DNA of 64,000 nucleotides, from assembly GCF_008932245.1 (NCBI RefSeq), contig NZ_CP034909.1, positions 2,418,001 to 2,482,000 of the forward strand, given 5' to 3'. The position numbers were made by a program, and so were the translations under genes. Below are positions 1 to 64,000 of this stretch, one piece after another. Positions within the stretch are counted from its first letter, which is position 1, and each line of letters opens with the position of its first letter. Below the pieces are notes generated by a model. It was not told where the DNA came from and ran no database searches. It saw only the letters and a list, made by a program, of their open reading frames with translations. The DNA is from Sinorhizobium alkalisoli. GTDB taxonomy: Bacteria; Pseudomonadota; Alphaproteobacteria; Rhizobiales; Rhizobiaceae.

Positions 1-583
1 GCTCGAATAATTCGCGCAGCGGCGTCTCCAGCCGCCGTTCGGCGGCAGCGCTCAAGGGTCCCGTAAGCTTAAGATGGAAACGATACTCGTCCATCACGAA
101 GGGGTCGCCCCAGCGGTGAAGATTGGAGAATTGCGGTGCCGTCAGCCGATCCGGATCCGTACGCTCGATCTCCTCCTCGCTAAGCGGCGCGCGAAAGCGG
201 TCGAACGCCTCGATGACGCGGGCCGCAAGCAGATGCATCGCATGGAAAGGCACGTGCGGCACCAGTCCCCAGCACTGGCTGATGCGCGCCAGTTCCATAC
301 GCTCGACCGTCAGCGGCGTTTCGGCGGTGGTGAAGTGCATCAGCGCCTTCAAAAGCTGGCCCTCGTCGGTCTCCGGCGCCAGGCGGAACGGTGCCATGAT
401 CATGGCATGGAAGCCGAACCGGCGCGGCACGGCGGTATGGAAGGCGATTTCCGAAACACTGAGGGCGCCAACGGAAGGAAACTCAACCGCCTCGCCCGAA
501 TAGACGCTCCGTCCAAGCCAACTCGCCGCAACGGCAGAGAGCGGATCGCTCATCGGCGGGGTGAAACATATGGCATACCGCAT
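1..583 (-). CDS. DUF1045 family protein (phosphonate-associated, 2H phosphoesterase-like), C-terminus cut by window edge
   Basis: The minus-strand reading starts MRYAICFTPPMSDPLSAVAA and stays open to base 1, so about 194 residues are visible and the C-terminus lies outside the window. It carries the two histidine motifs of the 2H phosphoesterase-like fold, GFHAMIMAPFRLA near residue 48 and YRFHLKLTG near residue 172. Both are typical of the DUF1045 family, often called phosphonate metabolism protein because members sit beside phn genes. No phn neighbour is visible here, so the phosphonate link is family knowledge only. The exact reaction is unknown. Confidence 0.75.
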   Translation of the reverse strand, partial: MRYAICFTPPMSDPLSAVAASWLGRSVYSGEAVEFPSVGALSVSEIAFHTAVPRRFGFHAMIMAPFRLAPETDEGQLLKALMHFTTAETPLTVERMELARISQCWGLVPHVPFHAMHLLAARVIEAFDRFRAPLSEEEIERTDPDRLTAPQFSNLHRWGDPFVMDEYRFHLKLTGPLSAAAERRLETPLRELFE

Positions 584-690
584 GTCGCAGGCTCCGAAAC
601 CGGTTCAGAGCAGGACGAGGCAACCCGCTCCGATACACATCGGCCGCGTGTTAGGTGATTTGCGTGACAGATTGACGAATTCGAACGGGG

Positions 691-1824
691 CTATCTGAGC
701 GCTTCCATATGGGTCGCGCAACGGAATGAGTCCGGAAGATCTACGCGAGCCTGCCGCCCGGCAATTTCGTCGATCACCCATTGCGCCAGCACATGCGCCA
801 TCCCGAAACTGATCTTAAAGCCCCCCGTCAAGACCGACAGCCGGCCATGGTCGGGGTGTCGGCCGACCATCGGTTCGCGCCCGATGGCCTTCGGGCGCAG
901 GCCCGCCCAGCGCTCGACGACCGGAGCGCCTAGAAGCGCGGGCGCGAGTGCCGCCGCGCGGTCGATCAGCACCTGCAACTGCTCGTCCGTCGAAAACGGC
1001 GCGTCGAACCGATTTTCGCTGGTGCTTCCGACCGCCACGTGGCCATTGTCATGGGCAACGATATAAAGCCCGTCGGTGAAGATGATCGGCGACGCCGGGT
1101 CGATGTCGGCGCGAAGCAGGGCCGCCTGCCCTTTGATGGCGACGCCGCTCGGCGCCTGCCCACTGCGTGCCAAATGGTCGATGAAGGCGAAGCTCTCGAC
1201 GCCGGCCGCAAGGATACAATGGCCGAAGACCAGCGCCCTGCCATCGGCAAGCAGGAGCCGACCGCGCTCCGGATCGACCGACGCAACCTCAGCGCCCTCC
1301 TCGATCCGGACATGGGAAAAACCGGCGATTGCGGCGCGGAGCACCCGAAGCAGGTCTCGCGGCGAAACCCGGGCGGCCAGGGTGTCGTGCACGATACCAA
1401 AGGGTGCCGCCTGGATCGCTGGCCAATCGCCGGTTCCGCCATCCTTCACGTGCCAGTGGAAACGCCGCTCGCCCGCGATCCAGTGCCGCGCGGCATCCTG
1501 TTCATGGCCGCGGGCGATGTCCTTGAGATGCGGTTTGCCGAGCGGCATGACCCGGCCGGAACGGCGATAGCCTGCCGACAGGCCGGTCTCCTCCTCGAGC
1601 CGAGCGATTTCCCCTTCCAGCGACACCAGCGCGTCGAATTGGAACTGCTTCTTCGCGTTCCAGCGGTCCGGCATATGCGGCATGAGCGCGCCGAGCAAGC
1701 CGCCGCTCGCTCCCGCACCAATCCTCTTGCCTTCGATGAGCCGCGTCTCAATGCCGATGCGCCCTGCCATGAGGGCGGCCCACAGGCCCATGATACCGCC
1801 GCCGACGATCAAGACTTCGCTCAT
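691..1824 (-). CDS. FAD-dependent oxidoreductase (DAO family)
   Basis: A 377-residue protein with a Rossmann dinucleotide-binding start, VLIVGGGIMGLW at about residues 4-15, followed by GAGASGGLLGALMPHM. The C-terminal GGFKISFGMAHVLAQWV segment is typical of the ThiO/DadA/MnmC-oxidase superfamily. The ATG at 1824 is chosen because it puts the FAD motif at the extreme N-terminus; an in-frame GTG lies 15 bases upstream. It is divergent from mnmD across about 130 bases. In enterobacteria MnmD is the N-terminal half of bifunctional MnmC, whose C-terminal half is a DAO-family oxidase. This gene could therefore be the separate oxidase, but a general amino-acid or amine oxidase role is equally compatible. 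Confidence 0.8.
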   Translation of the reverse strand: MSEVLIVGGGIMGLWAALMAGRIGIETRLIEGKRIGAGASGGLLGALMPHMPDRWNAKKQFQFDALVSLEGEIARLEEETGLSAGYRRSGRVMPLGKPHLKDIARGHEQDAARHWIAGERRFHWHVKDGGTGDWPAIQAAPFGIVHDTLAARVSPRDLLRVLRAAIAGFSHVRIEEGAEVASVDPERGRLLLADGRALVFGHCILAAGVESFAFIDHLARSGQAPSGVAIKGQAALLRADIDPASPIIFTDGLYIVAHDNGHVAVGSTSENRFDAPFSTDEQLQVLIDRAAALAPALLGAPVVERWAGLRPKAIGREPMVGRHPDHGRLSVLTGGFKISFGMAHVLAQWVIDEIAGRQARVDLPDSFRCATHMEALR

Positions 1825-1951
1825 CGATTGACCTACCACTGCATAATTCCTTAGATCGTATTCGATCTGACGATCAAACTATGCCGCAACTCGAAGTGCT
1901 ACTGCGAGCTTTGCGCGCCCCAGGGGGCGCGCGGCGCTGTAGATTGGGAAA

Positions 1952-2683
1952 ATGATCCGCATTGACATGACAGCAATCGATCTCCGCCAGACGCAATCGC
2001 CCGCCGCGCAAAGCCTCGAATGGCACGGGGGCGATATGCCCTATTCGGTGGAATTTGGCGATCACTTTTATTGCCGCACGGACGGGCGGCTCGAATGCGG
2101 TCATGTCTTCCTCGCCGGCAACAGGCTGCCCGGGCGATGGCGAGGATGCGGCGCCTTTACCATCGGCGAACTCGGCTTCGGCACCGGGCTCAATTTCTGC
2201 GAAACCTGGCGGCAATGGAAACAGGCCTCGCCGAATGGCGGACGCCTGCATTTCGTTTCCTTCGAGCGCTTTCCGATGCAAGCCGAGGAAATCGCCCGGG
2301 CATTGTCGCACTGGCAGGAAATCGATGCCGAGCGCCAGGCGCTTGTCGCCAGTTGGCCTCACCTCCCGGCGAGCCGGATCGATTTTGATCTCGGCAAAGT
2401 ACGGCTGACGGTCGTCTGCGGCACGGCGATCGACGGCGTAACCGCCGCAGCGGAACGCTTCGACGCCTGGTATCTCGACGGCTTTGCGCCGTCCCGCAAC
2501 CCGGACATGTGGTCCGAGGAATTGATGCGGCTCGTCTTCGAGAGGACGGTGCCGGGAGGTACTTTCGCAACCTATGCCGCGGCCGGTTTCGTTCGCCGCA
2601 ACCTCACGGCTGCCGGCTTCGCCGTCGAGCGCCTGCCAGGTTTTGCCGGCAAGCGGGAGATGCTGCGCGGCGATAAGGTCTGA
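1952..2683 (+). CDS. mnmD: tRNA (5-methylaminomethyl-2-thiouridine)(34) methyltransferase MnmD
   Basis: A 243-residue SAM-dependent methyltransferase. It has the family signature GELGFGTGLNF at about residues 72-82 (SAM binding) and WYLDGFAPSRNPDMW near residue 170, both characteristic of the MnmC methyltransferase domain (DUF752). It would make the last methylation of mnm5s2U at the tRNA wobble position in the cytoplasm. The protein ends after the methyltransferase domain, so it is the monofunctional form and not the fused MnmC. An alternative ATG lies at 1967. The divergent FAD oxidoreductase upstream is the obvious candidate for the missing partner activity. Confidence 0.9.
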   Translation: MIRIDMTAIDLRQTQSPAAQSLEWHGGDMPYSVEFGDHFYCRTDGRLECGHVFLAGNRLPGRWRGCGAFTIGELGFGTGLNFCETWRQWKQASPNGGRLHFVSFERFPMQAEEIARALSHWQEIDAERQALVASWPHLPASRIDFDLGKVRLTVVCGTAIDGVTAAAERFDAWYLDGFAPSRNPDMWSEELMRLVFERTVPGGTFATYAAAGFVRRNLTAAGFAVERLPGFAGKREMLRGDKV

Positions 2684-2723
2684 CGCGGCACCCTCTTGTA
2701 CTCGCGGCGGCGCAAACGAAGTC

Positions 2724-2765
2724 CAGTGGATCGGCCCGTCCCATCCGGATCGGTCAAATCCACTG
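2724..2765. terminator. Inverted repeat between convergent genes, possible bidirectional terminator
   Basis: CAGTGGAT at 2724-2731 pairs with ATCCACTG at 2758-2765. It lies in the 90-base gap between the convergent mnmD and the host-attachment gene. There is no T-tract, so terminator activity is only inferred from position. Confidence 0.3.
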
Positions 2766-2774
2766 CCGTTGGCT

Positions 2775-3224
2775 TCAGGGGAAGACCACGGATTTCACCG
2801 TTGCGATCAGTTGATCGGTCGGGGCCGCGACGCAGTTGCGGTCGATCTCGGCAAGCGTCCTTTCCCTGACCTGGTGCGACAGCAGCTTTCTCAAGTCGCC
2901 GAGCGTCTTCGGCGCGGCACAGATCACCAGGTTCTCGAAAGCATTCTCGAGCGCGTAGTGATCGATCTTCCCCGCGATCTCGGCGGCAAAGCGATGTTGC
3001 TCCTCGCGGACCGGATCGCTGCTGTATTCCATGGCCGACCGACCGTGACCGACCGATGAATGGCTGCGGCCGGGCTTGTCAGCCATGATGTCCTGGGCCC
3101 GTTTGCCCTCGATTTGGTAGGTCTCCTCTGCCGGATGCTGATGGCCGTCCTTCAGCAAATTGACGTCCTTGACGATGCGCGCCGCGTTTCCGTCGGCTGC
3201 CAGTATCCAAACCCGGTTCCGCAC
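2775..3224 (-). CDS. Host attachment family protein (AtsE-like)
   Basis: A 149-residue protein beginning MRNRVWILAADGNAARIVKD, the hallmark of the Host_attach family (PF10116), named for an Agrobacterium protein linked to attachment to plant cells. It shows no signal peptide or membrane segment, so it is probably cytoplasmic. The C-terminal half includes ICAAPKTLGDLRKLLSHQVR, the conserved family core. The fold is related to translation-factor-like RNase domains, but no activity is established for this branch. A good EcfG-type promoter lies 58 bases upstream, which suggests induction in the general stress response. Confidence 0.8.
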   Translation of the reverse strand: MRNRVWILAADGNAARIVKDVNLLKDGHQHPAEETYQIEGKRAQDIMADKPGRSHSSVGHGRSAMEYSSDPVREEQHRFAAEIAGKIDHYALENAFENLVICAAPKTLGDLRKLLSHQVRERTLAEIDRNCVAAPTDQLIATVKSVVFP

Positions 3225-3281
3225 TACGTCCTCCGCTCATATCGTGGTTGGCAGATAGGTCGGCGAATGCACAGGAAACGG

Positions 3282-3307
3282 AACGGTTGAAACTCGCGTC
3301 AGGTTCC
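3282..3307 (-). promoter_or_regulatory. Candidate EcfG/RpoE2 promoter of the host-attachment gene
   Basis: On the minus strand GGAAC (3307-3303) is followed after exactly 17 bases by CGTT (3285-3282). This matches the alphaproteobacterial general-stress sigma factor consensus GGAAC-N16/17-cGTT. The -10 element is 58 bases before the ATG at 3224. Confidence 0.6.
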
Positions 3308-3350
3308 CAATCGCCGATAGTCCTTTTGTCCAAAATCTCACGCAGCTTGG

Positions 3351-4025
3351 CTACAGGCGGGCAAGATAGGCTTCGAAATTGCGGTCCGGCGTCGACTCGT
3401 ATCGCTCGCGCTCGGTCTTAAGCGAGAGGATCCGGTCGACCCGGAAATCGCGAAAGTCCTGGCGCAGTTCACACCAGGCCGTCAGCAGCCAATGATGCCC
3501 GAAAATGCTGAGGCCGAGCGGCCAAATTGTACGCTCCGACAGTTCTTGTGCAAGGCTTTCATAGGTGATGCTGAGTTTGCGCTCTCCGGCAATGGCCTGG
3601 CGGATGTCGCCCAGCAGAGCCGGCGGGGCGGGCTGCAGCGCCGATCGGAAGGCGCGAAGCGGTGCGCTGCGCAATTTCTCCGCATGTTCGGGCGGAAGGC
3701 CGTGGCCGATTTTCTCCATCGCCTCGCGCGCCGCCTGCGCCAGGCGCCCGTCGCCGAGCATTTGCACGGCGCGCACGCCGAAGGCCAGCGCCTCCAATTG
3801 CTCGAAGGTGAAGGTGAGCGGCGGCGCATCGAAAGCCTCACGCAAGAGGTAACCGACGCCGCGCTCGCCGTCGATCGGCGCACCCGAAGCAATCAGGTGC
3901 TGCATATCGCGATAGATGGTGCGCGGCGCGACCTCCATCCTTTCGGCAATTTCGCCCGCCGTCATCGCCCGGCCTGTGGCGCGCATGAGTTGGATGATAC
4001 GGAACAATCGGTCGGCAGGCCGCAT
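3351..4025 (-). CDS. YafY-type transcriptional regulator (HTH_11 + WYL)
   Basis: A 224-residue regulator. The N-terminal helix-turn-helix (about residues 1-60, including AGEIAERMEVAPRTIYRDMQ) is followed by a WYL domain (about residues 130-215, with SITYESLAQELSERTIWPLGL). Such proteins sense small ligands through the WYL fold and usually control a divergent neighbour. The next gene, the ABM-domain protein at 4170, is divergent and separated by 144 bases that contain the perfect palindrome TATGGCCATA at 4105-4114. The start at 4025 (MRPADRLFRI) is chosen over an upstream in-frame ATG at 4037 because the family alignment begins there. Confidence 0.85.
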   Translation of the reverse strand: MRPADRLFRIIQLMRATGRAMTAGEIAERMEVAPRTIYRDMQHLIASGAPIDGERGVGYLLREAFDAPPLTFTFEQLEALAFGVRAVQMLGDGRLAQAAREAMEKIGHGLPPEHAEKLRSAPLRAFRSALQPAPPALLGDIRQAIAGERKLSITYESLAQELSERTIWPLGLSIFGHHWLLTAWCELRQDFRDFRVDRILSLKTERERYESTPDRNFEAYLARL

Positions 4026-4169
4026 GGTCTTCTCCAATTCCGGACGGGCGGAGCCGAAGGGGGTCGAGAGTCGGTCACGCCTTTCCTCAGACCGCTTAGC
4101 CGGCTATGGCCATAAGGCTGTCAGTTGGAATGTGCTTAAGTCAAGCCGCATTCAAACAAGGAGATCCCG

Positions 4170-4469
4170 ATGACAACGAAACACGTTCTCGAACTCGCCG
4201 TATGCACGGTCCCGGACAAGGAGATCGCGATAGCGGCACGCGGCAAGGCCATGCAGGTCGTCTCGCGTTATCCGGGCTTCGTCTCCTGGCGCGCAGTTAC
4301 CGCCTGCGAAACGGCCGACATGCTTGCCGATCTTGTCGAATGGGAGACGCTGGAGGCGGCGCGAGAGGCCGGAAAGCGCGTCATGACCGACCCCGATTTC
4401 GCACCCTACATGGCGGCGATCGGCTCGGTTCAGCTCATGCAGCATTTCCTGACCGAACGACAGATTTGA
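4170..4469 (+). CDS. Antibiotic biosynthesis monooxygenase (ABM)-like small protein
   Basis: A 99-residue protein with a ferredoxin-like pattern (RYPGFVSWRAV at about residues 33-43, then DLVEWETLEAAREAGKRVMTDPDF), as in the ABM/dimeric alpha-beta barrel superfamily. The catalytic triad of heme-degrading members is not evident, so no reaction is assigned. A strong AAGGAG ribosome binding site precedes the ATG. It is divergent from the WYL regulator, the usual arrangement for a regulated target, and is followed 14 bases later by the AlkD-like gene, so the two are probably co-transcribed. Confidence 0.7.
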   Translation: MTTKHVLELAVCTVPDKEIAIAARGKAMQVVSRYPGFVSWRAVTACETADMLADLVEWETLEAAREAGKRVMTDPDFAPYMAAIGSVQLMQHFLTERQI

Positions 4470-4483
4470 ACGACGGCAAGGCG

Positions 4484-5584
4484 ATGGCGGAACCCCTGAA
4501 AAATCTCCTGCATCCGGGCGTCGTGATGGAGATCGCCGATCGCCTGTCCCGCTGCGCCCCCGGCTTCGACCGCGACCGATTTGTCGCTTCCGCCGGCGGT
4601 GGCCTCGAGTCGCTAGAACTGATGCAGCGCTCGCTCAAGATCCGAGATGCCCTCATCGAGGGTCTGCCCCTGGACTTTCCCGCGGCCGTCTCGATCCTCG
4701 ACGCGGCGTTGCCGAACGGCAATGCGCCCGGCCTCACCGGCTGGGCGCTTCTGCCGGCGAGCCAGTTCGTCGCGGTTCGCGGGCTTGGCAACTTCGAGCT
4801 TTCCCTGTCGTTCCTCCGTCGGCTCACCCCCCACTTCACCGGCGAGTTCGCGATCCGCCCCTTCATCCAGCAGGAACAGGACCGGGCACTGAAGACGATC
4901 CGCCGCTGGGTCGAGGATGACGATCATCACGTCCGGCGGCTGGCAAGCGAGGGCACGCGCCCTCGCCTGCCCTGGGCGATGCGACTGCCAAGGCTCATCC
5001 TCGATCCGCGGCCGATCCTCCCGATCCTCACGGCGCTTCTCGACGATCCGGAGGAATATGTGCGGCGCTCCGTCGCCAACAGCCTCAACGACATAGCCAA
5101 AGATCATCCCGACCTCGTCGCGGATTTCGTGGCCGCGCACATGGCAGGCGCATCGCCTGAACGCCTGAAATTGCTGCGGCATGCCTCCCGCACGCTCCTC
5201 AAGCAGGGGCACCGCGGCGCGCTTGCCAATTTCGGCTTCGAGCCGCCGCTCGGTGTCGCCGCCCACCTTGCACTCGCGACGCCGACCGTCCGGTTCGGCA
5301 ACGATCTCGTCCTCGGATTGACCATGCGCAATGCGGATGGCTCCAGGCAGCGAGTCATGATCGACTATGCCGTGCACCATCGGAAGGCGAATGGCGACAC
5401 GTCGCCGAAAGTGTTCAAATGGACGACCGTGACGCTCGACCCCGGCAGCACCATCGAGTTCAGGAAGCACCACCCGATGCGGCCGATCACCACGCGACGC
5501 TACTATGGCGGCGCTCACCGCGTCGTGATCCTGGTCAACGGGCAACCCGCCGCCCAGGCGGATTTCGAACTTGTCATGGCTTAG
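4484..5584 (+). CDS. DNA alkylation repair protein, AlkD-like HEAT-repeat family
   Basis: A 366-residue protein from the ATG at 4484 (MAEPLKNLLHPG). The central region holds HEAT-like helical repeats, for example RRWVEDDDHHVRRLASEGTR and DDPEEYVRRSVANSLNDIAK, followed by a C-terminal beta-rich part ending in VNGQPAAQADFELVMA. This layout fits the AlkD/DNA alkylation repair family, which excises positively charged N3/N7-alkyl purines. The C-terminal extension is typical of the larger bacterial subgroup. The reading frame stays open upstream, but an earlier start would overlap the ABM gene and lacks a ribosome binding site. Confidence 0.8.
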   Translation: MAEPLKNLLHPGVVMEIADRLSRCAPGFDRDRFVASAGGGLESLELMQRSLKIRDALIEGLPLDFPAAVSILDAALPNGNAPGLTGWALLPASQFVAVRGLGNFELSLSFLRRLTPHFTGEFAIRPFIQQEQDRALKTIRRWVEDDDHHVRRLASEGTRPRLPWAMRLPRLILDPRPILPILTALLDDPEEYVRRSVANSLNDIAKDHPDLVADFVAAHMAGASPERLKLLRHASRTLLKQGHRGALANFGFEPPLGVAAHLALATPTVRFGNDLVLGLTMRNADGSRQRVMIDYAVHHRKANGDTSPKVFKWTTVTLDPGSTIEFRKHHPMRPITTRRYYGGAHRVVILVNGQPAAQADFELVMA

Positions 5585-5907
5585 ACGGGAACTTTACCAA
5601 AATGCCCCGGGTCGAGCGCTGAATTCGGACCCAGCAGAAGAAGCAGCTTGACTTTTGGAGCCAAAGCAACGACATGAGGGTGCGTCACCTTCCGGCCGCC
5701 GCGTGAGCGCGCCCTCGGCAACCACTTTCAAGCCGTGAAGAAGGAAAGCGCGTGACATCGCCGCGAATTGCGGTCAGCACAGGCGCTTGACGACTTTTCT
5801 TTAACCCACAAGTTCCCAATTCACGCGGGGTTCTTGACGCCAGACGACACCGGAATTGCATCCTGCGGTTCCGGCGAGAGCGTTTGGCGCCCCGAAAGGT
5901 ATACGCA
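5585..5907 (+). other. 323-base leader region before the DEAD-box helicase
   Basis: No supported gene was found here. The segment is less GC-rich than its surroundings. DEAD-box helicase mRNAs in proteobacteria often have long structured leaders, but I could not identify a specific fold. Confidence 0.4.
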
Positions 5908-7416
5908 TTGTCCACTTTTGAAGCGCTCGGTCTTTCCGAGCATATTCTGGCAACACTCTCGGCCAACGGTTTCGAAAAACCGACGCCCATCCAGGCGCAG
6001 GCCATTCCGATGGTATTGAAGGGCCATGACCTCATCGGCCTTGCGCAGACCGGTACCGGCAAGACCGCTGCTTTCGGCCTGCCGATGATCGAAAAGCTGG
6101 TTGCCGATGGCAAGCGCCCGGATCCGCGCAACATCCGCGCTCTCGTGCTTGCTCCCACTCGCGAACTCGTCAACCAGATCGCCGCCAATCTGAAGCTCTT
6201 CGTCAAGAAGAGCCCGCTCAAGATCGGCGTCGTCGTCGGTGGCGTCTCGATCAACAAGCAGACCGAACAGCTCGCCCGCGGCGTCGACATTCTCGTCGCC
6301 ACCCCCGGCCGCCTGCTCGACCTCGTTGCTCGCAAGGCGGTGACGTTGACGCAGGCTCGCTATCTCGTCCTCGATGAGGCCGACCAGATGCTCGACCTCG
6401 GCTTCATTCACGACCTGCGCAAGATTTCCAAGCTGGTTCCGAAGAACCGTCAGACGCTGCTTTTCTCCGCAACGATGCCGAAACTGATTGCCGAGCTCGC
6501 CGGCGAGTATCTGACCGATCCGGTCAAGGTCGCGGTCACGCCTCCGGGCAAGGCCGCAGACAAGGTCGAGCAATATGTCCATTTCGTTCCGGGCAAGGAC
6601 CTGAAGACGCAGATCCTCAAGCAGACGCTGACCGCCAACCCGGATGGCCTGTCGCTGATTTTCAGCCGCACCAAGCATGGGGCCGAGAAGCTGATGAAGC
6701 ATCTCGACCATGTCGGTTTCAAGGCCGCCTCGATCCATGGCAATAAGAGCCAGGGCCAGCGCGAGCGGGCGCTCAAGGCTTTCCGCGATGGCGAAATCCG
6801 CGTGCTCGTCGCGACCGATGTCGCCGCCCGCGGCATCGACATTCCGGGCGTCACCCATGTCTACAACTATGATCTGCCCGAAGTGCCGGATGCCTATGTG
6901 CACCGCATCGGCCGCACGGCCCGCAATGGCCGTGAGGGCATCGCGATCGCCTTCTGCGCCCCCGACGAAATCCGCCTGCTTCGCGACATCGAGAAGCTGA
7001 TGGGCATCGAGATCGCCGTCGCCAGCGGCGAGGCGCCGGCCGATCAGGCTCGCCCGTCGAAGGGACGCGGCGGACGCGGCAATGGTCAGCACCGCGGCAA
7101 TGGCCAGAACCGCGGCAATGGCGGTGGTCCGCGGCAGGACAAGGCACCACGCCGGAATCGCCCGGCGCGCGAGGCGGCAGTCGGCTTTGCCGGCGACGAG
7201 CTCCTCCTCGAAGATCGCCCGCAGAAGCACGAGCGGCGCGACCAGCGTGCGGCGGGTCATGGGCATCATGACGGCCGTTCGGAAGGCAACCGCAACCACG
7301 AGGCCAAAAAGCACCATCACGGTCGCCCGGGACCGCAAGACGGCCGCCGCGGCGTGAGCGACGGCAATCGCCGCCAGGACATGCGCCGTGCCGGCAAGGG
7401 CGGCCGTTCAGCCTAG
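5908..7416 (+). CDS. DEAD/DEAH-box RNA helicase (RhlE-like)
   Basis: About 502 residues. All core motifs are present in order: Q motif (GFEKPTPIQ), motif I AQTGTGKT near residue 46, PTRELVNQI, TPGRLLD, DEAD, SAT, FSRTKHGAEKL, ATDVAARGIDIP and HRIGRTARNGREG. A basic Gly/Arg/Asn/His-rich tail follows (about residues 370-502), typical of RhlE/CsdA-type enzymes that remodel rRNA and mRNA, often at low temperature. No ATG fits. TTG at 5908 is preferred because AAAGG lies 8 bases upstream; another TTG at 5884 is in frame. Expression probably uses the weak TTG start. Confidence 0.92.
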   Translation: MSTFEALGLSEHILATLSANGFEKPTPIQAQAIPMVLKGHDLIGLAQTGTGKTAAFGLPMIEKLVADGKRPDPRNIRALVLAPTRELVNQIAANLKLFVKKSPLKIGVVVGGVSINKQTEQLARGVDILVATPGRLLDLVARKAVTLTQARYLVLDEADQMLDLGFIHDLRKISKLVPKNRQTLLFSATMPKLIAELAGEYLTDPVKVAVTPPGKAADKVEQYVHFVPGKDLKTQILKQTLTANPDGLSLIFSRTKHGAEKLMKHLDHVGFKAASIHGNKSQGQRERALKAFRDGEIRVLVATDVAARGIDIPGVTHVYNYDLPEVPDAYVHRIGRTARNGREGIAIAFCAPDEIRLLRDIEKLMGIEIAVASGEAPADQARPSKGRGGRGNGQHRGNGQNRGNGGGPRQDKAPRRNRPAREAAVGFAGDELLLEDRPQKHERRDQRAAGHGHHDGRSEGNRNHEAKKHHHGRPGPQDGRRGVSDGNRRQDMRRAGKGGRSA

Positions 7417-7440
7417 CGCATTGGCCCGAAAAAGCAGAAA

Positions 7441-7470
7441 CCCGGCCGCAGAAGCACGTCCACGGCCGGG
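7441..7470 (-). terminator. Hairpin between convergent helicase and EamA genes
   Basis: CCCGGCCG (7441-7448) pairs with CGGCCGGG (7463-7470). Read on the minus strand, the stem is followed by a T-rich stretch (GTTTCTGCTTTTT), so it best fits termination of the EamA gene and may also serve the helicase. Confidence 0.5.
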
Positions 7471-7494
7471 ATTCACCCGTCTCTCTCTATCGCC

Positions 7495-8409
7495 TCACAC
7501 AGCGGCAGCCTTACCGGTCTGCCCCTCGGAACGTGCCTCGCTTTCGCTCTTGCGATTGGTGAGATAGACGCCGGTCACTGCAATGACCGTACCAACGATC
7601 ATCGGCCAGGTGAGCGCTTCGCCCAGGAGGAGTGCCGCCTCAACGGCCGCAAGCGGCGGCACCAGATAGATCAGCGATGCGGCGCGAGAGACCTGACCGC
7701 GGCGAATGAGATAGAGCAGGAGGGCGATCGCTCCCATCGACAGGCCGAGGACCGACCAGGCGAGCGCGGCGACAAGTTCGACGCTCCAGGTCACGCGCAT
7801 ATCCTCGAGCGTCAGGGCCATGGGCACGGTGACGATCAGGGCGCCGGCATATTGCAGCGTCGCGATCGCCCGGATGTCGCCGGTCTGCAGGTGCCGCTTT
7901 TGGTAAAGCGTGCCATAGGTCACCGCACCCATTCCGAGCACATTCACCGCCACCGGAAATAGACTGATATCGGCGTCGATCGCCAGCACCTTCGGCAGCA
8001 CCGCAAGCGCAATGCCGGAGAAGCCGAGCGCGAGCCCAAGTCTCTGCACCCGGGTAATATTTTCGCCGATCAGGTAAGGCGCCGCGACCGCGGTCATCAG
8101 GGGCTGGAGGCCGGCGATGATGCCGGAGATGCCTGCGGGCACGCCCTCGCCGATCGCCCACCATATCGCACCCAGATAGAGGCCATGGAGAAACATGCCG
8201 GAGATCACCGCATGGCCGATTGTCTTCCCCGAGCGCGGCCAACGCGCGCCGGTCGCGGCACAGAAGCCGATGAAGAGCAGGATGGCGATGCTGTAGCGCA
8301 GCGCCAGGAAGGTCAGCGGTTCGGCGAAAAAGGCCGCATATTTCGCAACCACCCAACCCGTGGACCAGAGCAGCACGAAGAGGGCCGGAGCCAGGCGGGC
8401 AAGCAACAT
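7495..8409 (-). CDS. DMT-superfamily transporter, EamA family
   Basis: A 304-residue inner-membrane protein with about ten hydrophobic segments arranged as two EamA repeats (about residues 5-140 and 150-285). It starts MLLARLAPALFVLLWSTGWVVAKY, a typical EamA N-terminus, and ends in a short charged cytoplasmic tail. Family members export metabolites or drugs; the substrate cannot be told from sequence. It is transcribed alone, convergent with the helicase. Confidence 0.85.
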   Translation of the reverse strand: MLLARLAPALFVLLWSTGWVVAKYAAFFAEPLTFLALRYSIAILLFIGFCAATGARWPRSGKTIGHAVISGMFLHGLYLGAIWWAIGEGVPAGISGIIAGLQPLMTAVAAPYLIGENITRVQRLGLALGFSGIALAVLPKVLAIDADISLFPVAVNVLGMGAVTYGTLYQKRHLQTGDIRAIATLQYAGALIVTVPMALTLEDMRVTWSVELVAALAWSVLGLSMGAIALLLYLIRRGQVSRAASLIYLVPPLAAVEAALLLGEALTWPMIVGTVIAVTGVYLTNRKSESEARSEGQTGKAAAV

Positions 8410-8461
8410 CGGTGTTTTCCCGAAGCAAGGCGGATCATGGAGGCCCGCATGAGCCTCATGC

Positions 8462-8528
8462 CTGCAGCGCCTGCGCGTCTTATTCAGACGCGCAAACCTC
8501 GCTGCAGCACTCTATTGCTGCATGCGGT
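8462..8528 (+). repeat. RIME-like palindromic intergenic repeat, copy 1
   Basis: Contains the recurring unit CTGCAGCGC...GCGCGTC-TTATTCA-GACGCGC...GCTGCAGCAC...TTGCTGCATG seen at six other places in this window. It occupies part of the 466-base gap 8410-8875 between the EamA gene and the ATP-grasp gene. Apart from this repeat and the helicase-style leader sequence before 8876, I see no gene in that gap. Confidence 0.65.
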
Positions 8529-8875
8529 AGAGCGCTCGCCTCGCCCGGTCAAAGCAATTTTTCTGATGGCTGCAATCAGCGAATCGGAATTATCAGGCGC
8601 AGCGGGGAATGGGCTCGATTGATTCGAGGGCAAATCCTCGGGGCCGCTCGACTAGATTGATGAATATTGAGGCATTTGCCCTGTCGGCGACCGCCTGTTG
8701 AAATCAGCAGCCGCACGCAGTGGGTGTTGCAGCGGCGGCGGGCACGGCGGCGTCAGCAAAACGCTTTCAATTTGCCCGGCGTCTGCCCGAAATTTCTTCG
8801 CGGGCGGACGTGCACGCTTCTTGCATTGCGTCATACGATGTACTCAAATGGTCGCAAAATAAGGGGACCACGCCT

Positions 8876-10285
8876 TTGGCATTTGACGAAATGATGAATG
8901 CGGATACAAGTCCGCGCCAGCCATATTCGACCTATCATGAATGGTATGCCAGCCAGGACCGAAACCGGCTCATAGCGAAATCGAAGGAAGCCGAAAATAT
9001 CTTCCGTAAGACGGGCATCACCTTTGCGGTCTACGGACATGCGGATTCCTCCGAGAAGCTCATTCCCTTCGATCTCATTCCCCGCATCATTTCCGGCCGC
9101 GAATGGCGCAGGCTCGCCCAGGGCATCGAGCAGCGCGTGATCGCGCTCAATGCCTTCCTGGACGACATCTACCACAAGCAGGAGATCATCCGCGCCGGCC
9201 GCATTCCGCGCGAGTTGATCGAGAAGAACGATGCCTTCCTGCCGCAGATGATCGGCTTCCGCCCGCCGGGCGGCGTCTATACCCATATCGTCGGCACCGA
9301 CATCGTGCGCACCGGCGAGGATCAGTTTTACGTGCTGGAAGACAATGCGCGTACGCCGTCTGGGGTCAGCTACATGCTGGAAAACCGGGAAACCATGATG
9401 CAGATGTTCCCGGAGCTCTTCCACCAGAACCGCGTGCGGCCGGTGGAAAACTATCCCTATCTGCTGCGCCAGAGCCTGGCCTCGCTCGCCCCGCCCGGCT
9501 GCACCGGCAAACCGCGTGTCGCCGTCCTGACCCCCGGCATCTACAACTCCGCCTTCTACGAGCACGCCTTCCTCGCCGACATGATGGGCGTCGAGCTGGT
9601 CGAGGGCTCGGATCTCCGCGTTATCGACGGCAAGGTGAAGATGCGCACGACCCGCGGCTACGAGGCCATCGACGTGCTCTATCGCCGTGTCGACGACGAT
9701 TTCCTCGACCCCCTCACGTTCCGCCCGGATTCCGCACTCGGCGTTCCCGGCATCATGGACGTCTATCGTGCCGGCAACATCACCATTGCCAATGCGCCCG
9801 GCACCGGGATTTCCGACGACAAGGCGATCTATTCCTACATGCCGGAGATCGTCGAGTTCTATACCGGCCGCAAGCCTCTGCTCGAAAACGTGCCGACCTG
9901 GCGCTGTTCCGAACCACCGAGCCTCAAATATGTGCTCGAACATCTGGAGGAACTCGTCATCAAGGAAGTGCACGGCTCCGGCGGCTACGGCATGCTCGTC
10001 GGACCGACGGCGACGAAAAGGGAGCGCGCCGCCTTTGCGGAGAAGCTGAAGGAGCGCCCCGGCAACTATATCGCGCAGCCGACATTATCGCTCTCGACCG
10101 TGCCGATCCTCGTCAACAAGGGCATTGCGCCCCGGCATGTGGACTTGCGTCCTTACGTCCTCGTCTCCGACAAGGTGCAGATCATTCCCGGCGGCCTGAC
10201 GCGCGTCGCGCTGAAGGAGGGCTCTCTGGTGGTGAATTCCAGCCAGGGCGGCGGCACCAAGGATACCTGGGTACTGGAGGACTGA
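8876..10285 (+). CDS. Circularly permuted type 2 ATP-grasp protein (DUF404/DUF407)
   Basis: About 469 residues. The protein shows the family pattern: YHEWYASQDRNRL near the N-terminus, FYVLEDNARTPSGVSYMLENR, the metal/ATP region VIKEVHGSGGYGMLVGP, and the C-terminal NSSQGGGTKDTWVLED. These enzymes are predicted ATP-dependent peptide or amide ligases. TTG at 8876 is chosen because AAGGGG lies 9 bases upstream; ATG codons at 8891 and 8894 are in-frame alternatives. It heads a probable operon with the alpha-E and transglutaminase genes, spaced 4 and 75 bases apart, a combination widely conserved in proteobacteria. Confidence 0.88.
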   Translation: MAFDEMMNADTSPRQPYSTYHEWYASQDRNRLIAKSKEAENIFRKTGITFAVYGHADSSEKLIPFDLIPRIISGREWRRLAQGIEQRVIALNAFLDDIYHKQEIIRAGRIPRELIEKNDAFLPQMIGFRPPGGVYTHIVGTDIVRTGEDQFYVLEDNARTPSGVSYMLENRETMMQMFPELFHQNRVRPVENYPYLLRQSLASLAPPGCTGKPRVAVLTPGIYNSAFYEHAFLADMMGVELVEGSDLRVIDGKVKMRTTRGYEAIDVLYRRVDDDFLDPLTFRPDSALGVPGIMDVYRAGNITIANAPGTGISDDKAIYSYMPEIVEFYTGRKPLLENVPTWRCSEPPSLKYVLEHLEELVIKEVHGSGGYGMLVGPTATKRERAAFAEKLKERPGNYIAQPTLSLSTVPILVNKGIAPRHVDLRPYVLVSDKVQIIPGGLTRVALKEGSLVVNSSQGGGTKDTWVLED

Positions 10286-10289
10286 GGCC

Positions 10290-11231
10290 ATGTTGGGAAG
10301 AACTGCGAACGGTCTCTATTGGATGTTCCGCTATATCGAGCGCGCCGAAAACGGCGCCCGGCTGATCGATGCGGGCCTGCGCATGTCGCTGACGCGCAGC
10401 GAAGCGACGGAGGACGATTGGGACGGCGTGCTGCAGAGCGCCGGCGTGCGCGAGCTTTACGACCAGGTGCACGACAGGCTGACGAGCAGCGACGCCATCG
10501 ACTTCCTCTTGCGCGATCGCGCCAACCCGTCGAGCGTCATGTCCTGCATCGAGGCGGGCCGCCACAATGCCCGCATGGTCCGCACGGCTCTGACCCGCGA
10601 GACCTGGGAAGCAACCAACGAATGCTGGATCGCGATGAAGGAGAGCCTCACCAGAAAGGTGCGGCCCGCAGAAATGCCCGAGGTCATCGATGCCATCAAG
10701 CGGCGCACCGGCCTCATTCGCGGCGCCTTCCACGGCACGATGCTCCGAAACGAGATTTTCAACTTCTCCCGCATCGGCACCTTCATCGAGAGGGCGGACA
10801 ACACCGCCCGCATTCTCGACGTGAAATATTATGTGCTGCTCCCGGCTGTCGCCGCTGTCGGGTCATCGATGGACAACGTGCAGTGGGAATCGATCCTGCG
10901 CTCGGTTTCCGCGCATCGCGCCTATGGCTGGGTCTATGACGCGGAACTCAAGCCGGCGAATATCGCGGACTTCCTGATTTCCAACGGCCGCATGCCGCGA
11001 TCGCTCGCCTATTGCTATGAGAAGATCGTCAGCAATCTCGGCTATCTCGCGCGCGAGTATGGCGAGAAGCATGCCGCCCACGAGACAGCGGAACAAACTC
11101 TTCAATCGCTACGCAGCCGCTCCATCGACGACATCATGGACCAGGGGCTGCACGAATATCTGGAAGAGTTCATCAGCCACAACAACCGTGTGGGACAGGA
11201 AATCACCGACGGATACCGGTTCTACAATTAG
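10290..11231 (+). CDS. Alpha-E domain protein (DUF403)
   Basis: A 313-residue, mostly helical protein starting MLGRTANGLYWMFRYIERAENGARL, the diagnostic start of the alpha-E/DUF403 family. A second ERADN motif (FIERADNTARILDVKYY) occurs near residue 168. Its function is not established. It always travels with circularly permuted ATP-grasp and transglutaminase-like genes and is thought to assist the ligase. It begins 4 bases after the ATP-grasp stop, indicating translational coupling. Confidence 0.88.
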   Translation: MLGRTANGLYWMFRYIERAENGARLIDAGLRMSLTRSEATEDDWDGVLQSAGVRELYDQVHDRLTSSDAIDFLLRDRANPSSVMSCIEAGRHNARMVRTALTRETWEATNECWIAMKESLTRKVRPAEMPEVIDAIKRRTGLIRGAFHGTMLRNEIFNFSRIGTFIERADNTARILDVKYYVLLPAVAAVGSSMDNVQWESILRSVSAHRAYGWVYDAELKPANIADFLISNGRMPRSLAYCYEKIVSNLGYLAREYGEKHAAHETAEQTLQSLRSRSIDDIMDQGLHEYLEEFISHNNRVGQEITDGYRFYN

Positions 11232-11240
11232 AAGAGATTA

Positions 11241-11288
11241 GAGCGGGATGCGGGCGGAAAACCGCGCACAGTTTTCCTCATCCCGCTC
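11241..11288. repeat. Palindromic intergenic repeat (AGCGGGATG family)
   Basis: GAGCGGGATG at 11241 pairs with CATCCCGCTC ending at 11288, with an inner GCGGAAAACCGC hairpin. It sits between the alpha-E and transglutaminase genes. A related element lies at 63905-63951. Confidence 0.6.
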
Positions 11289-11306
11289 CAGACTCGGGAG
11301 AAGGGC

Positions 11307-12155
11307 ATGCGCTTGAAAATCAGCCACAGGACCGAGTATCACTATGACGAGCCGGTGTCCTATGCCCTGCAGCGTCTGCGCCTGACGCCGACGAACCAGC
11401 CCGGCCAGACGGTTCTCAACTGGCGGACGCTGGTCGAGGGCGCCGTCGTCGAAGTCGCCTATGATGACCATTTCGGTAACCGGACGCATCTCGTCAGCGT
11501 CGACGCCAATCGAACGAGCTTTAGCGTCGAGGCAAGCGGCGAGGTCGACACCGACGACAAGGCTGGTGTCCTCGGCGCACACCAATCCTGCGTGCCGCTG
11601 TGGCTCTACCTACGCGAAACGCCGCTCAGCAAGCCCGGCAAGCGCGTTCGTGATCTGGCGAAGTCGGCCACGGGCGAGACGGATCTCGACCGCATGCACG
11701 CGCTCATGGCGATAATCCACGAGAGCGTCGAATACAGGCCAGGCGAGACCCACGTCGAGACCAGTGCCGAAGAGGCGCTGGAGCGCGGCAAGGGCGTGTG
11801 CCAGGATCACGCCCACATTCTCATCTCCGCGGCCCGCATCCTTGGGCTGCCCGCTCGTTACGTCTCCGGCTATCTGATGGTGGATGGGCATCCCGAACAG
11901 ACCGCGAGCCATGCCTGGGCCGACGTCCACCTGACCGGCCTCGGCTGGGTCGGCTTCGACGCCGCCAACAAGATCTGCCCGGACGACCGCTATGTCCGCG
12001 TGGCCTCCGGCCTCTGCTACCCGGACGCCGCCCCGGTCTCCGGTCTCGTCCACGGCGCCGTCAACGAGACGCTGAAGGTGGCCGTGACGGTCGAGCGGCA
12101 AGGGCAGACGCAAAGCCAGAGCCAAGGCGGTCAGAGCCAGACGCAGAGCCAGTGA
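11307..12155 (+). CDS. Transglutaminase-like protein with N-terminal bacterial transglutaminase domain
   Basis: A 282-residue protein. The N-terminal domain starts MRLKISHRTEYHYDEPVSYA (bact_transglu_N). The papain-like core follows with catalytic Cys in GKGVCQDHAHI (near residue 170), His in SHAWADV (near residue 205) and Asp in GFDAANK (near residue 218), so the triad is intact. The last 20 residues are a Gln/Ser-rich low-complexity tail (QGQTQSQSQGG...), unusual for the family. It is third in the ATP-grasp/alpha-E operon. The proteasome-like peptidase that often follows this trio is not present downstream. Confidence 0.88.
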   Translation: MRLKISHRTEYHYDEPVSYALQRLRLTPTNQPGQTVLNWRTLVEGAVVEVAYDDHFGNRTHLVSVDANRTSFSVEASGEVDTDDKAGVLGAHQSCVPLWLYLRETPLSKPGKRVRDLAKSATGETDLDRMHALMAIIHESVEYRPGETHVETSAEEALERGKGVCQDHAHILISAARILGLPARYVSGYLMVDGHPEQTASHAWADVHLTGLGWVGFDAANKICPDDRYVRVASGLCYPDAAPVSGLVHGAVNETLKVAVTVERQGQTQSQSQGGQSQTQSQ

Positions 12156-12170
12156 GGCTAAAGTCGGCCC

Positions 12171-12214
12171 CTCATCCGCCTGCCGGCGCCTTCTCCCCGC
12201 AGGCGGGAGAAGGT
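12171..12214. repeat. Intergenic palindromic repeat with CCGCCTGC/GCAGGCGG arms
   Basis: Two interleaved inverted repeats, CCGCCTGC/GCAGGCGG and CCTTCTCCC/GGGAGAAGG, lie between the convergent transglutaminase and dehydratase genes. This sequence type is common between rhizobial genes. Confidence 0.5.
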
Positions 12215-12318
12215 AGATGTGGCGCCGCCTCGATCCATCTTCACGATCGCGGCTATTCAAGGGAAGGCGCAGGGTGGCGAAGCGACGCGGCGGGCAACCG
12301 CCCTCGCCTCACCCCACC

Positions 12319-14064
12319 TCAATGGCTGTCGCGATCCATCGGGATGCGATCACCGCGTGCGCCGACGAGGAAATCGAGGTCGGCGCCGGTGTCGGCCTGC
12401 ATGACGGTCTTGATGTAGAGGCCGCCATAGCCGCCGACAAGCGGCTTGACCGGCGAGATCCAGGCTTCGCGGCGGCGGGCCAACTCCTCGTCCGAGACAT
12501 GGATGTGCAGCTTGCGGTTCGGGATATCGACCTCGATTAGGTCGCCGTTCTCGACCAGCGCCAGCGGCCCGCCTTCGGCGGCTTCCGGTGCCGTGTGGAG
12601 GATGACGGTGCCGTAGGCGGTTCCCGACATGCGCGCGTCCGAAATGCGGATCATGTCGGTGATGCCCTTCTTCAGGACCTTCGGCGGCAGGCCCATGTTG
12701 CCGACCTCGGCCATGCCCGGATAACCCTTCGGTCCGCAATATTTCAGCACCATGATCGAGTTTTCGTCGATGTCGAGATCGTCGCGGTTGATGCGGGCGT
12801 GATAGTCCTCGATGCTCTCGAAGACGACTGCGGGGCCCTTGTGCTGCATCAGGTGCGGCGATGCCGCCGACGGCTTCAGCACGGCGCCGCGCGGCGCCAG
12901 ATTGCCGCGCAGGACGGCGATGCCGCCGGACGCGGTGAGCGCCTTCTCCTGCGGCAGGATCACGTCCTCGTTGTAGTTGACGACGCCCTTCACGTCGTTC
13001 CAGATCGTGTCGCCGCTGACGGTGATGGCGTCGTTGTGCAGGAGTCCCATCTCGGCGACCGCCTTGATCACCACCGGCAGACCGCCGGCATAATAGAACT
13101 CCTCCATCAGATATTTTCCGGAGGGCTGCAGGTTGACGATCGTCGGCACGTCGCGGCCGAGCCGGTCCCAATCGTCGAGCGAAAGATCGACGCCGATGCG
13201 GCCCGCAAGCGCCAGCAGGTGTAGCACGGCATTGGTCGAGCCGCCGACGGCGCCGTTGACGCGGATGGCGTTTTCGAAGGCCTGTTTCGTCAGGATGTCG
13301 GAGGGCTTCAGATCCTCCTTGACCATCTCGACGATACGGCGGCCGGTGAGCTGCGAGATCACCCGGCGGCGCGCATCGACAGCGGGAATGGCGGCATTGC
13401 CGGAAAGCGTCATGCCCAGCGCTTCGGCCATCGAGGCCATGGTCGAAGCGGTGCCCATGGTCATGCAGCTACCGGCCGATCGGGCCATGCCCTGCTCGGC
13501 ATCCATGAACTCCTCCAGCGTCATCTCGCCGGATTTGACCATTTCCGAGAACTGCCAGACCGCCGTGCCCGAGCCGACATCCTTGCCTCGCCACTTGCCG
13601 TTGAGCATCGGACCGCCCGAGACGACGATCGCCGGGATATCGACGCTGGCTGCCCCCATCAGAAGGCTGGGCGTGGTCTTGTCGCAACCGCCGAGCAGCA
13701 CGACGCCGTCGACCGGATTGCCGCGGATCGCCTCCTCGACATCCATCGCCGCGAGATTGCGGAACATCATCGCCGTCGGGCGAAGCGTGCTCTCGCCGGT
13801 CGAAAAGACCGGGAACTCCACCGGGAAGCCGCCTGCCTCGTAGACCCCGCGCTTCACGCGTTCAGCAAGATCGCGCAAATGCGCGTTGCAGGGGGTGAGC
13901 TCGGACCAGGTGTTACAGATGCCGATGATCGGCCGCCCGTCGAAGGTGTCGGCGGGGAGTCCCTGGTTCTTCATCCAGGAGCGATGCATGATGGCGTTCT
14001 TGCCCGTACCGCCGAACCAATCCTGCGATCGCAGCTTGCGCGGCCACTCAGCTTTCTTCTTCAT
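12319..14064 (-). CDS. IlvD/Edd-family sugar-acid dehydratase, probably L-arabinonate dehydratase
   Basis: A 581-residue member of the IlvD/Edd family, which uses an Fe-S cluster to dehydrate sugar acids. The three cluster-type cysteines are visible in GICNTWSEL, GGCDKTTPS and GSCMTMGTAS. The start MKKKAEWPRKLRSQDWFGG is typical of the L-arabinonate/pentonate subgroup and is preceded by an AAGGAAG ribosome binding site. It is the last gene of the minus-strand set chvE-gguABC-aldehyde dehydrogenase-dehydratase. With those partners, the expected step is L-arabinonate to 2-keto-3-deoxy-L-arabinonate. Another pentonate or hexonate substrate remains possible. Confidence 0.85.
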   Translation of the reverse strand: MKKKAEWPRKLRSQDWFGGTGKNAIMHRSWMKNQGLPADTFDGRPIIGICNTWSELTPCNAHLRDLAERVKRGVYEAGGFPVEFPVFSTGESTLRPTAMMFRNLAAMDVEEAIRGNPVDGVVLLGGCDKTTPSLLMGAASVDIPAIVVSGGPMLNGKWRGKDVGSGTAVWQFSEMVKSGEMTLEEFMDAEQGMARSAGSCMTMGTASTMASMAEALGMTLSGNAAIPAVDARRRVISQLTGRRIVEMVKEDLKPSDILTKQAFENAIRVNGAVGGSTNAVLHLLALAGRIGVDLSLDDWDRLGRDVPTIVNLQPSGKYLMEEFYYAGGLPVVIKAVAEMGLLHNDAITVSGDTIWNDVKGVVNYNEDVILPQEKALTASGGIAVLRGNLAPRGAVLKPSAASPHLMQHKGPAVVFESIEDYHARINRDDLDIDENSIMVLKYCGPKGYPGMAEVGNMGLPPKVLKKGITDMIRISDARMSGTAYGTVILHTAPEAAEGGPLALVENGDLIEVDIPNRKLHIHVSDEELARRREAWISPVKPLVGGYGGLYIKTVMQADTGADLDFLVGARGDRIPMDRDSH

Positions 14065-14139
14065 CTCTTCTTCCTTCAGGCCCGGGGACGGGCGGAACGG
14101 GCTGGCCCGCTGTATTTCCCCTAATCGACATGATGTCGG

Positions 14140-14192
14140 GAACATGCAGCAATTCAAAGGGCTACACGTCTGACGAGACGTGCGGCGCTGTG
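14140..14192 (-). repeat. RIME-like repeat, copy 2 (inverted)
   Basis: Read on the minus strand it gives CAGCGCCGCACGTC...GACGTG...TTTGAATTGCTGCATGT, the same unit as at 26900 and 58025. It lies in the gap between the aldehyde dehydrogenase and the dehydratase. Confidence 0.55.
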
Positions 14193-14227
14193 GGCCGGGA
14201 TGCGGAATTCCACCCGCATCCCGGCCC
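14192..14227 (-). terminator. Strong GC-rich hairpin downstream of the aldehyde dehydrogenase
   Basis: A perfect 14-bp stem: positions 14192-14205 pair with 14214-14227 around an 8-base loop, starting 7 bases after the aldehyde dehydrogenase stop. No T-tract follows, so it may stabilise mRNA ends or reduce read-through to the dehydratase without fully terminating. Confidence 0.45.
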
Positions 14228-14233
14228 GGTCGA

Positions 14234-15667
14234 TCAGGCCAGGGTGTAGGCTGTCTTGACGGTTGTGTAGAATTCGGCGGCGTATTTGCCCTGTTCGCGC
14301 GGGCCGTAGGAGGAGCCCTTGCGACCGCCGAAGGGGACGTGGAAATCGACGCCCGCCGTCGGCAGGTTGACCATCACCATGCCGGCTTCGGCATTGCGCT
14401 TGAAATGCGTCGCATGCTTGAGGCTCGTCGTGGCGATGCCGGAGGAGAGCCCGAAGGGCGTGTCGTTGGCGATAGCGAGCGCCTCGTCATAGTCCTTGAC
14501 GCGGATAACCGCGGCGACCGGTCCGAAGATCTCCTCGCGAGAGATGCGCATGGCGTTGGTCGCCTCGGTGAACAGCGCCGGCTGCAGGTAGAAGCCGGGC
14601 GTATCGCGCGTGATCAGCTCGCCGCCGAAGGCGAGCTGCGCCCCCTCCTGCTTGCCGATGGCGATATAGTCGGTGTCCTGGTTCAGCTGGCCCTGATCGA
14701 CCACCGGGCCGATATGGGTGCCGGCCTTCAGCGCGTCGTCGACGACGAGGCCCCGCATGCGCTCACCCATCGCCGCGACGAACCTGTCGTGGATGCCCTC
14801 GGTGACGATGATCCGCGACGAGGCCGTGCAGCGTTGGCCGGTCGAGAAGAAGGCGGAGTTGACCGCCGCTTCGACCGCCACCGACAGATCGGCATCGTCG
14901 AGCACGACGAACGGATTCTTGCCGCCCATCTCCAGCTGGAACTTGCGATTGTGCTCGACCGAGGCCATCGCCACGCGTTTGCCGGTGCCGACCGAGCCGG
15001 TGAAGGTGATCGCATGGACGTCCGCGCTGTCGAGCATCGCCTGGCCGACGACCGAGCCCTTGCCCATCACGAGGTTCAGGACGCCTTTCGGCAGGCCGGC
15101 GCGGTGCAGGATGTCGACGATCGCCCAGGAGCAGCCCGGCACCAGCTCCGCCGGCTTGAAGACGACGGTGTTGCCGTAGCAAAGCGCCGGCGCGATCTTC
15201 CAGGCCGGAATGGCGATCGGGAAATTCCAGGGCGTGATGATGCCGACGACGCCGACCGGTTCACGGGTGATCTCGACGCCGATGTTCGGGCGCACCGACG
15301 GGACGACCTCGCCGGCCAGGCGCAGGCACTCGCCGGCGAAGAAGTCGAAGATCTGGCCGGCGCGCACCGTCTCGCCGATGCCTTCGGCAAGCGTCTTGCC
15401 CTCCTCCCGCGACAAGAGCCGCCCAAGCTCGTCCTTGCGCGCCATGATCTCGTCGGCGGTCTTCTTGAGGATTGCGTGGCGCTCAAGGATGCCGGAGCGC
15501 GACCAGGCCGGAAAGGCCGCCTTCGCCGCGGCGATCGCGGCTTTCGCATCCTCGGCGCTTGCCCGGGCATATTCGCCGACGACGTCGTTGGTATTCGACG
15601 GATTGATGTTGGCAACGCCGTCGCCGCCGACCCATTCGCCGGCAATCAGGTTCTGGTGAAGTGTCAT
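14234..15667 (-). CDS. Aldehyde dehydrogenase, probably 2,5-dioxovalerate (alpha-ketoglutaric semialdehyde) dehydrogenase
   Basis: A 477-residue NAD(P)-dependent aldehyde dehydrogenase starting MTLHQNLIAGEWVGG. Catalytic Glu lies in QLEMGGKNPFV, catalytic Cys in STGQRCTASSRI, and the cofactor-binding segment in TFTGSVGTGKRVA. The sequence resembles the KGSADH subgroup that finishes non-phosphorylating pentose catabolism by oxidising 2-oxoglutarate semialdehyde to 2-oxoglutarate. The position between gguC and an L-arabinonate-type dehydratase supports that role. A longer in-frame start upstream is less likely because residues before MTLHQ have no family match. Confidence 0.87.
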   Translation of the reverse strand: MTLHQNLIAGEWVGGDGVANINPSNTNDVVGEYARASAEDAKAAIAAAKAAFPAWSRSGILERHAILKKTADEIMARKDELGRLLSREEGKTLAEGIGETVRAGQIFDFFAGECLRLAGEVVPSVRPNIGVEITREPVGVVGIITPWNFPIAIPAWKIAPALCYGNTVVFKPAELVPGCSWAIVDILHRAGLPKGVLNLVMGKGSVVGQAMLDSADVHAITFTGSVGTGKRVAMASVEHNRKFQLEMGGKNPFVVLDDADLSVAVEAAVNSAFFSTGQRCTASSRIIVTEGIHDRFVAAMGERMRGLVVDDALKAGTHIGPVVDQGQLNQDTDYIAIGKQEGAQLAFGGELITRDTPGFYLQPALFTEATNAMRISREEIFGPVAAVIRVKDYDEALAIANDTPFGLSSGIATTSLKHATHFKRNAEAGMVMVNLPTAGVDFHVPFGGRKGSSYGPREQGKYAAEFYTTVKTAYTLA

Positions 15668-15731
15668 GGCTTCAGCCTCCTTGTCTTGTCGCAAGCGGCC
15701 GCCCGTCGCGGCCAGCCAGTCGTTTTACATA

Positions 15732-16727
15732 TCAGAGCTGGTGGATTGCGATTTCTTCTTCCTCGGAGATCGCCAGCGGATTACGCAGCGCCAGACCGAA
15801 GCCTGCGGCCTCGATCTCGAAAACATCGCCCGCCTCCGTGCGGATGCCGTCGCCGAAGGACAGCGTTGCAGTGCCGAACATGTGCACATGCACGTCGCCG
15901 GGCACTCGGAAGAGCTCATACTTGAAGTGGTGGTATTCCAGATTGGCGAAGCTGTGGGACATGTTCGCCTCTCCGGAAAGGAAAGGCTTCTCCCACAGGA
16001 CCTTGCCGCCGCGCAAGATTCGCGAGGTACCGCGAATGTCATCGGGCGCGGCGCCGACGCGGATCTCCGGACCGAAGCTCGCCTGCCTGAGCTTCGAATG
16101 TGCCAGCCACAGATAGTTGACCCGCTCTGTCTTGTGGTCGGAAAACTCGTTGGCGACGGCAAAGCCGAGCCGATAGGGCACGCCCTTGTCGGAAATGACA
16201 TAGATCCCCGCCATTTCCGGCTCTTCGCCGCCGTCCTCCGCAAAGAAGGGCGACGTCAGCGGCTGGCCGGGCGCGACCGCGGCGCTGCCGTTGCCCTTGT
16301 AGAACCATTCCGGCTGGACGCCCTTTTCGCCAGGCTTCGGCTTGCCCCCTTCGAGCCCCATGCGGAACATCTTCATCGAATCGGTCAGCGTCTCTTCCGC
16401 CGCCTCGGTCGTCTTCTTGTGCATGGCGTCGCGCGTCGCGGCGGAGCCGAGATGCGTCAGGCCGGTTCCGGTCAGGTGCAGATGCGCCGGATCGGGATGG
16501 GTGATCGGCGGCAGCATCCGCCCCTCGGCATAGGCCTTTTCGAGATCGACGGCTTCGGCCAGCCCCTTGGCATCGACGACGTCCTTCAGGCTCTTGCCCC
16601 CGTTCGCCGCCTCCATGGCGAGCGCATAGACGCTTTCTGCGCCCTTGACGACGCGCGCCGCTTCGCCGGGCACCCGCACCGCGACCGCGACCGATCCGTC
16701 TTGCATTCTGATCTGAGAAATCAGCAC
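15732..16727 (-). CDS. gguC: GguC / AraD1 family protein (fumarylacetoacetate hydrolase fold)
   Basis: A 331-residue protein of the FAH superfamily with the AraD1/GguC features HLHLTGTGLTHLGSAATRDAMH and EPEMAGIYVISDKGVPYRLGFAVANEFSDH. In Agrobacterium gguC follows chvE-gguA-gguB, exactly as here. FAH-fold proteins of this branch are proposed to dehydrate 2-keto-3-deoxy sugar acids. No DapA-type 2-keto-3-deoxyarabonate dehydratase is seen in the locus, so GguC is the best candidate for the step between the dehydratase and the semialdehyde dehydrogenase. This assignment is an inference from context and family. Confidence 0.88.
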   Translation of the reverse strand: MLISQIRMQDGSVAVAVRVPGEAARVVKGAESVYALAMEAANGGKSLKDVVDAKGLAEAVDLEKAYAEGRMLPPITHPDPAHLHLTGTGLTHLGSAATRDAMHKKTTEAAEETLTDSMKMFRMGLEGGKPKPGEKGVQPEWFYKGNGSAAVAPGQPLTSPFFAEDGGEEPEMAGIYVISDKGVPYRLGFAVANEFSDHKTERVNYLWLAHSKLRQASFGPEIRVGAAPDDIRGTSRILRGGKVLWEKPFLSGEANMSHSFANLEYHHFKYELFRVPGDVHVHMFGTATLSFGDGIRTEAGDVFEIEAAGFGLALRNPLAISEEEEIAIHQL

Positions 16728-16875
16728 GTTCCTGTCCTTCCTGACTTGGATCCGGGCGATGTGCCTTCACGGCGAAGGCAACGCGCCGCCTTCGGGGCGG
16801 CCCCGTGACCGCCCGGCTCCGGCAGCCTGGGCTGCCATTTCATCTGCGAGGTAAGGCGGCCGACCGGCGAACCGG

Positions 16876-18090
16876 TCAGCCCTTGCCCTTGTTCTTGTTG
16901 TAGACGTCGAAGAACACGGCTGCGAGCAGCACGAGGCCCTTGATGAGCTGCTGGTAGTCGATGCCGATGCCCATGATCGACATGCCGTTGTTCATCACGC
17001 CCATGATGAAGGCGCCGATCACCGCACCGGTGATCTTGCCGACGCCGCCCGATGCCGACGCTCCGCCGATGAAGCAGGCCGCGATCACGTCGAGCTCGAA
17101 GCCGACGCCGGCTTTCGGGGTCGCCGAGTTCAACCGCGCCGTGATGATCATCCCGGCCAGTGCCGCGAGCACACCCATGTTCACGAAGGCATAGAAGGTC
17201 AGCCTCTCGGTGTTGATGCCGGAGAGCTTCGCCGCCTTTTCATTGCCGCCCATCGCATAGACCCGGCGACCGACGGTCGAGCGCGTCGTGATGAAAGTGT
17301 AGAGAGCGATCAGGACACCCATGACGACGAGAACATTGGGCAGGCCGCGATAGGTCGCGAGCTGGAAGCCGATGAACAGCGCGACGACGGCGATCACCGC
17401 CATCTGCGTGGCGAAGAAGATGAAGGGCTCGTTGTCGGTGCCGTGCTGCTCGTTGATCCGACGGTCGCGCAGGCCCGCATAGATCGCATAGCCGACGAGC
17501 AGCAGCACCGCCACGAGCGCCACCATGTTCTTGATGACATCCGGGCTCGGGTTCAGGAAATAGAGGAAATCCGGAACGAAACCCGTCGAAAGAATCTGGA
17601 ATTCCTTCGGGAACGGGCCGATCGGACGGCCGCCGAGCACCACATAGGTGAGGCCGCGGAAGACCAGCATGCCCGCCAGCGTCACGATGAAGGCCGGGAT
17701 CTTCTGATAGGCAACCCAATATCCCTGGGCCGCCCCCATGATGCCGCCGACGACGAGACAGGCGGGAATGACGACGAAAGCCGGCAGTCCCCATTTGACC
17801 AGCATGATGGCCGAGGCGGCACCGATGAAGGCGACGATCGAGCCGACCGAGAGGTCGATATGGCCCGCCACGATGATCAGCAGCATGCCGAGCGCCATGA
17901 TGACGATGAACGAGTTCTGCAGCACCAGGTTGGTGATGTTGACCGGCTTGAAGAGAACGCCGTTGGTCACGAACTGGAAGAACAGCATGATGATCACGAG
18001 CGCGACCAGCAGGCCGTATTCGCGGATGTTGTTCTTGAGGTAGTCCCCGATCGACGGTTTGGTGGTGTGGGTGCTCGTATCGGCGACCAT
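16876..18090 (-). CDS. gguB: Sugar ABC transporter permease GguB
   Basis: A 404-residue CUT2-family permease with about ten membrane segments. It contains the conserved [19 protein letters not shown] near residue 90 and the EAA-like loop AMGGNEKAAKLSGINTERL. It would form the membrane channel for the ChvE/GguA system. The start ATG at 18090 overlaps the gguA stop as TAATG, giving tight translational coupling; earlier in-frame codons fall inside gguA and are rejected. gguC follows after about 148 bases. Confidence 0.92.
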   Translation of the reverse strand: MVADTSTHTTKPSIGDYLKNNIREYGLLVALVIIMLFFQFVTNGVLFKPVNITNLVLQNSFIVIMALGMLLIIVAGHIDLSVGSIVAFIGAASAIMLVKWGLPAFVVIPACLVVGGIMGAAQGYWVAYQKIPAFIVTLAGMLVFRGLTYVVLGGRPIGPFPKEFQILSTGFVPDFLYFLNPSPDVIKNMVALVAVLLLVGYAIYAGLRDRRINEQHGTDNEPFIFFATQMAVIAVVALFIGFQLATYRGLPNVLVVMGVLIALYTFITTRSTVGRRVYAMGGNEKAAKLSGINTERLTFYAFVNMGVLAALAGMIITARLNSATPKAGVGFELDVIAACFIGGASASGGVGKITGAVIGAFIMGVMNNGMSIMGIGIDYQQLIKGLVLLAAVFFDVYNKNKGKG

Positions 18091-19625
18091 TAGTGTTTCT
18101 CCCCTGAACGCATGATGGCACGCATGATGGTTTCCTGGCTGGCTTCTTCCTTGGAAAGCTCGGCCACGATGCGTCCCTCGTTCATGACATAGATGCGATC
18201 GCAAGTTCCGAGCAGCTCTGGCATTTCCGACGAGATCATCAGAATGCCTTTGCCCTCGGCCGCGAGTTGGTTGATGATGGTGTAGATTTCATATTTCGCG
18301 CCGATGTCGATGCCGCGCGTCGGCTCGTCGAGGATGAGGACCTCCGGATTGGTGAACAGCCACTTCGACAGCACGACCTTCTGCTGGTTGCCGCCCGACA
18401 GGTTCACCGCCTCCTGATAGATCGAGTGCGAACGGATGCGGAGCTTGGAACGATAATCGGACGCGACCTTCGCCTCCCTGCGCTCGTCGATGACGCCGTT
18501 TGCGGAAACCGCGCCGAGGTTCGAGAGCGTGGTGTTGTGCATGATGTTGTTGATCAGCACGAGACCGAGTTGCTTTCGGTCTTCCGTCACATAGGCAAGC
18601 CCCGCCTTGATCGCCCGCGGGATGGTGCTCACATCCACGGGCTGGCCGCGCATGGTCACCTCGCCGGTGATCTTGTGGCCCCAGGAGCGGCCGAAAATGC
18701 TCATCGCCGTTTCGGTGCGTCCGGCTCCCATCAGCCCCGCAATGCCGACGACCTCGCCGGCGCGGACCTTGAAGCTGACGTCGTGCAGGAACTGCCGGTC
18801 ACGGTGCTGCTGGTGGAAGACGTTCCAGTTCTTCACCTCGAGCAGCGTATCGCCGATTTTCGGCTCGCGCGGCGGATAGCGATCCTCGAGCGCGCGCCCG
18901 ACCATCCCCTTGATGATCCGATCCTCGCTGACGTCTTCCTTGTGACAGTCGAGCGTTTCCACGGTGCCGCCATCGCGCAGGATGGTGATCTGGTCCGCGA
19001 CCTTCTTGATCTCGTTCAGCTTATGCGAAATGATGATCGAGGTCATGCCCTGGTTGCGGAACTCCATGAGGAGCTTCAGGAGCGCGTCCGAGTCGTTTTC
19101 GTTGAGCGATGCGGTGGGCTCGTCGAGGATCAGAAGCCTGACCTTTTTGGAGAGCGCCTTGGCGATCTCCACCAGTTGCTGCTTGCCGACGCCGATATCG
19201 GTGATGAGCGTCGCCGGCGACTCGTTCAGCCCGACCTTCTTCAAGAGCTCCTGCGTCCGCGCGAAAGTCTGCGGCCAGTGAATGACGCCCTTGTTGGCGA
19301 CTTCGTTGCCGAGGAAAATGTTCTCGGCGATCGAAAGCAGCGGCACCAGCGCCAGTTCCTGGTGGATGATGATGATGCCGAGTTCTTCACTGTCGGCGAT
19401 CGTGCTGAAGCGGCGGACTTCGCCGTCGTAGTGGATTTCGCCCTCATAGGTGCCGGCGGGATAGACGCCGCTCAGGACCTTCATCAAGGTCGACTTGCCG
19501 GCGCCATTCTCCCCGACGAGGGCATGAATTTCGCCTTCGCGGACCTTGAACGAGACATTGTCCAGCGCCTTGACGCCGGGAAACGTCTTCGTGATGCCCC
19601 GCATTTCGAGAATGATATTGTCCAT
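18090..19625 (-). CDS. gguA: Sugar ABC transporter ATP-binding protein GguA
   Basis: A 511-residue CUT2 ATPase with two nucleotide-binding domains. The first has Walker A GENGAGKS near residue 37 and Walker [11 protein letters not shown]. The second has a degenerate Walker A (GLMGAGRTE) but keeps the signature LSGGNQQKV and [14 protein letters not shown], which is normal for MglA/AraG-type proteins. It energises uptake of sugars delivered by ChvE. chvE lies 187 bases upstream with a hairpin terminator between, so gguA is probably expressed by partial read-through. Confidence 0.93.
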
Positions 19626-19707
19626 AATCAGCCATTCCAGCGGCAGTCTCTCGCGAGAGACTACAGGCTTCCTCCCGCTGCGCCAATTCCGGATTCACCA
19701 CCCGGCG

Positions 19708-19752
19708 AACGTGCAGCAGTTCAAAGTTTTGGAGCGACCGACGTGCATCCGC
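19708..19752 (-). repeat. Degenerate RIME-like repeat, copy 3
   Basis: On the minus strand it reads GGATGCACGTCGGTCGCTCC...AACTTTGAACTGCTGCACGT, a decayed version of the window's main palindromic repeat, in the chvE-gguA gap. Confidence 0.4.
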
Positions 19753-19777
19753 TAGAGGCCGGTCGGCTCAGACAAAA

Positions 19778-19802
19778 GGGGCCCGCGGTCACCGCGGACC
19801 CC
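19778..19802 (-). terminator. Intrinsic terminator downstream of chvE
   Basis: On the minus strand an 11-bp stem (GGGGTCCGCGG paired with CCGCGGGCCCC, one mismatch, loop TGA) is followed directly by TTTTGT. It begins 10 bases after the chvE stop. It probably makes chvE mRNA more abundant than the downstream transporter genes. Confidence 0.8.
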
Positions 19803-19812
19803 TTCGACTGGA

Positions 19813-20880
19813 TCAGTTGTCGATCTGCTCTTCGGTGTAGTAGCCGGAGCCGACGAGGATTTCCTTGGCGTTCGTCTTGTCGACCGAAACAGGCTTCAAG
19901 AGGTAGGACGGAACGACCTTGACACCGTTTTCATAGGTCTTGGTGTCGTTCACTTCCGGCTCCTTGCCGTCCATGATTGCGTTGACCATGTTCACCGTGA
20001 CCTTGGCGAGTTCGCGGGTGTCCTTGAACACCGTCGAATACTGCTCGCCGGCGAGGATCGACTTGACCGACGGCAGTTCGGCGTCCTGGCCGGTGACGAT
20101 CGGCATCGGCAGGTCGCCGGAACCGTAGCCGACACCCTTCAGGGCCGAGATGATGCCGATGGAGAGACCGTCATAGGGCGAAAGAACGCCATCGACCTTG
20201 GCATCCGTGTAGGTGGAGGACAGCAGGTTTTCCATGCGGGACTGGGCGACGGAACCGTCCCAGCGCAGCGTGCCGACCTGGTCCATGCCCATCTGGCCGG
20301 ACTTGACGACGATCTTGCCGCTGTCGATCAGCGGCTGCAGGACCGACATCGCGCCGTCATAGAAGAAGAAGGCGTTGTTGTCGTCCGGAGAGCCGCCGAA
20401 GAGTTCGATGTTTTTCGGTTCGGTGGCTTCGTCGAGCTTCAGCCCTTCGACGAGCGAGGTTGCCTGCAGCACGCCGACCTGGAAGTTGTCGAAGGTGGCG
20501 TAATAGTCGACATTGCCCGAATCGCGGATGAGCCGGTCGTAAGCGATGACCTTGACGCCCGAATCGGCAGCCTTCTGCAGGATGTCGGAGAGCGTGGTGC
20601 CGTCGATGGCGGCGATGACGAGAACCTTCGCACCCTTCGTCACCATGTTTTCGATCTGCGACAGCTGGTTCGGAATATCGTCGTCGGCAAATTGCAGATC
20701 CGGCGTGTAGCCGGCTTCCTTGAACAGCTTCTCCATGGTTTCGCCGTCGGAGATCCAGCGGGTGGACGTCTTCGTCGGCATGGAGACGCCGACCATGCCC
20801 TTGTCCTGGGCGAATGCCGGCGCAGCGAAAGACGCGACGGTCACGGCCGCGGCTGCGAGAAGCGAAGTAACAAATTTCAT
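19813..20880 (-). CDS. chvE: Multiple-sugar periplasmic binding protein ChvE
   Basis: A 355-residue periplasmic sugar-binding protein. A signal peptide (about residues 1-24, ending APAFAQ) precedes a Peripla_BP_4 fold with [19 protein letters not shown] and a C-terminus in GSGYYTEEQ. In Agrobacterium ChvE binds arabinose, galactose, glucose and acidic sugars, feeds GguAB, and acts with VirA in virulence-sugar sensing. The neighbour set (gguA, gguB, gguC, divergent gbpR) is identical. Expression is probably activated by GbpR through the operator at 21085. Confidence 0.94.
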
Positions 20881-21084
20881 CAGATCTCTCCCTGAGTGTT
20901 GAAGCGGCGGGCCAGAGCCCCCCGCCTATGCACAGCGAACCCGCCTGCCGAGACTCCGGTCTCCGGCGGCGTTTCAAGATGAAGGAAGCCCTCCCCTCTT
21001 ACATACTCCCGCATGCGCTGTCGCACAGGCTGCGAAACTGGAATCAATTGCCATAACTGTCAAATACAATATCGCTTTGCATGC

Positions 21085-21100
21085 ATACCAAAATTGGTAT
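21085..21100. promoter_or_regulatory. Candidate GbpR (LysR-type) operator between chvE and gbpR
   Basis: ATACCAA-AA-TTGGTAT is a perfect 7+7 inverted repeat with a 2-base centre and fits the T-N11-A LysR box. It lies about 21 bases upstream of a minus-strand TTGACA (21063-21058) that could be the chvE -35 element, a good place for an activator. It is also about 55 bases before gbpR, allowing autoregulation. Confidence 0.65.
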
Positions 21101-21153
21101 ACCACTAACAAAGAGTGTGATTTTTGAATCTCTTGATAAACGAGTTCGAAAGA

Positions 21154-22128
21154 ATGGTCCCCGACAGCACGATTGCACCCGCGGGCGAACCGCTCGATGC
21201 CGGCCTTTTCCGGTCGGGATTGAAGATCAATCACCTGCGCCTCGTGCTGGCGCTCGACGACCATCGCCGCATCAGCGCCGCCGCCGAATCGCTCGGCATT
21301 TCGCAACCGGCCGCCTCGCGCATGCTCGCGGAAATCGAAGCCATCGTAAAGGCGCCGATCTGCGCGCGCGTCGCCCGCGGCGTCGAACTCACCCGCTACG
21401 GCGAGGCGCTTGCCCGGCGGGCCCGCACCATCTTTCTTGAATTACGCGAGGCCGCCCGCGAAATCAATGAATTGAAAAGCGGCAGCGGCGGGTCGGTTTC
21501 GCTCGGCTCCGTTACCGGCCCGGCGCTCGCTCTTGCCGTCCCTGCGATCCGCCAGGTTTCCACCGCCTATCCCGGCATCGAGATCAACGTGCAGATCGAC
21601 AACAGCAATGTGCTGACGCGGGAATTGCTCGCCGCCCGCCACGATTTCGTCATCGGCCGCATTCCGGACGACCTAAATCCGCGCCTGTTTAACGTCGTCG
21701 AGGTCGGCTTCGAGGAGGTCTGTCTGATCGTACGGGAAGGTCATCCGCTGATCGGGAAAGCCTCGGTGAGCGCCGACGACCTGCCGGGTTACGACTGGGT
21801 GTTCCAGCCGCCGGGCACGCTCCTGCGCCGCGCCGTCGAAGACAGCTTCCTCTCCGCAGGCGTCCGGCTGCCCGCGACCGTCATCAACACCTCCTCCATC
21901 ATCCTGACGCTGTCGATCGTGCGCAATACCAACGCCATTGCCCCGGTCGCGCTCGACGTCGCCCGGCTGGTGGCCGGCAACGGCACCCAGGCCGGCGAGA
22001 TCCGCATCCTCAAGACCGAGTTCCCGGTCCGCATCAAACCCTACGGCTTGATCACCGCCGAGGGCCGGGCGCTTCCCCCGAGCGCCAAGCTGCTCTACGA
22101 CCTGATCCTGAAGCAAAGCCGCATGTGA
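21154..22128 (+). CDS. gbpR: LysR-family regulator GbpR
   Basis: A 324-residue LysR-type regulator from the ATG at 21154. The N-terminal helix-turn-helix (INHLRLVLALDDHRRISAAAESLGISQPAASRML) is followed by a LysR substrate-binding domain. In Agrobacterium GbpR, divergent from chvE, controls chvE in response to sugars such as arabinose and galactose. The same arrangement and the palindrome at 21085 support that role here. A TTG at 21124 would add ten residues but lacks family support. Confidence 0.9.
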   Translation: MVPDSTIAPAGEPLDAGLFRSGLKINHLRLVLALDDHRRISAAAESLGISQPAASRMLAEIEAIVKAPICARVARGVELTRYGEALARRARTIFLELREAAREINELKSGSGGSVSLGSVTGPALALAVPAIRQVSTAYPGIEINVQIDNSNVLTRELLAARHDFVIGRIPDDLNPRLFNVVEVGFEEVCLIVREGHPLIGKASVSADDLPGYDWVFQPPGTLLRRAVEDSFLSAGVRLPATVINTSSIILTLSIVRNTNAIAPVALDVARLVAGNGTQAGEIRILKTEFPVRIKPYGLITAEGRALPPSAKLLYDLILKQSRM

Positions 22129-22194
22129 TCAGGCCCGCATAACCTTCGCCCGGCAGGATGGCCCGATGGTCGAAAAGGGATTTGCGGAGGCTTC

Positions 22195-22641
22195 ATGTTC
22201 GGCATGTCGGTGTTCCAGTCGGTGGTCGAGCGCCTCAAGGCCGAGCGAGACATGGAAGGGGACGGGGACGCAGCCGGCGACGTCCAGGCGTGGCGTTCGC
22301 CGATCGATCGATCACCCGCCTTCGTCATGGCGACGCCCGCCTGCGCCACGCCAGCCCTCAACGCCGTCGCCCGGGCCTATCGAGAGCTGGCACCCGCCGA
22401 GAGGACGGAGCCGCCGGTCATGCCCGCCCATCTGAAGCGCACGAGCCTCGCCGATGTCGCCGAAGAGCTGGCGATCGCGGAAGACGAAACCACCCTGACG
22501 CTTGCGGCCAAGCGCAGGCACTTTGCCGCGGCGAACCATCCGGACAGGCTGACGGCAGAATTCCGGGCGAATGCGACCGTTCGCATGAAACTCGCCAACA
22601 TGCTGATCGACGAAGCGACGAGACGGCTTGTCCGGCCTTGA
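22195..22641 (+). CDS. Small protein with a degenerate J-domain-like C-terminus
   Basis: A 148-residue protein of unassigned function. The C-terminal segment TLTLAAKRRHFAAANHPDRL (about residues 109-128) carries the HPD tripeptide in the context of a J-domain helix II-loop, followed by ANATVRMKLANMLIDEATRRL, which could be helix III. The start of a normal J-domain is missing or replaced by ADVAEELAIAEDET. If real, it could recruit an Hsp70-type partner. The N-terminal 80 residues are Pro/Ala-rich and look disordered. It follows gbpR in the same direction by 66 bases. Confidence 0.6.
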   Translation: MFGMSVFQSVVERLKAERDMEGDGDAAGDVQAWRSPIDRSPAFVMATPACATPALNAVARAYRELAPAERTEPPVMPAHLKRTSLADVAEELAIAEDETTLTLAAKRRHFAAANHPDRLTAEFRANATVRMKLANMLIDEATRRLVRP

Positions 22642-22669
22642 ACGGTTGATTCGATCCGCGCTACCCCCA

Positions 22670-22900
22670 TCACTTCGGCTCGTCAGGCGCACCCGCCTCT
22701 TTTTCCTCCGGCTCCTTCGGCCGGTAGAAGACGAGGAGAGCAGAACCGGCATAGGCGGTGACGACGAGAAAGATCGTCGCCCACATCATCTGCCCGCCAT
22801 AGAACTCGACGCCCGTCCACACCGCGCAGAGGCCGACGATCAGCAGCCGGATCCACAAGGGCCGATAGAAAGGGTGGTCCGGATCGATGAATTTGATCAT
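22670..22900 (-). CDS. Small membrane protein, DUF3329-like
   Basis: A 76-residue protein starting MIKFIDPDHPFYRPLWIRLL with two hydrophobic segments (about residues 17-32 and 40-58) and a charged Pro/Glu-rich tail. The opening FIDPDHPFYRPLW pattern matches rhizobial DUF3329 proteins as I recall them. AGAGG lies 7 bases before the ATG at 22900, favouring it over the ATG at 22906. Function is unknown. It is convergent with the J-domain-like gene. Confidence 0.6.
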   Translation of the reverse strand: MIKFIDPDHPFYRPLWIRLLIVGLCAVWTGVEFYGGQMMWATIFLVVTAYAGSALLVFYRPKEPEEKEAGAPDEPK

Positions 22901-23247
22901 GCTCATGCCTCTGAAGTTAACGGCCAACAGACATTTCCTTAGCCCGTAACCGAGCCTGGGTAAAATCCTGTCGCAGCCGTAGCCCGCCATCTTGACGTCA
23001 CTCGGACAAAATGGAATAAACGTTCTGAAAATTTGGCGGATGGCCATTTCGTTCCGATATGCGCAAAGATGTGCAGGCGGAGTCAGGGTGAAGGGCATGG
23101 GAGAGGAACCGGGGCGGGAAGCGCCACTATATTTCCCCCATTGATCTGCTATTCGCGGGGCCGGTCGTCCCGTGACGCCTTTGCGCGATGAGCGGCATAT
23201 CATCGCGCCCCAACCCGGTTGCGGACCGGAATTCGAGAGAAACGAAG
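22901..23247. other. 347-base divergent intergenic region
   Basis: This lies between the small membrane protein (minus) and idhA (plus) and should contain both promoters. I see no convincing palindrome, RNA or small gene in it. Confidence 0.4.
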
Positions 23248-24240
23248 ATGACAGTAAGATTTGGTCTTCTGGGCGCCGGACGTATCGGCAAGGTTCACGC
23301 GAAAGCCGTCAGCGGCAATCCGGACGCCGTTCTCGTCGCCGTCGCCGATGCCTTCCCGGCCGCCGCCGAGGCGATTGCCAAGGCCTATGGCTGCGAGGTC
23401 CGCACCATCGAGGCGATCGAGGCGGCCGGCGATATCGACGCCGTCGTCATCTGCACGCCGACGGACACGCATGCCGATCTGATCGAGCGCTTCGCCCGCG
23501 CCGGCAAGGCGATCTTCTGCGAGAAGCCGATCGATCTCGACGTCGACCGCGTCAAGGCCTGCATGAAGGTGGTTTCCGAGACCGGCGCGAAACTGATGGT
23601 CGGCTTCAACCGCCGCTTCGACCCGCATTTCATGGCCGTGCGCAAGGCGATCGACGAGGGCAGGATCGGCGACGTCGAGATGGTGACGATCACGTCGCGC
23701 GATCCGGGCGCCCCGCCGGTCGACTATATCAAGCGCTCCGGCGGCATCTTCCGCGACATGACCATCCATGACTTCGACATGGCGCGCTTCCTGCTCGGCG
23801 AGGAGCCCGTTTCGGTGACGGCAACAGCCGCCGTCCTCGTCGACGAGGCGATCGGCGAAGCAGGCGACTACGACAGCGTCTCCGTCATCCTGCAGACGGC
23901 GTCCGGCAAGCAGGCGATCATCTCCAACTCGCGCCGCGCCACCTACGGCTACGACCAGCGCATCGAGGTGCACGGTTCGAAGGGTGCCGTTTCGGCCGAG
24001 AACCAGCGCCCCGTCTCCATCGAAATCGCCAATGGCGAAGGCTATACGCGCCCGCCGCTGCATGATTTCTTCATGACCCGCTATACCGAGGCCTACGCCA
24101 ACGAGATCGAGAGCTTCATCGCCGCGATCGAAAAGGGCGCGGAAATCAGCCCCTCCGGCAAGGACGGCCTCGCCGCCCTGGCGCTCGCCGATGCGGCCGT
24201 GAAGTCGGTCGCCGAAAAGCGCCAGATCAGCCTCGACTGA
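23248..24240 (+). CDS. idhA: myo-Inositol 2-dehydrogenase
   Basis: A 330-residue GFO/IDH/MocA oxidoreductase starting MTVRFGLLGAGRIGKVHAKA (NAD-binding GxGxxG). It contains FCEKPIDLDVDRVK with the catalytic Lys and GFNRRFDPHFM, both typical of IolG/IdhA. It oxidises myo-inositol to 2-keto-myo-inosose, the first step of inositol catabolism, needed by rhizobia for growth on inositol and for rhizopine use. An in-frame upstream ATG at 23188 is rejected because residues before MTVRF have no family counterpart. Other iol genes are not in the window. Confidence 0.9.
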   Translation: MTVRFGLLGAGRIGKVHAKAVSGNPDAVLVAVADAFPAAAEAIAKAYGCEVRTIEAIEAAGDIDAVVICTPTDTHADLIERFARAGKAIFCEKPIDLDVDRVKACMKVVSETGAKLMVGFNRRFDPHFMAVRKAIDEGRIGDVEMVTITSRDPGAPPVDYIKRSGGIFRDMTIHDFDMARFLLGEEPVSVTATAAVLVDEAIGEAGDYDSVSVILQTASGKQAIISNSRRATYGYDQRIEVHGSKGAVSAENQRPVSIEIANGEGYTRPPLHDFFMTRYTEAYANEIESFIAAIEKGAEISPSGKDGLAALALADAAVKSVAEKRQISLD

Positions 24241-24265
24241 CGCAGATCGTAAACCTGATCGAGAC

Positions 24266-24290
24266 GGCCGGGCGCGATGCCCGGCCTTTT
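24266..24290 (+). terminator. Intrinsic terminator of idhA
   Basis: GGCCGGGC-GCGAT-GCCCGGCC followed by TTTTCC, 26 bases after the idhA stop and before the convergent ROK gene. Confidence 0.8.
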
Positions 24291-24306
24291 CCTGTCCGGC
24301 AGCGCG

Positions 24307-25524
24307 TCACGCGGCCTGCTGCCCGGCCGCCGCGATGTCGCCGTCGACCGCGGTGAGAGCACGGTTCAGATGCCCGTCGAAGGCAAGCTGCTGCTCATCG
24401 GTGGCGACGGCGATTTCCGGCATGCCCTGCAGCCGCACCTGCAGCGATTGCTGCAGCCCCTCCTCCACGCCTTTCTGAAGCAGATCGAAATAGCGCAAGC
24501 CCGGACCGGTGACGAAGATCGGCATCGGCTCGTAAAGGCTGATGAGCCGGGAAATGCCGATGCCGAGCGCAAGACCCGCCTGACGGAAGGCATAGCCGGC
24601 CATGCGCTGGCCCTGGCGCGCGCCGGCAGCGATCTTGTCCATCTCCACGAGCGGCACGAATTTCGCGGGTATCGTGTCGGACGGCACCTCGAAGGCGGTG
24701 CGCAGGATGCCGTAGAAGCCCGCCGCCGCCTCGATGCAGCCATGGGCGCCGCAGCGACAGAGCCCGGCCGTGGCCGCATGCAGCATATGACCGAAATTCG
24801 GTGCGGAGACGTCGAACTCGCCTGAGCGGCTCCGTCTCGCCAATCCCAGGCCGATGCTGTGGCCGAGCGAGATGGCGGCCAGCGCTCTCGGCGCTCCACC
24901 CTTGTTCTCCGCCTGCACCGCAAGCGCCTGGGCGACGAGCAGGGTCTCGTTGCTGAGCATGATCCGCCCGCGCCACCCGTCGCCGAGCAGGTCCGCGAAA
25001 TCGAGTTCCTCATTGCCGAAGACCGGCGACCAGATGAGCCGCGCTCCATCGGCGGCGACAAGCCCCTTGCTGCTGATGGACACGGCCAGCACCTGCGCCT
25101 TGGCGATCCCGGAGCGCGCCAGCAGGCGCTCGAGCGCCGCCGCAAAACGGCGCCCGAAGGCGGCCGCACCGGCATGATCCTCGCCGCGCGCCTCGTCGAA
25201 ACGGTCGAGCAGCACGCCGCCATAATCGGCGAGGGAATATTGCACGAGATCGGAGGAAATCCGCACGACGATCACGTAGCCGCAGTCGCGTTTCGGCGCG
25301 AAGAGCACGCGCGGCCGGCCCCTGCCCCCCTGGACGTGATGCTCGCTCTTGGCGATCGCGCCGATGCGCTCCAGTTCGGCGGTGATCGCGGAAACCGTCG
25401 CCGAGGCAAGGCCGGTCTGCTCGGCGATTTCCGTGTGGGCGAGCGCGCCCCTGCGGCGGAGCGCCGAAAGCACGAGGGCCGAGTTCTGCTGACGCACCAG
25501 TTCGGTGCTGGACTTGGTCAGCAT
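24307..25524 (-). CDS. ROK-family transcriptional regulator (XylR/NagC type)
   Basis: A 405-residue regulator. The N-terminal winged helix (about residues 8-65, including AHTEIAEQTGLASATVSAITAELERIG) is followed by a ROK sugar-kinase-like domain with the zinc-binding pattern CRCGAHGCIEAAAG near residue 260. It is divergent from the xylose-type binding protein gene, with a 21-base palindrome in between, so it is very likely the local repressor released by the transported sugar. The start MLTKSSTELVRQQN at 25524 is the family-typical one; a longer upstream frame is not supported. Confidence 0.88.
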   Translation of the reverse strand: MLTKSSTELVRQQNSALVLSALRRRGALAHTEIAEQTGLASATVSAITAELERIGAIAKSEHHVQGGRGRPRVLFAPKRDCGYVIVVRISSDLVQYSLADYGGVLLDRFDEARGEDHAGAAAFGRRFAAALERLLARSGIAKAQVLAVSISSKGLVAADGARLIWSPVFGNEELDFADLLGDGWRGRIMLSNETLLVAQALAVQAENKGGAPRALAAISLGHSIGLGLARRSRSGEFDVSAPNFGHMLHAATAGLCRCGAHGCIEAAAGFYGILRTAFEVPSDTIPAKFVPLVEMDKIAAGARQGQRMAGYAFRQAGLALGIGISRLISLYEPMPIFVTGPGLRYFDLLQKGVEEGLQQSLQVRLQGMPEIAVATDEQQLAFDGHLNRALTAVDGDIAAAGQQAA

Positions 25525-25673
25525 TCCTCGCCCCCGCCGGTAGCGCCCGCTTGAAACACATACTCCTCCAAAGCAGCGGCGACCGCCTGAACAAGAACCC
25601 CATGCCCGGGAGACATGCAGTTTCGAAGTCCTGAAGTGCCCTTGTTGACAGCCTTTCAAAACTCTGACATTTA

Positions 25674-25694
25674 TTTTCTCGACTGTCGAGAAAA
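25674..25694. promoter_or_regulatory. Palindromic operator at the xylF promoter, probably bound by the ROK regulator
   Basis: TTTTCTCGAC (25674-25683), one central T, then GTCGAGAAAA (25685-25694): a perfect 10+1+10 inverted repeat. A TTGACA (-35) lies at 25645-25650, so the operator sits at or just past the -10 region, a classic repressor position 107 bases before xylF. Confidence 0.75.
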
Positions 25695-25801
25695 AAGGCC
25701 TGCCAGTCGTGGCAGCGATCTTCGAGACAGCATCAAACGGCTCGTCGGGTGCGCGCGGGAGGGTTCGTGCGCATCAACTCAAAGCCATTGGGAGGTAAAT
25801 A

Positions 25802-26842
25802 ATGAAATCCGTTTTGAAGCTGATGGCGGGTGCCGCCATCATCGCATCCATGCATTCCGCAGCGCTCGCCAAGGACCTCGTCATCGGCGTCTCCTGGTCG
25901 AACTTCCAGGAAGAGCGCTGGAAAACCGACGAGGCCGCAATCAAGGCCGCGCTTGAAGCCTCCGGCGACAAGTATATCTCGGCCGACGCGCAGTCCTCCG
26001 CCGCCAAGCAGCTGACCGACATCGAGTCGCTGATCGCCCAGGGCGCCAATGCGCTGATTGTGCTGGCGCAGGACTCCGACGCGATTGCGCCGGCGATCGA
26101 AAAGGCGACCGCTGAGGGCATCCCGGTCGTCGGCTATGACCGCCTGATCGAAAACCCGGACGCCTTCTACATCACCTTCGACAACAAGGAAGTGGGCCGC
26201 ATGCAGGCGCGCGAGGTGTTCAAGGTGAAGCCGGAAGGCAATTACGTCTTCATCAAGGGCTCCTCCTCCGATCCGAACGCCGATTTCCTCTTCGCCGGCC
26301 AGATGGAAGTGCTGCAGGAAGCGGTTGACGCCGGCAAGATCAAGAATGTCGGCGAAGCCTATACCGATGGCTGGAAGCCGGAAAACGCCCAGAAGAACAT
26401 GGAACAGTTCTTGACCGCCAACGACAACAAGGTCGATGCGGTCGTCGCCTCCAATGACGGCACCGCCGGCGGCGCGATCGCGGCGCTTTCCGCCCAGGGT
26501 CTTGCCGGCTCCGTTCCGGTCTCCGGCCAGGACGGCGACCACGCCGCGCTCAACCGTGTCGCCCTCGGCACGCAGACGGTCTCCGTCTGGAAGGATGCCC
26601 GCGAACTCGGCAAGAAGGCGGCCGAGATCGCCGCAACACTCGCCGGCGGCAAGACCATGGACGAGATCGAAGGCGTACAGACCTTCAACGGCGGTCCGAA
26701 GGGCGTCGAGATGAAGTCGGTCTTCCTGGCGCCGATGCCGATCACCAAGGACAATCTGAACGTCGTCATCGACGCCGGCTGGATTTCCAAGGACGCCGCC
26801 TGCCAGGGCGTTCCTGGCGGCTCGGTTGCAGCCTGCAACTGA
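25802..26842 (+). CDS. xylF: Xylose-type sugar ABC transporter, substrate-binding protein
   Basis: A 346-residue periplasmic binding protein. A signal peptide (about residues 1-23, ending SAALAK) precedes [20 protein letters not shown], and the ligand pocket regions [18 protein letters not shown] and [16 protein letters not shown] match XylF-type proteins. It should deliver D-xylose or a similar sugar to the permease. GGAGG precedes the ATG. It is the first gene of a three-gene CUT2 transporter unit under the ROK regulator; the permease follows after a 250-base gap containing a repeat. Confidence 0.88.
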
Positions 26843-26899
26843 CGGCCCTTGCATTGACCTCATCGACGCCGCAACGGCAGACCGTTGCGGCGTTTGCTT

Positions 26900-27001
26900 A
26901 CAGCGCCGCGCGTCTTATCAGACGCGCAAAGGTAGCTGCAGCACTTTGAGTTGCTGCATGTCTTTCTCCTTAAATCGAGGACGATTTAAGGAGACATGCA
27001 G
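26900..27001 (+). repeat. RIME-like mosaic repeat, copy 4 (complete)
   Basis: Two palindromes in series: CAGCGCCGCGCGTC-TTATCA-GACGCGC followed by GCTGCAGCAC/TTGCTGCATG, and then CTCCTTAAATCG-AGGA-CGATTTAAGGAG ending GACATGCAG. It separates xylF from xylH within the transporter operon, where such elements can stabilise the upstream mRNA. This is the best-preserved copy in the window. Confidence 0.7.
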
Positions 27002-27092
27002 TGAGGTCCGATCGCTCTTGTCTTGCGGGTGCTAAGATGGCGACGCCCAAGGGCGACCCGCGTGAAAGCAGAACAAGTGGGGGACGGCGGCC

Positions 27093-28406
27093 ATGGCCGA
27101 CACGACGAATACCGCACATTTCAATCGCGCCCGCAGCGCCACCGAAAGCCCGGTGAAGCGCTTCTTCCGCGCCACCGAAATCGACACCCGCCTGCTCGGC
27201 ATGGTCGGCGCGATGCTGATCATCTGGCTCGGCTTCGACATGCTCTCCGGCGGCCTCTTCCTGACGCCGCGCAACCTCTGGAACCTTTCCGTCCAGACCG
27301 CCTCGATCGCCGTGATGGCGACCGGCATGGTGCTCGTCATCGTCACGCGCAACATCGATCTTTCGGTCGGCTCCATCCTCGGCTTCGTCGGCATGATCAT
27401 GGGCGTGCTGCAGGCGGAACTCCTGCCGCAGCTCCTCGGCTTCAATCATCCTGCCACCTGGGTCATCACGCTTCTGGCCGGCCTCGCCCTCGGTGCGTCG
27501 ATCGGCGCGCTGCACGGCATGATCATCGCCTTTCTGAACGTGCCGTCCTTCATCGTCACGCTCGGCGGCCTGCTCGTCTGGCGCGGCGCCACCTGGTTCG
27601 TCACCAGCGGCCGCACCGTCGCGCCGATGGACGCGACCTTCCGCCTGATGGGCGGCGGCACCGCCGGCTCGATTGGCGCGACCGCGAGCTGGATCGTCGG
27701 CGTCATCGCCTGCGTGGCGATCGTCGCCAGCATCCTGCACTCGCGCCGGCAGCGCAAACGCTTCGGCTTCCCGCTCCGCCCGGTCTGGGCCGAGTATTTC
27801 CTCTCCGTGGTCGGCTGTGCCCTCGTGCTCGGCGCGGTGGCGATCGTCAACAGCTACCCCTGGCCGGTCAACATCGCACGCCGCTACGCGGAGGCAAACA
27901 GCATCGCCTGGCCCGATGGCGGCCTCTTCATCGCCCACGGCATCGCCGTTCCGGTGCTGATCGCGATCGTCATCGGCATAATCATGACCTTCATCTCGAC
28001 GCGCCTGCGCTTCGGCCGCTACGTCTTCGCGATCGGCGGCAATCCGGAGGCGGCCGAACTCGCCGGCATCAAGACCCGCTGGGTCACCGTCCGCATCTTC
28101 GCGCTGATGGGCATGCTCTGCGCCGTCGCCGCCGCGATATCGACGGCCCGTCTCAACGCCGCCACCAATGCGCAAGGCGAGCTCGACGAGCTCTACACGA
28201 TCGCCGCGGCCGTCATCGGCGGCACCTCGCTTGCCGGCGGCATGGGCACGATCGCCGGCGCCATGCTCGGTGCGCTCGTCATGCAGTCGCTGCAGTCGGG
28301 CATGGTGCTGGTCGGCATCGACAGCCCGCTGCAGCGCATCGTCGTCGGCGTCGTGCTCGTCACCGCCGTCTGGCTCGACACCGTTTACCGCGCCCGCGCC
28401 AAGTAA
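27093..28406 (+). CDS. xylH: Xylose-type sugar ABC transporter, permease
   Basis: A 437-residue CUT2 permease with about ten to twelve membrane segments. It includes [21 protein letters not shown] (near residue 85), the extended XylH-type insert around [19 protein letters not shown], and the ATPase-coupling loop [18 protein letters not shown]. The length and insert match XylH rather than RbsC. It ends 11 bases before the ATPase gene. Confidence 0.9.
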
Positions 28407-28417
28407 GGAGTTCGAAC

Positions 28418-29203
<786 letters not shown>

Positions 29204-29220
29204 GCCGCCTCGCCTCCCAA

Positions 29221-29250
29221 TGCCGCATCCCTCGAGGATGCGGCATTTTC
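29221..29250 (+). terminator. Intrinsic terminator of the xylFHG unit
   Basis: TGCCGCATCC-CTCGA-GGATGCGGCA followed by TTTTCC: a perfect 10-bp stem, 17 bases after the ATPase stop. Confidence 0.88.
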
Positions 29251-29411
29251 CTTGGGGTGATACCTCGCCGCGAGCGATGCATGGGGAACACAGGCCGGCA
29301 GGCGAAATCAAATTTCCCCCACGATCTCCTGCAATTGACCATTGAAGCGCGGCGCAAGCTAGGCTAAGAACCGCTCACAGCCTGCTTCGGCGGCCTTGGC
29401 CGCCAACGGAT

Positions 29412-29488
29412 GCACCCGTAGCTCAGCTGGATAGAGTGTTGGATTCCGATTCCAAAGGTCACAGGTTCGAATCCTGTCGGGTGCGCCA
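29412..29488 (+). tRNA. tRNA-Arg (anticodon CCG)
   Basis: A 77-base tRNA with encoded CCA. The acceptor stem GCACCCG pairs with CGGGTGC, the T-arm is ACAGG-TTCGAAT-CCTGT, and the anticodon stem TTGGA/TCCAA encloses loop TTCCGAT, giving anticodon CCG at 29446-29448, which reads CGG arginine codons. In S. meliloti a single-copy essential tRNA-Arg(CCG) is carried on pSymB, so this gene is a useful synteny marker. The following sequence is less coding-dense, as often seen beside integration-prone tRNAs. Confidence 0.97.
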
Positions 29489-29831
29489 TTTCTTGGCTAT
29501 GTCTTCGGTTTGTTATGGGCAATCGTCGCTATTATAATGTTTGCGCGCCGCTGTCTTTGGTGTGACACGGCGCTGCCTTTGGCACAGATCAGCATCAATC
29601 TCGTACCCATGGTTATGCGCGGAAAGCCCCATTGCCGCTGACTACACAATTGATCGAGCACGACAAGCTCAACTTCAATATCATAGCTGAAGCCACCGCG
29701 GGCTGCGCGCCAAGGAGCGCGATGCGCCTTGCCCTCGGTCGCCCTCTCGAACGCCATCAAGTGGGCCGCGAACACGGTCGCGTCCCCCGGTGCCATGCGT
29801 TACCAGCTAACGTCAGAAGCCAACCTACGGC
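29489..29831. other. 343-base segment after tRNA-Arg without a supported gene
   Basis: This stretch is lower in GC than the flanking operons. A 99-codon minus-strand frame (29796-29497) is open, but it has no recognisable domain. No repeat of the tRNA 3' end marking an island boundary was found downstream. Confidence 0.4.
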
Positions 29832-30533
29832 TCATTTTATCTTCATACAGATATCGCCTTGGTGACCATAACCAAGAACATAGACGTCTGAAAAGGAAAG
29901 TCGCTTCACTTCTTCGCTCTGGAGAAGCAGAGCTTCCAGATCACGAACCCGATCATCGGTCAAGGCATACATATCCGGCAGTATTTCAATAAGCAGCGTG
30001 TCTCCTTTGTGACGAGCCTTTCTCTTGGCGCGTGTCTCCACAGCATCGACGATAAGGCTGAAAAGCTGCTCGGTCGAATATGCTCCCACCTTGTCCGGAT
30101 CGCCGGCGTGCTCCGCAGGGCGCCTAAAGACGACCAGCTCTTCGTGATCCTGAACATTGATGATCCCGCGTACTTCGCCGCCCTTGATCGCCCGCTCCAT
30201 CAGTGCAAGCCGTTCCTGGGCCCGTGCGACGGTGACCTCAATCTCTCGCTTGCAGCCGTGCCGATTGCGGACGACACAATCAGGATAAGTACCATCTAAG
30301 GCGAATTGAATTTCGTCATCAGGCCGGGCATGTCCCCTGACGAATCGGGCAGCGGGGGTGACCTCATCGCGCAGCTTGGCCATCCGTCTGCGCCCGAGCA
30401 CGTAGTCGTCAATAAGGCCGATTGACTTAACGAACTGAAAGATTTGTTTGCGCCGCCGCAAGAAGTCGTCCACCGCAAGCCCCTCTTTTAGCGCCGCATA
30501 GAAATCGTCGAGTGCGTCGCTATCTGGTTTCAC
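29832..30533 (-). CDS. Hypothetical protein, possible accessory-island gene
   Basis: A 233-residue protein from GTG at 30533, chosen because AAGGAG lies 10 bases upstream. The frame stays open to 30716, but those extra residues have no start signal. I do not recognise the family. The N-terminal part is charged and helical (DFLRRRKQIFQFVKSIGL). The centre has DGTYPDCVVRNRHGCKREIEVTVA, a PD...ExE arrangement that could be a diverged PD-(D/E)XK nuclease core. The C-terminus has alternating hydrophobic strands (DTLLIEILPDMYAL, FSDVYVLGYG). Codon use is less GC-biased than in neighbours, consistent with transfer beside the tRNA. Confidence 0.55.
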   Translation of the reverse strand: MKPDSDALDDFYAALKEGLAVDDFLRRRKQIFQFVKSIGLIDDYVLGRRRMAKLRDEVTPAARFVRGHARPDDEIQFALDGTYPDCVVRNRHGCKREIEVTVARAQERLALMERAIKGGEVRGIINVQDHEELVVFRRPAEHAGDPDKVGAYSTEQLFSLIVDAVETRAKRKARHKGDTLLIEILPDMYALTDDRVRDLEALLLQSEEVKRLSFSDVYVLGYGHQGDICMKIK

Positions 30534-31161
30534 TACGATCTGTCTCCTTGGTCTGCGGCTCTTTCGTTCCAACCTAGTCCGTTGACAGCAATCCTCAAAG
30601 CGCTCGCTGCGGGGCCACCGCTTTAGGCGTGTTGTCGAAGAGGCCTTGGCGAACCTGCTAGAAATCGCAAGCTGGCAAAAGCTGAGCCCGGATGTGACGG
30701 CTGCCTTCCATGGCAAGCTGAGAGGAAGTTGGCGCTCCTAGGAATGCTGACAGAGCTATGAACATCCTCGACGTGCTTACCCTGACGCCGCCTCAATCAA
30801 GCACCCACCCATGTTGCCCTCCCCCACCCCCTATGCTACAGACCCGCCCAATTTGCAGGTTTCATCTGCTGGTTGGAGAGGACGCCATGGCTGACGACGC
30901 CCTCTTCCAATCGGGGATGGGCTCGGTCGATGCCCCCCGAACGGAAGAACGCTTTTTGATGCGCGCTGATGTAGCGCTCCCGGGGAAATCTTGTGAGGAG
31001 CCGGCCTGTCGCCGGGCCGCGGCGACGATTCCGACGTAACGTCGCCTCCAATTCCATCGATCCCGATCCTCAACCGGAGGCGCCGCCCGCGCACCCCGCG
31101 TTCAGGGTTACCGCTCGCCGAGGCCGTCCCGGCGATCCAAGGCAAATTGCAAGAAAACATC
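30534..31161. other. 628-base region upstream of the decarboxylase gene; possible leader with a small ORF
   Basis: No recognisable gene is present. The right part (from about 30880) is GC-rich and contains short hairpins (GTCGCC/GGCGAC and CGACGTAACGTCG near 31005-31050). A 50-codon frame at 30887-31039 begins with AGAGG-spaced ATG (MADDALFQSGMG). The left part contains a short plus-strand frame ending at about 30740 that could be a gene remnant. Confidence 0.4.
30887..31039 (+). CDS. Possible 50-residue upstream ORF in the polyamine gene leader
   Basis: The frame starts ATG at 30887 with GAGAGG 5 bases upstream and ends 122 bases before the decarboxylase. The predicted peptide (MADDALFQSGMGSVDAPRTE...) has no recognisable domain. 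It may be a regulatory leader or chance. Confidence 0.2.
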   Translation: MADDALFQSGMGSVDAPRTEERFLMRADVALPGKSCEEPACRRAAATIPT

Positions 31162-32262
31162 ATGCATCTGACGACACCCTATTACCTGATCGACAAGTCC
31201 AGGCTCCTCCGCAATATGGAGAAGATCGCGCGGCTGCGAGAGGCATCCGGCGCCAAGGCGCTGCTCGCGCTGAAATGCTTCGCCACCTGGTCGGTCTTCG
31301 ACCTGATGCGCGACTACATGGACGGCACCACCTCCTCTTCGCTCAACGAGGTTCGTCTTGGGCATGAGCGCTTCGGCGGTGAGACGCATGCCTATTCGGT
31401 CGCCTATGCGGATTACGAGATCGACGAGGTCGTCAGCCACGCCGACAAGATCATCTTCAACTCGATCGGCCAACTGGAGCGTTTCGCCGACAGGGCTTCC
31501 GGCATCGCCCGGGGCCTGCGCCTCAACCCGCAGGTGAGCTCCTCGAGCTTCGATCTCGCCGATCCCGCCCGGCCCTTCTCCCGCCTCGGCGAGTGGGATG
31601 TCGCCAAGGTCGAGCGGGTGATGGAGCGGATCTCCGGCTTCATGATCCACAACAATTGCGAGAATGCCGATTTCGACCTCTTCGACCGCATGCTCGGCGT
31701 CATCGAGGAGCGGTTCGCGCCGCTCTTGAAGAAGGCCGAATGGGTGAGCCTCGGCGGCGGCATCCATTTCACCGGCGAGGACTATCCGGTCGAGTGCTTC
31801 GCCGAACGGCTGAAGCGCTTTTCCGGCGACTATGGGGTTCAGGTCTATCTGGAGCCGGGCGAGGCATCGATCACCAAATCGACGACGCTCGAGGTGACGG
31901 TGCTCGATACGCTCTATAACGGCAAACACCTCGCCATCGTCGACTCCTCGATCGAGGCGCACATGCTCGACCTGCTCATCTTCCGCGAAAGTGCCAAGCT
32001 TCGGCCGAATAAGGGCCCACACCGCTACATGGTCTGCGGCAAGTCCTGCCTTGCCGGCGATATCTTCGGCGAGTTCGATTTCGAGAAGGAACTGAAGGTC
32101 GGCGACCGCATCTCGATCGAGGATGCGGCCGGTTACACCATGGTCAAGAAGAACTGGTTCAACGGCGTGAAGATGCCGGCGATCGCCATCAGGGAACTCG
32201 ATGGCAGCATCACAACGGTCCGCGAATTCACCTACGCGGATTACGAACAGAGCCTCTCCTGA
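31162..32262 (+). CDS. nspC: Carboxynorspermidine decarboxylase
   Basis: A 366-residue fold-type III PLP enzyme of the alanine-racemase/ODC superfamily. The PLP lysine is K38 in ALLALKCFATW, the glycine-rich phosphate site is WVSLGGGIHF near residue 195, and the C-terminal cysteine region is VCGKSCLAGD. It decarboxylates carboxynorspermidine or carboxyspermidine to norspermidine or spermidine in the alternative polyamine pathway used by rhizobia. The synthase gene follows 34 bases later, confirming the pathway. ATG at 31162 is preferred over TTG at 31147. Confidence 0.93.
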   Translation: MHLTTPYYLIDKSRLLRNMEKIARLREASGAKALLALKCFATWSVFDLMRDYMDGTTSSSLNEVRLGHERFGGETHAYSVAYADYEIDEVVSHADKIIFNSIGQLERFADRASGIARGLRLNPQVSSSSFDLADPARPFSRLGEWDVAKVERVMERISGFMIHNNCENADFDLFDRMLGVIEERFAPLLKKAEWVSLGGGIHFTGEDYPVECFAERLKRFSGDYGVQVYLEPGEASITKSTTLEVTVLDTLYNGKHLAIVDSSIEAHMLDLLIFRESAKLRPNKGPHRYMVCGKSCLAGDIFGEFDFEKELKVGDRISIEDAAGYTMVKKNWFNGVKMPAIAIRELDGSITTVREFTYADYEQSLS

Positions 32263-32296
32263 GGCCTTATCCGGATAGAAGGAGATATCCCGCAAA

Positions 32297-33550
32297 ATGA
32301 AGAAGAACGTGCTCATCATCGGCGCCGGCGGCGTCGCACAGGTGGCGGCGCATAAATGCGCCCAGAACAACGACGTGCTCGGCGACATCCATATCGCTTC
32401 GCGCACCAGGGCGAAGTGCGACAGGATCATCGAGTCGGTCCATGAGAAGAAGGCGTTGAAACAGCCGGGCGTGCTCGAGGCCCATGCACTCGACGCGCTC
32501 GACATCGAAGCGACGAAGGCACTGATCCGGAAGACCGGCGCGGAGATCGTCATCAATGTCGGCACCGCCTTCCTCAACATGTCGGTTCTTCGCGCCTGCA
32601 TGGACACGGGCGCCGCCTATGTCGACACCGCCATCCATGAAGAGCCCGGCAAGATCTGCGAGACGCCGCCGTGGTACGGCAATTACGAGTGGAAGCGCGC
32701 CGCCGAATGCGAGGAAAAGGGCATCACCGCCATCCTCGGCGCCGGCTTCGATCCGGGCGTCGTCAACGCCTATGCGCGGCTTGCCAAGGACGAGTATCTC
32801 GACAAGGTGACGGATGTCGACATCGTCGACATCAATGCCGGCAGCCACGGCAAGTACTTCGCCACCAATTTCGATCCGGAAATCAATTTCCGCGAGTTCA
32901 CCGGCGTCGTCTATTCCTGGCAGAACAATGAGTGGCAGGTGAACCGGATGTTCGAGATCGGCAAGGAATACGACCTGCCGGTGGTCGGCAAGCGCAAGGC
33001 CTATCTCTGCGGCCATGACGAGGTGCACTCGCTCGCCAAGAACATGGACGGCGCGGACGTGCGCTTCTGGATGGGTTTCTCCGACCATTACATCAACGTC
33101 TTCACCGTCCTCAAGAACATCGGCCTGCTCTCCGAGCAGCCGGTCACGACGGCGGAGGGGCTGGAGGTCATCCCGCTCAAACTCGTGAAGGCCTGCCTGC
33201 CGGATCCGGCGTCGCTCGCGCCGGAATATGAAGGCAAGACCTGCATCGGCGACTTCGTGAAGGGGATCAAGGACGGCAAGGAGCGAACGGTCTTCATCTA
33301 CAATGTCGCCGATCACAAGGAAGCCTACAACGAGGTCGGCTCCCAGGGCATCTCCTACACCGCCGGCGTGCCGCCGGTGGCCGCGGCCATGCTGATCGCC
33401 ACCGGAGAGTGGGACGTGAAGAAGATGGCGAATGTCGAGGAACTGCCGCCGAAGCCCTTTATCGACATCCTCAACCGCATCGGCCTGCCGACCCGCATCA
33501 AGGATGAGAACGGCGACCGGGCGGTGAGCTTCGAAATGGCCGCGGCCTAA
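32297..33550 (+). CDS. Carboxynorspermidine synthase (saccharopine dehydrogenase family)
   Basis: A 417-residue oxidoreductase starting MKKNVLIIGAGGVAQVAAHK with an N-terminal NADP-binding Rossmann fold and a saccharopine-dehydrogenase-like C-terminal domain. It condenses aspartate semialdehyde with diaminopropane or putrescine to carboxynorspermidine or carboxyspermidine, the substrate of the preceding decarboxylase. The pair forms an operon, with AAGGAG before the ATG. Together they give homospermidine-independent synthesis of spermidine-type polyamines. Confidence 0.93.
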   Translation: MKKNVLIIGAGGVAQVAAHKCAQNNDVLGDIHIASRTRAKCDRIIESVHEKKALKQPGVLEAHALDALDIEATKALIRKTGAEIVINVGTAFLNMSVLRACMDTGAAYVDTAIHEEPGKICETPPWYGNYEWKRAAECEEKGITAILGAGFDPGVVNAYARLAKDEYLDKVTDVDIVDINAGSHGKYFATNFDPEINFREFTGVVYSWQNNEWQVNRMFEIGKEYDLPVVGKRKAYLCGHDEVHSLAKNMDGADVRFWMGFSDHYINVFTVLKNIGLLSEQPVTTAEGLEVIPLKLVKACLPDPASLAPEYEGKTCIGDFVKGIKDGKERTVFIYNVADHKEAYNEVGSQGISYTAGVPPVAAAMLIATGEWDVKKMANVEELPPKPFIDILNRIGLPTRIKDENGDRAVSFEMAAA

Positions 33551-33560
33551 AGCGCGTGGA

Positions 33561-33590
33561 GGCCGCACCGATCGAGGAATCGGTGCGGTC
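33561..33590 (+). terminator. Hairpin downstream of carboxynorspermidine synthase
   Basis: GGCCGCACCGAT (33561-33572) pairs with ATCGGTGCGGTC (33579-33590), with a 6-base loop, 10 bases after the stop codon. There is no T-run, but the position between convergent genes suggests transcript end formation. Confidence 0.55.
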
Positions 33591-33663
33591 TCGCTGTACG
33601 AAACGCCGTCCTGTGTCACTTTGACTTGCAGCGCGTCTCCGGCGACATCCGGCGGCGGCTTTG

Positions 33664-34239
33664 CTAATCCATCGCGCGCTCGATGATGACCGGCACGGGC
33701 CGACAGACCGTATTGCAGACGGGCGAATGCTGCTGGGTGTAGGCCAGCAGATCGTCAAGATCCTTCTCCGGGCAGTCCGCCTTGACATGCATGCGGATGC
33801 GGATCTGCTCATATCCGGGCGAAACGGCGTCGTCGAGACCGAGCAGCCCCTGCAGGTCGATGTCTCCTTCGAGCTCTGTCCGGAGCTCACGGACGGTGAT
33901 CCCGCGCGCCATCGCATGCAAGATGAAGGTCGTCGTGACGCAACCCGCCAGGGCATGCAGAAGAAATTCGACAGGATTGGCGCCTTCATTGTTTCCGAGC
34001 AGCACCGGCGGCTCGCCATTGGTGAACTCGAATGCCGACATGCGCGAGCAGTCTTCACGCCCGGCCCCGTAGAAATCCTTGATGGTCGAGCGGTTCTCCC
34101 CGCCGTCGATCCACCGGTTGCGCGCCCGGAATTCGAAACGGGCGAGGCTTTTGTCCGCCTTGATCGCGGCGATCGTCTCAAGCGCTGCCTGCACATTGAG
34201 ACCGTTTACGCGGACGCTGTTCACGACGTGCTCATTCAT
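33664..34239 (-). CDS. OsmC family protein
   Basis: A 191-residue OsmC-fold protein. The redox-type cysteines are in LLHALAGCVTTTF (near residue 101) and HSPVCNTVCRP (near residue 175), and the central glycine-rich GNNEGANPVEFL is typical. OsmC/Ohr proteins reduce organic hydroperoxides through these cysteines in the cytoplasm. It belongs to the longer OsmC-like subgroup, whose physiological substrate is less clear. It is divergent from the GlxA-type regulator, which may control it. Confidence 0.87.
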   Translation of the reverse strand: MNEHVVNSVRVNGLNVQAALETIAAIKADKSLARFEFRARNRWIDGGENRSTIKDFYGAGREDCSRMSAFEFTNGEPPVLLGNNEGANPVEFLLHALAGCVTTTFILHAMARGITVRELRTELEGDIDLQGLLGLDDAVSPGYEQIRIRMHVKADCPEKDLDDLLAYTQQHSPVCNTVCRPVPVIIERAMD

Positions 34240-34396
34240 GGCTCATCTCCATTCCTTTGATCTGCTTTGGCTCGCATCGCCGAGCGGTCTGCAATCGGGC
34301 AATGCCAACGAAGATCAGACTAGGGCTTGAGGCGCGTTGGCTTTAGGACGATTCTGGCCGAAAGCGATCCTTTCGTGCCAATATGGAGCGGTTAGC

Positions 34397-35461
34397 GTGA
34401 AACCAGCCGTCAAAGCCTTCATCGTGGCCCTGCCGGAAACCGCAGGCTCCGCGCTCTACGGAATTGTCGACGTCCTCGCCGCGACAGGCACGCTCTGGCG
34501 GGAACTGGTGGGCGCGGAACCCGGCGTCGGGCTCATACGTCCAATGATCGTCTCCCCGTCACGGCAATCGTTCCGCTGCGGAAACGGCATTCCGGTCTCC
34601 CCCGATCTCGCAATGGAAGAGGCGCGCGACGCGGACATCGTGATCGTGCCTGAACTCTGGCTCGCCCCCGACGACGACATGCGCACACGCTATCCGCAAG
34701 TGAAGCAATGGATAATCGATCGCTATCGGGAGGGAAGCACCATCTATTCCGCTTGCTCCGGTTCGGTGCTACTTGCGGCAACCGGTTTGCTCGATGGTCG
34801 CGAGGCGACATCGCATTGGGGATATCAGGATCTCTTCCGTCGGCGCTTTCCCGACGTGCGCTTCAATCCAACCCCCAACCTGGTCTTCGGCGATCCCGCC
34901 GGCCGCATCGTCACGGCCGGCGGCACGACCTCCTGGCACGATCTGGTGATCCACATCGTCGCGCGTCATTGCAGTCCCGGCGAAGCTCTGAGGATCGCCA
35001 AGGTCTATCTCTTGAAATGGCACGGGGAGGGTCAGCTTCCCTATACGAGCCTGGTGCGGCACCAGCCGCATGCGGATGCGGCGGTCCGACGGGCCGAGGA
35101 ATGGCTCGCCGCCAACTTCCGGCTGCCAAATCCGGTCGCGGGCGCCGTGGCCGCTTGTGGCATCGCCGAACGAAGCCTGAAGCGACGGTTCAAGGCGGCG
35201 ACCGGGTCGACCCCGATGGAGCGCGTACAGAACCTGCGTATCGAAGAGGCCAAACGACTCCTGGAAGCCGGCGGCGGGGCTTCGTCGGAAGATATCGCGC
35301 CAGAAGTCGGTTACGAGAACCCGGCCTTCTTCCGGCGGCTGTTCAAGCGCCATACCGGGCTGACAACCGCAGAATACCGGCGAATGTTTCGCTCTATCTC
35401 CCTGGCGGCCGACAGCCGGGATGAGCGGGAAGCTGCCGAGGGGCATGCCCGCGCCAGCTGA
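34397..35461 (+). CDS. GlxA-type transcriptional regulator (DJ-1/PfpI + AraC HTH)
   Basis: A 354-residue regulator from GTG at 34397 (GGAG 8 bases upstream). The N-terminal DJ-1/PfpI-like domain (about residues 8-190) has the nucleophile-elbow cysteine region TIYSACSGSVLLAATGLLDGR. The C-terminal AraC-type double helix-turn-helix (about residues 235-335) includes AVAACGIAERSLKRRFKAAT and ISLAADS near the end. Such regulators respond to small metabolites. The divergent OsmC gene 157 bases away is the likely target. Confidence 0.85.
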   Translation: MKPAVKAFIVALPETAGSALYGIVDVLAATGTLWRELVGAEPGVGLIRPMIVSPSRQSFRCGNGIPVSPDLAMEEARDADIVIVPELWLAPDDDMRTRYPQVKQWIIDRYREGSTIYSACSGSVLLAATGLLDGREATSHWGYQDLFRRRFPDVRFNPTPNLVFGDPAGRIVTAGGTTSWHDLVIHIVARHCSPGEALRIAKVYLLKWHGEGQLPYTSLVRHQPHADAAVRRAEEWLAANFRLPNPVAGAVAACGIAERSLKRRFKAATGSTPMERVQNLRIEEAKRLLEAGGGASSEDIAPEVGYENPAFFRRLFKRHTGLTTAEYRRMFRSISLAADSRDEREAAEGHARAS

Positions 35462-35466
35462 GACCG

Positions 35467-35844
35467 CTACCCCGGCGACCCCTCCCCCCGTCGCTCCAGC
35501 CAATCCTTCAGCGCGACCGCATTGTTGCGGCTCTCGTCGCGCGCCGCATAAAGCAGCGTCACCGGTCCTTGCGCCAGCCGGTCGAGAAGCTCGCCTGCCG
35601 CCGCCGCCTGTGCAGCCCCGCCTTCCAGTTCGCCGGCATAGGCTTCGCAGAACGCCTCCCAGTCGTCCGGCTTGCCATGGAAGCGCTTGCGCAGCGCGTC
35701 GCTCGGCGCGATCTCCTTCAGCCAGAGGTCGATCCGCGCCTTCTCTTTGGCGATGCCGCGCGGCCACAGCCGGTCGACGAGAATGCGCGTTCCGTCGTCC
35801 GGCCCCGGCGCTTCATAGACACGTTTCAGTCGCAGTTCCCCCAT
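35467..35844 (-). CDS. DUF488 family protein
   Basis: A 125-residue DUF488 protein: LKRVYEAPGPDDGTRILVDRLWPRG near the N-terminus and KEIAPSDALRKRFHGKPDDWEAF in the middle are diagnostic. The function is not established; the fold is Rossmann-like and small. It is convergent with the GlxA-type regulator, with only 5 bases between the stop codons. Confidence 0.88.
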   Translation of the reverse strand: MGELRLKRVYEAPGPDDGTRILVDRLWPRGIAKEKARIDLWLKEIAPSDALRKRFHGKPDDWEAFCEAYAGELEGGAAQAAAAGELLDRLAQGPVTLLYAARDESRNNAVALKDWLERRGEGSPG

Positions 35845-35931
35845 CCGTCCCCCGGAAGCACTTTACGTGAAGTGACCACCCATCCCGCCCGAATGCAAGA
35901 GTCCGGGCGAGATGCGGCGCCTCAGCGGACG

Positions 35932-36333
35932 CTATTCGCGCATGAAGGCCTCGACCTCCTCCTGCGTCACCTCGCCATTGCCGTCGGCGTCGATCGCGTC
36001 AAAAATGCGCTTGTGAATGGTGCTGATCTCCTCGAAGGAGAGCGCATCGTTGCCGTCGGCATCGGCGATCGCGAACATCATCTTCATCATGTGCCCGCGT
36101 CCCCCCATCATCCGGCCGTGATATCCCATACGGCCCTGCCGCATCATGTCGCGCGGCATCGCGCGCTGCTGCCCCGCCTGGGGCGCCTGATCCGGCGTTT
36201 CCGCCTGCGGCGCCTCCGGCGCGGCCTCCGGTTCCTGAGGCGCATCGGCCGCCTGGGCGGCGGCGATGTTCGTCGAGCCCAGGGTCATGATGACAGCGAG
36301 GGCGGCCACCGCTGGCAATCGCATCGATAACAT
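35932..36333 (-). CDS. Secreted EF-hand protein with a Met/His-rich linker
   Basis: A 133-residue protein with a signal peptide (about residues 1-26, MLSMRLPAVAALAVIMTLG...AAAQA), a Pro/Ala/Glu-rich stretch, a Met/Arg/His-rich linker (about residues 59-84), and two EF-hand loops, DADGNDALSFEE and DADGNGEVTQEE. The EF-hands should bind calcium in the periplasm. The ten or so methionines plus histidines in the linker are unusual and might bind copper. AGGAGG lies 6 bases before the ATG at 36333. The function is otherwise unknown. Confidence 0.8.
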   Translation of the reverse strand: MLSMRLPAVAALAVIMTLGSTNIAAAQAADAPQEPEAAPEAPQAETPDQAPQAGQQRAMPRDMMRQGRMGYHGRMMGGRGHMMKMMFAIADADGNDALSFEEISTIHKRIFDAIDADGNGEVTQEEVEAFMRE

Positions 36334-36429
36334 GAGATTCCTCCTTTGGTTGGACAGAACAGGGTGGGCGGGAAAGCGCGCCTTGCGCTTGACCCCCCCC
36401 CGCGCTTGCGTCGCGGCCTCCTCTCCGGT

Positions 36430-37869
36430 TCATGCCGCTCCGCGGGCGTCTACCGGCTGCACATTCTGGTTCATGCGGAACAGATTGCCAGGATCGTAGC
36501 GGCGCTTGACCTCGACGAGCCGGTGATAATTGCCGCCATAGGCCGCCTCCACCCGGTTGACCTCATCGGCCGGCATGAAATTGACATAGACGGTGCCGGC
36601 GGCATGCGGCCTCATCGCCTCGTAAACCTGGCGCGCCCACCCGATACAGGTCTCGTCCATGGCCGGTTCGCGCCAACGGGCATGCACATTCATGACGAAA
36701 TGCGAATGGCGCTGCGGAAATGCCGTCTCCTCCGCCGCGATCCGGCCAGCCAGGCCGCCCACATGGCCGATGAAAACCTCGCATTCCGGCCCCGGCAGCT
36801 TCCGGATCGCCTCGATCAGAACATCGATCGCTGCGTCGGAAAGCTCGAGGAGATCATGGCTCTTCCAGTAGTTGCGGGCCCCCGGCGTCAGCAGCGGATC
36901 GAAAGCCTGCTCCCAGGCGAGGAAGGGATGGGGCGAGACCACGTCCACGATCGGATTGCCGATCGCGCGCAGGGCGGCCGTTGCTTTCTCGCCCGCCGCG
37001 ATGTCACCGCAATAGCAGATGGCGAGCACCACGACTTCCTTGCCGTGCCACTCCTCAGGAATGAACGTCAACGGTGGTGCCTGACGCAGGACGACCCAGC
37101 AGGTGAGTTCGTCCGGCGCCGCCTCCAGCGCCTGCCGGTATTGCGCAAGGACTTGGCGCGCATCGTCGAAGGGGTGCACGACCAGCCCCGAAAGCACCTC
37201 TGGGCCGAGCTCGTGCAGGGCGAATTCGAAAGCCGTGACGACGCCGAAATTGCCGCCGCCGCCCTTCAAGGCCCAGAAAAGGTCGCGATGCTCCGTGGGA
37301 TTCGCGCGCAGCAGCTCGCCGTTCGCCGTCACCACGTCCGCGGAGAGCAGGTTGTCGCAGGTCAGGCCGAATTTGCGCGCGGTCCAGCCGAACCCGCCGC
37401 CAAGCGCCAGTCCCGCAATGCCGGTGGTGGAGTTGATGCCGACGGGCAGCGCCAGTCCGAAGGCCTGGGTTTCCTTGTCGACATCGGCGAGCGTCGCGCC
37501 GGGTTCCACCCAGGCCCGTTTCGTCGTCGCATCGACGCGCACGGATTTCATGGGCGAGAGGTCGATCATCAGCCCGCCGTCGCACACGGCATTGCCGGCG
37601 ATGTTGTGGCCGCCGCCCCGCACCGCCACCAGCAACTGGCTCTCCGCCGCGAAGCGAACGGCATTGATGACGTCGGACGCGCCGGCGCATTGCACGATCA
37701 AGCCGGGCCTGCGGTCGGTCATCGCATTCCAGATCGAGCGCGCCTCCTCGTAACCCGGATCACCTTGCTTCAGCACCCGCCCGCGCAATCGGCCTTGAAG
37801 CGCTTCGACAGCCGCGGCGCCGACGGTTGTTTTTCCTGCTTGCAGATTGGTGAGGCTCATATCGTTCAT
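36430..37869 (-). CDS. FAD-binding oxidoreductase, berberine-bridge-enzyme-like
   Basis: A 479-residue flavoprotein with an FAD_binding_4 domain (AVRGGGHNIAGNAVCDGGLMIDLS near residue 85; ALGGGFGWTARKFGLTCDNL near residue 155) and the C-terminal BBE motif NYHRLVEVKRRYDPGNLFR. The histidine in GGGHNIAG is the usual 8-alpha attachment site. The second covalent cysteine position seen in classical BBE enzymes appears to be Ser/Thr here, so FAD may be linked only once. The substrate is unknown, probably a sugar or phenolic. A run of nine cytosines at 36393-36401 lies just downstream. Confidence 0.82.
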   Translation of the reverse strand: MNDMSLTNLQAGKTTVGAAAVEALQGRLRGRVLKQGDPGYEEARSIWNAMTDRRPGLIVQCAGASDVINAVRFAAESQLLVAVRGGGHNIAGNAVCDGGLMIDLSPMKSVRVDATTKRAWVEPGATLADVDKETQAFGLALPVGINSTTGIAGLALGGGFGWTARKFGLTCDNLLSADVVTANGELLRANPTEHRDLFWALKGGGGNFGVVTAFEFALHELGPEVLSGLVVHPFDDARQVLAQYRQALEAAPDELTCWVVLRQAPPLTFIPEEWHGKEVVVLAICYCGDIAAGEKATAALRAIGNPIVDVVSPHPFLAWEQAFDPLLTPGARNYWKSHDLLELSDAAIDVLIEAIRKLPGPECEVFIGHVGGLAGRIAAEETAFPQRHSHFVMNVHARWREPAMDETCIGWARQVYEAMRPHAAGTVYVNFMPADEVNRVEAAYGGNYHRLVEVKRRYDPGNLFRMNQNVQPVDARGAA

Positions 37870-38032
37870 GATCCGCTCCTCCCGCGGTGGACCTCTGCCC
37901 CAGCAGTCGAGCATTCTGCGCCCTTGTAGGTCGGCCCGCAAGCAAGGCCGGCCCCGGCCGTCTACACATCTGTGGGAGCGGCCCCGCTCATGACAAACTC
38001 AGCGGTTCTGCCCGCATCAAGGAAGGATGGGA

Positions 38033-38797
38033 TCAACCCGGCGCCGGCGCGGCCTCTCGGCGGAAGCCCTTGCTCGCCACCATCAGGTTCAGCGTGTAAT
38101 TCTCGGCAATGCGGCCGGCTACGAGATCGGCCGAGGTGAGCCGCTCGACGACGCGCCCGCCCTGCATCACCGCCAGGCGATCGCACATATGGGTGACGAC
38201 GCCGAGATCGTGGCTGACCAGGAGAAATGTCAGCTTGCGCCGCTGGCGCACCTCTTCGAGTAGGTTCAGCACCTCCGCCTGAACGGAGGCATCGAGCGCC
38301 GATGTCGGTTCGTCGAGGAGCAGGATCGAAGGCTCGAGGATCAGGGCCCGCGCGATCGCCACGCGCTGCCTCTGGCCGCCGGAAAGCTGATGCGGATAGC
38401 GGAAGCGGAAGCCGGAGCCGAGGCCCACCTCGTCGAGCGCCGTCAGGATGCGCCGCTCACTATCGCCGAACCCGTGGACCGCGAGCGGCTCCGCCAACTG
38501 CCGGTCGATCGTCTGGCGTGGATGCAGCGATCCGTAAGGATCCTGGAACACCATCTGCACCGCGCGGTAAAAGGTCTTGTCGCGCGCGCCTTCAAGCGCC
38601 CGCCCCTGGACCCGAATGATGCCTGCGCTTGTCGGCGCAAGCCCGGCGATCGCGCGCAGGAGCGTCGATTTTCCCGAGCCGGACTCGCCGACGAGGCCGA
38701 AGGATTCTCCCGCCGCGATCTCGACGCCGACGTCGTCCACCGCCTTGAAGCCGTCGAAGAGGACGCTGAGATTTTCAACCGATACGGCCGCGGTCAT
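38033..38797 (-). CDS. Peptide ABC transporter ATP-binding protein (DppF-like)
   Basis: A 254-residue ATPase: Walker A GESGSGKS near residue 36, [19 protein letters not shown], Walker B ILLLDEPTSALD and LLVSHDLGVVTHM. It is the second ATPase of an Opp/Dpp-type importer. The ATG at 38797 overlaps the stop of the upstream DppD-like gene by 4 bases (ATGA), so it is translationally coupled. It is somewhat shorter than usual DppF and lacks the C-terminal oligopeptide-binding tail. Confidence 0.88.
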   Translation of the reverse strand: MTAAVSVENLSVLFDGFKAVDDVGVEIAAGESFGLVGESGSGKSTLLRAIAGLAPTSAGIIRVQGRALEGARDKTFYRAVQMVFQDPYGSLHPRQTIDRQLAEPLAVHGFGDSERRILTALDEVGLGSGFRFRYPHQLSGGQRQRVAIARALILEPSILLLDEPTSALDASVQAEVLNLLEEVRQRRKLTFLLVSHDLGVVTHMCDRLAVMQGGRVVERLTSADLVAGRIAENYTLNLMVASKGFRREAAPAPG

Positions 38798-39627
38798 AGC
38801 GCCCACTCCGGCTTGCGGTCGAGCACCGGCAGGGGGTGGCGGTCGGCGCCGATCACCGGCATGCAGTTCAGGAGACCCTGCGTATAGGGGTGTTTCGCAT
38901 TGGCGAGATCCAAGGCGGCGATCTCCTCGACGATCCGCCCCGCATACATGACGAGCACCCGGTCGCAGAAGGAGGACACGAGCCGCAGATCGTGTGAAAC
39001 GAAGATCAGCCCCATGCCGCGCTCCGACACAAGTTTGTCGAGGATCGACAGCACCTCGAGCTGCACGGTCACGTCGAGGGCCGAGGTCGGCTCGTCGGCG
39101 ATCAACAGTTCCGGCCCGGCAATCAGCATCATCGCGATCATCGCCCTTTGACCCATGCCGCCCGAGACCTCATACGGATAGAGGTCGAACACACGCTTCG
39201 GGTCGCGGATCTGCACCGCGGCCAGCATGTCGAGCGTCCGTTCGCGCGCCTCCGCGCGACTGACCTTCTCATGTTGCCGCAGCGTCTCGACGATCTGCCG
39301 GCCAATGCTCATAACCGGGTTCAGCGAATATTTCGGGTCCTGCAGGATCATGGCGATCCGCTTGCCGCGCAGATCCCTGCGCCGCTTCGGCGGGGCGTTC
39401 AAGAGATCGATGCCGTCGAAGGACAGCGTCTTCGCCGTCACCTCTGCCTGCGGCGGCGTCAGCCCCATGATCGCCCGGCCCGTCTGCGACTTGCCGGAGC
39501 CGCTCTCGCCGACGATGCCGAGGCGTTCGCGCCCCAGCGTGAAGGACACGCCGCGGACCGCCTCGACCACGCCGGTGCGGGTCGGGAAGCGGACCTTCAG
39601 GTCCTCGACCGTCAGAAGGACACTCAC
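38794..39627 (-). CDS. Peptide ABC transporter ATP-binding protein (DppD-like)
   Basis: A 277-residue ATPase from GTG at 39627, which overlaps the upstream permease stop as GTGA. Walker A is GESGSGKSQ near residue 38, the signature is VSGGMGQRAMIAMMLI, Walker B is LLIADEPTSALD, and the C-terminus has the KHPYTQGLLNCMP motif of oligopeptide-transport ATPases. An open frame extending far upstream is an out-of-register reading of the permease gene and is ignored. Confidence 0.9.
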   Translation of the reverse strand: MSVLLTVEDLKVRFPTRTGVVEAVRGVSFTLGRERLGIVGESGSGKSQTGRAIMGLTPPQAEVTAKTLSFDGIDLLNAPPKRRRDLRGKRIAMILQDPKYSLNPVMSIGRQIVETLRQHEKVSRAEARERTLDMLAAVQIRDPKRVFDLYPYEVSGGMGQRAMIAMMLIAGPELLIADEPTSALDVTVQLEVLSILDKLVSERGMGLIFVSHDLRLVSSFCDRVLVMYAGRIVEEIAALDLANAKHPYTQGLLNCMPVIGADRHPLPVLDRKPEWAL

Positions 39628-40556
39628 TGGCCGCTCTCCCGCGGGTCGAGCGCGTCGCGCAGACCGTCGCCCAGCAGGTTGAAGCCGAGGCTGACGATGA
39701 GGATGGCGATGCCCGGCATGGTGGCGACCCACCATTGATCGAGAATGAAGCGCCGCCCCGAGGCGATCATCGCACCCCATTCGGGCAGCGGCGGCTGCGC
39801 CCCGAGGCCGAGGAAACCGAGGCCCGCCGCCGTCAGAATAATGCCGGCCATGTCGAGGGTGACGCGCACGATCAGCGATGACAGGCACATCGGCATCACA
39901 TGGCGGAAGACGATGCGCGCCGGCGACGCCCCCATCAGCCGTACCGCGGCGATGTAGTCGGAGTGGCGCACAGTCAGCGTCTCGGCGCGGGCGATACGCG
40001 CATAGGGCGGCCAGGAAGTGATGGCGATGGCGATGACCGCATTCTCGATGCCCGGCCCGAGGGCTGCGACGAAGGCGAGCGCCAGCACAAGCTTCGGAAA
40101 GGCGAGGAAGATATCGGTGATGCGCATGAGGACCGCGTCGATCCAGCCGCCGGCATAGCCGGCGACGGCGCCGACGATCAGGCCAACGGGGGCGGCGATG
40201 ATCGCGACGAGCCCGACGACCACGAGCGTCAGACGCGAACCATGGATCAGCCGCGACAGGATATCGCGTCCCTGATCGTCGGTGCCGAGCAGATAGCCCT
40301 CGCTGCCCGGCGGCTGCAGCCGCGCGCCGGCGAGATTGCCGACGAAGGGCGAATGCGGTGCAAGGAAGTCGGCAAAAGCGGCGACGAGCACGAGTGCCAT
40401 GAGGATCAGAAGTCCGGCAACGGCGAGGTGGTTTGCCGAAAACCGACGCCAGGTCATATAGGCGCGGCCAAACCGCGCCTGCATCCGCGATTGCGGCCGG
40501 TCGGAAAGAAGCCATTCGCGCCGCGTCATCGGGCGGCTTTGGGATGCAAGGCTCAT
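39624..40556 (-). CDS. Peptide ABC transporter permease (DppC-like)
   Basis: A 310-residue inner-membrane protein with an OppC_N segment (NHLAVAGLLILMALVLVAAFAD) and the binding-protein-dependent transport core. It includes GTDDQGRDILSRLIHGSRLTL and the EAA loop YIAAVRLMGASPARIVFRHVMP. It pairs with the DppB-like permease upstream and overlaps both neighbours by 4 bases. Confidence 0.9.
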   Translation of the reverse strand: MSLASQSRPMTRREWLLSDRPQSRMQARFGRAYMTWRRFSANHLAVAGLLILMALVLVAAFADFLAPHSPFVGNLAGARLQPPGSEGYLLGTDDQGRDILSRLIHGSRLTLVVVGLVAIIAAPVGLIVGAVAGYAGGWIDAVLMRITDIFLAFPKLVLALAFVAALGPGIENAVIAIAITSWPPYARIARAETLTVRHSDYIAAVRLMGASPARIVFRHVMPMCLSSLIVRVTLDMAGIILTAAGLGFLGLGAQPPLPEWGAMIASGRRFILDQWWVATMPGIAILIVSLGFNLLGDGLRDALDPRESGQ

Positions 40557-41626
40557 CGCGCGCGCGTCCTCGGGTCAAGCGTCCGATAAAGGAGATCGGA
40601 CAGGAGATTGATGCCGATGAACACCGAGCCTATAACGATGGTGCCGCCGAGCACGGCGTTCATGTCGGCATTCTGCAGCGAATTGGTGATGTAGAGCCCA
40701 AGCCCCGGCCAGGCGAAGACCGTTTCGGTCAGCACCGAGCCCTCGAGCAGCCCCGCATAGGAAAGCGCGATCACGGTCACCAGCGGCACCGCCGCATTGC
40801 GCAGTGCGTGGCCCCAGATGATCCGCACCTCGGAAAGTCCCTTAGCGCGCGCGGCGACGATATATTCCTGCTGCAACTCGTTCAGCATGAAGCTGCGGGT
40901 CATGCGGCTGATATAGGCAAGCGAGAAATAGCCGAGCAGCGAGGCCGGCAGGATGATATGCCGGAAGACGTCGCGGAAGACGTCCCACTGACCCTGCCAG
41001 AGCGCATCGAGAAGATAGAAGCCGGTAATCGGCGTGAAGCTATATTCGTAGACGATGTCGATGCGGCCGGGATAGGCGACCCATCGCAGCCGCGCATAGA
41101 AGACGAGGAGGGCGAGCAGAGCCAGCCAGAAGATCGGCACGGAATAGCCGACGAGACCGATGATGCGGACGATCTGATCGGCAAGACTGCCGCGTTTGAC
41201 GGCAGCGAGCACCCCGAGCGGCACGCCGATCAGCGCGCCGATCAAGGTCCCGAGCGTCGCAAGCTCGATCGTCGCCGGGAAGACGCGGCGGATATCGGTC
41301 ATCACCGGATTGGTCGTCAGCACGGAGGTGCCGAAGTCGCCGGAAAGCGCCTGCCGGACATAGATGAAGAACTGCTGGTAGAGGGGCAGGTTGAGCCCCA
41401 TCGCCTCGCGCGTCCGTTCGACGACATGCGCCGGCGCGCGGTCGCCGAGCACCGCCAGCACCGGATCGATCGGAATCACCCGGCCGATGAAGAAGGTGAC
41501 GGCGAGCAGGCCGAGATAGGTGGTCGCCACCACGACGAGGAATTGCAGCGCCGCGGCAATGATCTTGCGGGGACGGGCGCGCCGTTGCCCGTTCTCCCGC
41601 TCTGTTGCACTCAAGCTCAAGGACAC
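40553..41626 (-). CDS. Peptide ABC transporter permease (DppB-like)
   Basis: A 357-residue permease with about six membrane segments. The N-terminal RRARPRKIIAAALQFLVVVATTYLGLLAVTF is followed by the periplasmic region containing VLAVLGDRAPAHVVERTREAMGL and the coupling loop YIVAARAKGLSEVRIIWGHALRN. It is the first permease of the operon, 11 bases after the substrate-binding protein gene. The N-terminal tail before the first membrane segment is a little longer than usual. Confidence 0.88.
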   Translation of the reverse strand: MSLSLSATERENGQRRARPRKIIAAALQFLVVVATTYLGLLAVTFFIGRVIPIDPVLAVLGDRAPAHVVERTREAMGLNLPLYQQFFIYVRQALSGDFGTSVLTTNPVMTDIRRVFPATIELATLGTLIGALIGVPLGVLAAVKRGSLADQIVRIIGLVGYSVPIFWLALLALLVFYARLRWVAYPGRIDIVYEYSFTPITGFYLLDALWQGQWDVFRDVFRHIILPASLLGYFSLAYISRMTRSFMLNELQQEYIVAARAKGLSEVRIIWGHALRNAAVPLVTVIALSYAGLLEGSVLTETVFAWPGLGLYITNSLQNADMNAVLGGTIVIGSVFIGINLLSDLLYRTLDPRTRAR

Positions 41627-41637
41627 GGTCCTTCCGG

Positions 41638-43278
41638 CTATTCCTTGGAGACGTTCCAGACGAAGTTCGTATCGAAGCTCGGCCCGAGCTTGTAGTCCTT
41701 GACGTTGCCGCGCAGGCCCGCGACCTCCGTCTTCTGGTAGATAATCGCGAAGGGGCTATCCTCGAGAACGGCCTTCTGGAGCTCCTTGTAGATCTCGGCA
41801 CGCTTGGCGCTGTCGCGCTCGAGAAGCGCCTCCCTGGTCTTCTTGCTCAATTCCGGAATATCCCAGGCGTTTCGCCAGGCAAGCGTCTTCACCTTGCCTT
41901 CGTCGGAATTGTCCGGATTGCTGGCGAATGTCTCGGCATTCGAATGCGGGTCGAAATAGTCCATCCCCCACTCGCCGATATACATGTCATGGTTGCGGGC
42001 GCGATATTTCGTGAGCGTCTGCTTGCCGTCGCCAGGAATGATTTCGAGCTTCACGCCGGCTTGCCCCAGCGTCTGCTGGAAGGACTCCGCAATGCCGGTG
42101 ACGGGCTGGGTGTTGCGCACGTCCATCGTCACGGAAAACCCGTCCGGATAACCGGCCTTGGCCAGGAGGTCCTTGGCCTTGGCGACGTCGAGCTTATAGG
42201 GGTTTTCGTCGAGCGCGCCGAGCACGCCCTTCGGCAGGAACGTCTGGTGGATTTCACCGATCCCCTTGATCAAGGTCGCGCCGATCGCGTCATAGTCGAC
42301 GAGATATTTGAAGGCCTCGCGCACCTCGGGTTTCGCGAGGTCTTCGTTCTTCTGGTTGAGACTGATGTAATAGATGGTGCCCTTCGCCGCGTCGGTCGTC
42401 CAGAGGTCTGCATTTTTCGAAACCGCCTCGTAGTCGCCCGGCTCGAGATTGCGCGCGACGTCGACATCGCCGGCTTCGAGCGCGAGGCGTTGGCCGGAGC
42501 TTTCCTTCATATGCCGGTAGATGACCCGGGCGAGCTTCGCCTGTTCGCCGTAGTAATTGTCGTTGCGCTCCAGCACGACAACCTCGTTGGCTCGCCATTC
42601 GCGCAGCTTGAAGGCCCCGGAGCCGGCATAGCCGGTCTTCAGCCACTCATTGCCGAAGTCGTTGTCGTATTTGTAGGTGTCGCTCGGCTCGACGGATTTC
42701 ACATGCTCGAGCACCAGCTTCTTGTCGACCACCGAAGCAACGGTGGCGGTCAGGCAGTTGAGCACAAAACTCGGCGCGTAGGGCTGGTCAACCGTGAACA
42801 CAAAAGTCCCTTCGTCAACGGCCTTGGCCTTTTCGGTGACGTTGTCTCCCGTCAGACCGAATTGCGTGAGAATGAAAGCCGGGCTCTTGTCGAGCTTGAC
42901 GGCGCGTTCGAAGGAATAGGCAACGTCCTCGGCGGTGATCGGATTGCCGGACGCGAATTTCATGCCGGGCTTCAGCTTGAACGTATAGGTGAGGCCGTCG
43001 TCGGACACCTCCCAGCTTTCGGCGAGATCGCCGATCACCTTGCTCGTGTCGTTGAGATCGAGGCGGACGAGCAGGCTGTAGGTGTTGCTGGTCATCTCGG
43101 CGGTCGAAATCTCGAAGGCCTCACCCGGATCCATGGTGATGATGTCATCAATCGCCCAGGCCTGGACGAGCGTGTCTTTCGGCGTCTCGGCAAATGTCGG
43201 CTGAGCCACGCCCATGGCAAGTGCCATGGCCGCAGATGCAGCCAGAAGTCGAAAACGTCCATGGAGCTTGTGCATCAT
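41638..43278 (-). CDS. Peptide ABC transporter substrate-binding protein (SBP_bac_5)
   Basis: A 546-residue periplasmic binding protein. The signal peptide (about residues 1-30, ending QPTFAE) is followed by an SBP_bac_5 domain with GDLAESWEVSDDGLTYTFKLKPGMKFASGNPITAEDVAYSFER, the family landmark. It would capture di- or oligopeptides, although some members bind opines or other amines. The neighbouring dipeptidase supports a dipeptide substrate. It is second in the operon, 48 bases after the dipeptidase gene. Confidence 0.9.
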   Translation of the reverse strand: MMHKLHGRFRLLAASAAMALAMGVAQPTFAETPKDTLVQAWAIDDIITMDPGEAFEISTAEMTSNTYSLLVRLDLNDTSKVIGDLAESWEVSDDGLTYTFKLKPGMKFASGNPITAEDVAYSFERAVKLDKSPAFILTQFGLTGDNVTEKAKAVDEGTFVFTVDQPYAPSFVLNCLTATVASVVDKKLVLEHVKSVEPSDTYKYDNDFGNEWLKTGYAGSGAFKLREWRANEVVVLERNDNYYGEQAKLARVIYRHMKESSGQRLALEAGDVDVARNLEPGDYEAVSKNADLWTTDAAKGTIYYISLNQKNEDLAKPEVREAFKYLVDYDAIGATLIKGIGEIHQTFLPKGVLGALDENPYKLDVAKAKDLLAKAGYPDGFSVTMDVRNTQPVTGIAESFQQTLGQAGVKLEIIPGDGKQTLTKYRARNHDMYIGEWGMDYFDPHSNAETFASNPDNSDEGKVKTLAWRNAWDIPELSKKTREALLERDSAKRAEIYKELQKAVLEDSPFAIIYQKTEVAGLRGNVKDYKLGPSFDTNFVWNVSKE

Positions 43279-43326
43279 TTTACGCTTCCCTCTTTTTTTG
43301 CCCTTTGCGGGCTCTTCTTCACGAAT

Positions 43327-44382
43327 TCAGGCATCCTCGTGCCAGGCTTTTGCGAGAACTCTCAACCAGTTCTCGCCGCATATCTTCTTGAGCTCGCGAT
43401 CGCCATAGCCGGCCTCCCTCAGCGCTGCGACGAGCCGCTGATTGCCCGCCGCGTCGCCGATTGCCTCCGGGATCGTCGCGCCGTCGAAATCCGAGCCGAG
43501 CGCGATGCAGTCGATGCCGAGGCGCTCGACCATGTAGTCGACATGACGGACCATGTCGGCAAGCGGCGTCGCGGCGTTTTCCTGTCCATCCGCGCGGAGC
43601 ATCGTCGTCGCATAATTGAGGCCGACGAGCCCCTGGCTTTCCCCGATCGCATCGAGCTGCCGGTCGGTGAGATTGCGGGCGACGGGCGTCAGTGCATGCG
43701 CATTGGAATGGCTGGCGACGAGCGGCTGGTCGGTGGTCTTCGCGACGTCCCAGAAGCCCTTTTCGGTGAGGTGGGCGAGATCGACCAGGATGCCGAGCCG
43801 GTTGCAGGCGCGCACGAGTTCGAAGCCGGCTTCCGTCAGGCCGCCGCCGCTATCCGGCGACATCGGATAGGCGAAGGGCACGCCGTGGCCGAAGACATTG
43901 TGGCGGCTCCACACGGGACCGAGCGAGCGAAGCCCGGCCGCATGGAAGGTCTCGAGCCCAGCCAGGTCCGGCCCGATCGCCTCGCAGCCTTCCATGTGGA
44001 GCACTGCCGCGAAGACCCCGTCGTCGATCGCTCTCCGGATTGCGTCGGTCGAGCGGCAGAGCCGCCAGGCGCCGGCCCGGTCGAGCCTGAAGGCGATGTC
44101 TGCGATCTCAAGCGCAGTTGCGAGCGACGGCAGGTGGTCGAGCGGAGCGGAGAGCGGCGTCGCATAATGGCCATTGGTGTCCGGCACCCTCAGGACAAGA
44201 TCGCCGGACGGGATGTATATGGCGCAGAGCCCGCCGATGAGGCCGCCCTCCCTCGCCCGCGGCGCATCGATATGCCCCTTGTCGGTTCCGTCGATAAACT
44301 CCGCCACCGGATCGCTGCCGCCGCGTTCGCGCTGCCAAAGCCGCAGGAGCACGTCGTTATGGCCGTCGAATACCGCCTGCAT
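43327..44382 (-). CDS. Membrane dipeptidase-type peptidase (M19)
   Basis: A 351-residue M19 dipeptidase. The metal ligands are visible: HxD in DGHNDVLLR (residues 8 and 10), Glu in LHMEGCEAIG (near 130), His in ILVDLAHLTEKGF (near 200), His in VASHSNAHAL (near 222) and Asp in ALGSDFDG (near 294). It hydrolyses dipeptides in the cytoplasm (no signal peptide). It leads an operon with a complete Dpp-type importer, so imported dipeptides are probably cleaved directly. D-amino-acid-containing dipeptides are also possible substrates for the family. Confidence 0.92.
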   Translation of the reverse strand: MQAVFDGHNDVLLRLWQRERGGSDPVAEFIDGTDKGHIDAPRAREGGLIGGLCAIYIPSGDLVLRVPDTNGHYATPLSAPLDHLPSLATALEIADIAFRLDRAGAWRLCRSTDAIRRAIDDGVFAAVLHMEGCEAIGPDLAGLETFHAAGLRSLGPVWSRHNVFGHGVPFAYPMSPDSGGGLTEAGFELVRACNRLGILVDLAHLTEKGFWDVAKTTDQPLVASHSNAHALTPVARNLTDRQLDAIGESQGLVGLNYATTMLRADGQENAATPLADMVRHVDYMVERLGIDCIALGSDFDGATIPEAIGDAAGNQRLVAALREAGYGDRELKKICGENWLRVLAKAWHEDA

Positions 44383-44719
44383 GCGCAGAATTCCTCGTTA
44401 TATCAGGGAGATCGGATGGATCATCCGCCATGCCGCGCCCGTGGGTGGACCGGTCGATGCTATTGAAAGGCACCGGCCATTTCAATGAATTTCCAGGGGC
44501 CCGCCCGCGGGCACCTGTAGCGAAATGTTGCAGGAAAGCCGCAATCGCATGGCGAGGACCTGTCGAACGAGACGCGCAGGACGATCGAATTGGTGTCAGG
44601 CGAGCGAAAATCTGCGATAGCTATGCGCAAAGAGCCGATGACCGCCGGTCATGACGACCGTCTGCCGCATGTCTCCTCGAGAGGCAAGGCGCTGAAGAAC
44701 AGGCCGAGGGGAATTTGAC
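44383..44719. other. 337-base divergent intergenic region
   Basis: This lies between the dipeptidase operon (minus) and the lipoprotein hydrolase (plus). It should hold both promoters. I see no convincing small gene, repeat or operator. Confidence 0.4.
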
Positions 44720-45979
44720 GTGTCGTCGATCGCTGTTCTCAACCTCGCAATGCGGCTGGCGCGCACCTTCATCTGCCTGGCGCTGATGTTCGGCATTGCC
44801 GGCTGCGGCGGGCGACCCGTCGGGGTTCTCGTTCCCTCCGGTTCCGCCGACGGCGCCTCCAAGGTCGATCTCCTGGTCGCCACCACCCGCAAACCCTCCG
44901 AGGATCCCGGCATCCTTTTCACCGGCGAGCGCGCCCGGCAATTGTCGCTGACGGAAATCGTCGTCTCGATACCGCCCGAGAAGAACCGAACGGTCGGCCA
45001 GGTGCAATGGCCGAAGAAGCTTCCGCCCGACCCGAGCCGCGCTTTCTCGACCGTCAGCGTCGAGCCGATCGAGGCGGGCCCGCAAACGCGCGCCTGGCTC
45101 GAGGGGCATCTGCCCCGGAGCCGGCGGGTGCTGATCTTCGTCCACGGCTTCAACAATCGCTTCGAGGATGCGGTTTATCGCTACGCCCAGATCGTCCACG
45201 ATTCCGGCGCCGACGTCGCTCCAGTGATCTTCACCTGGCCGTCGCGCGCGAGCATCTTCGACTATAATTACGACAAGGAAAGCACCAACTACTCGCGCGA
45301 TGCGCTGGAGGAACTGCTGCAGCGCGCATCCAAGGATCCCGCAGTCGGCGAGATCACGCTAATGGCCCATTCCATGGGCTCGTGGCTCACCGTCGAAGCA
45401 CTCAGGCAGATGGCGATCCGCGACGGCCGCGTTGCGCCCAAGATCACCGACGTGATCCTCGCGTCGCCTGACCTCGACGTCGACGTCTTCTCGCAGCAGA
45501 TGCGGGCGATGGGCAAGGATCGGCCGAAATTCACGCTTTTCGTCTCCCGCGACGACCGGGCGCTGACCGTCTCTCGGCGCATCTCCGGCAATATCGACCG
45601 GCTCGGCCAGATCGATCCCACCGTCGAACCCTATCGCAGCCAGCTCGAAAACGCCGGCATCACCGTGCTCGACCTGACGGCACTCAAGGGCGGGGATCGG
45701 CTCAACCACGGCAAGTTCGCCGAAAGCCCGGAAGTGGTGCGGCTCCTCGGCAACCGGCTCATTGCCGGCCAGACCGTGACGGATTCGGATGTCGGACTTG
45801 GGGAGCGTGTCGGCGCCGTCGCGCTTGGAACCGCGCAAACCGTCGGCAGCGCGGCCAGCGTCGCCGTCTCGACCCCGATCATGATCTTCGACCCGCGTAC
45901 CCGGCAGACCTATGACGACCAGCTGCGCCGCCTGGGCCAGTCGATGGAAAACACCGTCGGCTCCGCGGTCGCGCCGTAA
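44720..45979 (+). CDS. Alpha/beta hydrolase, DUF900 family lipoprotein
   Basis: A 419-residue protein from GTG at 44720 (GAGGGG 8 bases upstream). A lipoprotein signal with lipobox IAGC lies near residues 30-33. The alpha/beta hydrolase core shows VLIFVHGFNNRFEDA (near residue 138), nucleophile Ser in LMAHSMGSWL (near 215), and later aspartate and histidine regions (SPDLDVDVF, RLNHGKF). DUF900 proteins are predicted esterases or acyl hydrolases anchored in the membrane. An ATG at 44750 would give a shorter signal peptide and is the alternative start. Confidence 0.87.
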   Translation: MSSIAVLNLAMRLARTFICLALMFGIAGCGGRPVGVLVPSGSADGASKVDLLVATTRKPSEDPGILFTGERARQLSLTEIVVSIPPEKNRTVGQVQWPKKLPPDPSRAFSTVSVEPIEAGPQTRAWLEGHLPRSRRVLIFVHGFNNRFEDAVYRYAQIVHDSGADVAPVIFTWPSRASIFDYNYDKESTNYSRDALEELLQRASKDPAVGEITLMAHSMGSWLTVEALRQMAIRDGRVAPKITDVILASPDLDVDVFSQQMRAMGKDRPKFTLFVSRDDRALTVSRRISGNIDRLGQIDPTVEPYRSQLENAGITVLDLTALKGGDRLNHGKFAESPEVVRLLGNRLIAGQTVTDSDVGLGERVGAVALGTAQTVGSAASVAVSTPIMIFDPRTRQTYDDQLRRLGQSMENTVGSAVAP

Positions 45980-45991
45980 ACGCCTACCGCC

Positions 45992-46333
45992 TCAATGGAA
46001 AGTCGATTTCGAAAAGAGATTGAGAACCAGAACTCCGGCAATGATGAGCGCCAGGCCGAGGATGGCGGCAAAGTCCAGCTTCTGCCCGAAGGTCATGTAA
46101 CCGACGAGCGAAATCAGCACAATGCCGAGGCCGCTCCAGAGCGCGTAGGCGATGCCAACCGGAATGTAGCGCAGCGTATAGGATAGGAAGAAGAAGGCAA
46201 CGGCATAGCAGACGACCATGAGCAGCGTCGGCGCAAGCCGGGTGAAATGCTGTGCCGCTTGCATGGCCGAAGTGCCGAGCACTTCGAAGACGATGGCGAT
46301 CACCAGGACAGTATAGAGCATGGCGGGGTTCAT
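45992..46333 (-). CDS. SMR-family multidrug efflux protein
   Basis: A 113-residue four-helix membrane protein. The conserved acidic residue of the first helix is E17 in VIAIVFEVLGTSAMQ, and YALWSGLGIVLISLVGY (third helix) matches the SMR signature. It should expel cationic compounds as an EmrE-like dimer. The TetR regulator is encoded upstream in the same direction, separated by a palindromic repeat, and both probably respond to the operator at 46999. Confidence 0.92.
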   Translation of the reverse strand: MNPAMLYTVLVIAIVFEVLGTSAMQAAQHFTRLAPTLLMVVCYAVAFFFLSYTLRYIPVGIAYALWSGLGIVLISLVGYMTFGQKLDFAAILGLALIIAGVLVLNLFSKSTFH

Positions 46334-46365
46334 GGGCGACGTCTCCGGTCGGTTAGAGCATGGGA

Positions 46366-46425
46366 TTACAGCGCTGCGCGTCTCTTCAGTCGCGCAAAGG
46401 TCGCCGTAGCACCTCGAAATTCGCG
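46366..46425 (+). repeat. RIME-like repeat, copy 5 (first half only)
   Basis: TTACAGCGCTGCGCGTC...TCGCGCAAAGGTCGCCGTAGCACCTC resembles the 5' part of the repeat at 26900, inserted between the tetR and SMR genes. Confidence 0.6.
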
Positions 46426-46427
46426 CC

Positions 46428-46988
46428 TCACTGCAACGACAGCGCCTTCAGCCTTTCAAGCAGCTCGGCGCGCATCGCCGTGTGGAGCTCGTGACTCCGC
46501 ATCAGGTCTGCGAGCCAGACGCCGTCGGCGGCAAACCGGGCGATCAGGCAGTTGGGCGAGCCGTCGGTCTTGGCGAACTCGACCGAACGCCGCGCCACCC
46601 AGTCTCGCCAGCGCGCCTTGAGCTGCGGTTCGGCAAGCAGCGCGATCGCCAGCACCTGCCAATCCTGTCCTTCCGCTTCTCCGTCGAGGGCGAAGCAGAC
46701 GGCGAGATAGGCGCGAGTGAAACGTCCCCGTTCGATATCGTCTTCGGCCATCGCCGCCGCGATCGCCCGGTCGAAGCGGGCGACGAGTTCGTCGAACAGG
46801 CCGTCGAGCAGGGCCAGCTTGTTGGGAAAATGGTGCAACAGCCCGCCTTTGCTGACCCCGGCCGCCTGCGACACCCGATCGAGCGTCACCGCGGCGATGC
46901 CCTGTTCGAGCGACAGCCGCGCGGCAACCTCCAGCAATTGCTGGCGCACGCGCTCCGGCTGCTTCTTCCTCTGATGGGCACTGATCAT
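46428..46988 (-). CDS. TetR-family regulator of the SMR efflux gene
   Basis: A 186-residue regulator with an N-terminal TetR helix-turn-helix (about residues 14-60, TLDRVSQAAGVSKGGLLHHFPNK) and a ligand-binding C-terminal domain. It lies upstream of the SMR gene on the same strand, a standard repressor-pump pairing. A near-perfect operator lies at 46999-47020, just 11 bases before its start codon, so it is probably autorepressed. Confidence 0.88.
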   Translation of the reverse strand: MISAHQRKKQPERVRQQLLEVAARLSLEQGIAAVTLDRVSQAAGVSKGGLLHHFPNKLALLDGLFDELVARFDRAIAAAMAEDDIERGRFTRAYLAVCFALDGEAEGQDWQVLAIALLAEPQLKARWRDWVARRSVEFAKTDGSPNCLIARFAADGVWLADLMRSHELHTAMRAELLERLKALSLQ

Positions 46989-46998
46989 CGCATATTAA

Positions 46999-47020
46999 AC
47001 ATACCGTCTGGACGGTTTGT
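46999..47020. promoter_or_regulatory. TetR operator upstream of the TetR-SMR unit
   Basis: Arms ACATACCGTC and GACGGTTTGT around a TG centre form a 10+2+10 dyad with one mismatch; the core ACCGTC/GACGGT is perfect. It is adjacent to the tetR start on the minus strand. Confidence 0.7.
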
Positions 47021-47131
47021 CAAGAGGCGCATTTCAAATGCGCCGCCGCCGCGATGAAACGCCGCAAGCGGCGAGCAGGCATTGTCCGCGGGTCGGGCCC
47101 GCGATACGACATCCGTTCGAAGGAAACGGCG

Positions 47132-47518
47132 ATGACGGAAACGACGACGCTTTACGAGGCGATCGGCGGCGACGCGACGGTGCGGACGCTGACGCGGCGC
47201 TTCTATGAACTCATGGACAGCCTGCCGGAGGCGACTCGCTGCCGCGCCGTGCATCCGCCGGACCTCGCGGGCAGCGAGGAAAAGCTCTACGAGTACCTGA
47301 CCGGCTGGCTCGGCGGCCCACCGATCTATGTGGAGAAGCGCGGCCATCCGATGCTGCGCCGCCGCCATTTCATCGCCGGGATCGGACCGGCCGAACGCGA
47401 TGAGTGGCTGCTCTGCTTCACCCGCGCCCTGGAGGAAACCGTCTCCTATCCGAAGCTTAGGGAAATCATTCTCGCGCCGATCACGCGGCTCGCCTTTCAC
47501 ATGCAGAACAAGGAATAG
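47132..47518 (+). CDS. Group II truncated hemoglobin
   Basis: A 128-residue truncated globin starting MTETTTLYEAIGGDATVRTLT. The proximal histidine is in LRRRHFIAGIG (near residue 79), followed by ERDEWLLCFTRALEE with the conserved group II tryptophan. Such proteins bind O2 or NO and protect against nitrosative or oxidative stress. AAGGAA lies 7 bases before the ATG at 47132; an earlier in-frame ATG at 47054 is not supported. It forms a probable two-gene unit with the DUF423 gene. Confidence 0.9.
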   Translation: MTETTTLYEAIGGDATVRTLTRRFYELMDSLPEATRCRAVHPPDLAGSEEKLYEYLTGWLGGPPIYVEKRGHPMLRRRHFIAGIGPAERDEWLLCFTRALEETVSYPKLREIILAPITRLAFHMQNKE

Positions 47519-47524
47519 TGTCGA

Positions 47525-47887
47525 ATGCCGAACGGGGCGCTGCGCTCGACCATGCTTTTCGTCGCCGGGCTGATGGGCCTCTTCGGCGTCGCCGCGGCCG
47601 CCGCCGCTTCGCACGGGGCCGATCCGCGGCTCCTCGGCGGCGCATCCGCCATGTGCCTCGCCCATGCGCCGGCGGTCGTCGCGCTCCATGCCGGATGGGC
47701 GCATTTTCGCACGGCGGCTATCGCGGCCCTGCTGCTCGCCGCAGGAACGGCCGTCTTCGCCGGTGACCTGACGCTCCGTCATTTCGCCGGCCACGGCCTC
47801 TTCCCGATGTCGGCACCCCTCGGCGGGCTGACGATGATGGCGGGGTGGCTCGCCGTGGCGCTCGGGGCGTTTTTTCCGCGTCGATAG
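47525..47887 (+). CDS. DUF423 family membrane protein
   Basis: A 120-residue protein with about four membrane segments, the first at residues 11-28, matching DUF423 (GADPRLLGGASAMCLAHAPAVVALH and GHGLFPMSAPLGGLTMMAGWLAVALGAF). The function is unknown. It starts 6 bases after the globin stop codon, so the two are co-transcribed. Confidence 0.85.
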   Translation: MPNGALRSTMLFVAGLMGLFGVAAAAAASHGADPRLLGGASAMCLAHAPAVVALHAGWAHFRTAAIAALLLAAGTAVFAGDLTLRHFAGHGLFPMSAPLGGLTMMAGWLAVALGAFFPRR

Positions 47888-47928
47888 TTTTGCTGGGTCG
47901 GAGGCGTTATTCGCGCTGGTGCCCTGGA

Positions 47929-48098
47929 TACCCCCTCTGGCCTGCCGGCCATCTCCCCCACAAGGGGGAGAAAATGTGCGGTGCGCTTTGCGCCTCAAGG
48001 GGAGCTTTCCGCTGCAGAAGCCTTCGGTCGGAGCGAGGAGCTAGCCGCGTGTATTCTCCCCCCTTGTGGGGGAGATGGCCGGCAGGCCAGAGGGGGTA
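47929..48098. repeat. 170-base element with 44/45-base near-perfect terminal inverted repeats
   Basis: The left arm (47929-47972, starting TACCCCCTCTGGCC) and the right arm (48054-48098, ending GGCCAGAGGGGGTA) are reverse complements except for one extra base. They flank an 81-base centre. Ends are TA...TA, as in a TA-targeting non-autonomous mobile element (MITE-like). There is no coding capacity. It lies between convergent genes. Confidence 0.75.
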
Positions 48099-48124
48099 AG
48101 AACGGGCGCGCCTGAAGCCTTCCC

Positions 48125-48439
48125 CTACGCCCCCTCGACGACCGTATAGCCCTCGAACTTCGGCGGCCCCAGATACATGGCGCGATTGTCGCCGGCATTG
48201 CGGTGGGCCGCCCGGAAGTTTTCCGATTTCGTCCAGGTGAGGAACGCGTCCTTGCTTTCCCAGGTCGACTTGGAAATGAACGGCGTATAGCCCTCTTCCG
48301 GCACGCTCTCGCCACGCAGCAGATGAAAATCGATGAAGCCGGGCATTTCGGCAAGACCCGAATCGCGCCCCTTCCAGACGGCCTCAAAGGCCCCCTCCTG
48401 TCCGAGGGCGACACGGAAACGGTTCATCGCGAAATACAT
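48125..48439 (-). CDS. IsdG-type heme-degrading monooxygenase (ABM fold)
   Basis: A 104-residue ABM-fold protein with the IsdG/IsdI catalytic triad in register: Asn6 (AMNRF), Trp69 (FLTWTKSENF) and His79 (FRAAHRN). The Trp-to-His spacing of ten is the same as in IsdG. It should open the heme ring and release iron in the cytoplasm, as HmuQ does in Bradyrhizobium. It ends the minus-strand set with the 88-residue protein, the DUF2325 protein and TonB. The local heme importer is a pseudogene, so its heme source is unclear. Confidence 0.75.
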   Translation of the reverse strand: MYFAMNRFRVALGQEGAFEAVWKGRDSGLAEMPGFIDFHLLRGESVPEEGYTPFISKSTWESKDAFLTWTKSENFRAAHRNAGDNRAMYLGPPKFEGYTVVEGA

Positions 48440-48442
48440 GGG

Positions 48443-48709
48443 CTACCTCCCAAGCGCCTTCTTCTGCGTAGCGCACCTCGCCTCCGCATCCGGGAATGGC
48501 AGGATAACGCCCTCGGGCGAAGGCACAAGACCGTGCGGCGCCCTGCCCGGCTGCCGCGCCGGGAACTCCGCCAAGCCGGGGTTGTCCTCCAGCATCCGCG
48601 CGCGGCGCGTCAGCAATTCGTAGAGTTCCGGCACCAGCCCATCCCCGAACTGGGAGGCCAGCTTATGAAGACCGATCATCATCATCTGATCGGGACGCTC
48701 GTCATTCAT
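48443..48709 (-). CDS. Hypothetical protein in the heme/iron gene set
   Basis: An 88-residue protein from ATG at 48709 (MNDERPDQMMMIGLHKLASQFG). I do not recognise the family. The visible core LASQFGDGLVPELYELLTRRARMLE is helical, and the rest is Pro/Ala-rich. It lies 3 bases upstream of the IsdG-like gene and is probably co-transcribed. The open frame continues upstream, but those residues overlap the next gene region and lack a start signal. Confidence 0.6.
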   Translation of the reverse strand: MNDERPDQMMMIGLHKLASQFGDGLVPELYELLTRRARMLEDNPGLAEFPARQPGRAPHGLVPSPEGVILPFPDAEARCATQKKALGR

Positions 48710-48759
48710 CGTCACTTCTCCATGCGCTGACGCCCGCTCGACGTCGATGTTGCCGGGGC

Positions 48760-49167
48760 TCAATCCTCGCTGCCGGCGGTGAGGTCGTTCAGTGCCCGCT
48801 CCAGGCTCGATTTCGAGCCGTTGCGCAGCGGCACGAAGGCCTTGCCCCACTTCTTGCAGCCGGTCTTCACGCGAAGACATGCATCATGGCTGATGCAGTC
48901 GATCGGGCAGAAGACACAGTCGACCGACGGCAAGACCCGGTCGATGCGCGAAACCGCCTCCCGTAAACCGCCATCGTGGTGGATGAGTTCCGCTCCGAAG
49001 GAACTGGCGATCTCGCGCAGATGCGCCACCTGGCAGTCGCGGCCGCCGACATAAAGGAAGCTGCGGCCTTCGAGCGTTGCCTTGCCGCTACCGGTGCTCG
49101 CCTCTGGCTTCGGCTTGCCCCTGCCGCCCGTGGCTGAATTCTGGCCTTGCTGCCGTTTGCCGCGCAT
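48760..49167 (-). CDS. DUF2325 domain protein
   Basis: A 135-residue protein with a basic N-terminal tail (about residues 1-30) and a DUF2325 domain: SFLYVGGRDCQVAHLREIASSFGAELIHHDGG, then VFCPIDCISHDACLRVKTGCKKWGKAFVPLR with several cysteines that could hold a metal or Fe-S centre. DUF2325 proteins are often found next to iron or heme genes in rhizobia. Its molecular function is not known. Confidence 0.8.
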   Translation of the reverse strand: MRGKRQQGQNSATGGRGKPKPEASTGSGKATLEGRSFLYVGGRDCQVAHLREIASSFGAELIHHDGGLREAVSRIDRVLPSVDCVFCPIDCISHDACLRVKTGCKKWGKAFVPLRNGSKSSLERALNDLTAGSED

Positions 49168-49304
49168 CCATTTTTCTCCGTCTTTTTCTCGCGGGCGCGT
49201 TTTCTGCCGCCGACCGCCATCAGATATCTTCCGGCGCCCACAGCGCCCGGTTGCATGGTGGGCGGCAACTTATTAAACTTGATTATTCGAGTAAAGTATA
49301 AACA

Positions 49305-49319
49305 TGACTTTATAACTCA
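49305..49319. promoter_or_regulatory. Candidate RirA iron-responsive (IRO) box
   Basis: TGACTTTATAACTCA fits TGA-N9-TCA, the rhizobial RirA-type iron box. It is inside an AT-rich segment with near dyad symmetry, about 138 bases upstream of the DUF2325-IsdG gene set. Confidence 0.5.
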
Positions 49320-49379
49320 TATTATTTCTGAAGAGAGCCCTGGCCACGCCGGGCGGCGTGGCTGGTCCATGGCGCTTCG

Positions 49380-50294
49380 TCAGCGTTTGAATTCAAGCGG
49401 TATGGTAAAAGCCCAGTTGTCGCGCCCGGCGCCGGCCGGGATTGCCGGAAAGGGCGCTGCGCCACGCACGGCCCCGAGCGCGGCCTCGTCGAGAAGCGCC
49501 GAGCCGGCGCTCTTGGCGATGCCAACGCCGGCAAGCCCCCCATCGGAAGTGACGGTGAAACGTACATGCGCGACGCCGCGCAGGCCCTGACGCTTTGCCT
49601 CCGCGGGATAACGGAAGGCGCGGTTCAGCCTCCGCCGCACTTTGCCGGGATAATTCGAGACGGCCGCGTTACCCGCCTGTGATGCGCTGCCTTTGGCGCC
49701 CGTGGCCGCACTCGCAGCCGCATTTTCCACGCCGTCCGCCTGACCTTTGACCTGCGTCTTCGCCTGGCTTCCGGCTTCGCCCGCCTTCTTCCGCGCGACC
49801 TTCTTTCTTTTCACCGGCTCCTTCTTCGGTTCCGGCTTTTCGACGTTTTCCACGGTCTCCGGCGGCTCCGGCCTCGGATGCGGAACGACGGTCTCGACCG
49901 GGGCGACACTTGTCACCACTGCCGGCTCCGCGATTTCGGCGATCGGCACCTGCTCGGCCGGGAGGATCACGTCCGCTTCCGCGGGCGCAACCTCGGACGG
50001 CGGTTCGGAAACGAGATCGGGGATCGTCGGCTCGACCTCTTCGACCGCCTCTTCTACCGGCGGGATCTCTCTCGGCGCCAGTTCCGCCGGCGTCTCCTCG
50101 GTCGGCTCGACCACGTCGGACAGATCGCCGGCCTGTACTGTCTCTTCGAACGCGTTGCCGAGCAGCGCAACCTCCATGGCGGCGCCCCCGGCCATCTGAA
50201 TGTCGTCTTCGTCGGGCTCGAACAGCATGGCGCCGCCGGCATGCGCGAGCAGCGACAGGGCGATCGCCCCGGTCCATTTGACGATTTGCTTCAT
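49380..50294 (-). CDS. tonB: TonB family energy transducer
   Basis: A 304-residue protein with an N-terminal membrane anchor (about residues 8-25, GAIALSLLAHAGGAMLF), a long Pro/Glu/Val-rich periplasmic linker with a Lys/Arg-rich EPKKEPVKRKKVARKKA stretch, and a C-terminal TonB domain (YPGKVRRRLNRAFRYPAEAKRQG...VTSDGGLAGVGIAKSAG). It energises outer-membrane receptors for heme or siderophores. It lies between the secreted protein gene and the DUF2325 gene, facing away from the hmu scar. Confidence 0.9.
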   Translation of the reverse strand: MKQIVKWTGAIALSLLAHAGGAMLFEPDEDDIQMAGGAAMEVALLGNAFEETVQAGDLSDVVEPTEETPAELAPREIPPVEEAVEEVEPTIPDLVSEPPSEVAPAEADVILPAEQVPIAEIAEPAVVTSVAPVETVVPHPRPEPPETVENVEKPEPKKEPVKRKKVARKKAGEAGSQAKTQVKGQADGVENAAASAATGAKGSASQAGNAAVSNYPGKVRRRLNRAFRYPAEAKRQGLRGVAHVRFTVTSDGGLAGVGIAKSAGSALLDEAALGAVRGAAPFPAIPAGAGRDNWAFTIPLEFKR

Positions 50295-50334
50295 CCGAAC
50301 TCGCCTTCCGTTGGCCTGCGAGAGCCGGGCTTTA

Positions 50335-50769
50335 TCAGCCCTTGAGTTCCACCGCCGATTTGGAACCGGTCTTCAGACCCCTCATGCAGGCGCCCTTCTC
50401 GATCCCCTCGCCGACGCACGCCGGGGCATCGTTGATGAGCAAGCTTTTGACCGCCTCGCATTTCGTGCCCGGCAGATCGAATTGCCGGACCTTCGTCTTG
50501 CCGGCAGGCAGGTCCCGAAAATCGAGCACGGCCATTCGCTCGACCAAACCTTTCTGGTCGAAGAGGATGAATTCGAACGAAGCCTTGGAAAGCGACTGCT
50601 GGAGACTGTTGTCGGCAACAAACGTGAGCTTGCAGCCTTTCTCCGACGGGGCAATCTCGTTGAGCTCGATCGAGAGTCCGCCGGATCGAACGTCCTCTGC
50701 GGCAACGGTTCCTGCCATGCCGAGAACCACGATTGCGGCCGAAAAGGCCGAAAATGAAAGATGGGCCAT
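50335..50769 (-). CDS. Secreted protein of unknown function upstream of tonB
   Basis: A 144-residue protein with a signal peptide (about residues 1-24, ending AGTVAAED). The mature part has KGCKLTFVADNSLQQSL, LFDQKGLVERMAVLDFRDLPAGKTKVRQFDLPG and three cysteines that might form a disulfide. I recall similar proteins beside rhizobial tonB genes but cannot assign a function. It is transcribed with tonB, 40 bases apart. ATG at 50769 is preferred over an upstream in-frame codon because it opens directly into the signal peptide. Confidence 0.7.
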   Translation of the reverse strand: MAHLSFSAFSAAIVVLGMAGTVAAEDVRSGGLSIELNEIAPSEKGCKLTFVADNSLQQSLSKASFEFILFDQKGLVERMAVLDFRDLPAGKTKVRQFDLPGTKCEAVKSLLINDAPACVGEGIEKGACMRGLKTGSKSAVELKG

Positions 50770-50965
50770 CGTTTCGTCACCCCTGGTCCGCGACCCCGCC
50801 CACCAACTCTTCGCCGACGGCGCGATCAAATAACTTGACTTGAATTATCCCGTATTGCGTAAAAAAATATGAGTAAAGAAGTCAAGATAGCAAATGGAAG
50901 ACGCGGGGATAAAAGGGGGGATTTTGCCTGAAGTTCTCGCCTTCGCGAGCGGGCCGAAGCCGTGA

Positions 50966-51377
50966 ATGACCCCGAAACCGAACACTCCCTGCAGCCGACC
51001 GCGATCATGAACGGGGCGGCCGATGCGTCGCTCGGCAATGTGCTCGGCTGACTCCCGGCGATGCACCCGCCGATTGGGCGCTGAGCACGCGCGATCGCAT
51101 CATCATCCTCGACATCCGCCTGACGCGGGCCGTGCTCGGCATGCTGGTCGGTGCGGCCCTTGCGGTCTCCGGCGCCATCATGCACGACCTCAATCTTACC
51201 GCCATGTTCGCCGATCAGATGATGATGATGAAATCCGGCCGCATCCGCGCCCGCGGCGCGCCGGGCGACGTCCTCACCGACGAGCCCATGGAAGCCGTGT
51301 TCGGCTGCCGGCTGCAGGGGGGCGTCGCGCCGGCGCGCGACGTCCCCTTCGTGTTGCCGCAGTCGGCCGCCCGCTGA
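50966..51377 (+). pseudogene. Scar of the heme importer: hmuU N-terminal fragment fused to hmuV C-terminal fragment
   Basis: The first recognisable part reads DASLGNVLG, then an in-frame TGA (51049-51051) where Trp would be expected, then a one-base loss near 51057. The frame continues DAPADWALSTRDRIIILDIRLTRAVLGMLVGAALAVSGAIM, a FecCD/HmuU permease N-terminus. At about 51183 it passes in frame into HDLNLTAMFADQM...VLTDEPMEAVFGCRL...PFVLPQSA, the C-terminus of the HmuV ATPase. The rest of hmuU and most of hmuV are missing, as are hmuS and hmuT. No functional product is expected. Confidence 0.85.
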
Positions 51378-51540
51378 GCTTCAGCAGCAAACCGTAGCAA
51401 CGCCAAGATTTATCGAAACAAATCTCTCCCTCATGCGTTGATCGGGCATGCCCGCGGCGCGGCCGGTTTCGCCGGCAGCATCGTGTGTCTTGCAGGTCAC
51501 ACGCCGGCTCCTGCCGGCGTTTTTAGCGGAGGGAGCGAAA

Positions 51541-51903
51541 ATGGCGACTGGTCTCTTCTCAAGTTCGAGCACGAGGAAGCACAACGGCGGATCCGGCGAG
51601 ACGTCGATCCAGGACCAACTCGACGAAATCCGCAACGACGTCGGAAAACTCGTGGCCTTGCTGGCGGATCGCGGCCTCGCCGCATCCGAGGAGGCGAAGG
51701 CGAGGGCGCAAGGCGCCCGTGCCAGAGCGGCAACAGACCTCGAGGACCTGCTGGCAAGCGGAGAACAGATGCTCTCCGAACTGCGCGGCCGCTATGCGGA
51801 TACCGAAAGACAGCTTCGCACGGTCGTGCGCGAACACCCGGTCGCAACGCTCGGCACCGCGGCGGTAATCGGACTGATCGCGGCCGCTGTCCTGCGCAGG
51901 TAA
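51541..51903 (+). CDS. DUF883/ElaB-like membrane-anchored protein
   Basis: A 120-residue protein with a long amphipathic coiled-coil-like helix (about residues 20-95) and a C-terminal transmembrane helix (VATLGTAAVIGLIAAAVLRR) ending in arginines, the DUF883 (YqjD/ElaB) pattern. Such proteins are tail-anchored and associated with stationary-phase ribosomes. GGAGG lies 8 bases before the ATG. With the next gene it may form a small stress-related membrane operon beside the general stress genes. Confidence 0.78.
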   Translation: MATGLFSSSSTRKHNGGSGETSIQDQLDEIRNDVGKLVALLADRGLAASEEAKARAQGARARAATDLEDLLASGEQMLSELRGRYADTERQLRTVVREHPVATLGTAAVIGLIAAAVLRR

Positions 51904-52006
51904 CCAGGCGATCACGATATATCCAGGCGAAATCTCGAAGAGGCGCCCGGAATCCGGACCGGAAAGGATGCCTTTCCGGTCCCCATTGCGATGAGGAGCA
52001 ATTTAC

Positions 52007-52441
52007 ATGGGGACACTGGGGGCCGTCTTGTCCGCCCTGCTCGCGGCCGATCTGAGTGCCACCGTAGCACGCTACAGGCGCAACGCGATCCTGTGGGCGA
52101 TCATCGCCGTTCTGCTCGGCAGCACCTATGTCTTCGTTCTCGTTGCCATTGCCCTGGCACTTGCCGAACACTATTCTCCGGTCATCGCCGCTGCAATGGT
52201 CGCGGCCGTGCTCTTTTTAAGTGCCCTGATCCTCATCCTTGTGCTGGTCGTTCTTCACGCTCGCGATCGCCGGCTGGCCGAGGAACGCCGGCGCCGCGCG
52301 TTGCTCCAGGCCAATGTCGGTCTGATTGCCGCCACAAGCGTCGCGCGCAGCCAGCCCTTGCTCGCACTGGCCGCCGCGATCGCAGTCGGCACCCTGCTCG
52401 GCCTTCGCACGGGCAGGCGGCGCGGAAAGCCTGAGCGCTAG
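52007..52441 (+). CDS. Small membrane protein, holin-like superfamily
   Basis: A 144-residue protein with three hydrophobic helices (about residues 28-50, 60-83 and 113-132), separated by a highly basic loop (HARDRRLAEERRRRALL) and ending in a basic tail. The pattern resembles the phage-holin-superfamily/YqjE proteins that accompany DUF883 genes. It follows the DUF883 gene by 103 bases on the same strand, which supports that pairing. Confidence 0.65.
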   Translation: MGTLGAVLSALLAADLSATVARYRRNAILWAIIAVLLGSTYVFVLVAIALALAEHYSPVIAAAMVAAVLFLSALILILVLVVLHARDRRLAEERRRRALLQANVGLIAATSVARSQPLLALAAAIAVGTLLGLRTGRRRGKPER

Positions 52442-52543
52442 CGCATCGGCCCGAAAATCGTATCCGATTTTCGGAAAGCTCGATGCGCAAACTCAAAGAA
52501 TTGCAGCGACCTTTGCACGCCTGAAAGACGCGCGGAGTGTAGG
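52441..52543. repeat. Compound repeat: GCGCATCGGCCC palindrome plus inverted RIME-like half
   Basis: GCGCATCG...CGAAAATCG-TATC-CGATTTTCG...CGATGCGC (52441-52488) is immediately followed by an inverted, partial copy of the main repeat (AACTCAAAGAATTGCAGCGACC...GACGCGCGGAGTGTAG). The junction shows two element families combined as a mosaic. It lies between convergent genes. Confidence 0.6.
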
Positions 52544-52565
52544 TCGACAGGCCTAAGAAACATCG

Positions 52566-54050
52566 TCAAAGCGGCAGATGTATCAGCGCCGTGACGCCGG
52601 CCGACATGTATTCGACCTTCACCGAGCTGCCGATGATCTTGTCCAGGCTGCGCTCGATCAGGAGCGAGCCGAAGCCGCGCCGCCGCGGCTCCCGGACAGG
52701 CGGCCCGCCGACCTCGGTCCAGGTCAGGTGCAGAACGGCACTATCCTCCTCGACGACGCTGCGCGCGGTGAGCACGATTTTGCCCTTCGGTGCCGAGAGC
52801 GAACCGTACTTCACCGCATTGGTCGCCAACTCGTGCAGCACAAGACCGAGCCCCACGGCCTGGTCCGGTCCGAGGAGGATCTCGTCCTTGTGCAGTTCGA
52901 CCTGTTCCGCATAGTCGCTGACATAGGGCCGCAACTGCTTCGAGATCAGCTCAGAAAGTCGGATCGTGCCCCATTCATGATCCGACAGAAGCCCATGCGC
53001 TTCGGAGATCGCCTGCAGCCTGCCGGCAAAGGCCATCATGAATTCGGCCGGGTCGCTGGTCTGGCGCAGTGTCTGACGCGCCAGCGATTGCAGCATCGCA
53101 AGCGTATTCTTGACCCGATGGTTCAATTCCTTGAGCAGAAGCCTGGTCCGCTGGACGGCCACCTGCTGCTCGGAGACATCGATCGTCATGCCTAGAAAGG
53201 TGAGCGGTGCGCCCTTGTAGTCGCGGTCGTGCACGCGGCCGCGGCCGAGCAGCCAGCGCTCGTTTGCCCGGATCCGAAACATGCCGTCATATTCCTCGTC
53301 TGCGGCCATTGCCGCGCGAAGCTTCGAGAAGGTTGCGGCACGGTCATCCGGATGTATGGCGGAAAAGACCACCTTGGCGCTCAGCGACCGCTCCGACGGC
53401 AGCCCGAACATGCGCGTCATGGCACCATCGCCCGCGACCGTCCCCGCACGAATATCCCAGAGCCAGCTGCCGACATTCGCGGCTTCGAGCGCCATGGCGA
53501 GACGCTGCTCCTGACGCAGAAGCGCCGCTTCATTGAGCGAATGCCGATGCGCCTTGTCCTTGACCTTCAACAACGTCGCCGCGACTTCGGCAATCCGCCG
53601 CAACTCCTCGACCTGTTTTGCCGAGACGCCGTTGTGCGGGACGACGTCGAGGACGCACACGGTCCCGACGGCCTGCCCCTCGAGCATGATTGGAACGCCG
53701 GCATAGAACCGCAGGGAGGGCGCCTCGGCGACCCTGCGCCAGTGGCGGAAAACCGCATGCTTCGAGGCATCGAGCACGAGGAAAACCTCGCGTGTTTCCT
53801 GCGCAATCGTGTGCACACAGAACGATTCCTCCACGCGCACACGCGTGTCCGGCGTTCCGACGGCGGCTTTGGACCATTGCCAATCCTGACCAATGAGCGT
53901 GACGTGAGCGATCGGTGCCTCGAAGATGCCGGACGCCAGCCTCGCCAGCGCGTCGAAGTCACCGTCCGGCTGGGCCATGTCCGGCACGGCGGCATATAAC
54001 GCGCCGAGTCGATCCTGCGAGCCGAGCACTCGAGCAAGCGTCGGAAGCAT
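52566..54050 (-). CDS. rsiC: GAF-PAS sensor histidine kinase, HWE/HisKA_2 type (RsiC-like)
   Basis: A 494-residue cytosolic kinase. A GAF domain (about residues 25-165) is followed by PAS/PAC (about 185-300), a dimerisation region with phospho-histidine in KELNHRVKNTL (near residue 318), and an ATPase domain with HELATNAVKYGSLS and RGFGSLLIERSL. HWE/HisKA_2 kinases phosphorylate PhyR in the alphaproteobacterial general stress response. Its place next to ecfG-nepR-phyR matches RsiC of S. meliloti. The start MLPTLARVLG at 54050 is preferred to the ATG at 54068. Confidence 0.88.
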   Translation of the reverse strand: MLPTLARVLGSQDRLGALYAAVPDMAQPDGDFDALARLASGIFEAPIAHVTLIGQDWQWSKAAVGTPDTRVRVEESFCVHTIAQETREVFLVLDASKHAVFRHWRRVAEAPSLRFYAGVPIMLEGQAVGTVCVLDVVPHNGVSAKQVEELRRIAEVAATLLKVKDKAHRHSLNEAALLRQEQRLAMALEAANVGSWLWDIRAGTVAGDGAMTRMFGLPSERSLSAKVVFSAIHPDDRAATFSKLRAAMAADEEYDGMFRIRANERWLLGRGRVHDRDYKGAPLTFLGMTIDVSEQQVAVQRTRLLLKELNHRVKNTLAMLQSLARQTLRQTSDPAEFMMAFAGRLQAISEAHGLLSDHEWGTIRLSELISKQLRPYVSDYAEQVELHKDEILLGPDQAVGLGLVLHELATNAVKYGSLSAPKGKIVLTARSVVEEDSAVLHLTWTEVGGPPVREPRRRGFGSLLIERSLDKIIGSSVKVEYMSAGVTALIHLPL

Positions 54051-54125
54051 CGCTGTTACCTCATGCACTCGATCCGAGCTCCCATAGGCCTCCTCCAGCA
54101 GGGCGAGGCGCCATCGCGAAAATGA

Positions 54126-54234
54126 CTGCAGCGCCGCGGATCTTAACAGACCTGCAAAGGTCGCTGCAGCATTTTGAGTTGCTGCATGTCTTTGAACCGA
54201 GATTGATTTAACGAGACATGCAGTAGGGTGTATC
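54126..54234 (+). repeat. RIME-like mosaic repeat, copy 6 (complete)
   Basis: CTGCAGCGCCGCGGATC-TTAACA-GACC...GGTCGCTGCAGCATTTTGAGTTGCTGCATG, followed by the second palindrome (GATTGATTTAACGAGACATGCAG). It separates the ecfG and kinase genes. Confidence 0.65.
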
Positions 54235-54364
54235 GACTGAAATCACAGCGCCTGCTCTTCGAATTCAATATTCCGTGAGGACAAGAGATTGCAGGTTCCC
54301 GTCCACGGCGGCAAGCTTTGCCTCGACCATGCTGCCGAGAGCGAACCGGCAAAGCGCGTGGCTG

Positions 54365-54919
54365 TCACGAAACGAAGGCACGGGACGTTATGGGAGCCGA
54401 AGTCTCATCCGGCCCGTAGTCGTTTTCACCCTGAACCTGAAGGATCTCCTGAAGGCGCTGGCGGGCGCGGTTGACGCGGCTCTTGATGGTGCCGAGCGCG
54501 CAGCCGCAGATCGTCGCTGCCTCCTCGTAGGAAAACCCGGAAGCCCCGACAAGGATGATCGCTTCCCGTTGATCCGGCGGCAATTGGTCGAGCGCCCTGC
54601 GGAAATCCTGCAGGTCGAGGGAGCCATATTGTTCCGGATGATGTGCCAGCGTCTCGGTCAAATGGCCGTCGCTGTCCTGAACCTCGCGCCCACGCTTGCG
54701 CATCTGGCTGTAGAGCTCGTTGCGCAGGATCGTGAAGAGCCACGCCTTCATGTTGGTGCCGATCTGGAAATGGTCCTGCTTGGCCCACGCCTTCATGATC
54801 GTGTCCTGCACCAGATCGTCGGCCCGGTCGTGGCGTCCGATCAAAGACATGGCGAAAGCCCGCAAGCTCGGCAGGGCAGCAAGCATCTCGCGCTTGAACT
54901 CTTGGTTTTCGGATGGCAT
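54365..54919 (-). CDS. rpoE2: ECF sigma factor EcfG / RpoE2 (general stress response)
   Basis: A 184-residue ECF sigma factor with region 2 (HDRADDLVQDTIMKAWAKQDHFQIGTNMKAWLFTILRN) and region 4 (LPPDQREAIILVGASGFSYEEAATICGCALGTIKSRVNRAR). It belongs to the EcfG group that directs general stress transcription. It follows nepR by 7 bases on the same strand, and phyR is divergent, the canonical GSR locus. It recognises GGAAC-N16/17-CGTT, found upstream of nepR, phyR and the host-attachment gene in this window. Confidence 0.95.
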   Translation of the reverse strand: MPSENQEFKREMLAALPSLRAFAMSLIGRHDRADDLVQDTIMKAWAKQDHFQIGTNMKAWLFTILRNELYSQMRKRGREVQDSDGHLTETLAHHPEQYGSLDLQDFRRALDQLPPDQREAIILVGASGFSYEEAATICGCALGTIKSRVNRARQRLQEILQVQGENDYGPDETSAPITSRAFVS

Positions 54920-54926
54920 CCGGCGC

Positions 54927-55091
54927 CTACTCCTTGCCTTGCCGCACGGTTCTTTGCTCGGCAGCTTCCAGCCTCTCCAAAAGCTCGAGAAAGCGCGCCG
55001 GTATCGCCTCCTCCTGCACGGACTGGTAGAGCGCCTTCAGCTTCGTCGCGATCTGCGCGTTCGGATCGTCGCTTTTAGGGTTCGCCCCCAT
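54927..55091 (-). CDS. nepR: Anti-sigma factor NepR
   Basis: A 54-residue protein (MGANPKSDDPNAQIATKLKALYQSVQEEAIPARFLELLERLEAAEQ) matching the NepR helix pattern in which two helices wrap the EcfG sigma domains. In unstressed cells it holds EcfG; phosphorylated PhyR captures it. ATG at 55091 has GGGAGG just upstream; ATG at 55121 would add ten residues. The S. meliloti equivalent is called rsiA1. It is co-transcribed with ecfG. Confidence 0.9.
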   Translation of the reverse strand: MGANPKSDDPNAQIATKLKALYQSVQEEAIPARFLELLERLEAAEQRTVRQGKE

Positions 55092-55195
55092 CGGCCTCCC
55101 TGCCCCTGAAGTATATCTCATTTTTAACGGTCGCCCTTGTTTGAACGCGCATTCTTGCCCGCGCATGTCGCCGCGGAGAAAAATGCCTGCTCATT

Positions 55196-55221
55196 AACGC
55201 CACAAAAATTTGAAATGTTCC
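55196..55221 (-). promoter_or_regulatory. EcfG-type promoter of nepR-ecfG
   Basis: On the minus strand GGAAC (55221-55217), 17 bases, CGTT (55199-55196), about 105 bases before the nepR ATG: autoregulation of the stress sigma operon. Confidence 0.7.
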
Positions 55222-55226
55222 CGTAC

Positions 55227-55251
55227 GGAACCTTTTTTTCGACGGCACGTT
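55227..55251 (+). promoter_or_regulatory. EcfG-type promoter of phyR
   Basis: GGAAC (55227-55231), 16 bases, CGTT (55248-55251), 54 bases before the phyR ATG. It is back-to-back with the nepR promoter, so the stress sigma factor activates both divergent units. Confidence 0.75.
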
Positions 55252-55304
55252 TCCGCAGCGGAACAAATCAAAAATGAATAATGAATGGATCGAGGGAGTC
55301 CTGC

Positions 55305-56099
55305 ATGACACTGTCCACCCGCATCGCTCCGTTTCTTCCCTATCTGCGTCGCTATTCCCGCGCTCTCACCGGATCTCAGACCTCGGGCGACGCCTATGTC
55401 GCAGCCGTTCTCGAGGCGCTGATCGCGGACCAGGCGATTTTCCCCGACTCGAGCAATGACAAGGTAGGGCTGTTTCGCCTCTTCACGTCCTTGTTCGGCT
55501 CGTCCTCGATGCTGGTCCCGGAACCGGCATCGCCGTTTGCCTGGGAACAGCAGGCATCCGTCAATCTCGCCGCCGTCACCCCGCTCGCACGCCAGGCCTT
55601 CCTGCTCGTTTCGGTCGAAGGTTTCAACGCGCGCGAGGCCGCGGAGGTGCTCGATATCGGCGCCGAAAAGCTCGCCTCTCTGCTGGAACGCGCCTCGGCG
55701 GAAATATCCCGCCAGGTTGCGACCGATATCATGATCATCGAGGACGAGCCGCTGATCGCGATCGATATCGAGCAGATGATGGAAAGCCTCGGTCACCGTG
55801 TCACCGGAATCGCAAGGACCAGGGACGAGGCTGTCGCCCTCTTCCATTCGACGAAACCCAGCATGGTGCTCGCCGATATCCAGCTTGCCGATGGCAGCTC
55901 GGGCATCGATGCCGTCAACGAGATCCTGAAGACGAACGCCGTCCCGGTGATCTTCATCACCGCTTTCCCGGAACGACTGCTGACCGGCGAGAGACCCGAG
56001 CCAACCTTCCTGGTTACCAAGCCCTTCAATCCGGAAATGGTCAAGGCGCTGATCAGCCAGGCACTGTTCTTCAACGAATCGACGAAAGCTGCGGCCTGA
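55305..56099 (+). CDS. phyR: Response regulator PhyR (sigma-like anti-anti-sigma factor)
   Basis: A 264-residue protein. The N-terminal half (about residues 1-130) mimics EcfG sigma domains, including LARQAFLLVSVEGFNAREAAEVLDIGAEKLASLLERA as sigma region 4. The C-terminal receiver domain starts IMIIEDEPLIAIDIEQMM, with phospho-acceptor Asp in MVLADIQLADGSSG and Lys in LVTKPF. When phosphorylated it binds NepR and frees EcfG. It is the hub of the general stress response; the S. meliloti counterpart is rsiB1. ATG at 55305 starts exactly where the sigma-like domain begins. Confidence 0.95.
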   Translation: MTLSTRIAPFLPYLRRYSRALTGSQTSGDAYVAAVLEALIADQAIFPDSSNDKVGLFRLFTSLFGSSSMLVPEPASPFAWEQQASVNLAAVTPLARQAFLLVSVEGFNAREAAEVLDIGAEKLASLLERASAEISRQVATDIMIIEDEPLIAIDIEQMMESLGHRVTGIARTRDEAVALFHSTKPSMVLADIQLADGSSGIDAVNEILKTNAVPVIFITAFPERLLTGERPEPTFLVTKPFNPEMVKALISQALFFNESTKAAA

Positions 56100-56115
56100 T
56101 CCGCACCCATACCCG

Positions 56116-56139
56116 TCATTCCTGCGCATCGCGGGAATG
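56116..56139 (+). terminator. Hairpin downstream of phyR
   Basis: CATTCC and GGAATG arms with an inner GCG/CGC stem around CAT, 17 bases after the phyR stop. No T-run follows; it is a plausible transcript end. Confidence 0.35.
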
Positions 56140-56208
56140 GCCTGTCGCCGCATCGCGCTACAGCGGCCTCCCAGGGGGCCAGAAATCGTCAGGTCTCCAC
56201 ATGCAAAA

Positions 56209-56272
56209 CAGCCAGTGCCGAGGGAAGGCACTGGCTGAGCTAATGCAACTCACTGAGGGGGATCGTGAGTTG
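56209..56272 (+). ncRNA. Tandem hairpins, candidate small RNA or attenuator region
   Basis: Two strong stem-loops in a 299-base gap. The first has CAGCCAGTGCC (56209-56219) pairing with GGCACTGGCTG (56227-56237). The second has CAACTCAC (56246-56253) pairing with GTGAGTTG (56265-56272). An A-rich tract follows near 56351. No ORF is present, and the sequence is unlike the repeat families in the window. Confidence 0.35.
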
Positions 56273-56398
56273 GCAACCGGCGGTATGCCTCCGACGTCAC
56301 ATTGGGGGCCATGTGCGTCACCGCTCGGCTATGGCCAAAAACGCGCCAAGAAAAAAAAGGTTCCGCCGGGGCAGAAAATCTTTGAGCCGCGCGTGCGG

Positions 56399-57982
56399 CT
56401 AGCGGATCGCTTCCAGTTCGGCGCGATGGCGGTGGAGGGCAAGAAGGCGCCTATAGTCCCGGTCGTAGAAGCTGCGCAGCGTCGAATCCGGAAGCCGCTC
56501 CTTGCCCGCCGAGGCCATGGCGCCCCCCGCGGCAGGCAAGTCCGTATAGAGCTCCCCCGCGACGGCTGCCGCCATCGCCGTGCCGAGCAGCACGGCGTCA
56601 GGCGTTTCCGGCGCGACTACCCGGCATCCGGTGACGTCGCAATAGAGTTCCATCAACAGCGGGTTGCGTACATGGCCGCCGGTGACGTGCAGCGTGTCGA
56701 GATCGTAACCGGCCTTTTTCATCATTTCGAGGATGTGGCGGATCCCGAGTGCGATCGCGACGCAGGTCCGCCAATAGAGACGGCACAGCGCGTCGAAGGA
56801 CGAATCGAGCGCCAGCCCGCTGATGACGCCGAGCGCGTGCGGGTTGGCCAGCGGGGAGCGGTTGCCGTGAAAATCCGGCAGCACATGGAGACGATCGGCG
56901 AAATCGGCGCCGTGCAGCTCGCGCAATTGCTGCACGCGCTCGATGATGCTGCTGTGCGTGTCGGGCGAAGGCTGGCGCCCGCCACCATGCAGGCGAACAA
57001 CATGGTCGAGCAGCGCTCCCGTTGCCGACTGCCCGCCCTCAATCAGCCAGAAGCCCGGCAGCACTGCCTCGAAATAGGGTCCCCACATGCCGAAGCCGGG
57101 CTTCATTTCCTTGGAGAAGGCAACGATGCAGCTCGACGTGCCGGCGATCAGCGCCAGCTGCCTTTCGAGTTTTGCCGGATCGCCGGCAAAGCCTCCGAGC
57201 ACGCCGAGGGCGCCGGCATAGGCATCGATCAGCCCCGGCGCCACCCGGCATTCGGTGTCGAGTCCAAGCGCCGCCGCCGCGCTCGCCGTCAGCTTTCCGA
57301 CGGCGCCTCCGACCGGCAATGTCTCTTCCGGCAGTCCACCGCGCTCGAGCAGGTCGGCAAGGCCGATCCGCTCGAGATAGTCCTGCTGCCAGCCGCGTTT
57401 CCGATGCGCAAGATAGTTCCATTTCGCCGTCAGCGTGCAACGCGAGCGAGCGGTGCTTCCGCTCGCCCGCCAGGACATGAAATCGGCCAGGTCAAAGAAA
57501 TAGCCCGCCTTCGCCCACTGCCGCGGCAGGTTACGCTTCAGCCACATCAGCTTCGGCATTTCCATCTCCGGCGAAAGGACGCCGCCGGAATGATCGAGCA
57601 CCGGATGCTTGGTGGCGGTGCAAAGATCGGCCTCGTCCAAGGCCCGGTGGTCGAGCCAGACGATGGTGTCCCAGCGCCCCTCGCCTTCGCGATTGACCGA
57701 CAGCGGCGCGCCCTCGCGATCGCGCACCACCAGCGAACAGGTCGCGTCGAAACCGATCGCCGCGACGCTTTCGGCGCTGACACCCGCTTCCTCACGGGCC
57801 GAACGCACCGCCGCGCACGCGGCCGCCCAGATGTCTTCGGAATCATGCTCGGCGTGGTTCTCCGCCGGCTGGTTCATGGCGATTGGCCGGTCGGAGCGCG
57901 CCAGAAGCTTTCCCCTCCGGTCGAATAGGCCGGCACGGGCGCTGCTGGTTCCGATATCGACCGCAACGACGTATTCCCGCAT
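56399..57982 (-). CDS. FGGY-family pentulose/ribulose kinase
   Basis: A 527-residue FGGY sugar kinase: phosphate loop VVAVDIGTSSARAGLFD at the N-terminus, catalytic Asp in GLIDAYAGALG (near residue 275), and ATP-binding GTSSCIVAFSKEM and VTGGHVRNPLL in the C-terminal half. It most resembles the D-ribulokinase/ribitol-type branch, although the S. meliloti homologue is annotated as xylB. In this operon with polyol dehydrogenases it would phosphorylate the ketose product (D-xylulose or D-ribulose) for the pentose phosphate pathway. Confidence 0.87.
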   Translation of the reverse strand: MREYVVAVDIGTSSARAGLFDRRGKLLARSDRPIAMNQPAENHAEHDSEDIWAAACAAVRSAREEAGVSAESVAAIGFDATCSLVVRDREGAPLSVNREGEGRWDTIVWLDHRALDEADLCTATKHPVLDHSGGVLSPEMEMPKLMWLKRNLPRQWAKAGYFFDLADFMSWRASGSTARSRCTLTAKWNYLAHRKRGWQQDYLERIGLADLLERGGLPEETLPVGGAVGKLTASAAAALGLDTECRVAPGLIDAYAGALGVLGGFAGDPAKLERQLALIAGTSSCIVAFSKEMKPGFGMWGPYFEAVLPGFWLIEGGQSATGALLDHVVRLHGGGRQPSPDTHSSIIERVQQLRELHGADFADRLHVLPDFHGNRSPLANPHALGVISGLALDSSFDALCRLYWRTCVAIALGIRHILEMMKKAGYDLDTLHVTGGHVRNPLLMELYCDVTGCRVVAPETPDAVLLGTAMAAAVAGELYTDLPAAGGAMASAGKERLPDSTLRSFYDRDYRRLLALHRHRAELEAIR

Positions 57983-58024
57983 CGATGGATTCCCCGTCCC
58001 GAGATATGCAAGTGCCGCCGGTCT

Positions 58025-58124
58025 CTACAGCGCCGCGCGTCTTATCGGACGCGCAAAGATCGCTGTAGCACTTTCAGTGACCGCATGTGTGTTAATCGAG
58101 GTCGATTTAACGGCACATGCAGTT
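58025..58124 (+). repeat. RIME-like mosaic repeat, copy 7 (complete)
   Basis: CTACAGCGCCGCGCGTC-TTATC-GGACGCGC...GCTGTAGCAC...CCGCATG followed by the second palindrome TTAATCGAGGTCGATTTAACG...CACATGCAG. It lies between the HAD and kinase genes. Confidence 0.68.
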
Positions 58125-58149
58125 GGTGTAGGCGTTCGGTTCGTTCCGA

Positions 58150-58818
58150 TCATTGTCGGACAAACTGTATCAATTCGCCCATGTCGTCAAACAACACATC
58201 GGGATCGAGACTGGCGAGCGCCCGCCGGTGTCGCTCGTTGCGCGCGTGGCTGGCGCCCGCAAAGGCGAAGACGCGCATTCCCGCGGCCTTTGCCGCCTCA
58301 ATTCCGGCTGGGCTGTCCTCGATGACGATGCAGTCGGCCGACCTGTAACTCATCTCGGCGCTCGCATGCAGGAAGAGGTCGGGAGCCGGCTTGCCGTGTG
58401 TCACCATGCTCGCACTGAAAATATGCGGCTCGAAGAGATCGATGAGCCCGGTCACCGTCAGTGAAAGGCGGATGCGTTCCGGTTGGCTCGACGAGGCGAC
58501 GCAGCATGCGCCGCCGAGCTGCGCAGCGGCTTCGCGGACGCCGCGGATCGGTTTCAGTTCCTGACGAAAGCGGGCGTAAAGCCGCATCCGCATTCCTTCG
58601 AGGAAGACGTCGTCCGCTGCAAGCCCGTACTCCGCGTGCAGGATCGCCGACATGCTCTTGAGGCTGCGTCCGAGGAAGCGTTCGCTCGCCTCTTCGATCG
58701 TCATGGAAACTCCCGCGGCCTGGAGCGACTCGACCAGGACAGCGAGCGAGATCGGCTCGCTGTCCACAAGCACGCCGTCACAGTCGAAAATGACCAGTCC
58801 GGACGCGTGCACCGCCAT
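58150..58818 (-). CDS. HAD-superfamily phosphatase
   Basis: A 222-residue HAD-IA hydrolase. The nucleophile motif is VIFDCDGVLVDSEP, motif II is CVASSSQPERI, and the acidic motif III/IV region is GKPAPDLFLHA...CIVIEDSPAGIEAA. The fold matches beta-phosphoglucomutase-like phosphatases; in this operon it probably acts on a sugar or polyol phosphate. It starts 3 bases after the mtlK stop, so it is translated with the polyol operon. Confidence 0.88.
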   Translation of the reverse strand: MAVHASGLVIFDCDGVLVDSEPISLAVLVESLQAAGVSMTIEEASERFLGRSLKSMSAILHAEYGLAADDVFLEGMRMRLYARFRQELKPIRGVREAAAQLGGACCVASSSQPERIRLSLTVTGLIDLFEPHIFSASMVTHGKPAPDLFLHASAEMSYRSADCIVIEDSPAGIEAAKAAGMRVFAFAGASHARNERHRRALASLDPDVLFDDMGELIQFVRQ

Positions 58819-58821
58819 TGC

Positions 58822-60306
58822 CTATTCCCTAAGTTCGCCATCCAGATAGAGCTGGAGTGTGGCGCGGGTACCCTTTTCCGAGAGTGTTTTCAAGGCATGT
58901 GCGAAGCGGCGGCGGAAGAGATCGGACTGCGCGACTTCGCCGAATATGTCGGAAAGGGCGAGGAACGCCGCAGGCTCGTCCTTTGCCGCGAGCGCTGCGG
59001 CATGCAGCCGGTCGGCGTTTGCGTCGTTGAAGACGATGTCCTTGCCGCTCTCGGATTTGCCTGCGAAATAGTGGCACCAGAGCGCGGAGACCAGCGACAG
59101 CCCGACCACATCCTCGCCGCGGCTCAGCCGGTCGGCTGTCGATGGCAGGATGAATTTCGGCTGGCGGTTGGAGCCGTCCTGAGCCAGGCGGGCAATCGTA
59201 TCGCCGATCTTCGGGTTTGAGAACCGCTTCTCGATGAGTCTGTAGTAGTCCTTCAGGTCCGTGTCCGGAACCGGTGGGATCACCGGGATGATCTCCTCAT
59301 GCTCGAGCTTTGCCAGGAAGCCGCGGATCAGCGGCTCCTCCATGGCCTCGTGAACGAAATGAATGTCGAGCAATGCCGCCGGATAGGCGATCGCCGCATG
59401 ACCGCCATTGAGGATGCGGATCTTCATATGCTCGTAGGGCGCCACGTCGGAAACGAATTGCACACCGACCTCTTCCAGCGCCGGACGGCCCTGGGGAAAG
59501 TTATCTTCGAGCACCCACTGTTTGAACTCCTCGCAGAAGACCGGCCAGGCATCGTCGATACCGTAATCCGATGCGACGATGCCGATCTCGCGAGCGCCGG
59601 TCGCCGGCGTAATACGGTCTACCATGCCGTTCGGAAAGGCGACATTCGCGTCGATCCAGTCGGCGAAGCCCGGGTCGGAGAGGCGCGCGAGACCGGAAAC
59701 GGCGGCATGCGTCACCTCGCCATTGCCCGGGATATTGTCGCAGGACATGATGGTGAACGGCGGCATTCCCTTTGCCCGCCGCTCGGCAAGGCCCGCCAGA
59801 ATGAGACCGAAGACAGTCTTCGGTGACGACGGATTGCGTGCATCCTCGACCATCGCCGGATGCTCAGGATTGAAGACCCCGGACGCCGGATCGATGAAAT
59901 AGCCCCCCTCGGTGATCGTCAGCGACACGATATGGATGAAGGGGCTTGCCAGTTGGGCGACGATGGCCGGCGTATCGCCGGGCTTCAGATAGGCGATCAT
60001 CGCGCCGGTCACCCGAGCCGCCGTGCGGTTGTTGTCCTGCTCGACGACGGTCGTCAGGAAATCCTGCGCTTCGAGCTTGGCGCGGATGATCTCGTCCGAG
60101 GGCAAGACGCCCGCCCCGATGATCGCCCAATCGCGGTCGCGCCCCAGATTGAAGAGATCGTCGAGGTAGACGGCCTGGTGAGCGCGATGGAAATTGCCTA
60201 CGCCGAAATGCAAGATTCCGGCCCTGAGATCATGCCGGCCATACCCAGGCACGCCGGCTTTGGCCTTGATCGCGTCGAGCGTGGCAAGCGAGAGTTTGGT
60301 CGTCAT
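58822..60306 (-). CDS. mtlK: Mannitol 2-dehydrogenase
   Basis: A 494-residue polyol-specific long-chain dehydrogenase. The NAD-binding region is HFGVGNFHRAHQAVYLDDL near residue 32, and the catalytic K-x5-N-x2-H motif is KIRILNGGHAAIAYPA near residue 300, as in MtlK/UxuB-type enzymes. It oxidises D-mannitol to D-fructose, and often arabitol to xylulose. It lies 27 bases downstream of smoS in the smo cluster, matching the S. meliloti order smoEFGK-smoS-mtlK. Confidence 0.92.
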   Translation of the reverse strand: MTTKLSLATLDAIKAKAGVPGYGRHDLRAGILHFGVGNFHRAHQAVYLDDLFNLGRDRDWAIIGAGVLPSDEIIRAKLEAQDFLTTVVEQDNNRTAARVTGAMIAYLKPGDTPAIVAQLASPFIHIVSLTITEGGYFIDPASGVFNPEHPAMVEDARNPSSPKTVFGLILAGLAERRAKGMPPFTIMSCDNIPGNGEVTHAAVSGLARLSDPGFADWIDANVAFPNGMVDRITPATGAREIGIVASDYGIDDAWPVFCEEFKQWVLEDNFPQGRPALEEVGVQFVSDVAPYEHMKIRILNGGHAAIAYPAALLDIHFVHEAMEEPLIRGFLAKLEHEEIIPVIPPVPDTDLKDYYRLIEKRFSNPKIGDTIARLAQDGSNRQPKFILPSTADRLSRGEDVVGLSLVSALWCHYFAGKSESGKDIVFNDANADRLHAAALAAKDEPAAFLALSDIFGEVAQSDLFRRRFAHALKTLSEKGTRATLQLYLDGELRE

Positions 60307-60333
60307 CCTGTCGTTCCTTTCGAGAACCCGGCC

Positions 60334-61107
60334 TCAGCTCATCCAGTTGCCGCCGTCGACGTTATAGGTTTGGGCCACGACATAGTCGCTTTCCGATGAA
60401 GCGAGGAAGATCGCCATTCCGCTCAAATCCTCGGCAGTGCCCATGCGGCCATAAGGCACGGCCTCACCGACGAGCCGCTTCTTCTCACCGAGAGGCCGGT
60501 TCTCATATTTGGCAAACAGCGCATCGACCCCGTCCCAGTGCTCGCCCTCGACCACGCCGGGGGCGATCGCGTTCACATTGATCCGATGCTTGATGAGATC
60601 GAGGCCTGCGGACTGGGTGAGGCTGATGACGGCCGCCTTGGTGGCACAGTAGACAGCGACCAACGCTTCGCCGCGCCGGCCGGCCTGGCTCGCCATGTTG
60701 ATGATCTTGCCGCCCCGCCCCTGCGCGATCATCTGTCTTGCCGCCGCCTGCAGTGTAAAGAGCGTGCCCGCGACGTTGATCGAAAACAGTCTCTCATAGC
60801 TTTCGCGCGTGATCTCGACGATTGGAGCGAGGTCGAAGAGAGCGGCGTTGTTCACGAGGATGTCGAGCCCGCCGGCCTGCTGCACGGTCGCGGCGATAGC
60901 CGCATCGATCGACCCCTGTCGGGTGACGTCCATTTCGACTGCGTAGGCCGCCGACCCGATTTCCGCGGCGGTCTCCCTCGCACGTTCCATATCGATGTCG
61001 GCGATCGCGACCGTCGCGCCCTCGCGTATATAGGCTTCCGCGAACGAGCGGCCGATGCCCCGCGCCGAGCCGGTGATGAGCGCATTCTTGCCGTCGAGAC
61101 GTTTCAT
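60334..61107 (-). CDS. smoS: Sorbitol dehydrogenase (SDR family)
   Basis: A 257-residue short-chain dehydrogenase: NAD-binding TGSARGIG near residue 11, NNAALFD near residue 86, and catalytic Ser...Tyr-x3-Lys in [23 protein letters not shown]. It oxidises sorbitol or galactitol to ketoses. The ATG at 61107 overlaps the smoK stop by 4 bases. Its neighbours are the polyol ABC importer and MtlK, which supports the SmoS assignment. Confidence 0.92.
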
Positions 61108-62105
61108 CGGATTGCCATTCCCTTCTCGTCGAACCTGTGCACGCGCTGGGTATCCGGCGTCAGGAACACCTGATCGCCATGAGTCACGGGGAAGTCGCCG
61201 CTGACGCGCGCCGTCATCGTGTCGATGCCGTCGGCTTTCACATGCAGGAAGGTGTCGGAGCCGAGATGTTCGGCGACGCCGACGGTGCCGCGCCATGTCC
61301 CGTGGTCCTTCGAGAGCACGAGATGTTCGGGGCGGATGCCGATCGTGTGGGCCTGGTAGGCCGCAGCCGGCGCTCCCGAGACGAAGTTCATCTTCGGCGA
61401 GCCGATAAACCCCGCGACGAAGAGATTGTCCGGCCGGTGATAGAGCTCCAGCGGCGAGCCCACCTGCTCGACACGGCCGCGATTGAGCACGACGATCTTG
61501 TCGGCCATCGTCATCGCTTCGACCTGGTCATGGGTGACATAGATCATCGTCGTCTTCAGCTGCTGGTGGAGCTGGCTGATCTCGAGCCGCATATTGACCC
61601 GCAGTGCCGCGTCGAGGTTCGACAGCGGTTCGTCGAAGAGGAAGGCGTCCGGCTGGCGGACGATCGCCCGTCCGATTGCAACGCGCTGGCGCTGACCGCC
61701 GGAAAGCTGGCGGGGCTTGCGCTCGAGATAGTCGGTCAGGTTCAGGACACGTGCCGCATCCTGAACCTTCCTGTCGATCACCGACTTGTCCTCGCCCGCC
61801 ATCTTCAGCGGGAAGGCGATGTTGCCGCGCACGCTCATATGCGGGTAGAGCGCATAGGACTGGAACACCATCGACAAACCGCGTTTGGCCGGCGGCAGCT
61901 CGGTCGCGTTCTTGCCATCGATGACGACTTCGCCGCCGCTGACGTCTTCCAGCCCGGCAATCAGCCTCAGAAGCGTGGACTTGCCGCAACCGGAGGGGCC
62001 GACGAAGACGACGAACTCGCCGTCATTGATATCCAGATCGATCGACGGGATCACGGCGTGGGCGCCGAAGACCTTCGAAACGTTCTTCAGTGTAATGCTT
62101 CCCAT
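61104..62105 (-). CDS. smoK: Polyol ABC transporter ATP-binding protein
   Basis: A 333-residue MalK/UgpC-type ATPase: Walker A GPSGCGKS near residue 37, signature [19 protein letters not shown], Walker [14 protein letters not shown], His switch in [10 protein letters not shown], and a C-terminal regulatory OB-like domain ([22 protein letters not shown]). It energises sorbitol/mannitol uptake with SmoFG and the unseen SmoE. Confidence 0.93.
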
Positions 62106-62115
62106 TGTCGTTTCC

Positions 62116-62946
62116 TTATTTGACCGCGCCGAAGGTGAGGCCCCGCACCAGTTGCTTCTGCGAGAACCAGCCGAGGATGAGGATGGGGGCGATCGCCATC
62201 GTCGAGGCCGCCGACAGCTTCGCGTAGAAGAGGCCCTCGGGGCTCGAATAGGAGGCGATGAAGGCGGTCAGCGGCGCGGCACGTGCCGCGCTGAGATTGA
62301 GCGTCCAAAACGCCTCGTTCCAGGCGAGAATGATGTTGAGCAGGAAGGTCGAGGCGATGCCGGGGATCGCCATCGGCGTCAGGACATAGATAATCTCCTT
62401 GGCAAGCGATGCGCCGTCCATACGCGCCGCCTCGAGGATCTCGCCGGGGATTTCCTTGAAATAGGTGTAGAGCATCCAGATGATGATCGGCAGGTTGATC
62501 AGCATCAGCACCAGGACCAGACCGACGCGGGTATCAAGCAACCCCGTATTGCGGAACATGAGATAGAGCGGCACCAGCACGCCGACCGGCGGCATCATCT
62601 TGGTGGAGAGCATCCACATCAGCACGTCCTTCGTGCGTTTCGTCGGCGCAAAGGCCATCGCCCAAGCGGACGGAACGGCAATCACCAGGCCGAGCAGCGT
62701 CGATCCGAAGGAAATGACGACCGAATTCATGAAGTGCTTGAAGTAGTCGGACCGGCTCTGCACCTCGAAATAGTTTTCCACCGTCCAATCGAAGAACAGA
62801 AAGGCGGGCGGCGAGGCGATCGCCTGGGCTTCCGTCTTGAAACTCGTGAGGAACGTCCAGAGGATCGGGAAGAAGATGAGGATGCCGATGGTCCAGGCCG
62901 CGGCGGTCGTCAGCAGCTTGCGCCGGGTCGAAACATTGCGTGCCAT
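62116..62946 (-). CDS. smoG: Polyol ABC transporter permease SmoG
   Basis: A 276-residue CUT1 inner-membrane permease with about six helices. The N-terminal helix is [20 protein letters not shown], and the EAA coupling loop is [29 protein letters not shown]. It is the second permease of the polyol importer, 10 bases before smoK. Confidence 0.91.
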
Positions 62947-62950
62947 TTGA

Positions 62951-63823
62951 TCAAGCCTCCAGCGTCTTGCCGATCATGCGCATCAGGAAGATTGCGACGA
63001 TATTCGCGAGGATGACGGCGATGATGCCGCCGGCGGATGCACCACCGACATCGAACTGCAGCAACGCCTGCGCGTAGACCAGGAAGGTGAGATTGGTGCT
63101 CTGCGTGCCGGGGCCGCCATTGGTGGTGACGAGGATCTCCGCAAAAACGGACAAGAGAAAGATCGTCTGGATCAGGATCACCACGGTGATCGCGCGCGAA
63201 AGGTGCGGCAGCACGAGATAGATGAAGCGGCTCCAGGCGCCGGCGCCGTCCATTTGGGCTGCCTCCTTCTGCTCCTCGTCGAGCGACTGCAGCGCCGTCA
63301 GGAGGATGAGCGTCGCAAACGGCAGCCATTGCCAGGCGACGATGAGGATAATGGAGAAAAGCGGCGCATTGGCGAGGAAGTCGAAGGGCTGCAGGCCGAC
63401 GAGCTTGGCGAGCCAGGCAAAAAGCCCGTTCACCGGATTCATGAACATGTTCTTCCAGACGAGCGCCGCAACGGTCGGCATGATCAAGAAGGGGGCGATG
63501 ACCAGGATGCGCACGATGCCCTGCCCGAACATCGGCTGGTCGAGCAAAAGCGCGAGCGCGATGCCTCCGGCGACAGTAATGAACAGCACGCCGAGGACGA
63601 TGGCGAGCGTGTTGAAGATTGCCTGGAAAAAGGCGGGATCCGTGAGGAAGTAGGTATAGTTGGAAAGGCCCGCAAACTCCTCCATTCCCGGCATCAGCAG
63701 ATTGTAGCGGAGCAGCGAGAAATAGATCGTCATCGACAGCGGAATGATCATCCAGGCCAGAAGCAGGAGCACCGAAGGTGCGATCATCAGCCGCGCGGCA
63801 GAGCGGGTGTGCAAGGTCGCCAT
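62951..63823 (-). CDS. smoF: Polyol ABC transporter permease SmoF
   Basis: A 290-residue CUT1 permease with about six helices and the coupling motif EEQKEAAQMDGAGAWSRFIYLVLPHLSRAI. ATG at 63823 (MATLHTRSAARL) is preferred because GGGGA lies 5 bases upstream; ATG at 63835 lacks a binding site. It is 4 bases from smoG. The solute-binding gene smoE should lie upstream, beyond the right edge. Confidence 0.9.
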   Translation of the reverse strand: MATLHTRSAARLMIAPSVLLLLAWMIIPLSMTIYFSLLRYNLLMPGMEEFAGLSNYTYFLTDPAFFQAIFNTLAIVLGVLFITVAGGIALALLLDQPMFGQGIVRILVIAPFLIMPTVAALVWKNMFMNPVNGLFAWLAKLVGLQPFDFLANAPLFSIILIVAWQWLPFATLILLTALQSLDEEQKEAAQMDGAGAWSRFIYLVLPHLSRAITVVILIQTIFLLSVFAEILVTTNGGPGTQSTNLTFLVYAQALLQFDVGGASAGGIIAVILANIVAIFLMRMIGKTLEA

Positions 63824-63904
63824 CGCATTCCCCATGAGGTGTCGGCGCTGTTGCGGAGCATGCGGGTCGCATGTGGAACGCGCCTGTCGCCGTTTTGAAA
63901 AGGC

Positions 63905-63951
63905 AGAGCGGAACGCGGATCGGGAAGGTTCGCCTTTTCCTCGTTCCGCTC
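63905..63951. repeat. Palindromic intergenic repeat, AGCGGAACG family
   Basis: AGAGCGGAACG pairs with CGTTCCGCTC at the far end; it is related to the element at 11241. It lies upstream of smoF. Confidence 0.5.
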
Positions 63952-63962
63952 CGGAGTTTGCC

Positions 63963-63992
63963 GGGGCGCCGGCCGGTTCCGGCCAGCACCCC
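63963..63992 (-). terminator. GC-rich hairpin at the right edge, probably after smoE
   Basis: GGGGCGCCGGCCGG and GGCCAGCACCCC form an imperfect stem around TTCC. Located between the smoF start and the expected smoE stop, it may limit read-through from smoE. Confidence 0.35.
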
Positions 63993-64000
63993 GACCCTTG

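Follow-up and report, generated by a model that had tools for sequence, protein, structure and literature searches.

A decaying remnant of the heme-uptake operon hmuPSTUV in Sinorhizobium alkalisoli and the loss of further iron-uptake loci

The hmu locus and its remnant

The window analysed here is a stretch of 64,000 nucleotides from Sinorhizobium alkalisoli (contig NZ_CP034909.1, positions 2,418,001 to 2,482,000). The genome (G000) has 6,128,433 bp in three contigs, of which C1 has 3,690,234 bp and C2 1,981,775 bp. The accessible text of the genome report describes a PacBio assembly of Ensifer alkalisoli YIC4027, a nitrogen-fixing soil bacterium and symbiont of Sesbania cannabina (PMC6689892).

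In S. meliloti Ak57, the hmu locus reads tonB, a hypothetical gene, hemP (hmuP), hemin-degrading factor (hmuS), hemin-binding protein (hmuT), permease (hmuU) and ATPase (hmuV), and to the right of hmuV lie two hypothetical genes, a PAS protein, a sigma factor and rsiA1. These neighbours recur in the window, and this synteny supports the expectation of the first-pass annotation, made from the letters of the window, that hmuPSTUV belongs at this site. Here, 416 bp (50962-51377, + strand) replace the 4123 bp that run from the hmuP start to the hmuV end in Ak57. The record CP090106.1 (3.7 Mb), labelled plasmid pSymB, carries hmu, tonB and rsiA1; set against the replicons of S. meliloti, its size suggests the chromosome instead. 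The features of the locus are as follows.

48125-48439, - strand: hmuQ, predicted heme-degrading enzyme, intact (NF053649, 158.8 bits, equivalog cut-off 130; dN/dS 0.04-0.08 within the clade described below)
49380-50294, - strand: tonB-like gene, intact (TIGR01352, 72.6 bits; no internal stop in the aligned part in 11/11 genomes)
50335-50769, - strand: divergent gene, intact, in the position of S. fredii c25200 (a match of position only; no internal stop in the aligned part in 11/11 genomes; dN/dS 0.18-0.24 within the clade)
50870-50884, no strand: TGA-N9-TCA site of the RirA-operator type, between hmuP and the divergent gene (found as a pattern in the window)
50962-50995, + strand: hmuP remnant, GTG start and about 11-12 codons (alignment to hmuP of four intact relatives and reading frame; right edge uncertain by a few bases)
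50996-51184, + strand: hmuU remnant, FecCD permease from about codon 50 in S. meliloti numbering (blastn identity 75-81% to 10 intact loci)
51049-51051, + strand: TGA in place of a conserved Trp codon (alignment)
51180-51184, + strand: second deletion junction, hmuU/hmuV
51180-51377, + strand: hmuV remnant, final 65 codons and stop (tblastn identity 80% to HmuV)
51541-51903, + strand: right-hand neighbour, DUF883-like, intact (PF19029 match below cut-off; same place in S. meliloti)

We compared the locus by blastn with 13 others, 12 from the genus and that of S. meliloti, 10 of them intact. Two breaks were found, at about 50995 and at 51180-51184. The first fuses about 12 hmuP codons in frame to hmuU at about codon 50 (S. 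meliloti numbering) and took out hmuS and hmuT. At the second, ATGCA flanks both sides of the missing segment in four intact relatives, and about 1.39 kb is gone relative to the locus of genome G008. From the hmuP GTG at 50962, 29 codons can be read before a TGA, which stands where the same four relatives have TGG. A single base has been lost directly after it, at about 51054 by alignment to these relatives. Both changes had been noticed in the first-pass annotation, which placed the lost base near 51057, and both are situated between the two deletion junctions.

PF01032 (FecCD) aligns to 51087-51182 over profile positions 32-63 (E = 4.3e-6; 27.8 bits, cut-off 26.5). An 81-aa ORF at 51132-51377 matches the heme ATPase model NF010068 at positions 198-260 (E = 1e-17; 64 bits, cut-off for the whole protein 261). 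In tblastn, S. meliloti HmuU and HmuV hit the remnant with E = 7.8e-14 and 9.6e-33. The profiles, tblastn and the alignment thus bear out the claim that a piece of a FecCD permease is joined in frame to the HmuV C-terminus. Since the ORF holds merely FecCD positions 32-63 (of 311) and heme-ATPase positions 198-260 (of 261), most of HmuU and HmuV is missing, and neither protein is complete at this site. HmuT and HmuS gave no tblastn match at the hmu locus.

We conclude that 50962-51377 is what remains of a dead hmuPSTUV operon, with the structure hmuP'-'hmuU'-'hmuV: it lies in the same gene neighbourhood and its operon pieces are collinear, while a working HmuTUV importer would need the two complete proteins and the HmuT that the operon has lost along with HmuS. 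One large deletion between hmuU and hmuV followed by decay had been proposed. The hmuU/hmuV junction, the deletion and the decay all stand, but the remnant begins upstream, in hmuP, and there were two deletions. A single deletion was rejected because the match changes from hmuP to hmuU at about 50995, and hmuS and hmuT, which belong between those genes, are missing. Two deletions, of which the second lies at a 5-bp repeat, together with a nonsense change and the loss of one base, produced the remnant.

Could the 81-aa fusion ORF instead be a new, functional small protein? In favour, it has an open frame and is still about 80% identical to HmuV. The ATP-binding motifs of such ATPases precede the last quarter of the protein. 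Because that last quarter of HmuV (profile positions 198-260 of 261) is all that remains, the ORF is without an ATP-binding core, and two sister genomes have deleted different, larger parts of it. We consider a new protein very unlikely. One point against a decaying remnant comes from substitution rates: dN/dS of the hmuV remnant is 0.33-0.50 within the clade (31-43 codons) versus 0.04-0.29 in seven intact pairs, and 0.15-0.25 against intact genes, which is inside the range of the intact pairs. The remnant is therefore not clearly neutral; its rates are compatible with a recent loss and are no proof of relaxed selection.

Upstream of the remnant, the TGA-N9-TCA site at 50870-50884 is a putative RirA operator, the link to RirA coming from the consulted part of a study of S. 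fredii (PMC8822346). The site is present in all four genomes with deletions at hmu and in 13/14 loci overall, the exception under the pattern used being G016. The pattern is weak and no evidence by itself, with 27 occurrences in the window where about 12 are expected. A second such site lies at 49305-49319, past the other end of tonB; in S. fredii, two peaks of RirA are reported at this gene (PMC8822346, consulted part). The operator may have been retained because the divergent tonB operon also uses it.

Relatives and the history of the deletions

We examined 33 genomes of the genus, including that of the window. HmuS is encoded by 29 of these and is lacking in G000, G020 (S. sojae CCBAU 05684), G024 (Ensifer sp. 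LCM 4579) and G030; in G000, the HmuS profile (PF05171) found no match anywhere in the genome. An rpoB tree of 30/33 genomes (G005, G019 and G030 are left out, the last two having no rpoB match) unites G000, G020 and G024 in one clade with 100/100 support, with G000 and G024 as sisters. G030, which is 70% complete, falls beside this clade with weak support (74/86) in a 14-row tree of four flanking genes.

The remnants differ among these genomes. The leader meets hmuV at window position 51207 in G020 and at 51276 in G024, and both deletions are larger than, and different from, that of G000. G030 retains a piece of hmuP, the hmuU 3' end and the hmuV 5' end, and is without the hmuV 3' piece kept in the window. 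A single deletion common to all four genomes was rejected for G030 on account of the different hmuU and hmuV pieces that it keeps; because of this difference, its deletions are separate events. The four hmu-less genomes represent at most two independent losses. The junctions of the three clade members could be nested on one ancestral loss, and G030 and the clade may share an older inactivation.

These relatives also bear on whether an intact operon was collapsed in assembly. The genome was assembled from PacBio data, according to the accessible text of its report (PMC6689892). In sister genomes the same genes are missing and the junctions are different, and the heme receptor and fhu loci described below are empty too. 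As separately assembled genomes are without the same genes, we regard an assembly error as the least likely of the readings considered here. The loss of this heme route had been suggested for the strain. It is supported there, as the genome has no HmuS match and no heme receptor above the family cut-off, but it is not peculiar to the strain and is common to its nearest relatives in the rpoB tree.

Loss of the heme receptor and of foxA-fhuF-fhuP

A TonB-dependent hemin receptor scored above cut-off in 28/33 genomes. The same four genomes, G000, G020, G024 and G030, are without one, and in G010 it is split over two adjoining frames. With a query of one of two divergent receptor types, four genomes gave no receptor match, which is a weak test; the search at the family cut-off is broader. 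The receptor site, flanked by genes that we take to be trpE(G) and an extensin-like gene, has been emptied in all three clade members: G000 retains a 68-bp match to the receptor 3' end, G020 has other pieces and G024 none. The G030 contig ends at the site. Since G000 and G020 retain different pieces, some of the deletions at this locus are separate.

The trpE(G)/extensin-like interval holds divergent TonB-hemin receptors in different species (G008, G018 and G010). Compared with the G008 receptor, that of G010 has 36% and 32% identity in its two pieces. The G018 receptor query was an over-long frame, and its tblastn matches at residues 2-266, antisense of the neighbouring gene, were set aside.

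The foxA-fhuF-fhuP operon, which serves hydroxamate siderophores, is exemplified by G023, with a foxA-like gene (1395 bits, cut-off 904), fhuF (162.6, cut-off 63.85) and fhuP (733, cut-off 374). In G000 the operon's flanks are separated by 193 bp, in which tblastn with the three protein queries found no piece of foxA, fhuF or fhuP. Stray weak matches at fhu loci, such as those of the hmuV and hmuU queries (E = 0.002 and 2e-4), were disregarded. Fragments of fhuP remain in G020, G008, G018 and G030. In G024, about 10 kb of other sequence stands in place of the operon (C6:106858-117003). PF06276, the FhuF domain, matches 33/33 genomes; because siderophore synthetases also carry this domain, we counted FhuP instead. 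FhuP is above cut-off in 27/33 genomes, the exceptions being G000, G020, G024, G030, G008 and G018.

A full receptor is missing from 4/4 hmu-less genomes versus 1/29 of the others (G010; Fisher p = 1.2e-4), and fhuP from 4/4 versus 2/29 (Fisher p = 3.7e-4), although both p values overstate the case because one clade supplies three of the four genomes. The three iron-uptake loci could have decayed separately, by drift or genome reduction, with their shared use of HmuUV irrelevant. We give such unlinked neutral loss a substantial chance, somewhat short of even; it overlaps with the reading that we prefer below. It is favoured by the origin of three of the four cases in one clade and by the loss of fhuP without that of hmu in G008 and G018. 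The clade genomes are also small for the genus (about 6.1 Mb), though G010 and G018 (about 6.0 Mb) keep HmuS. It is opposed by the observation that none of the four HmuS-less genomes keeps FhuP or a full receptor (0/4), and by the sparing of the adjacent tonB and hmuQ. The pattern in G008 and G018, with fhuP lost and hmu kept, fits an order in which the clients go first without proving it, and shows that the losses are separable.

HmuUV and the pathways that depend on it

In the consulted part of the S. fredii study, HmuU and HmuV also serve hydroxamate siderophores, and ChIP-seq in CCBAU45436 found RirA bound at hmuPSTUV/c25200-tonB (one peak), at foxA-fhuF-fhuP and at c24120 (PMC8822346). 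The last is called a putative hemin receptor in the accessible text of another paper (PMC12815270) and is a candidate orthologue of the lost receptor. Given the binding of RirA in S. fredii and the dual use of HmuUV, the loci missing here look like the HmuUV-dependent part of the RirA regulon. The primary source for the dual role is reportedly O Cuiv 2008.

We therefore favour, with a probability of roughly 80%, the reading that the remnant is what is left of a decaying hmuPSTUV, and that an iron-uptake module which depended on HmuUV and was controlled by RirA disappeared in steps, the loci that feed HmuUV going together with it. On this view, the heme receptor, foxA-fhuF-fhuP and hmuPSTUV were lost together in the lineage formed by E. 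alkalisoli, LCM 4579 and S. sojae, and HmuUV would have become dispensable once both client pathways were gone. We found no published report of this hmu loss among the open-access papers listed by our searches or in the consulted parts of PMC6689892, PMC12815270 and PMC8822346.

Replacement is a further explanation: another ABC system or route took over heme import, and only this copy became redundant. Besides the remnant, the genome has two strong and three weak FecCD matches. Both strong ones are on the chromid, adjoined by ABC ATPases and binding proteins, which favours replacement. However, S. meliloti HmuU shares 87-89% identity with three orthologues from intact genomes but only 43% and 37% with these two permeases, and the scores of the adjoining binding proteins against the EitA and FhuP models stay below cut-off. 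Most of the 33 genomes, whether or not they keep hmu, encode FhuP-like proteins with comparable scores. There is also neither HmuS nor a heme receptor above cut-off for such a route. These data make replacement improbable.

The strain probably makes a siderophore of its own, since C2 carries an IucA/IucC-type cluster. This cluster (1937500-1949500, at about 1.94 Mb) comprises a PALP enzyme, an octopine-dehydrogenase-like protein, the IucA/IucC synthetase, an MFS carrier, a binding protein and a TonB siderophore receptor. The models nearest to its synthetase are rhizoferrin FslA and staphyloferrin B, both below cut-off.

HmuQ has a match in 32/33 genomes. The sole exception, G018, has no HmuQ match yet keeps HmuS and the hmu operon. 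Among G000, G020 and G024, the dN/dS of 0.04-0.08 for HmuQ indicates strong purifying selection; HmuQ is therefore selected where no heme importer was found. This conservation suggests that the role of HmuQ goes beyond the digestion of imported heme, and the enzyme may be retained for turnover of the cell's own heme.

Taken further, HmuUV may act in Sinorhizobium as an inner-membrane hub shared by its heme and hydroxamate-siderophore clients, to be given up only after both have gone, and the main task of HmuQ may be the recycling of the cell's own heme rather than the digestion of imported heme. We advance this pair of proposals tentatively, as a generalisation that we think has a little less than an even chance of being right.

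Across three chromosomal loci, this lineage is naturally knocked out for a dual-use transporter and for the receptor and binding-protein genes that feed it. In such strains one could test, without engineering, whether heme and hydroxamate siderophores can cross the inner membrane by another route and what function HmuQ has when the cell apparently imports no heme. A narrowed iron diet is predicted for this symbiont of saline-alkaline soils.

Compared with hmuPSTUV of S. meliloti and S. fredii, the locus has the same position, neighbours, promoter-side site and gene order, and its remnants align to hmuP, hmuU and hmuV. It differs from both in having lost hmuS and hmuT and in the truncation of the remaining three genes, so that no working importer is possible. 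Like other deletion scars and pseudogenes in bacteria, it shows a nonsense change, a small indel and a deletion whose junction lies at a short repeat, with end points that differ between sister species. As a deletion scar it is ordinary in kind. Unlike ordinary scars, it belongs to a set of dispersed loci, placed under one regulator and one transporter by the S. fredii study, that are missing together while the adjacent HmuQ is constrained. This pattern, in which a dual-use transporter and both its clients are missing, is of moderate interest.
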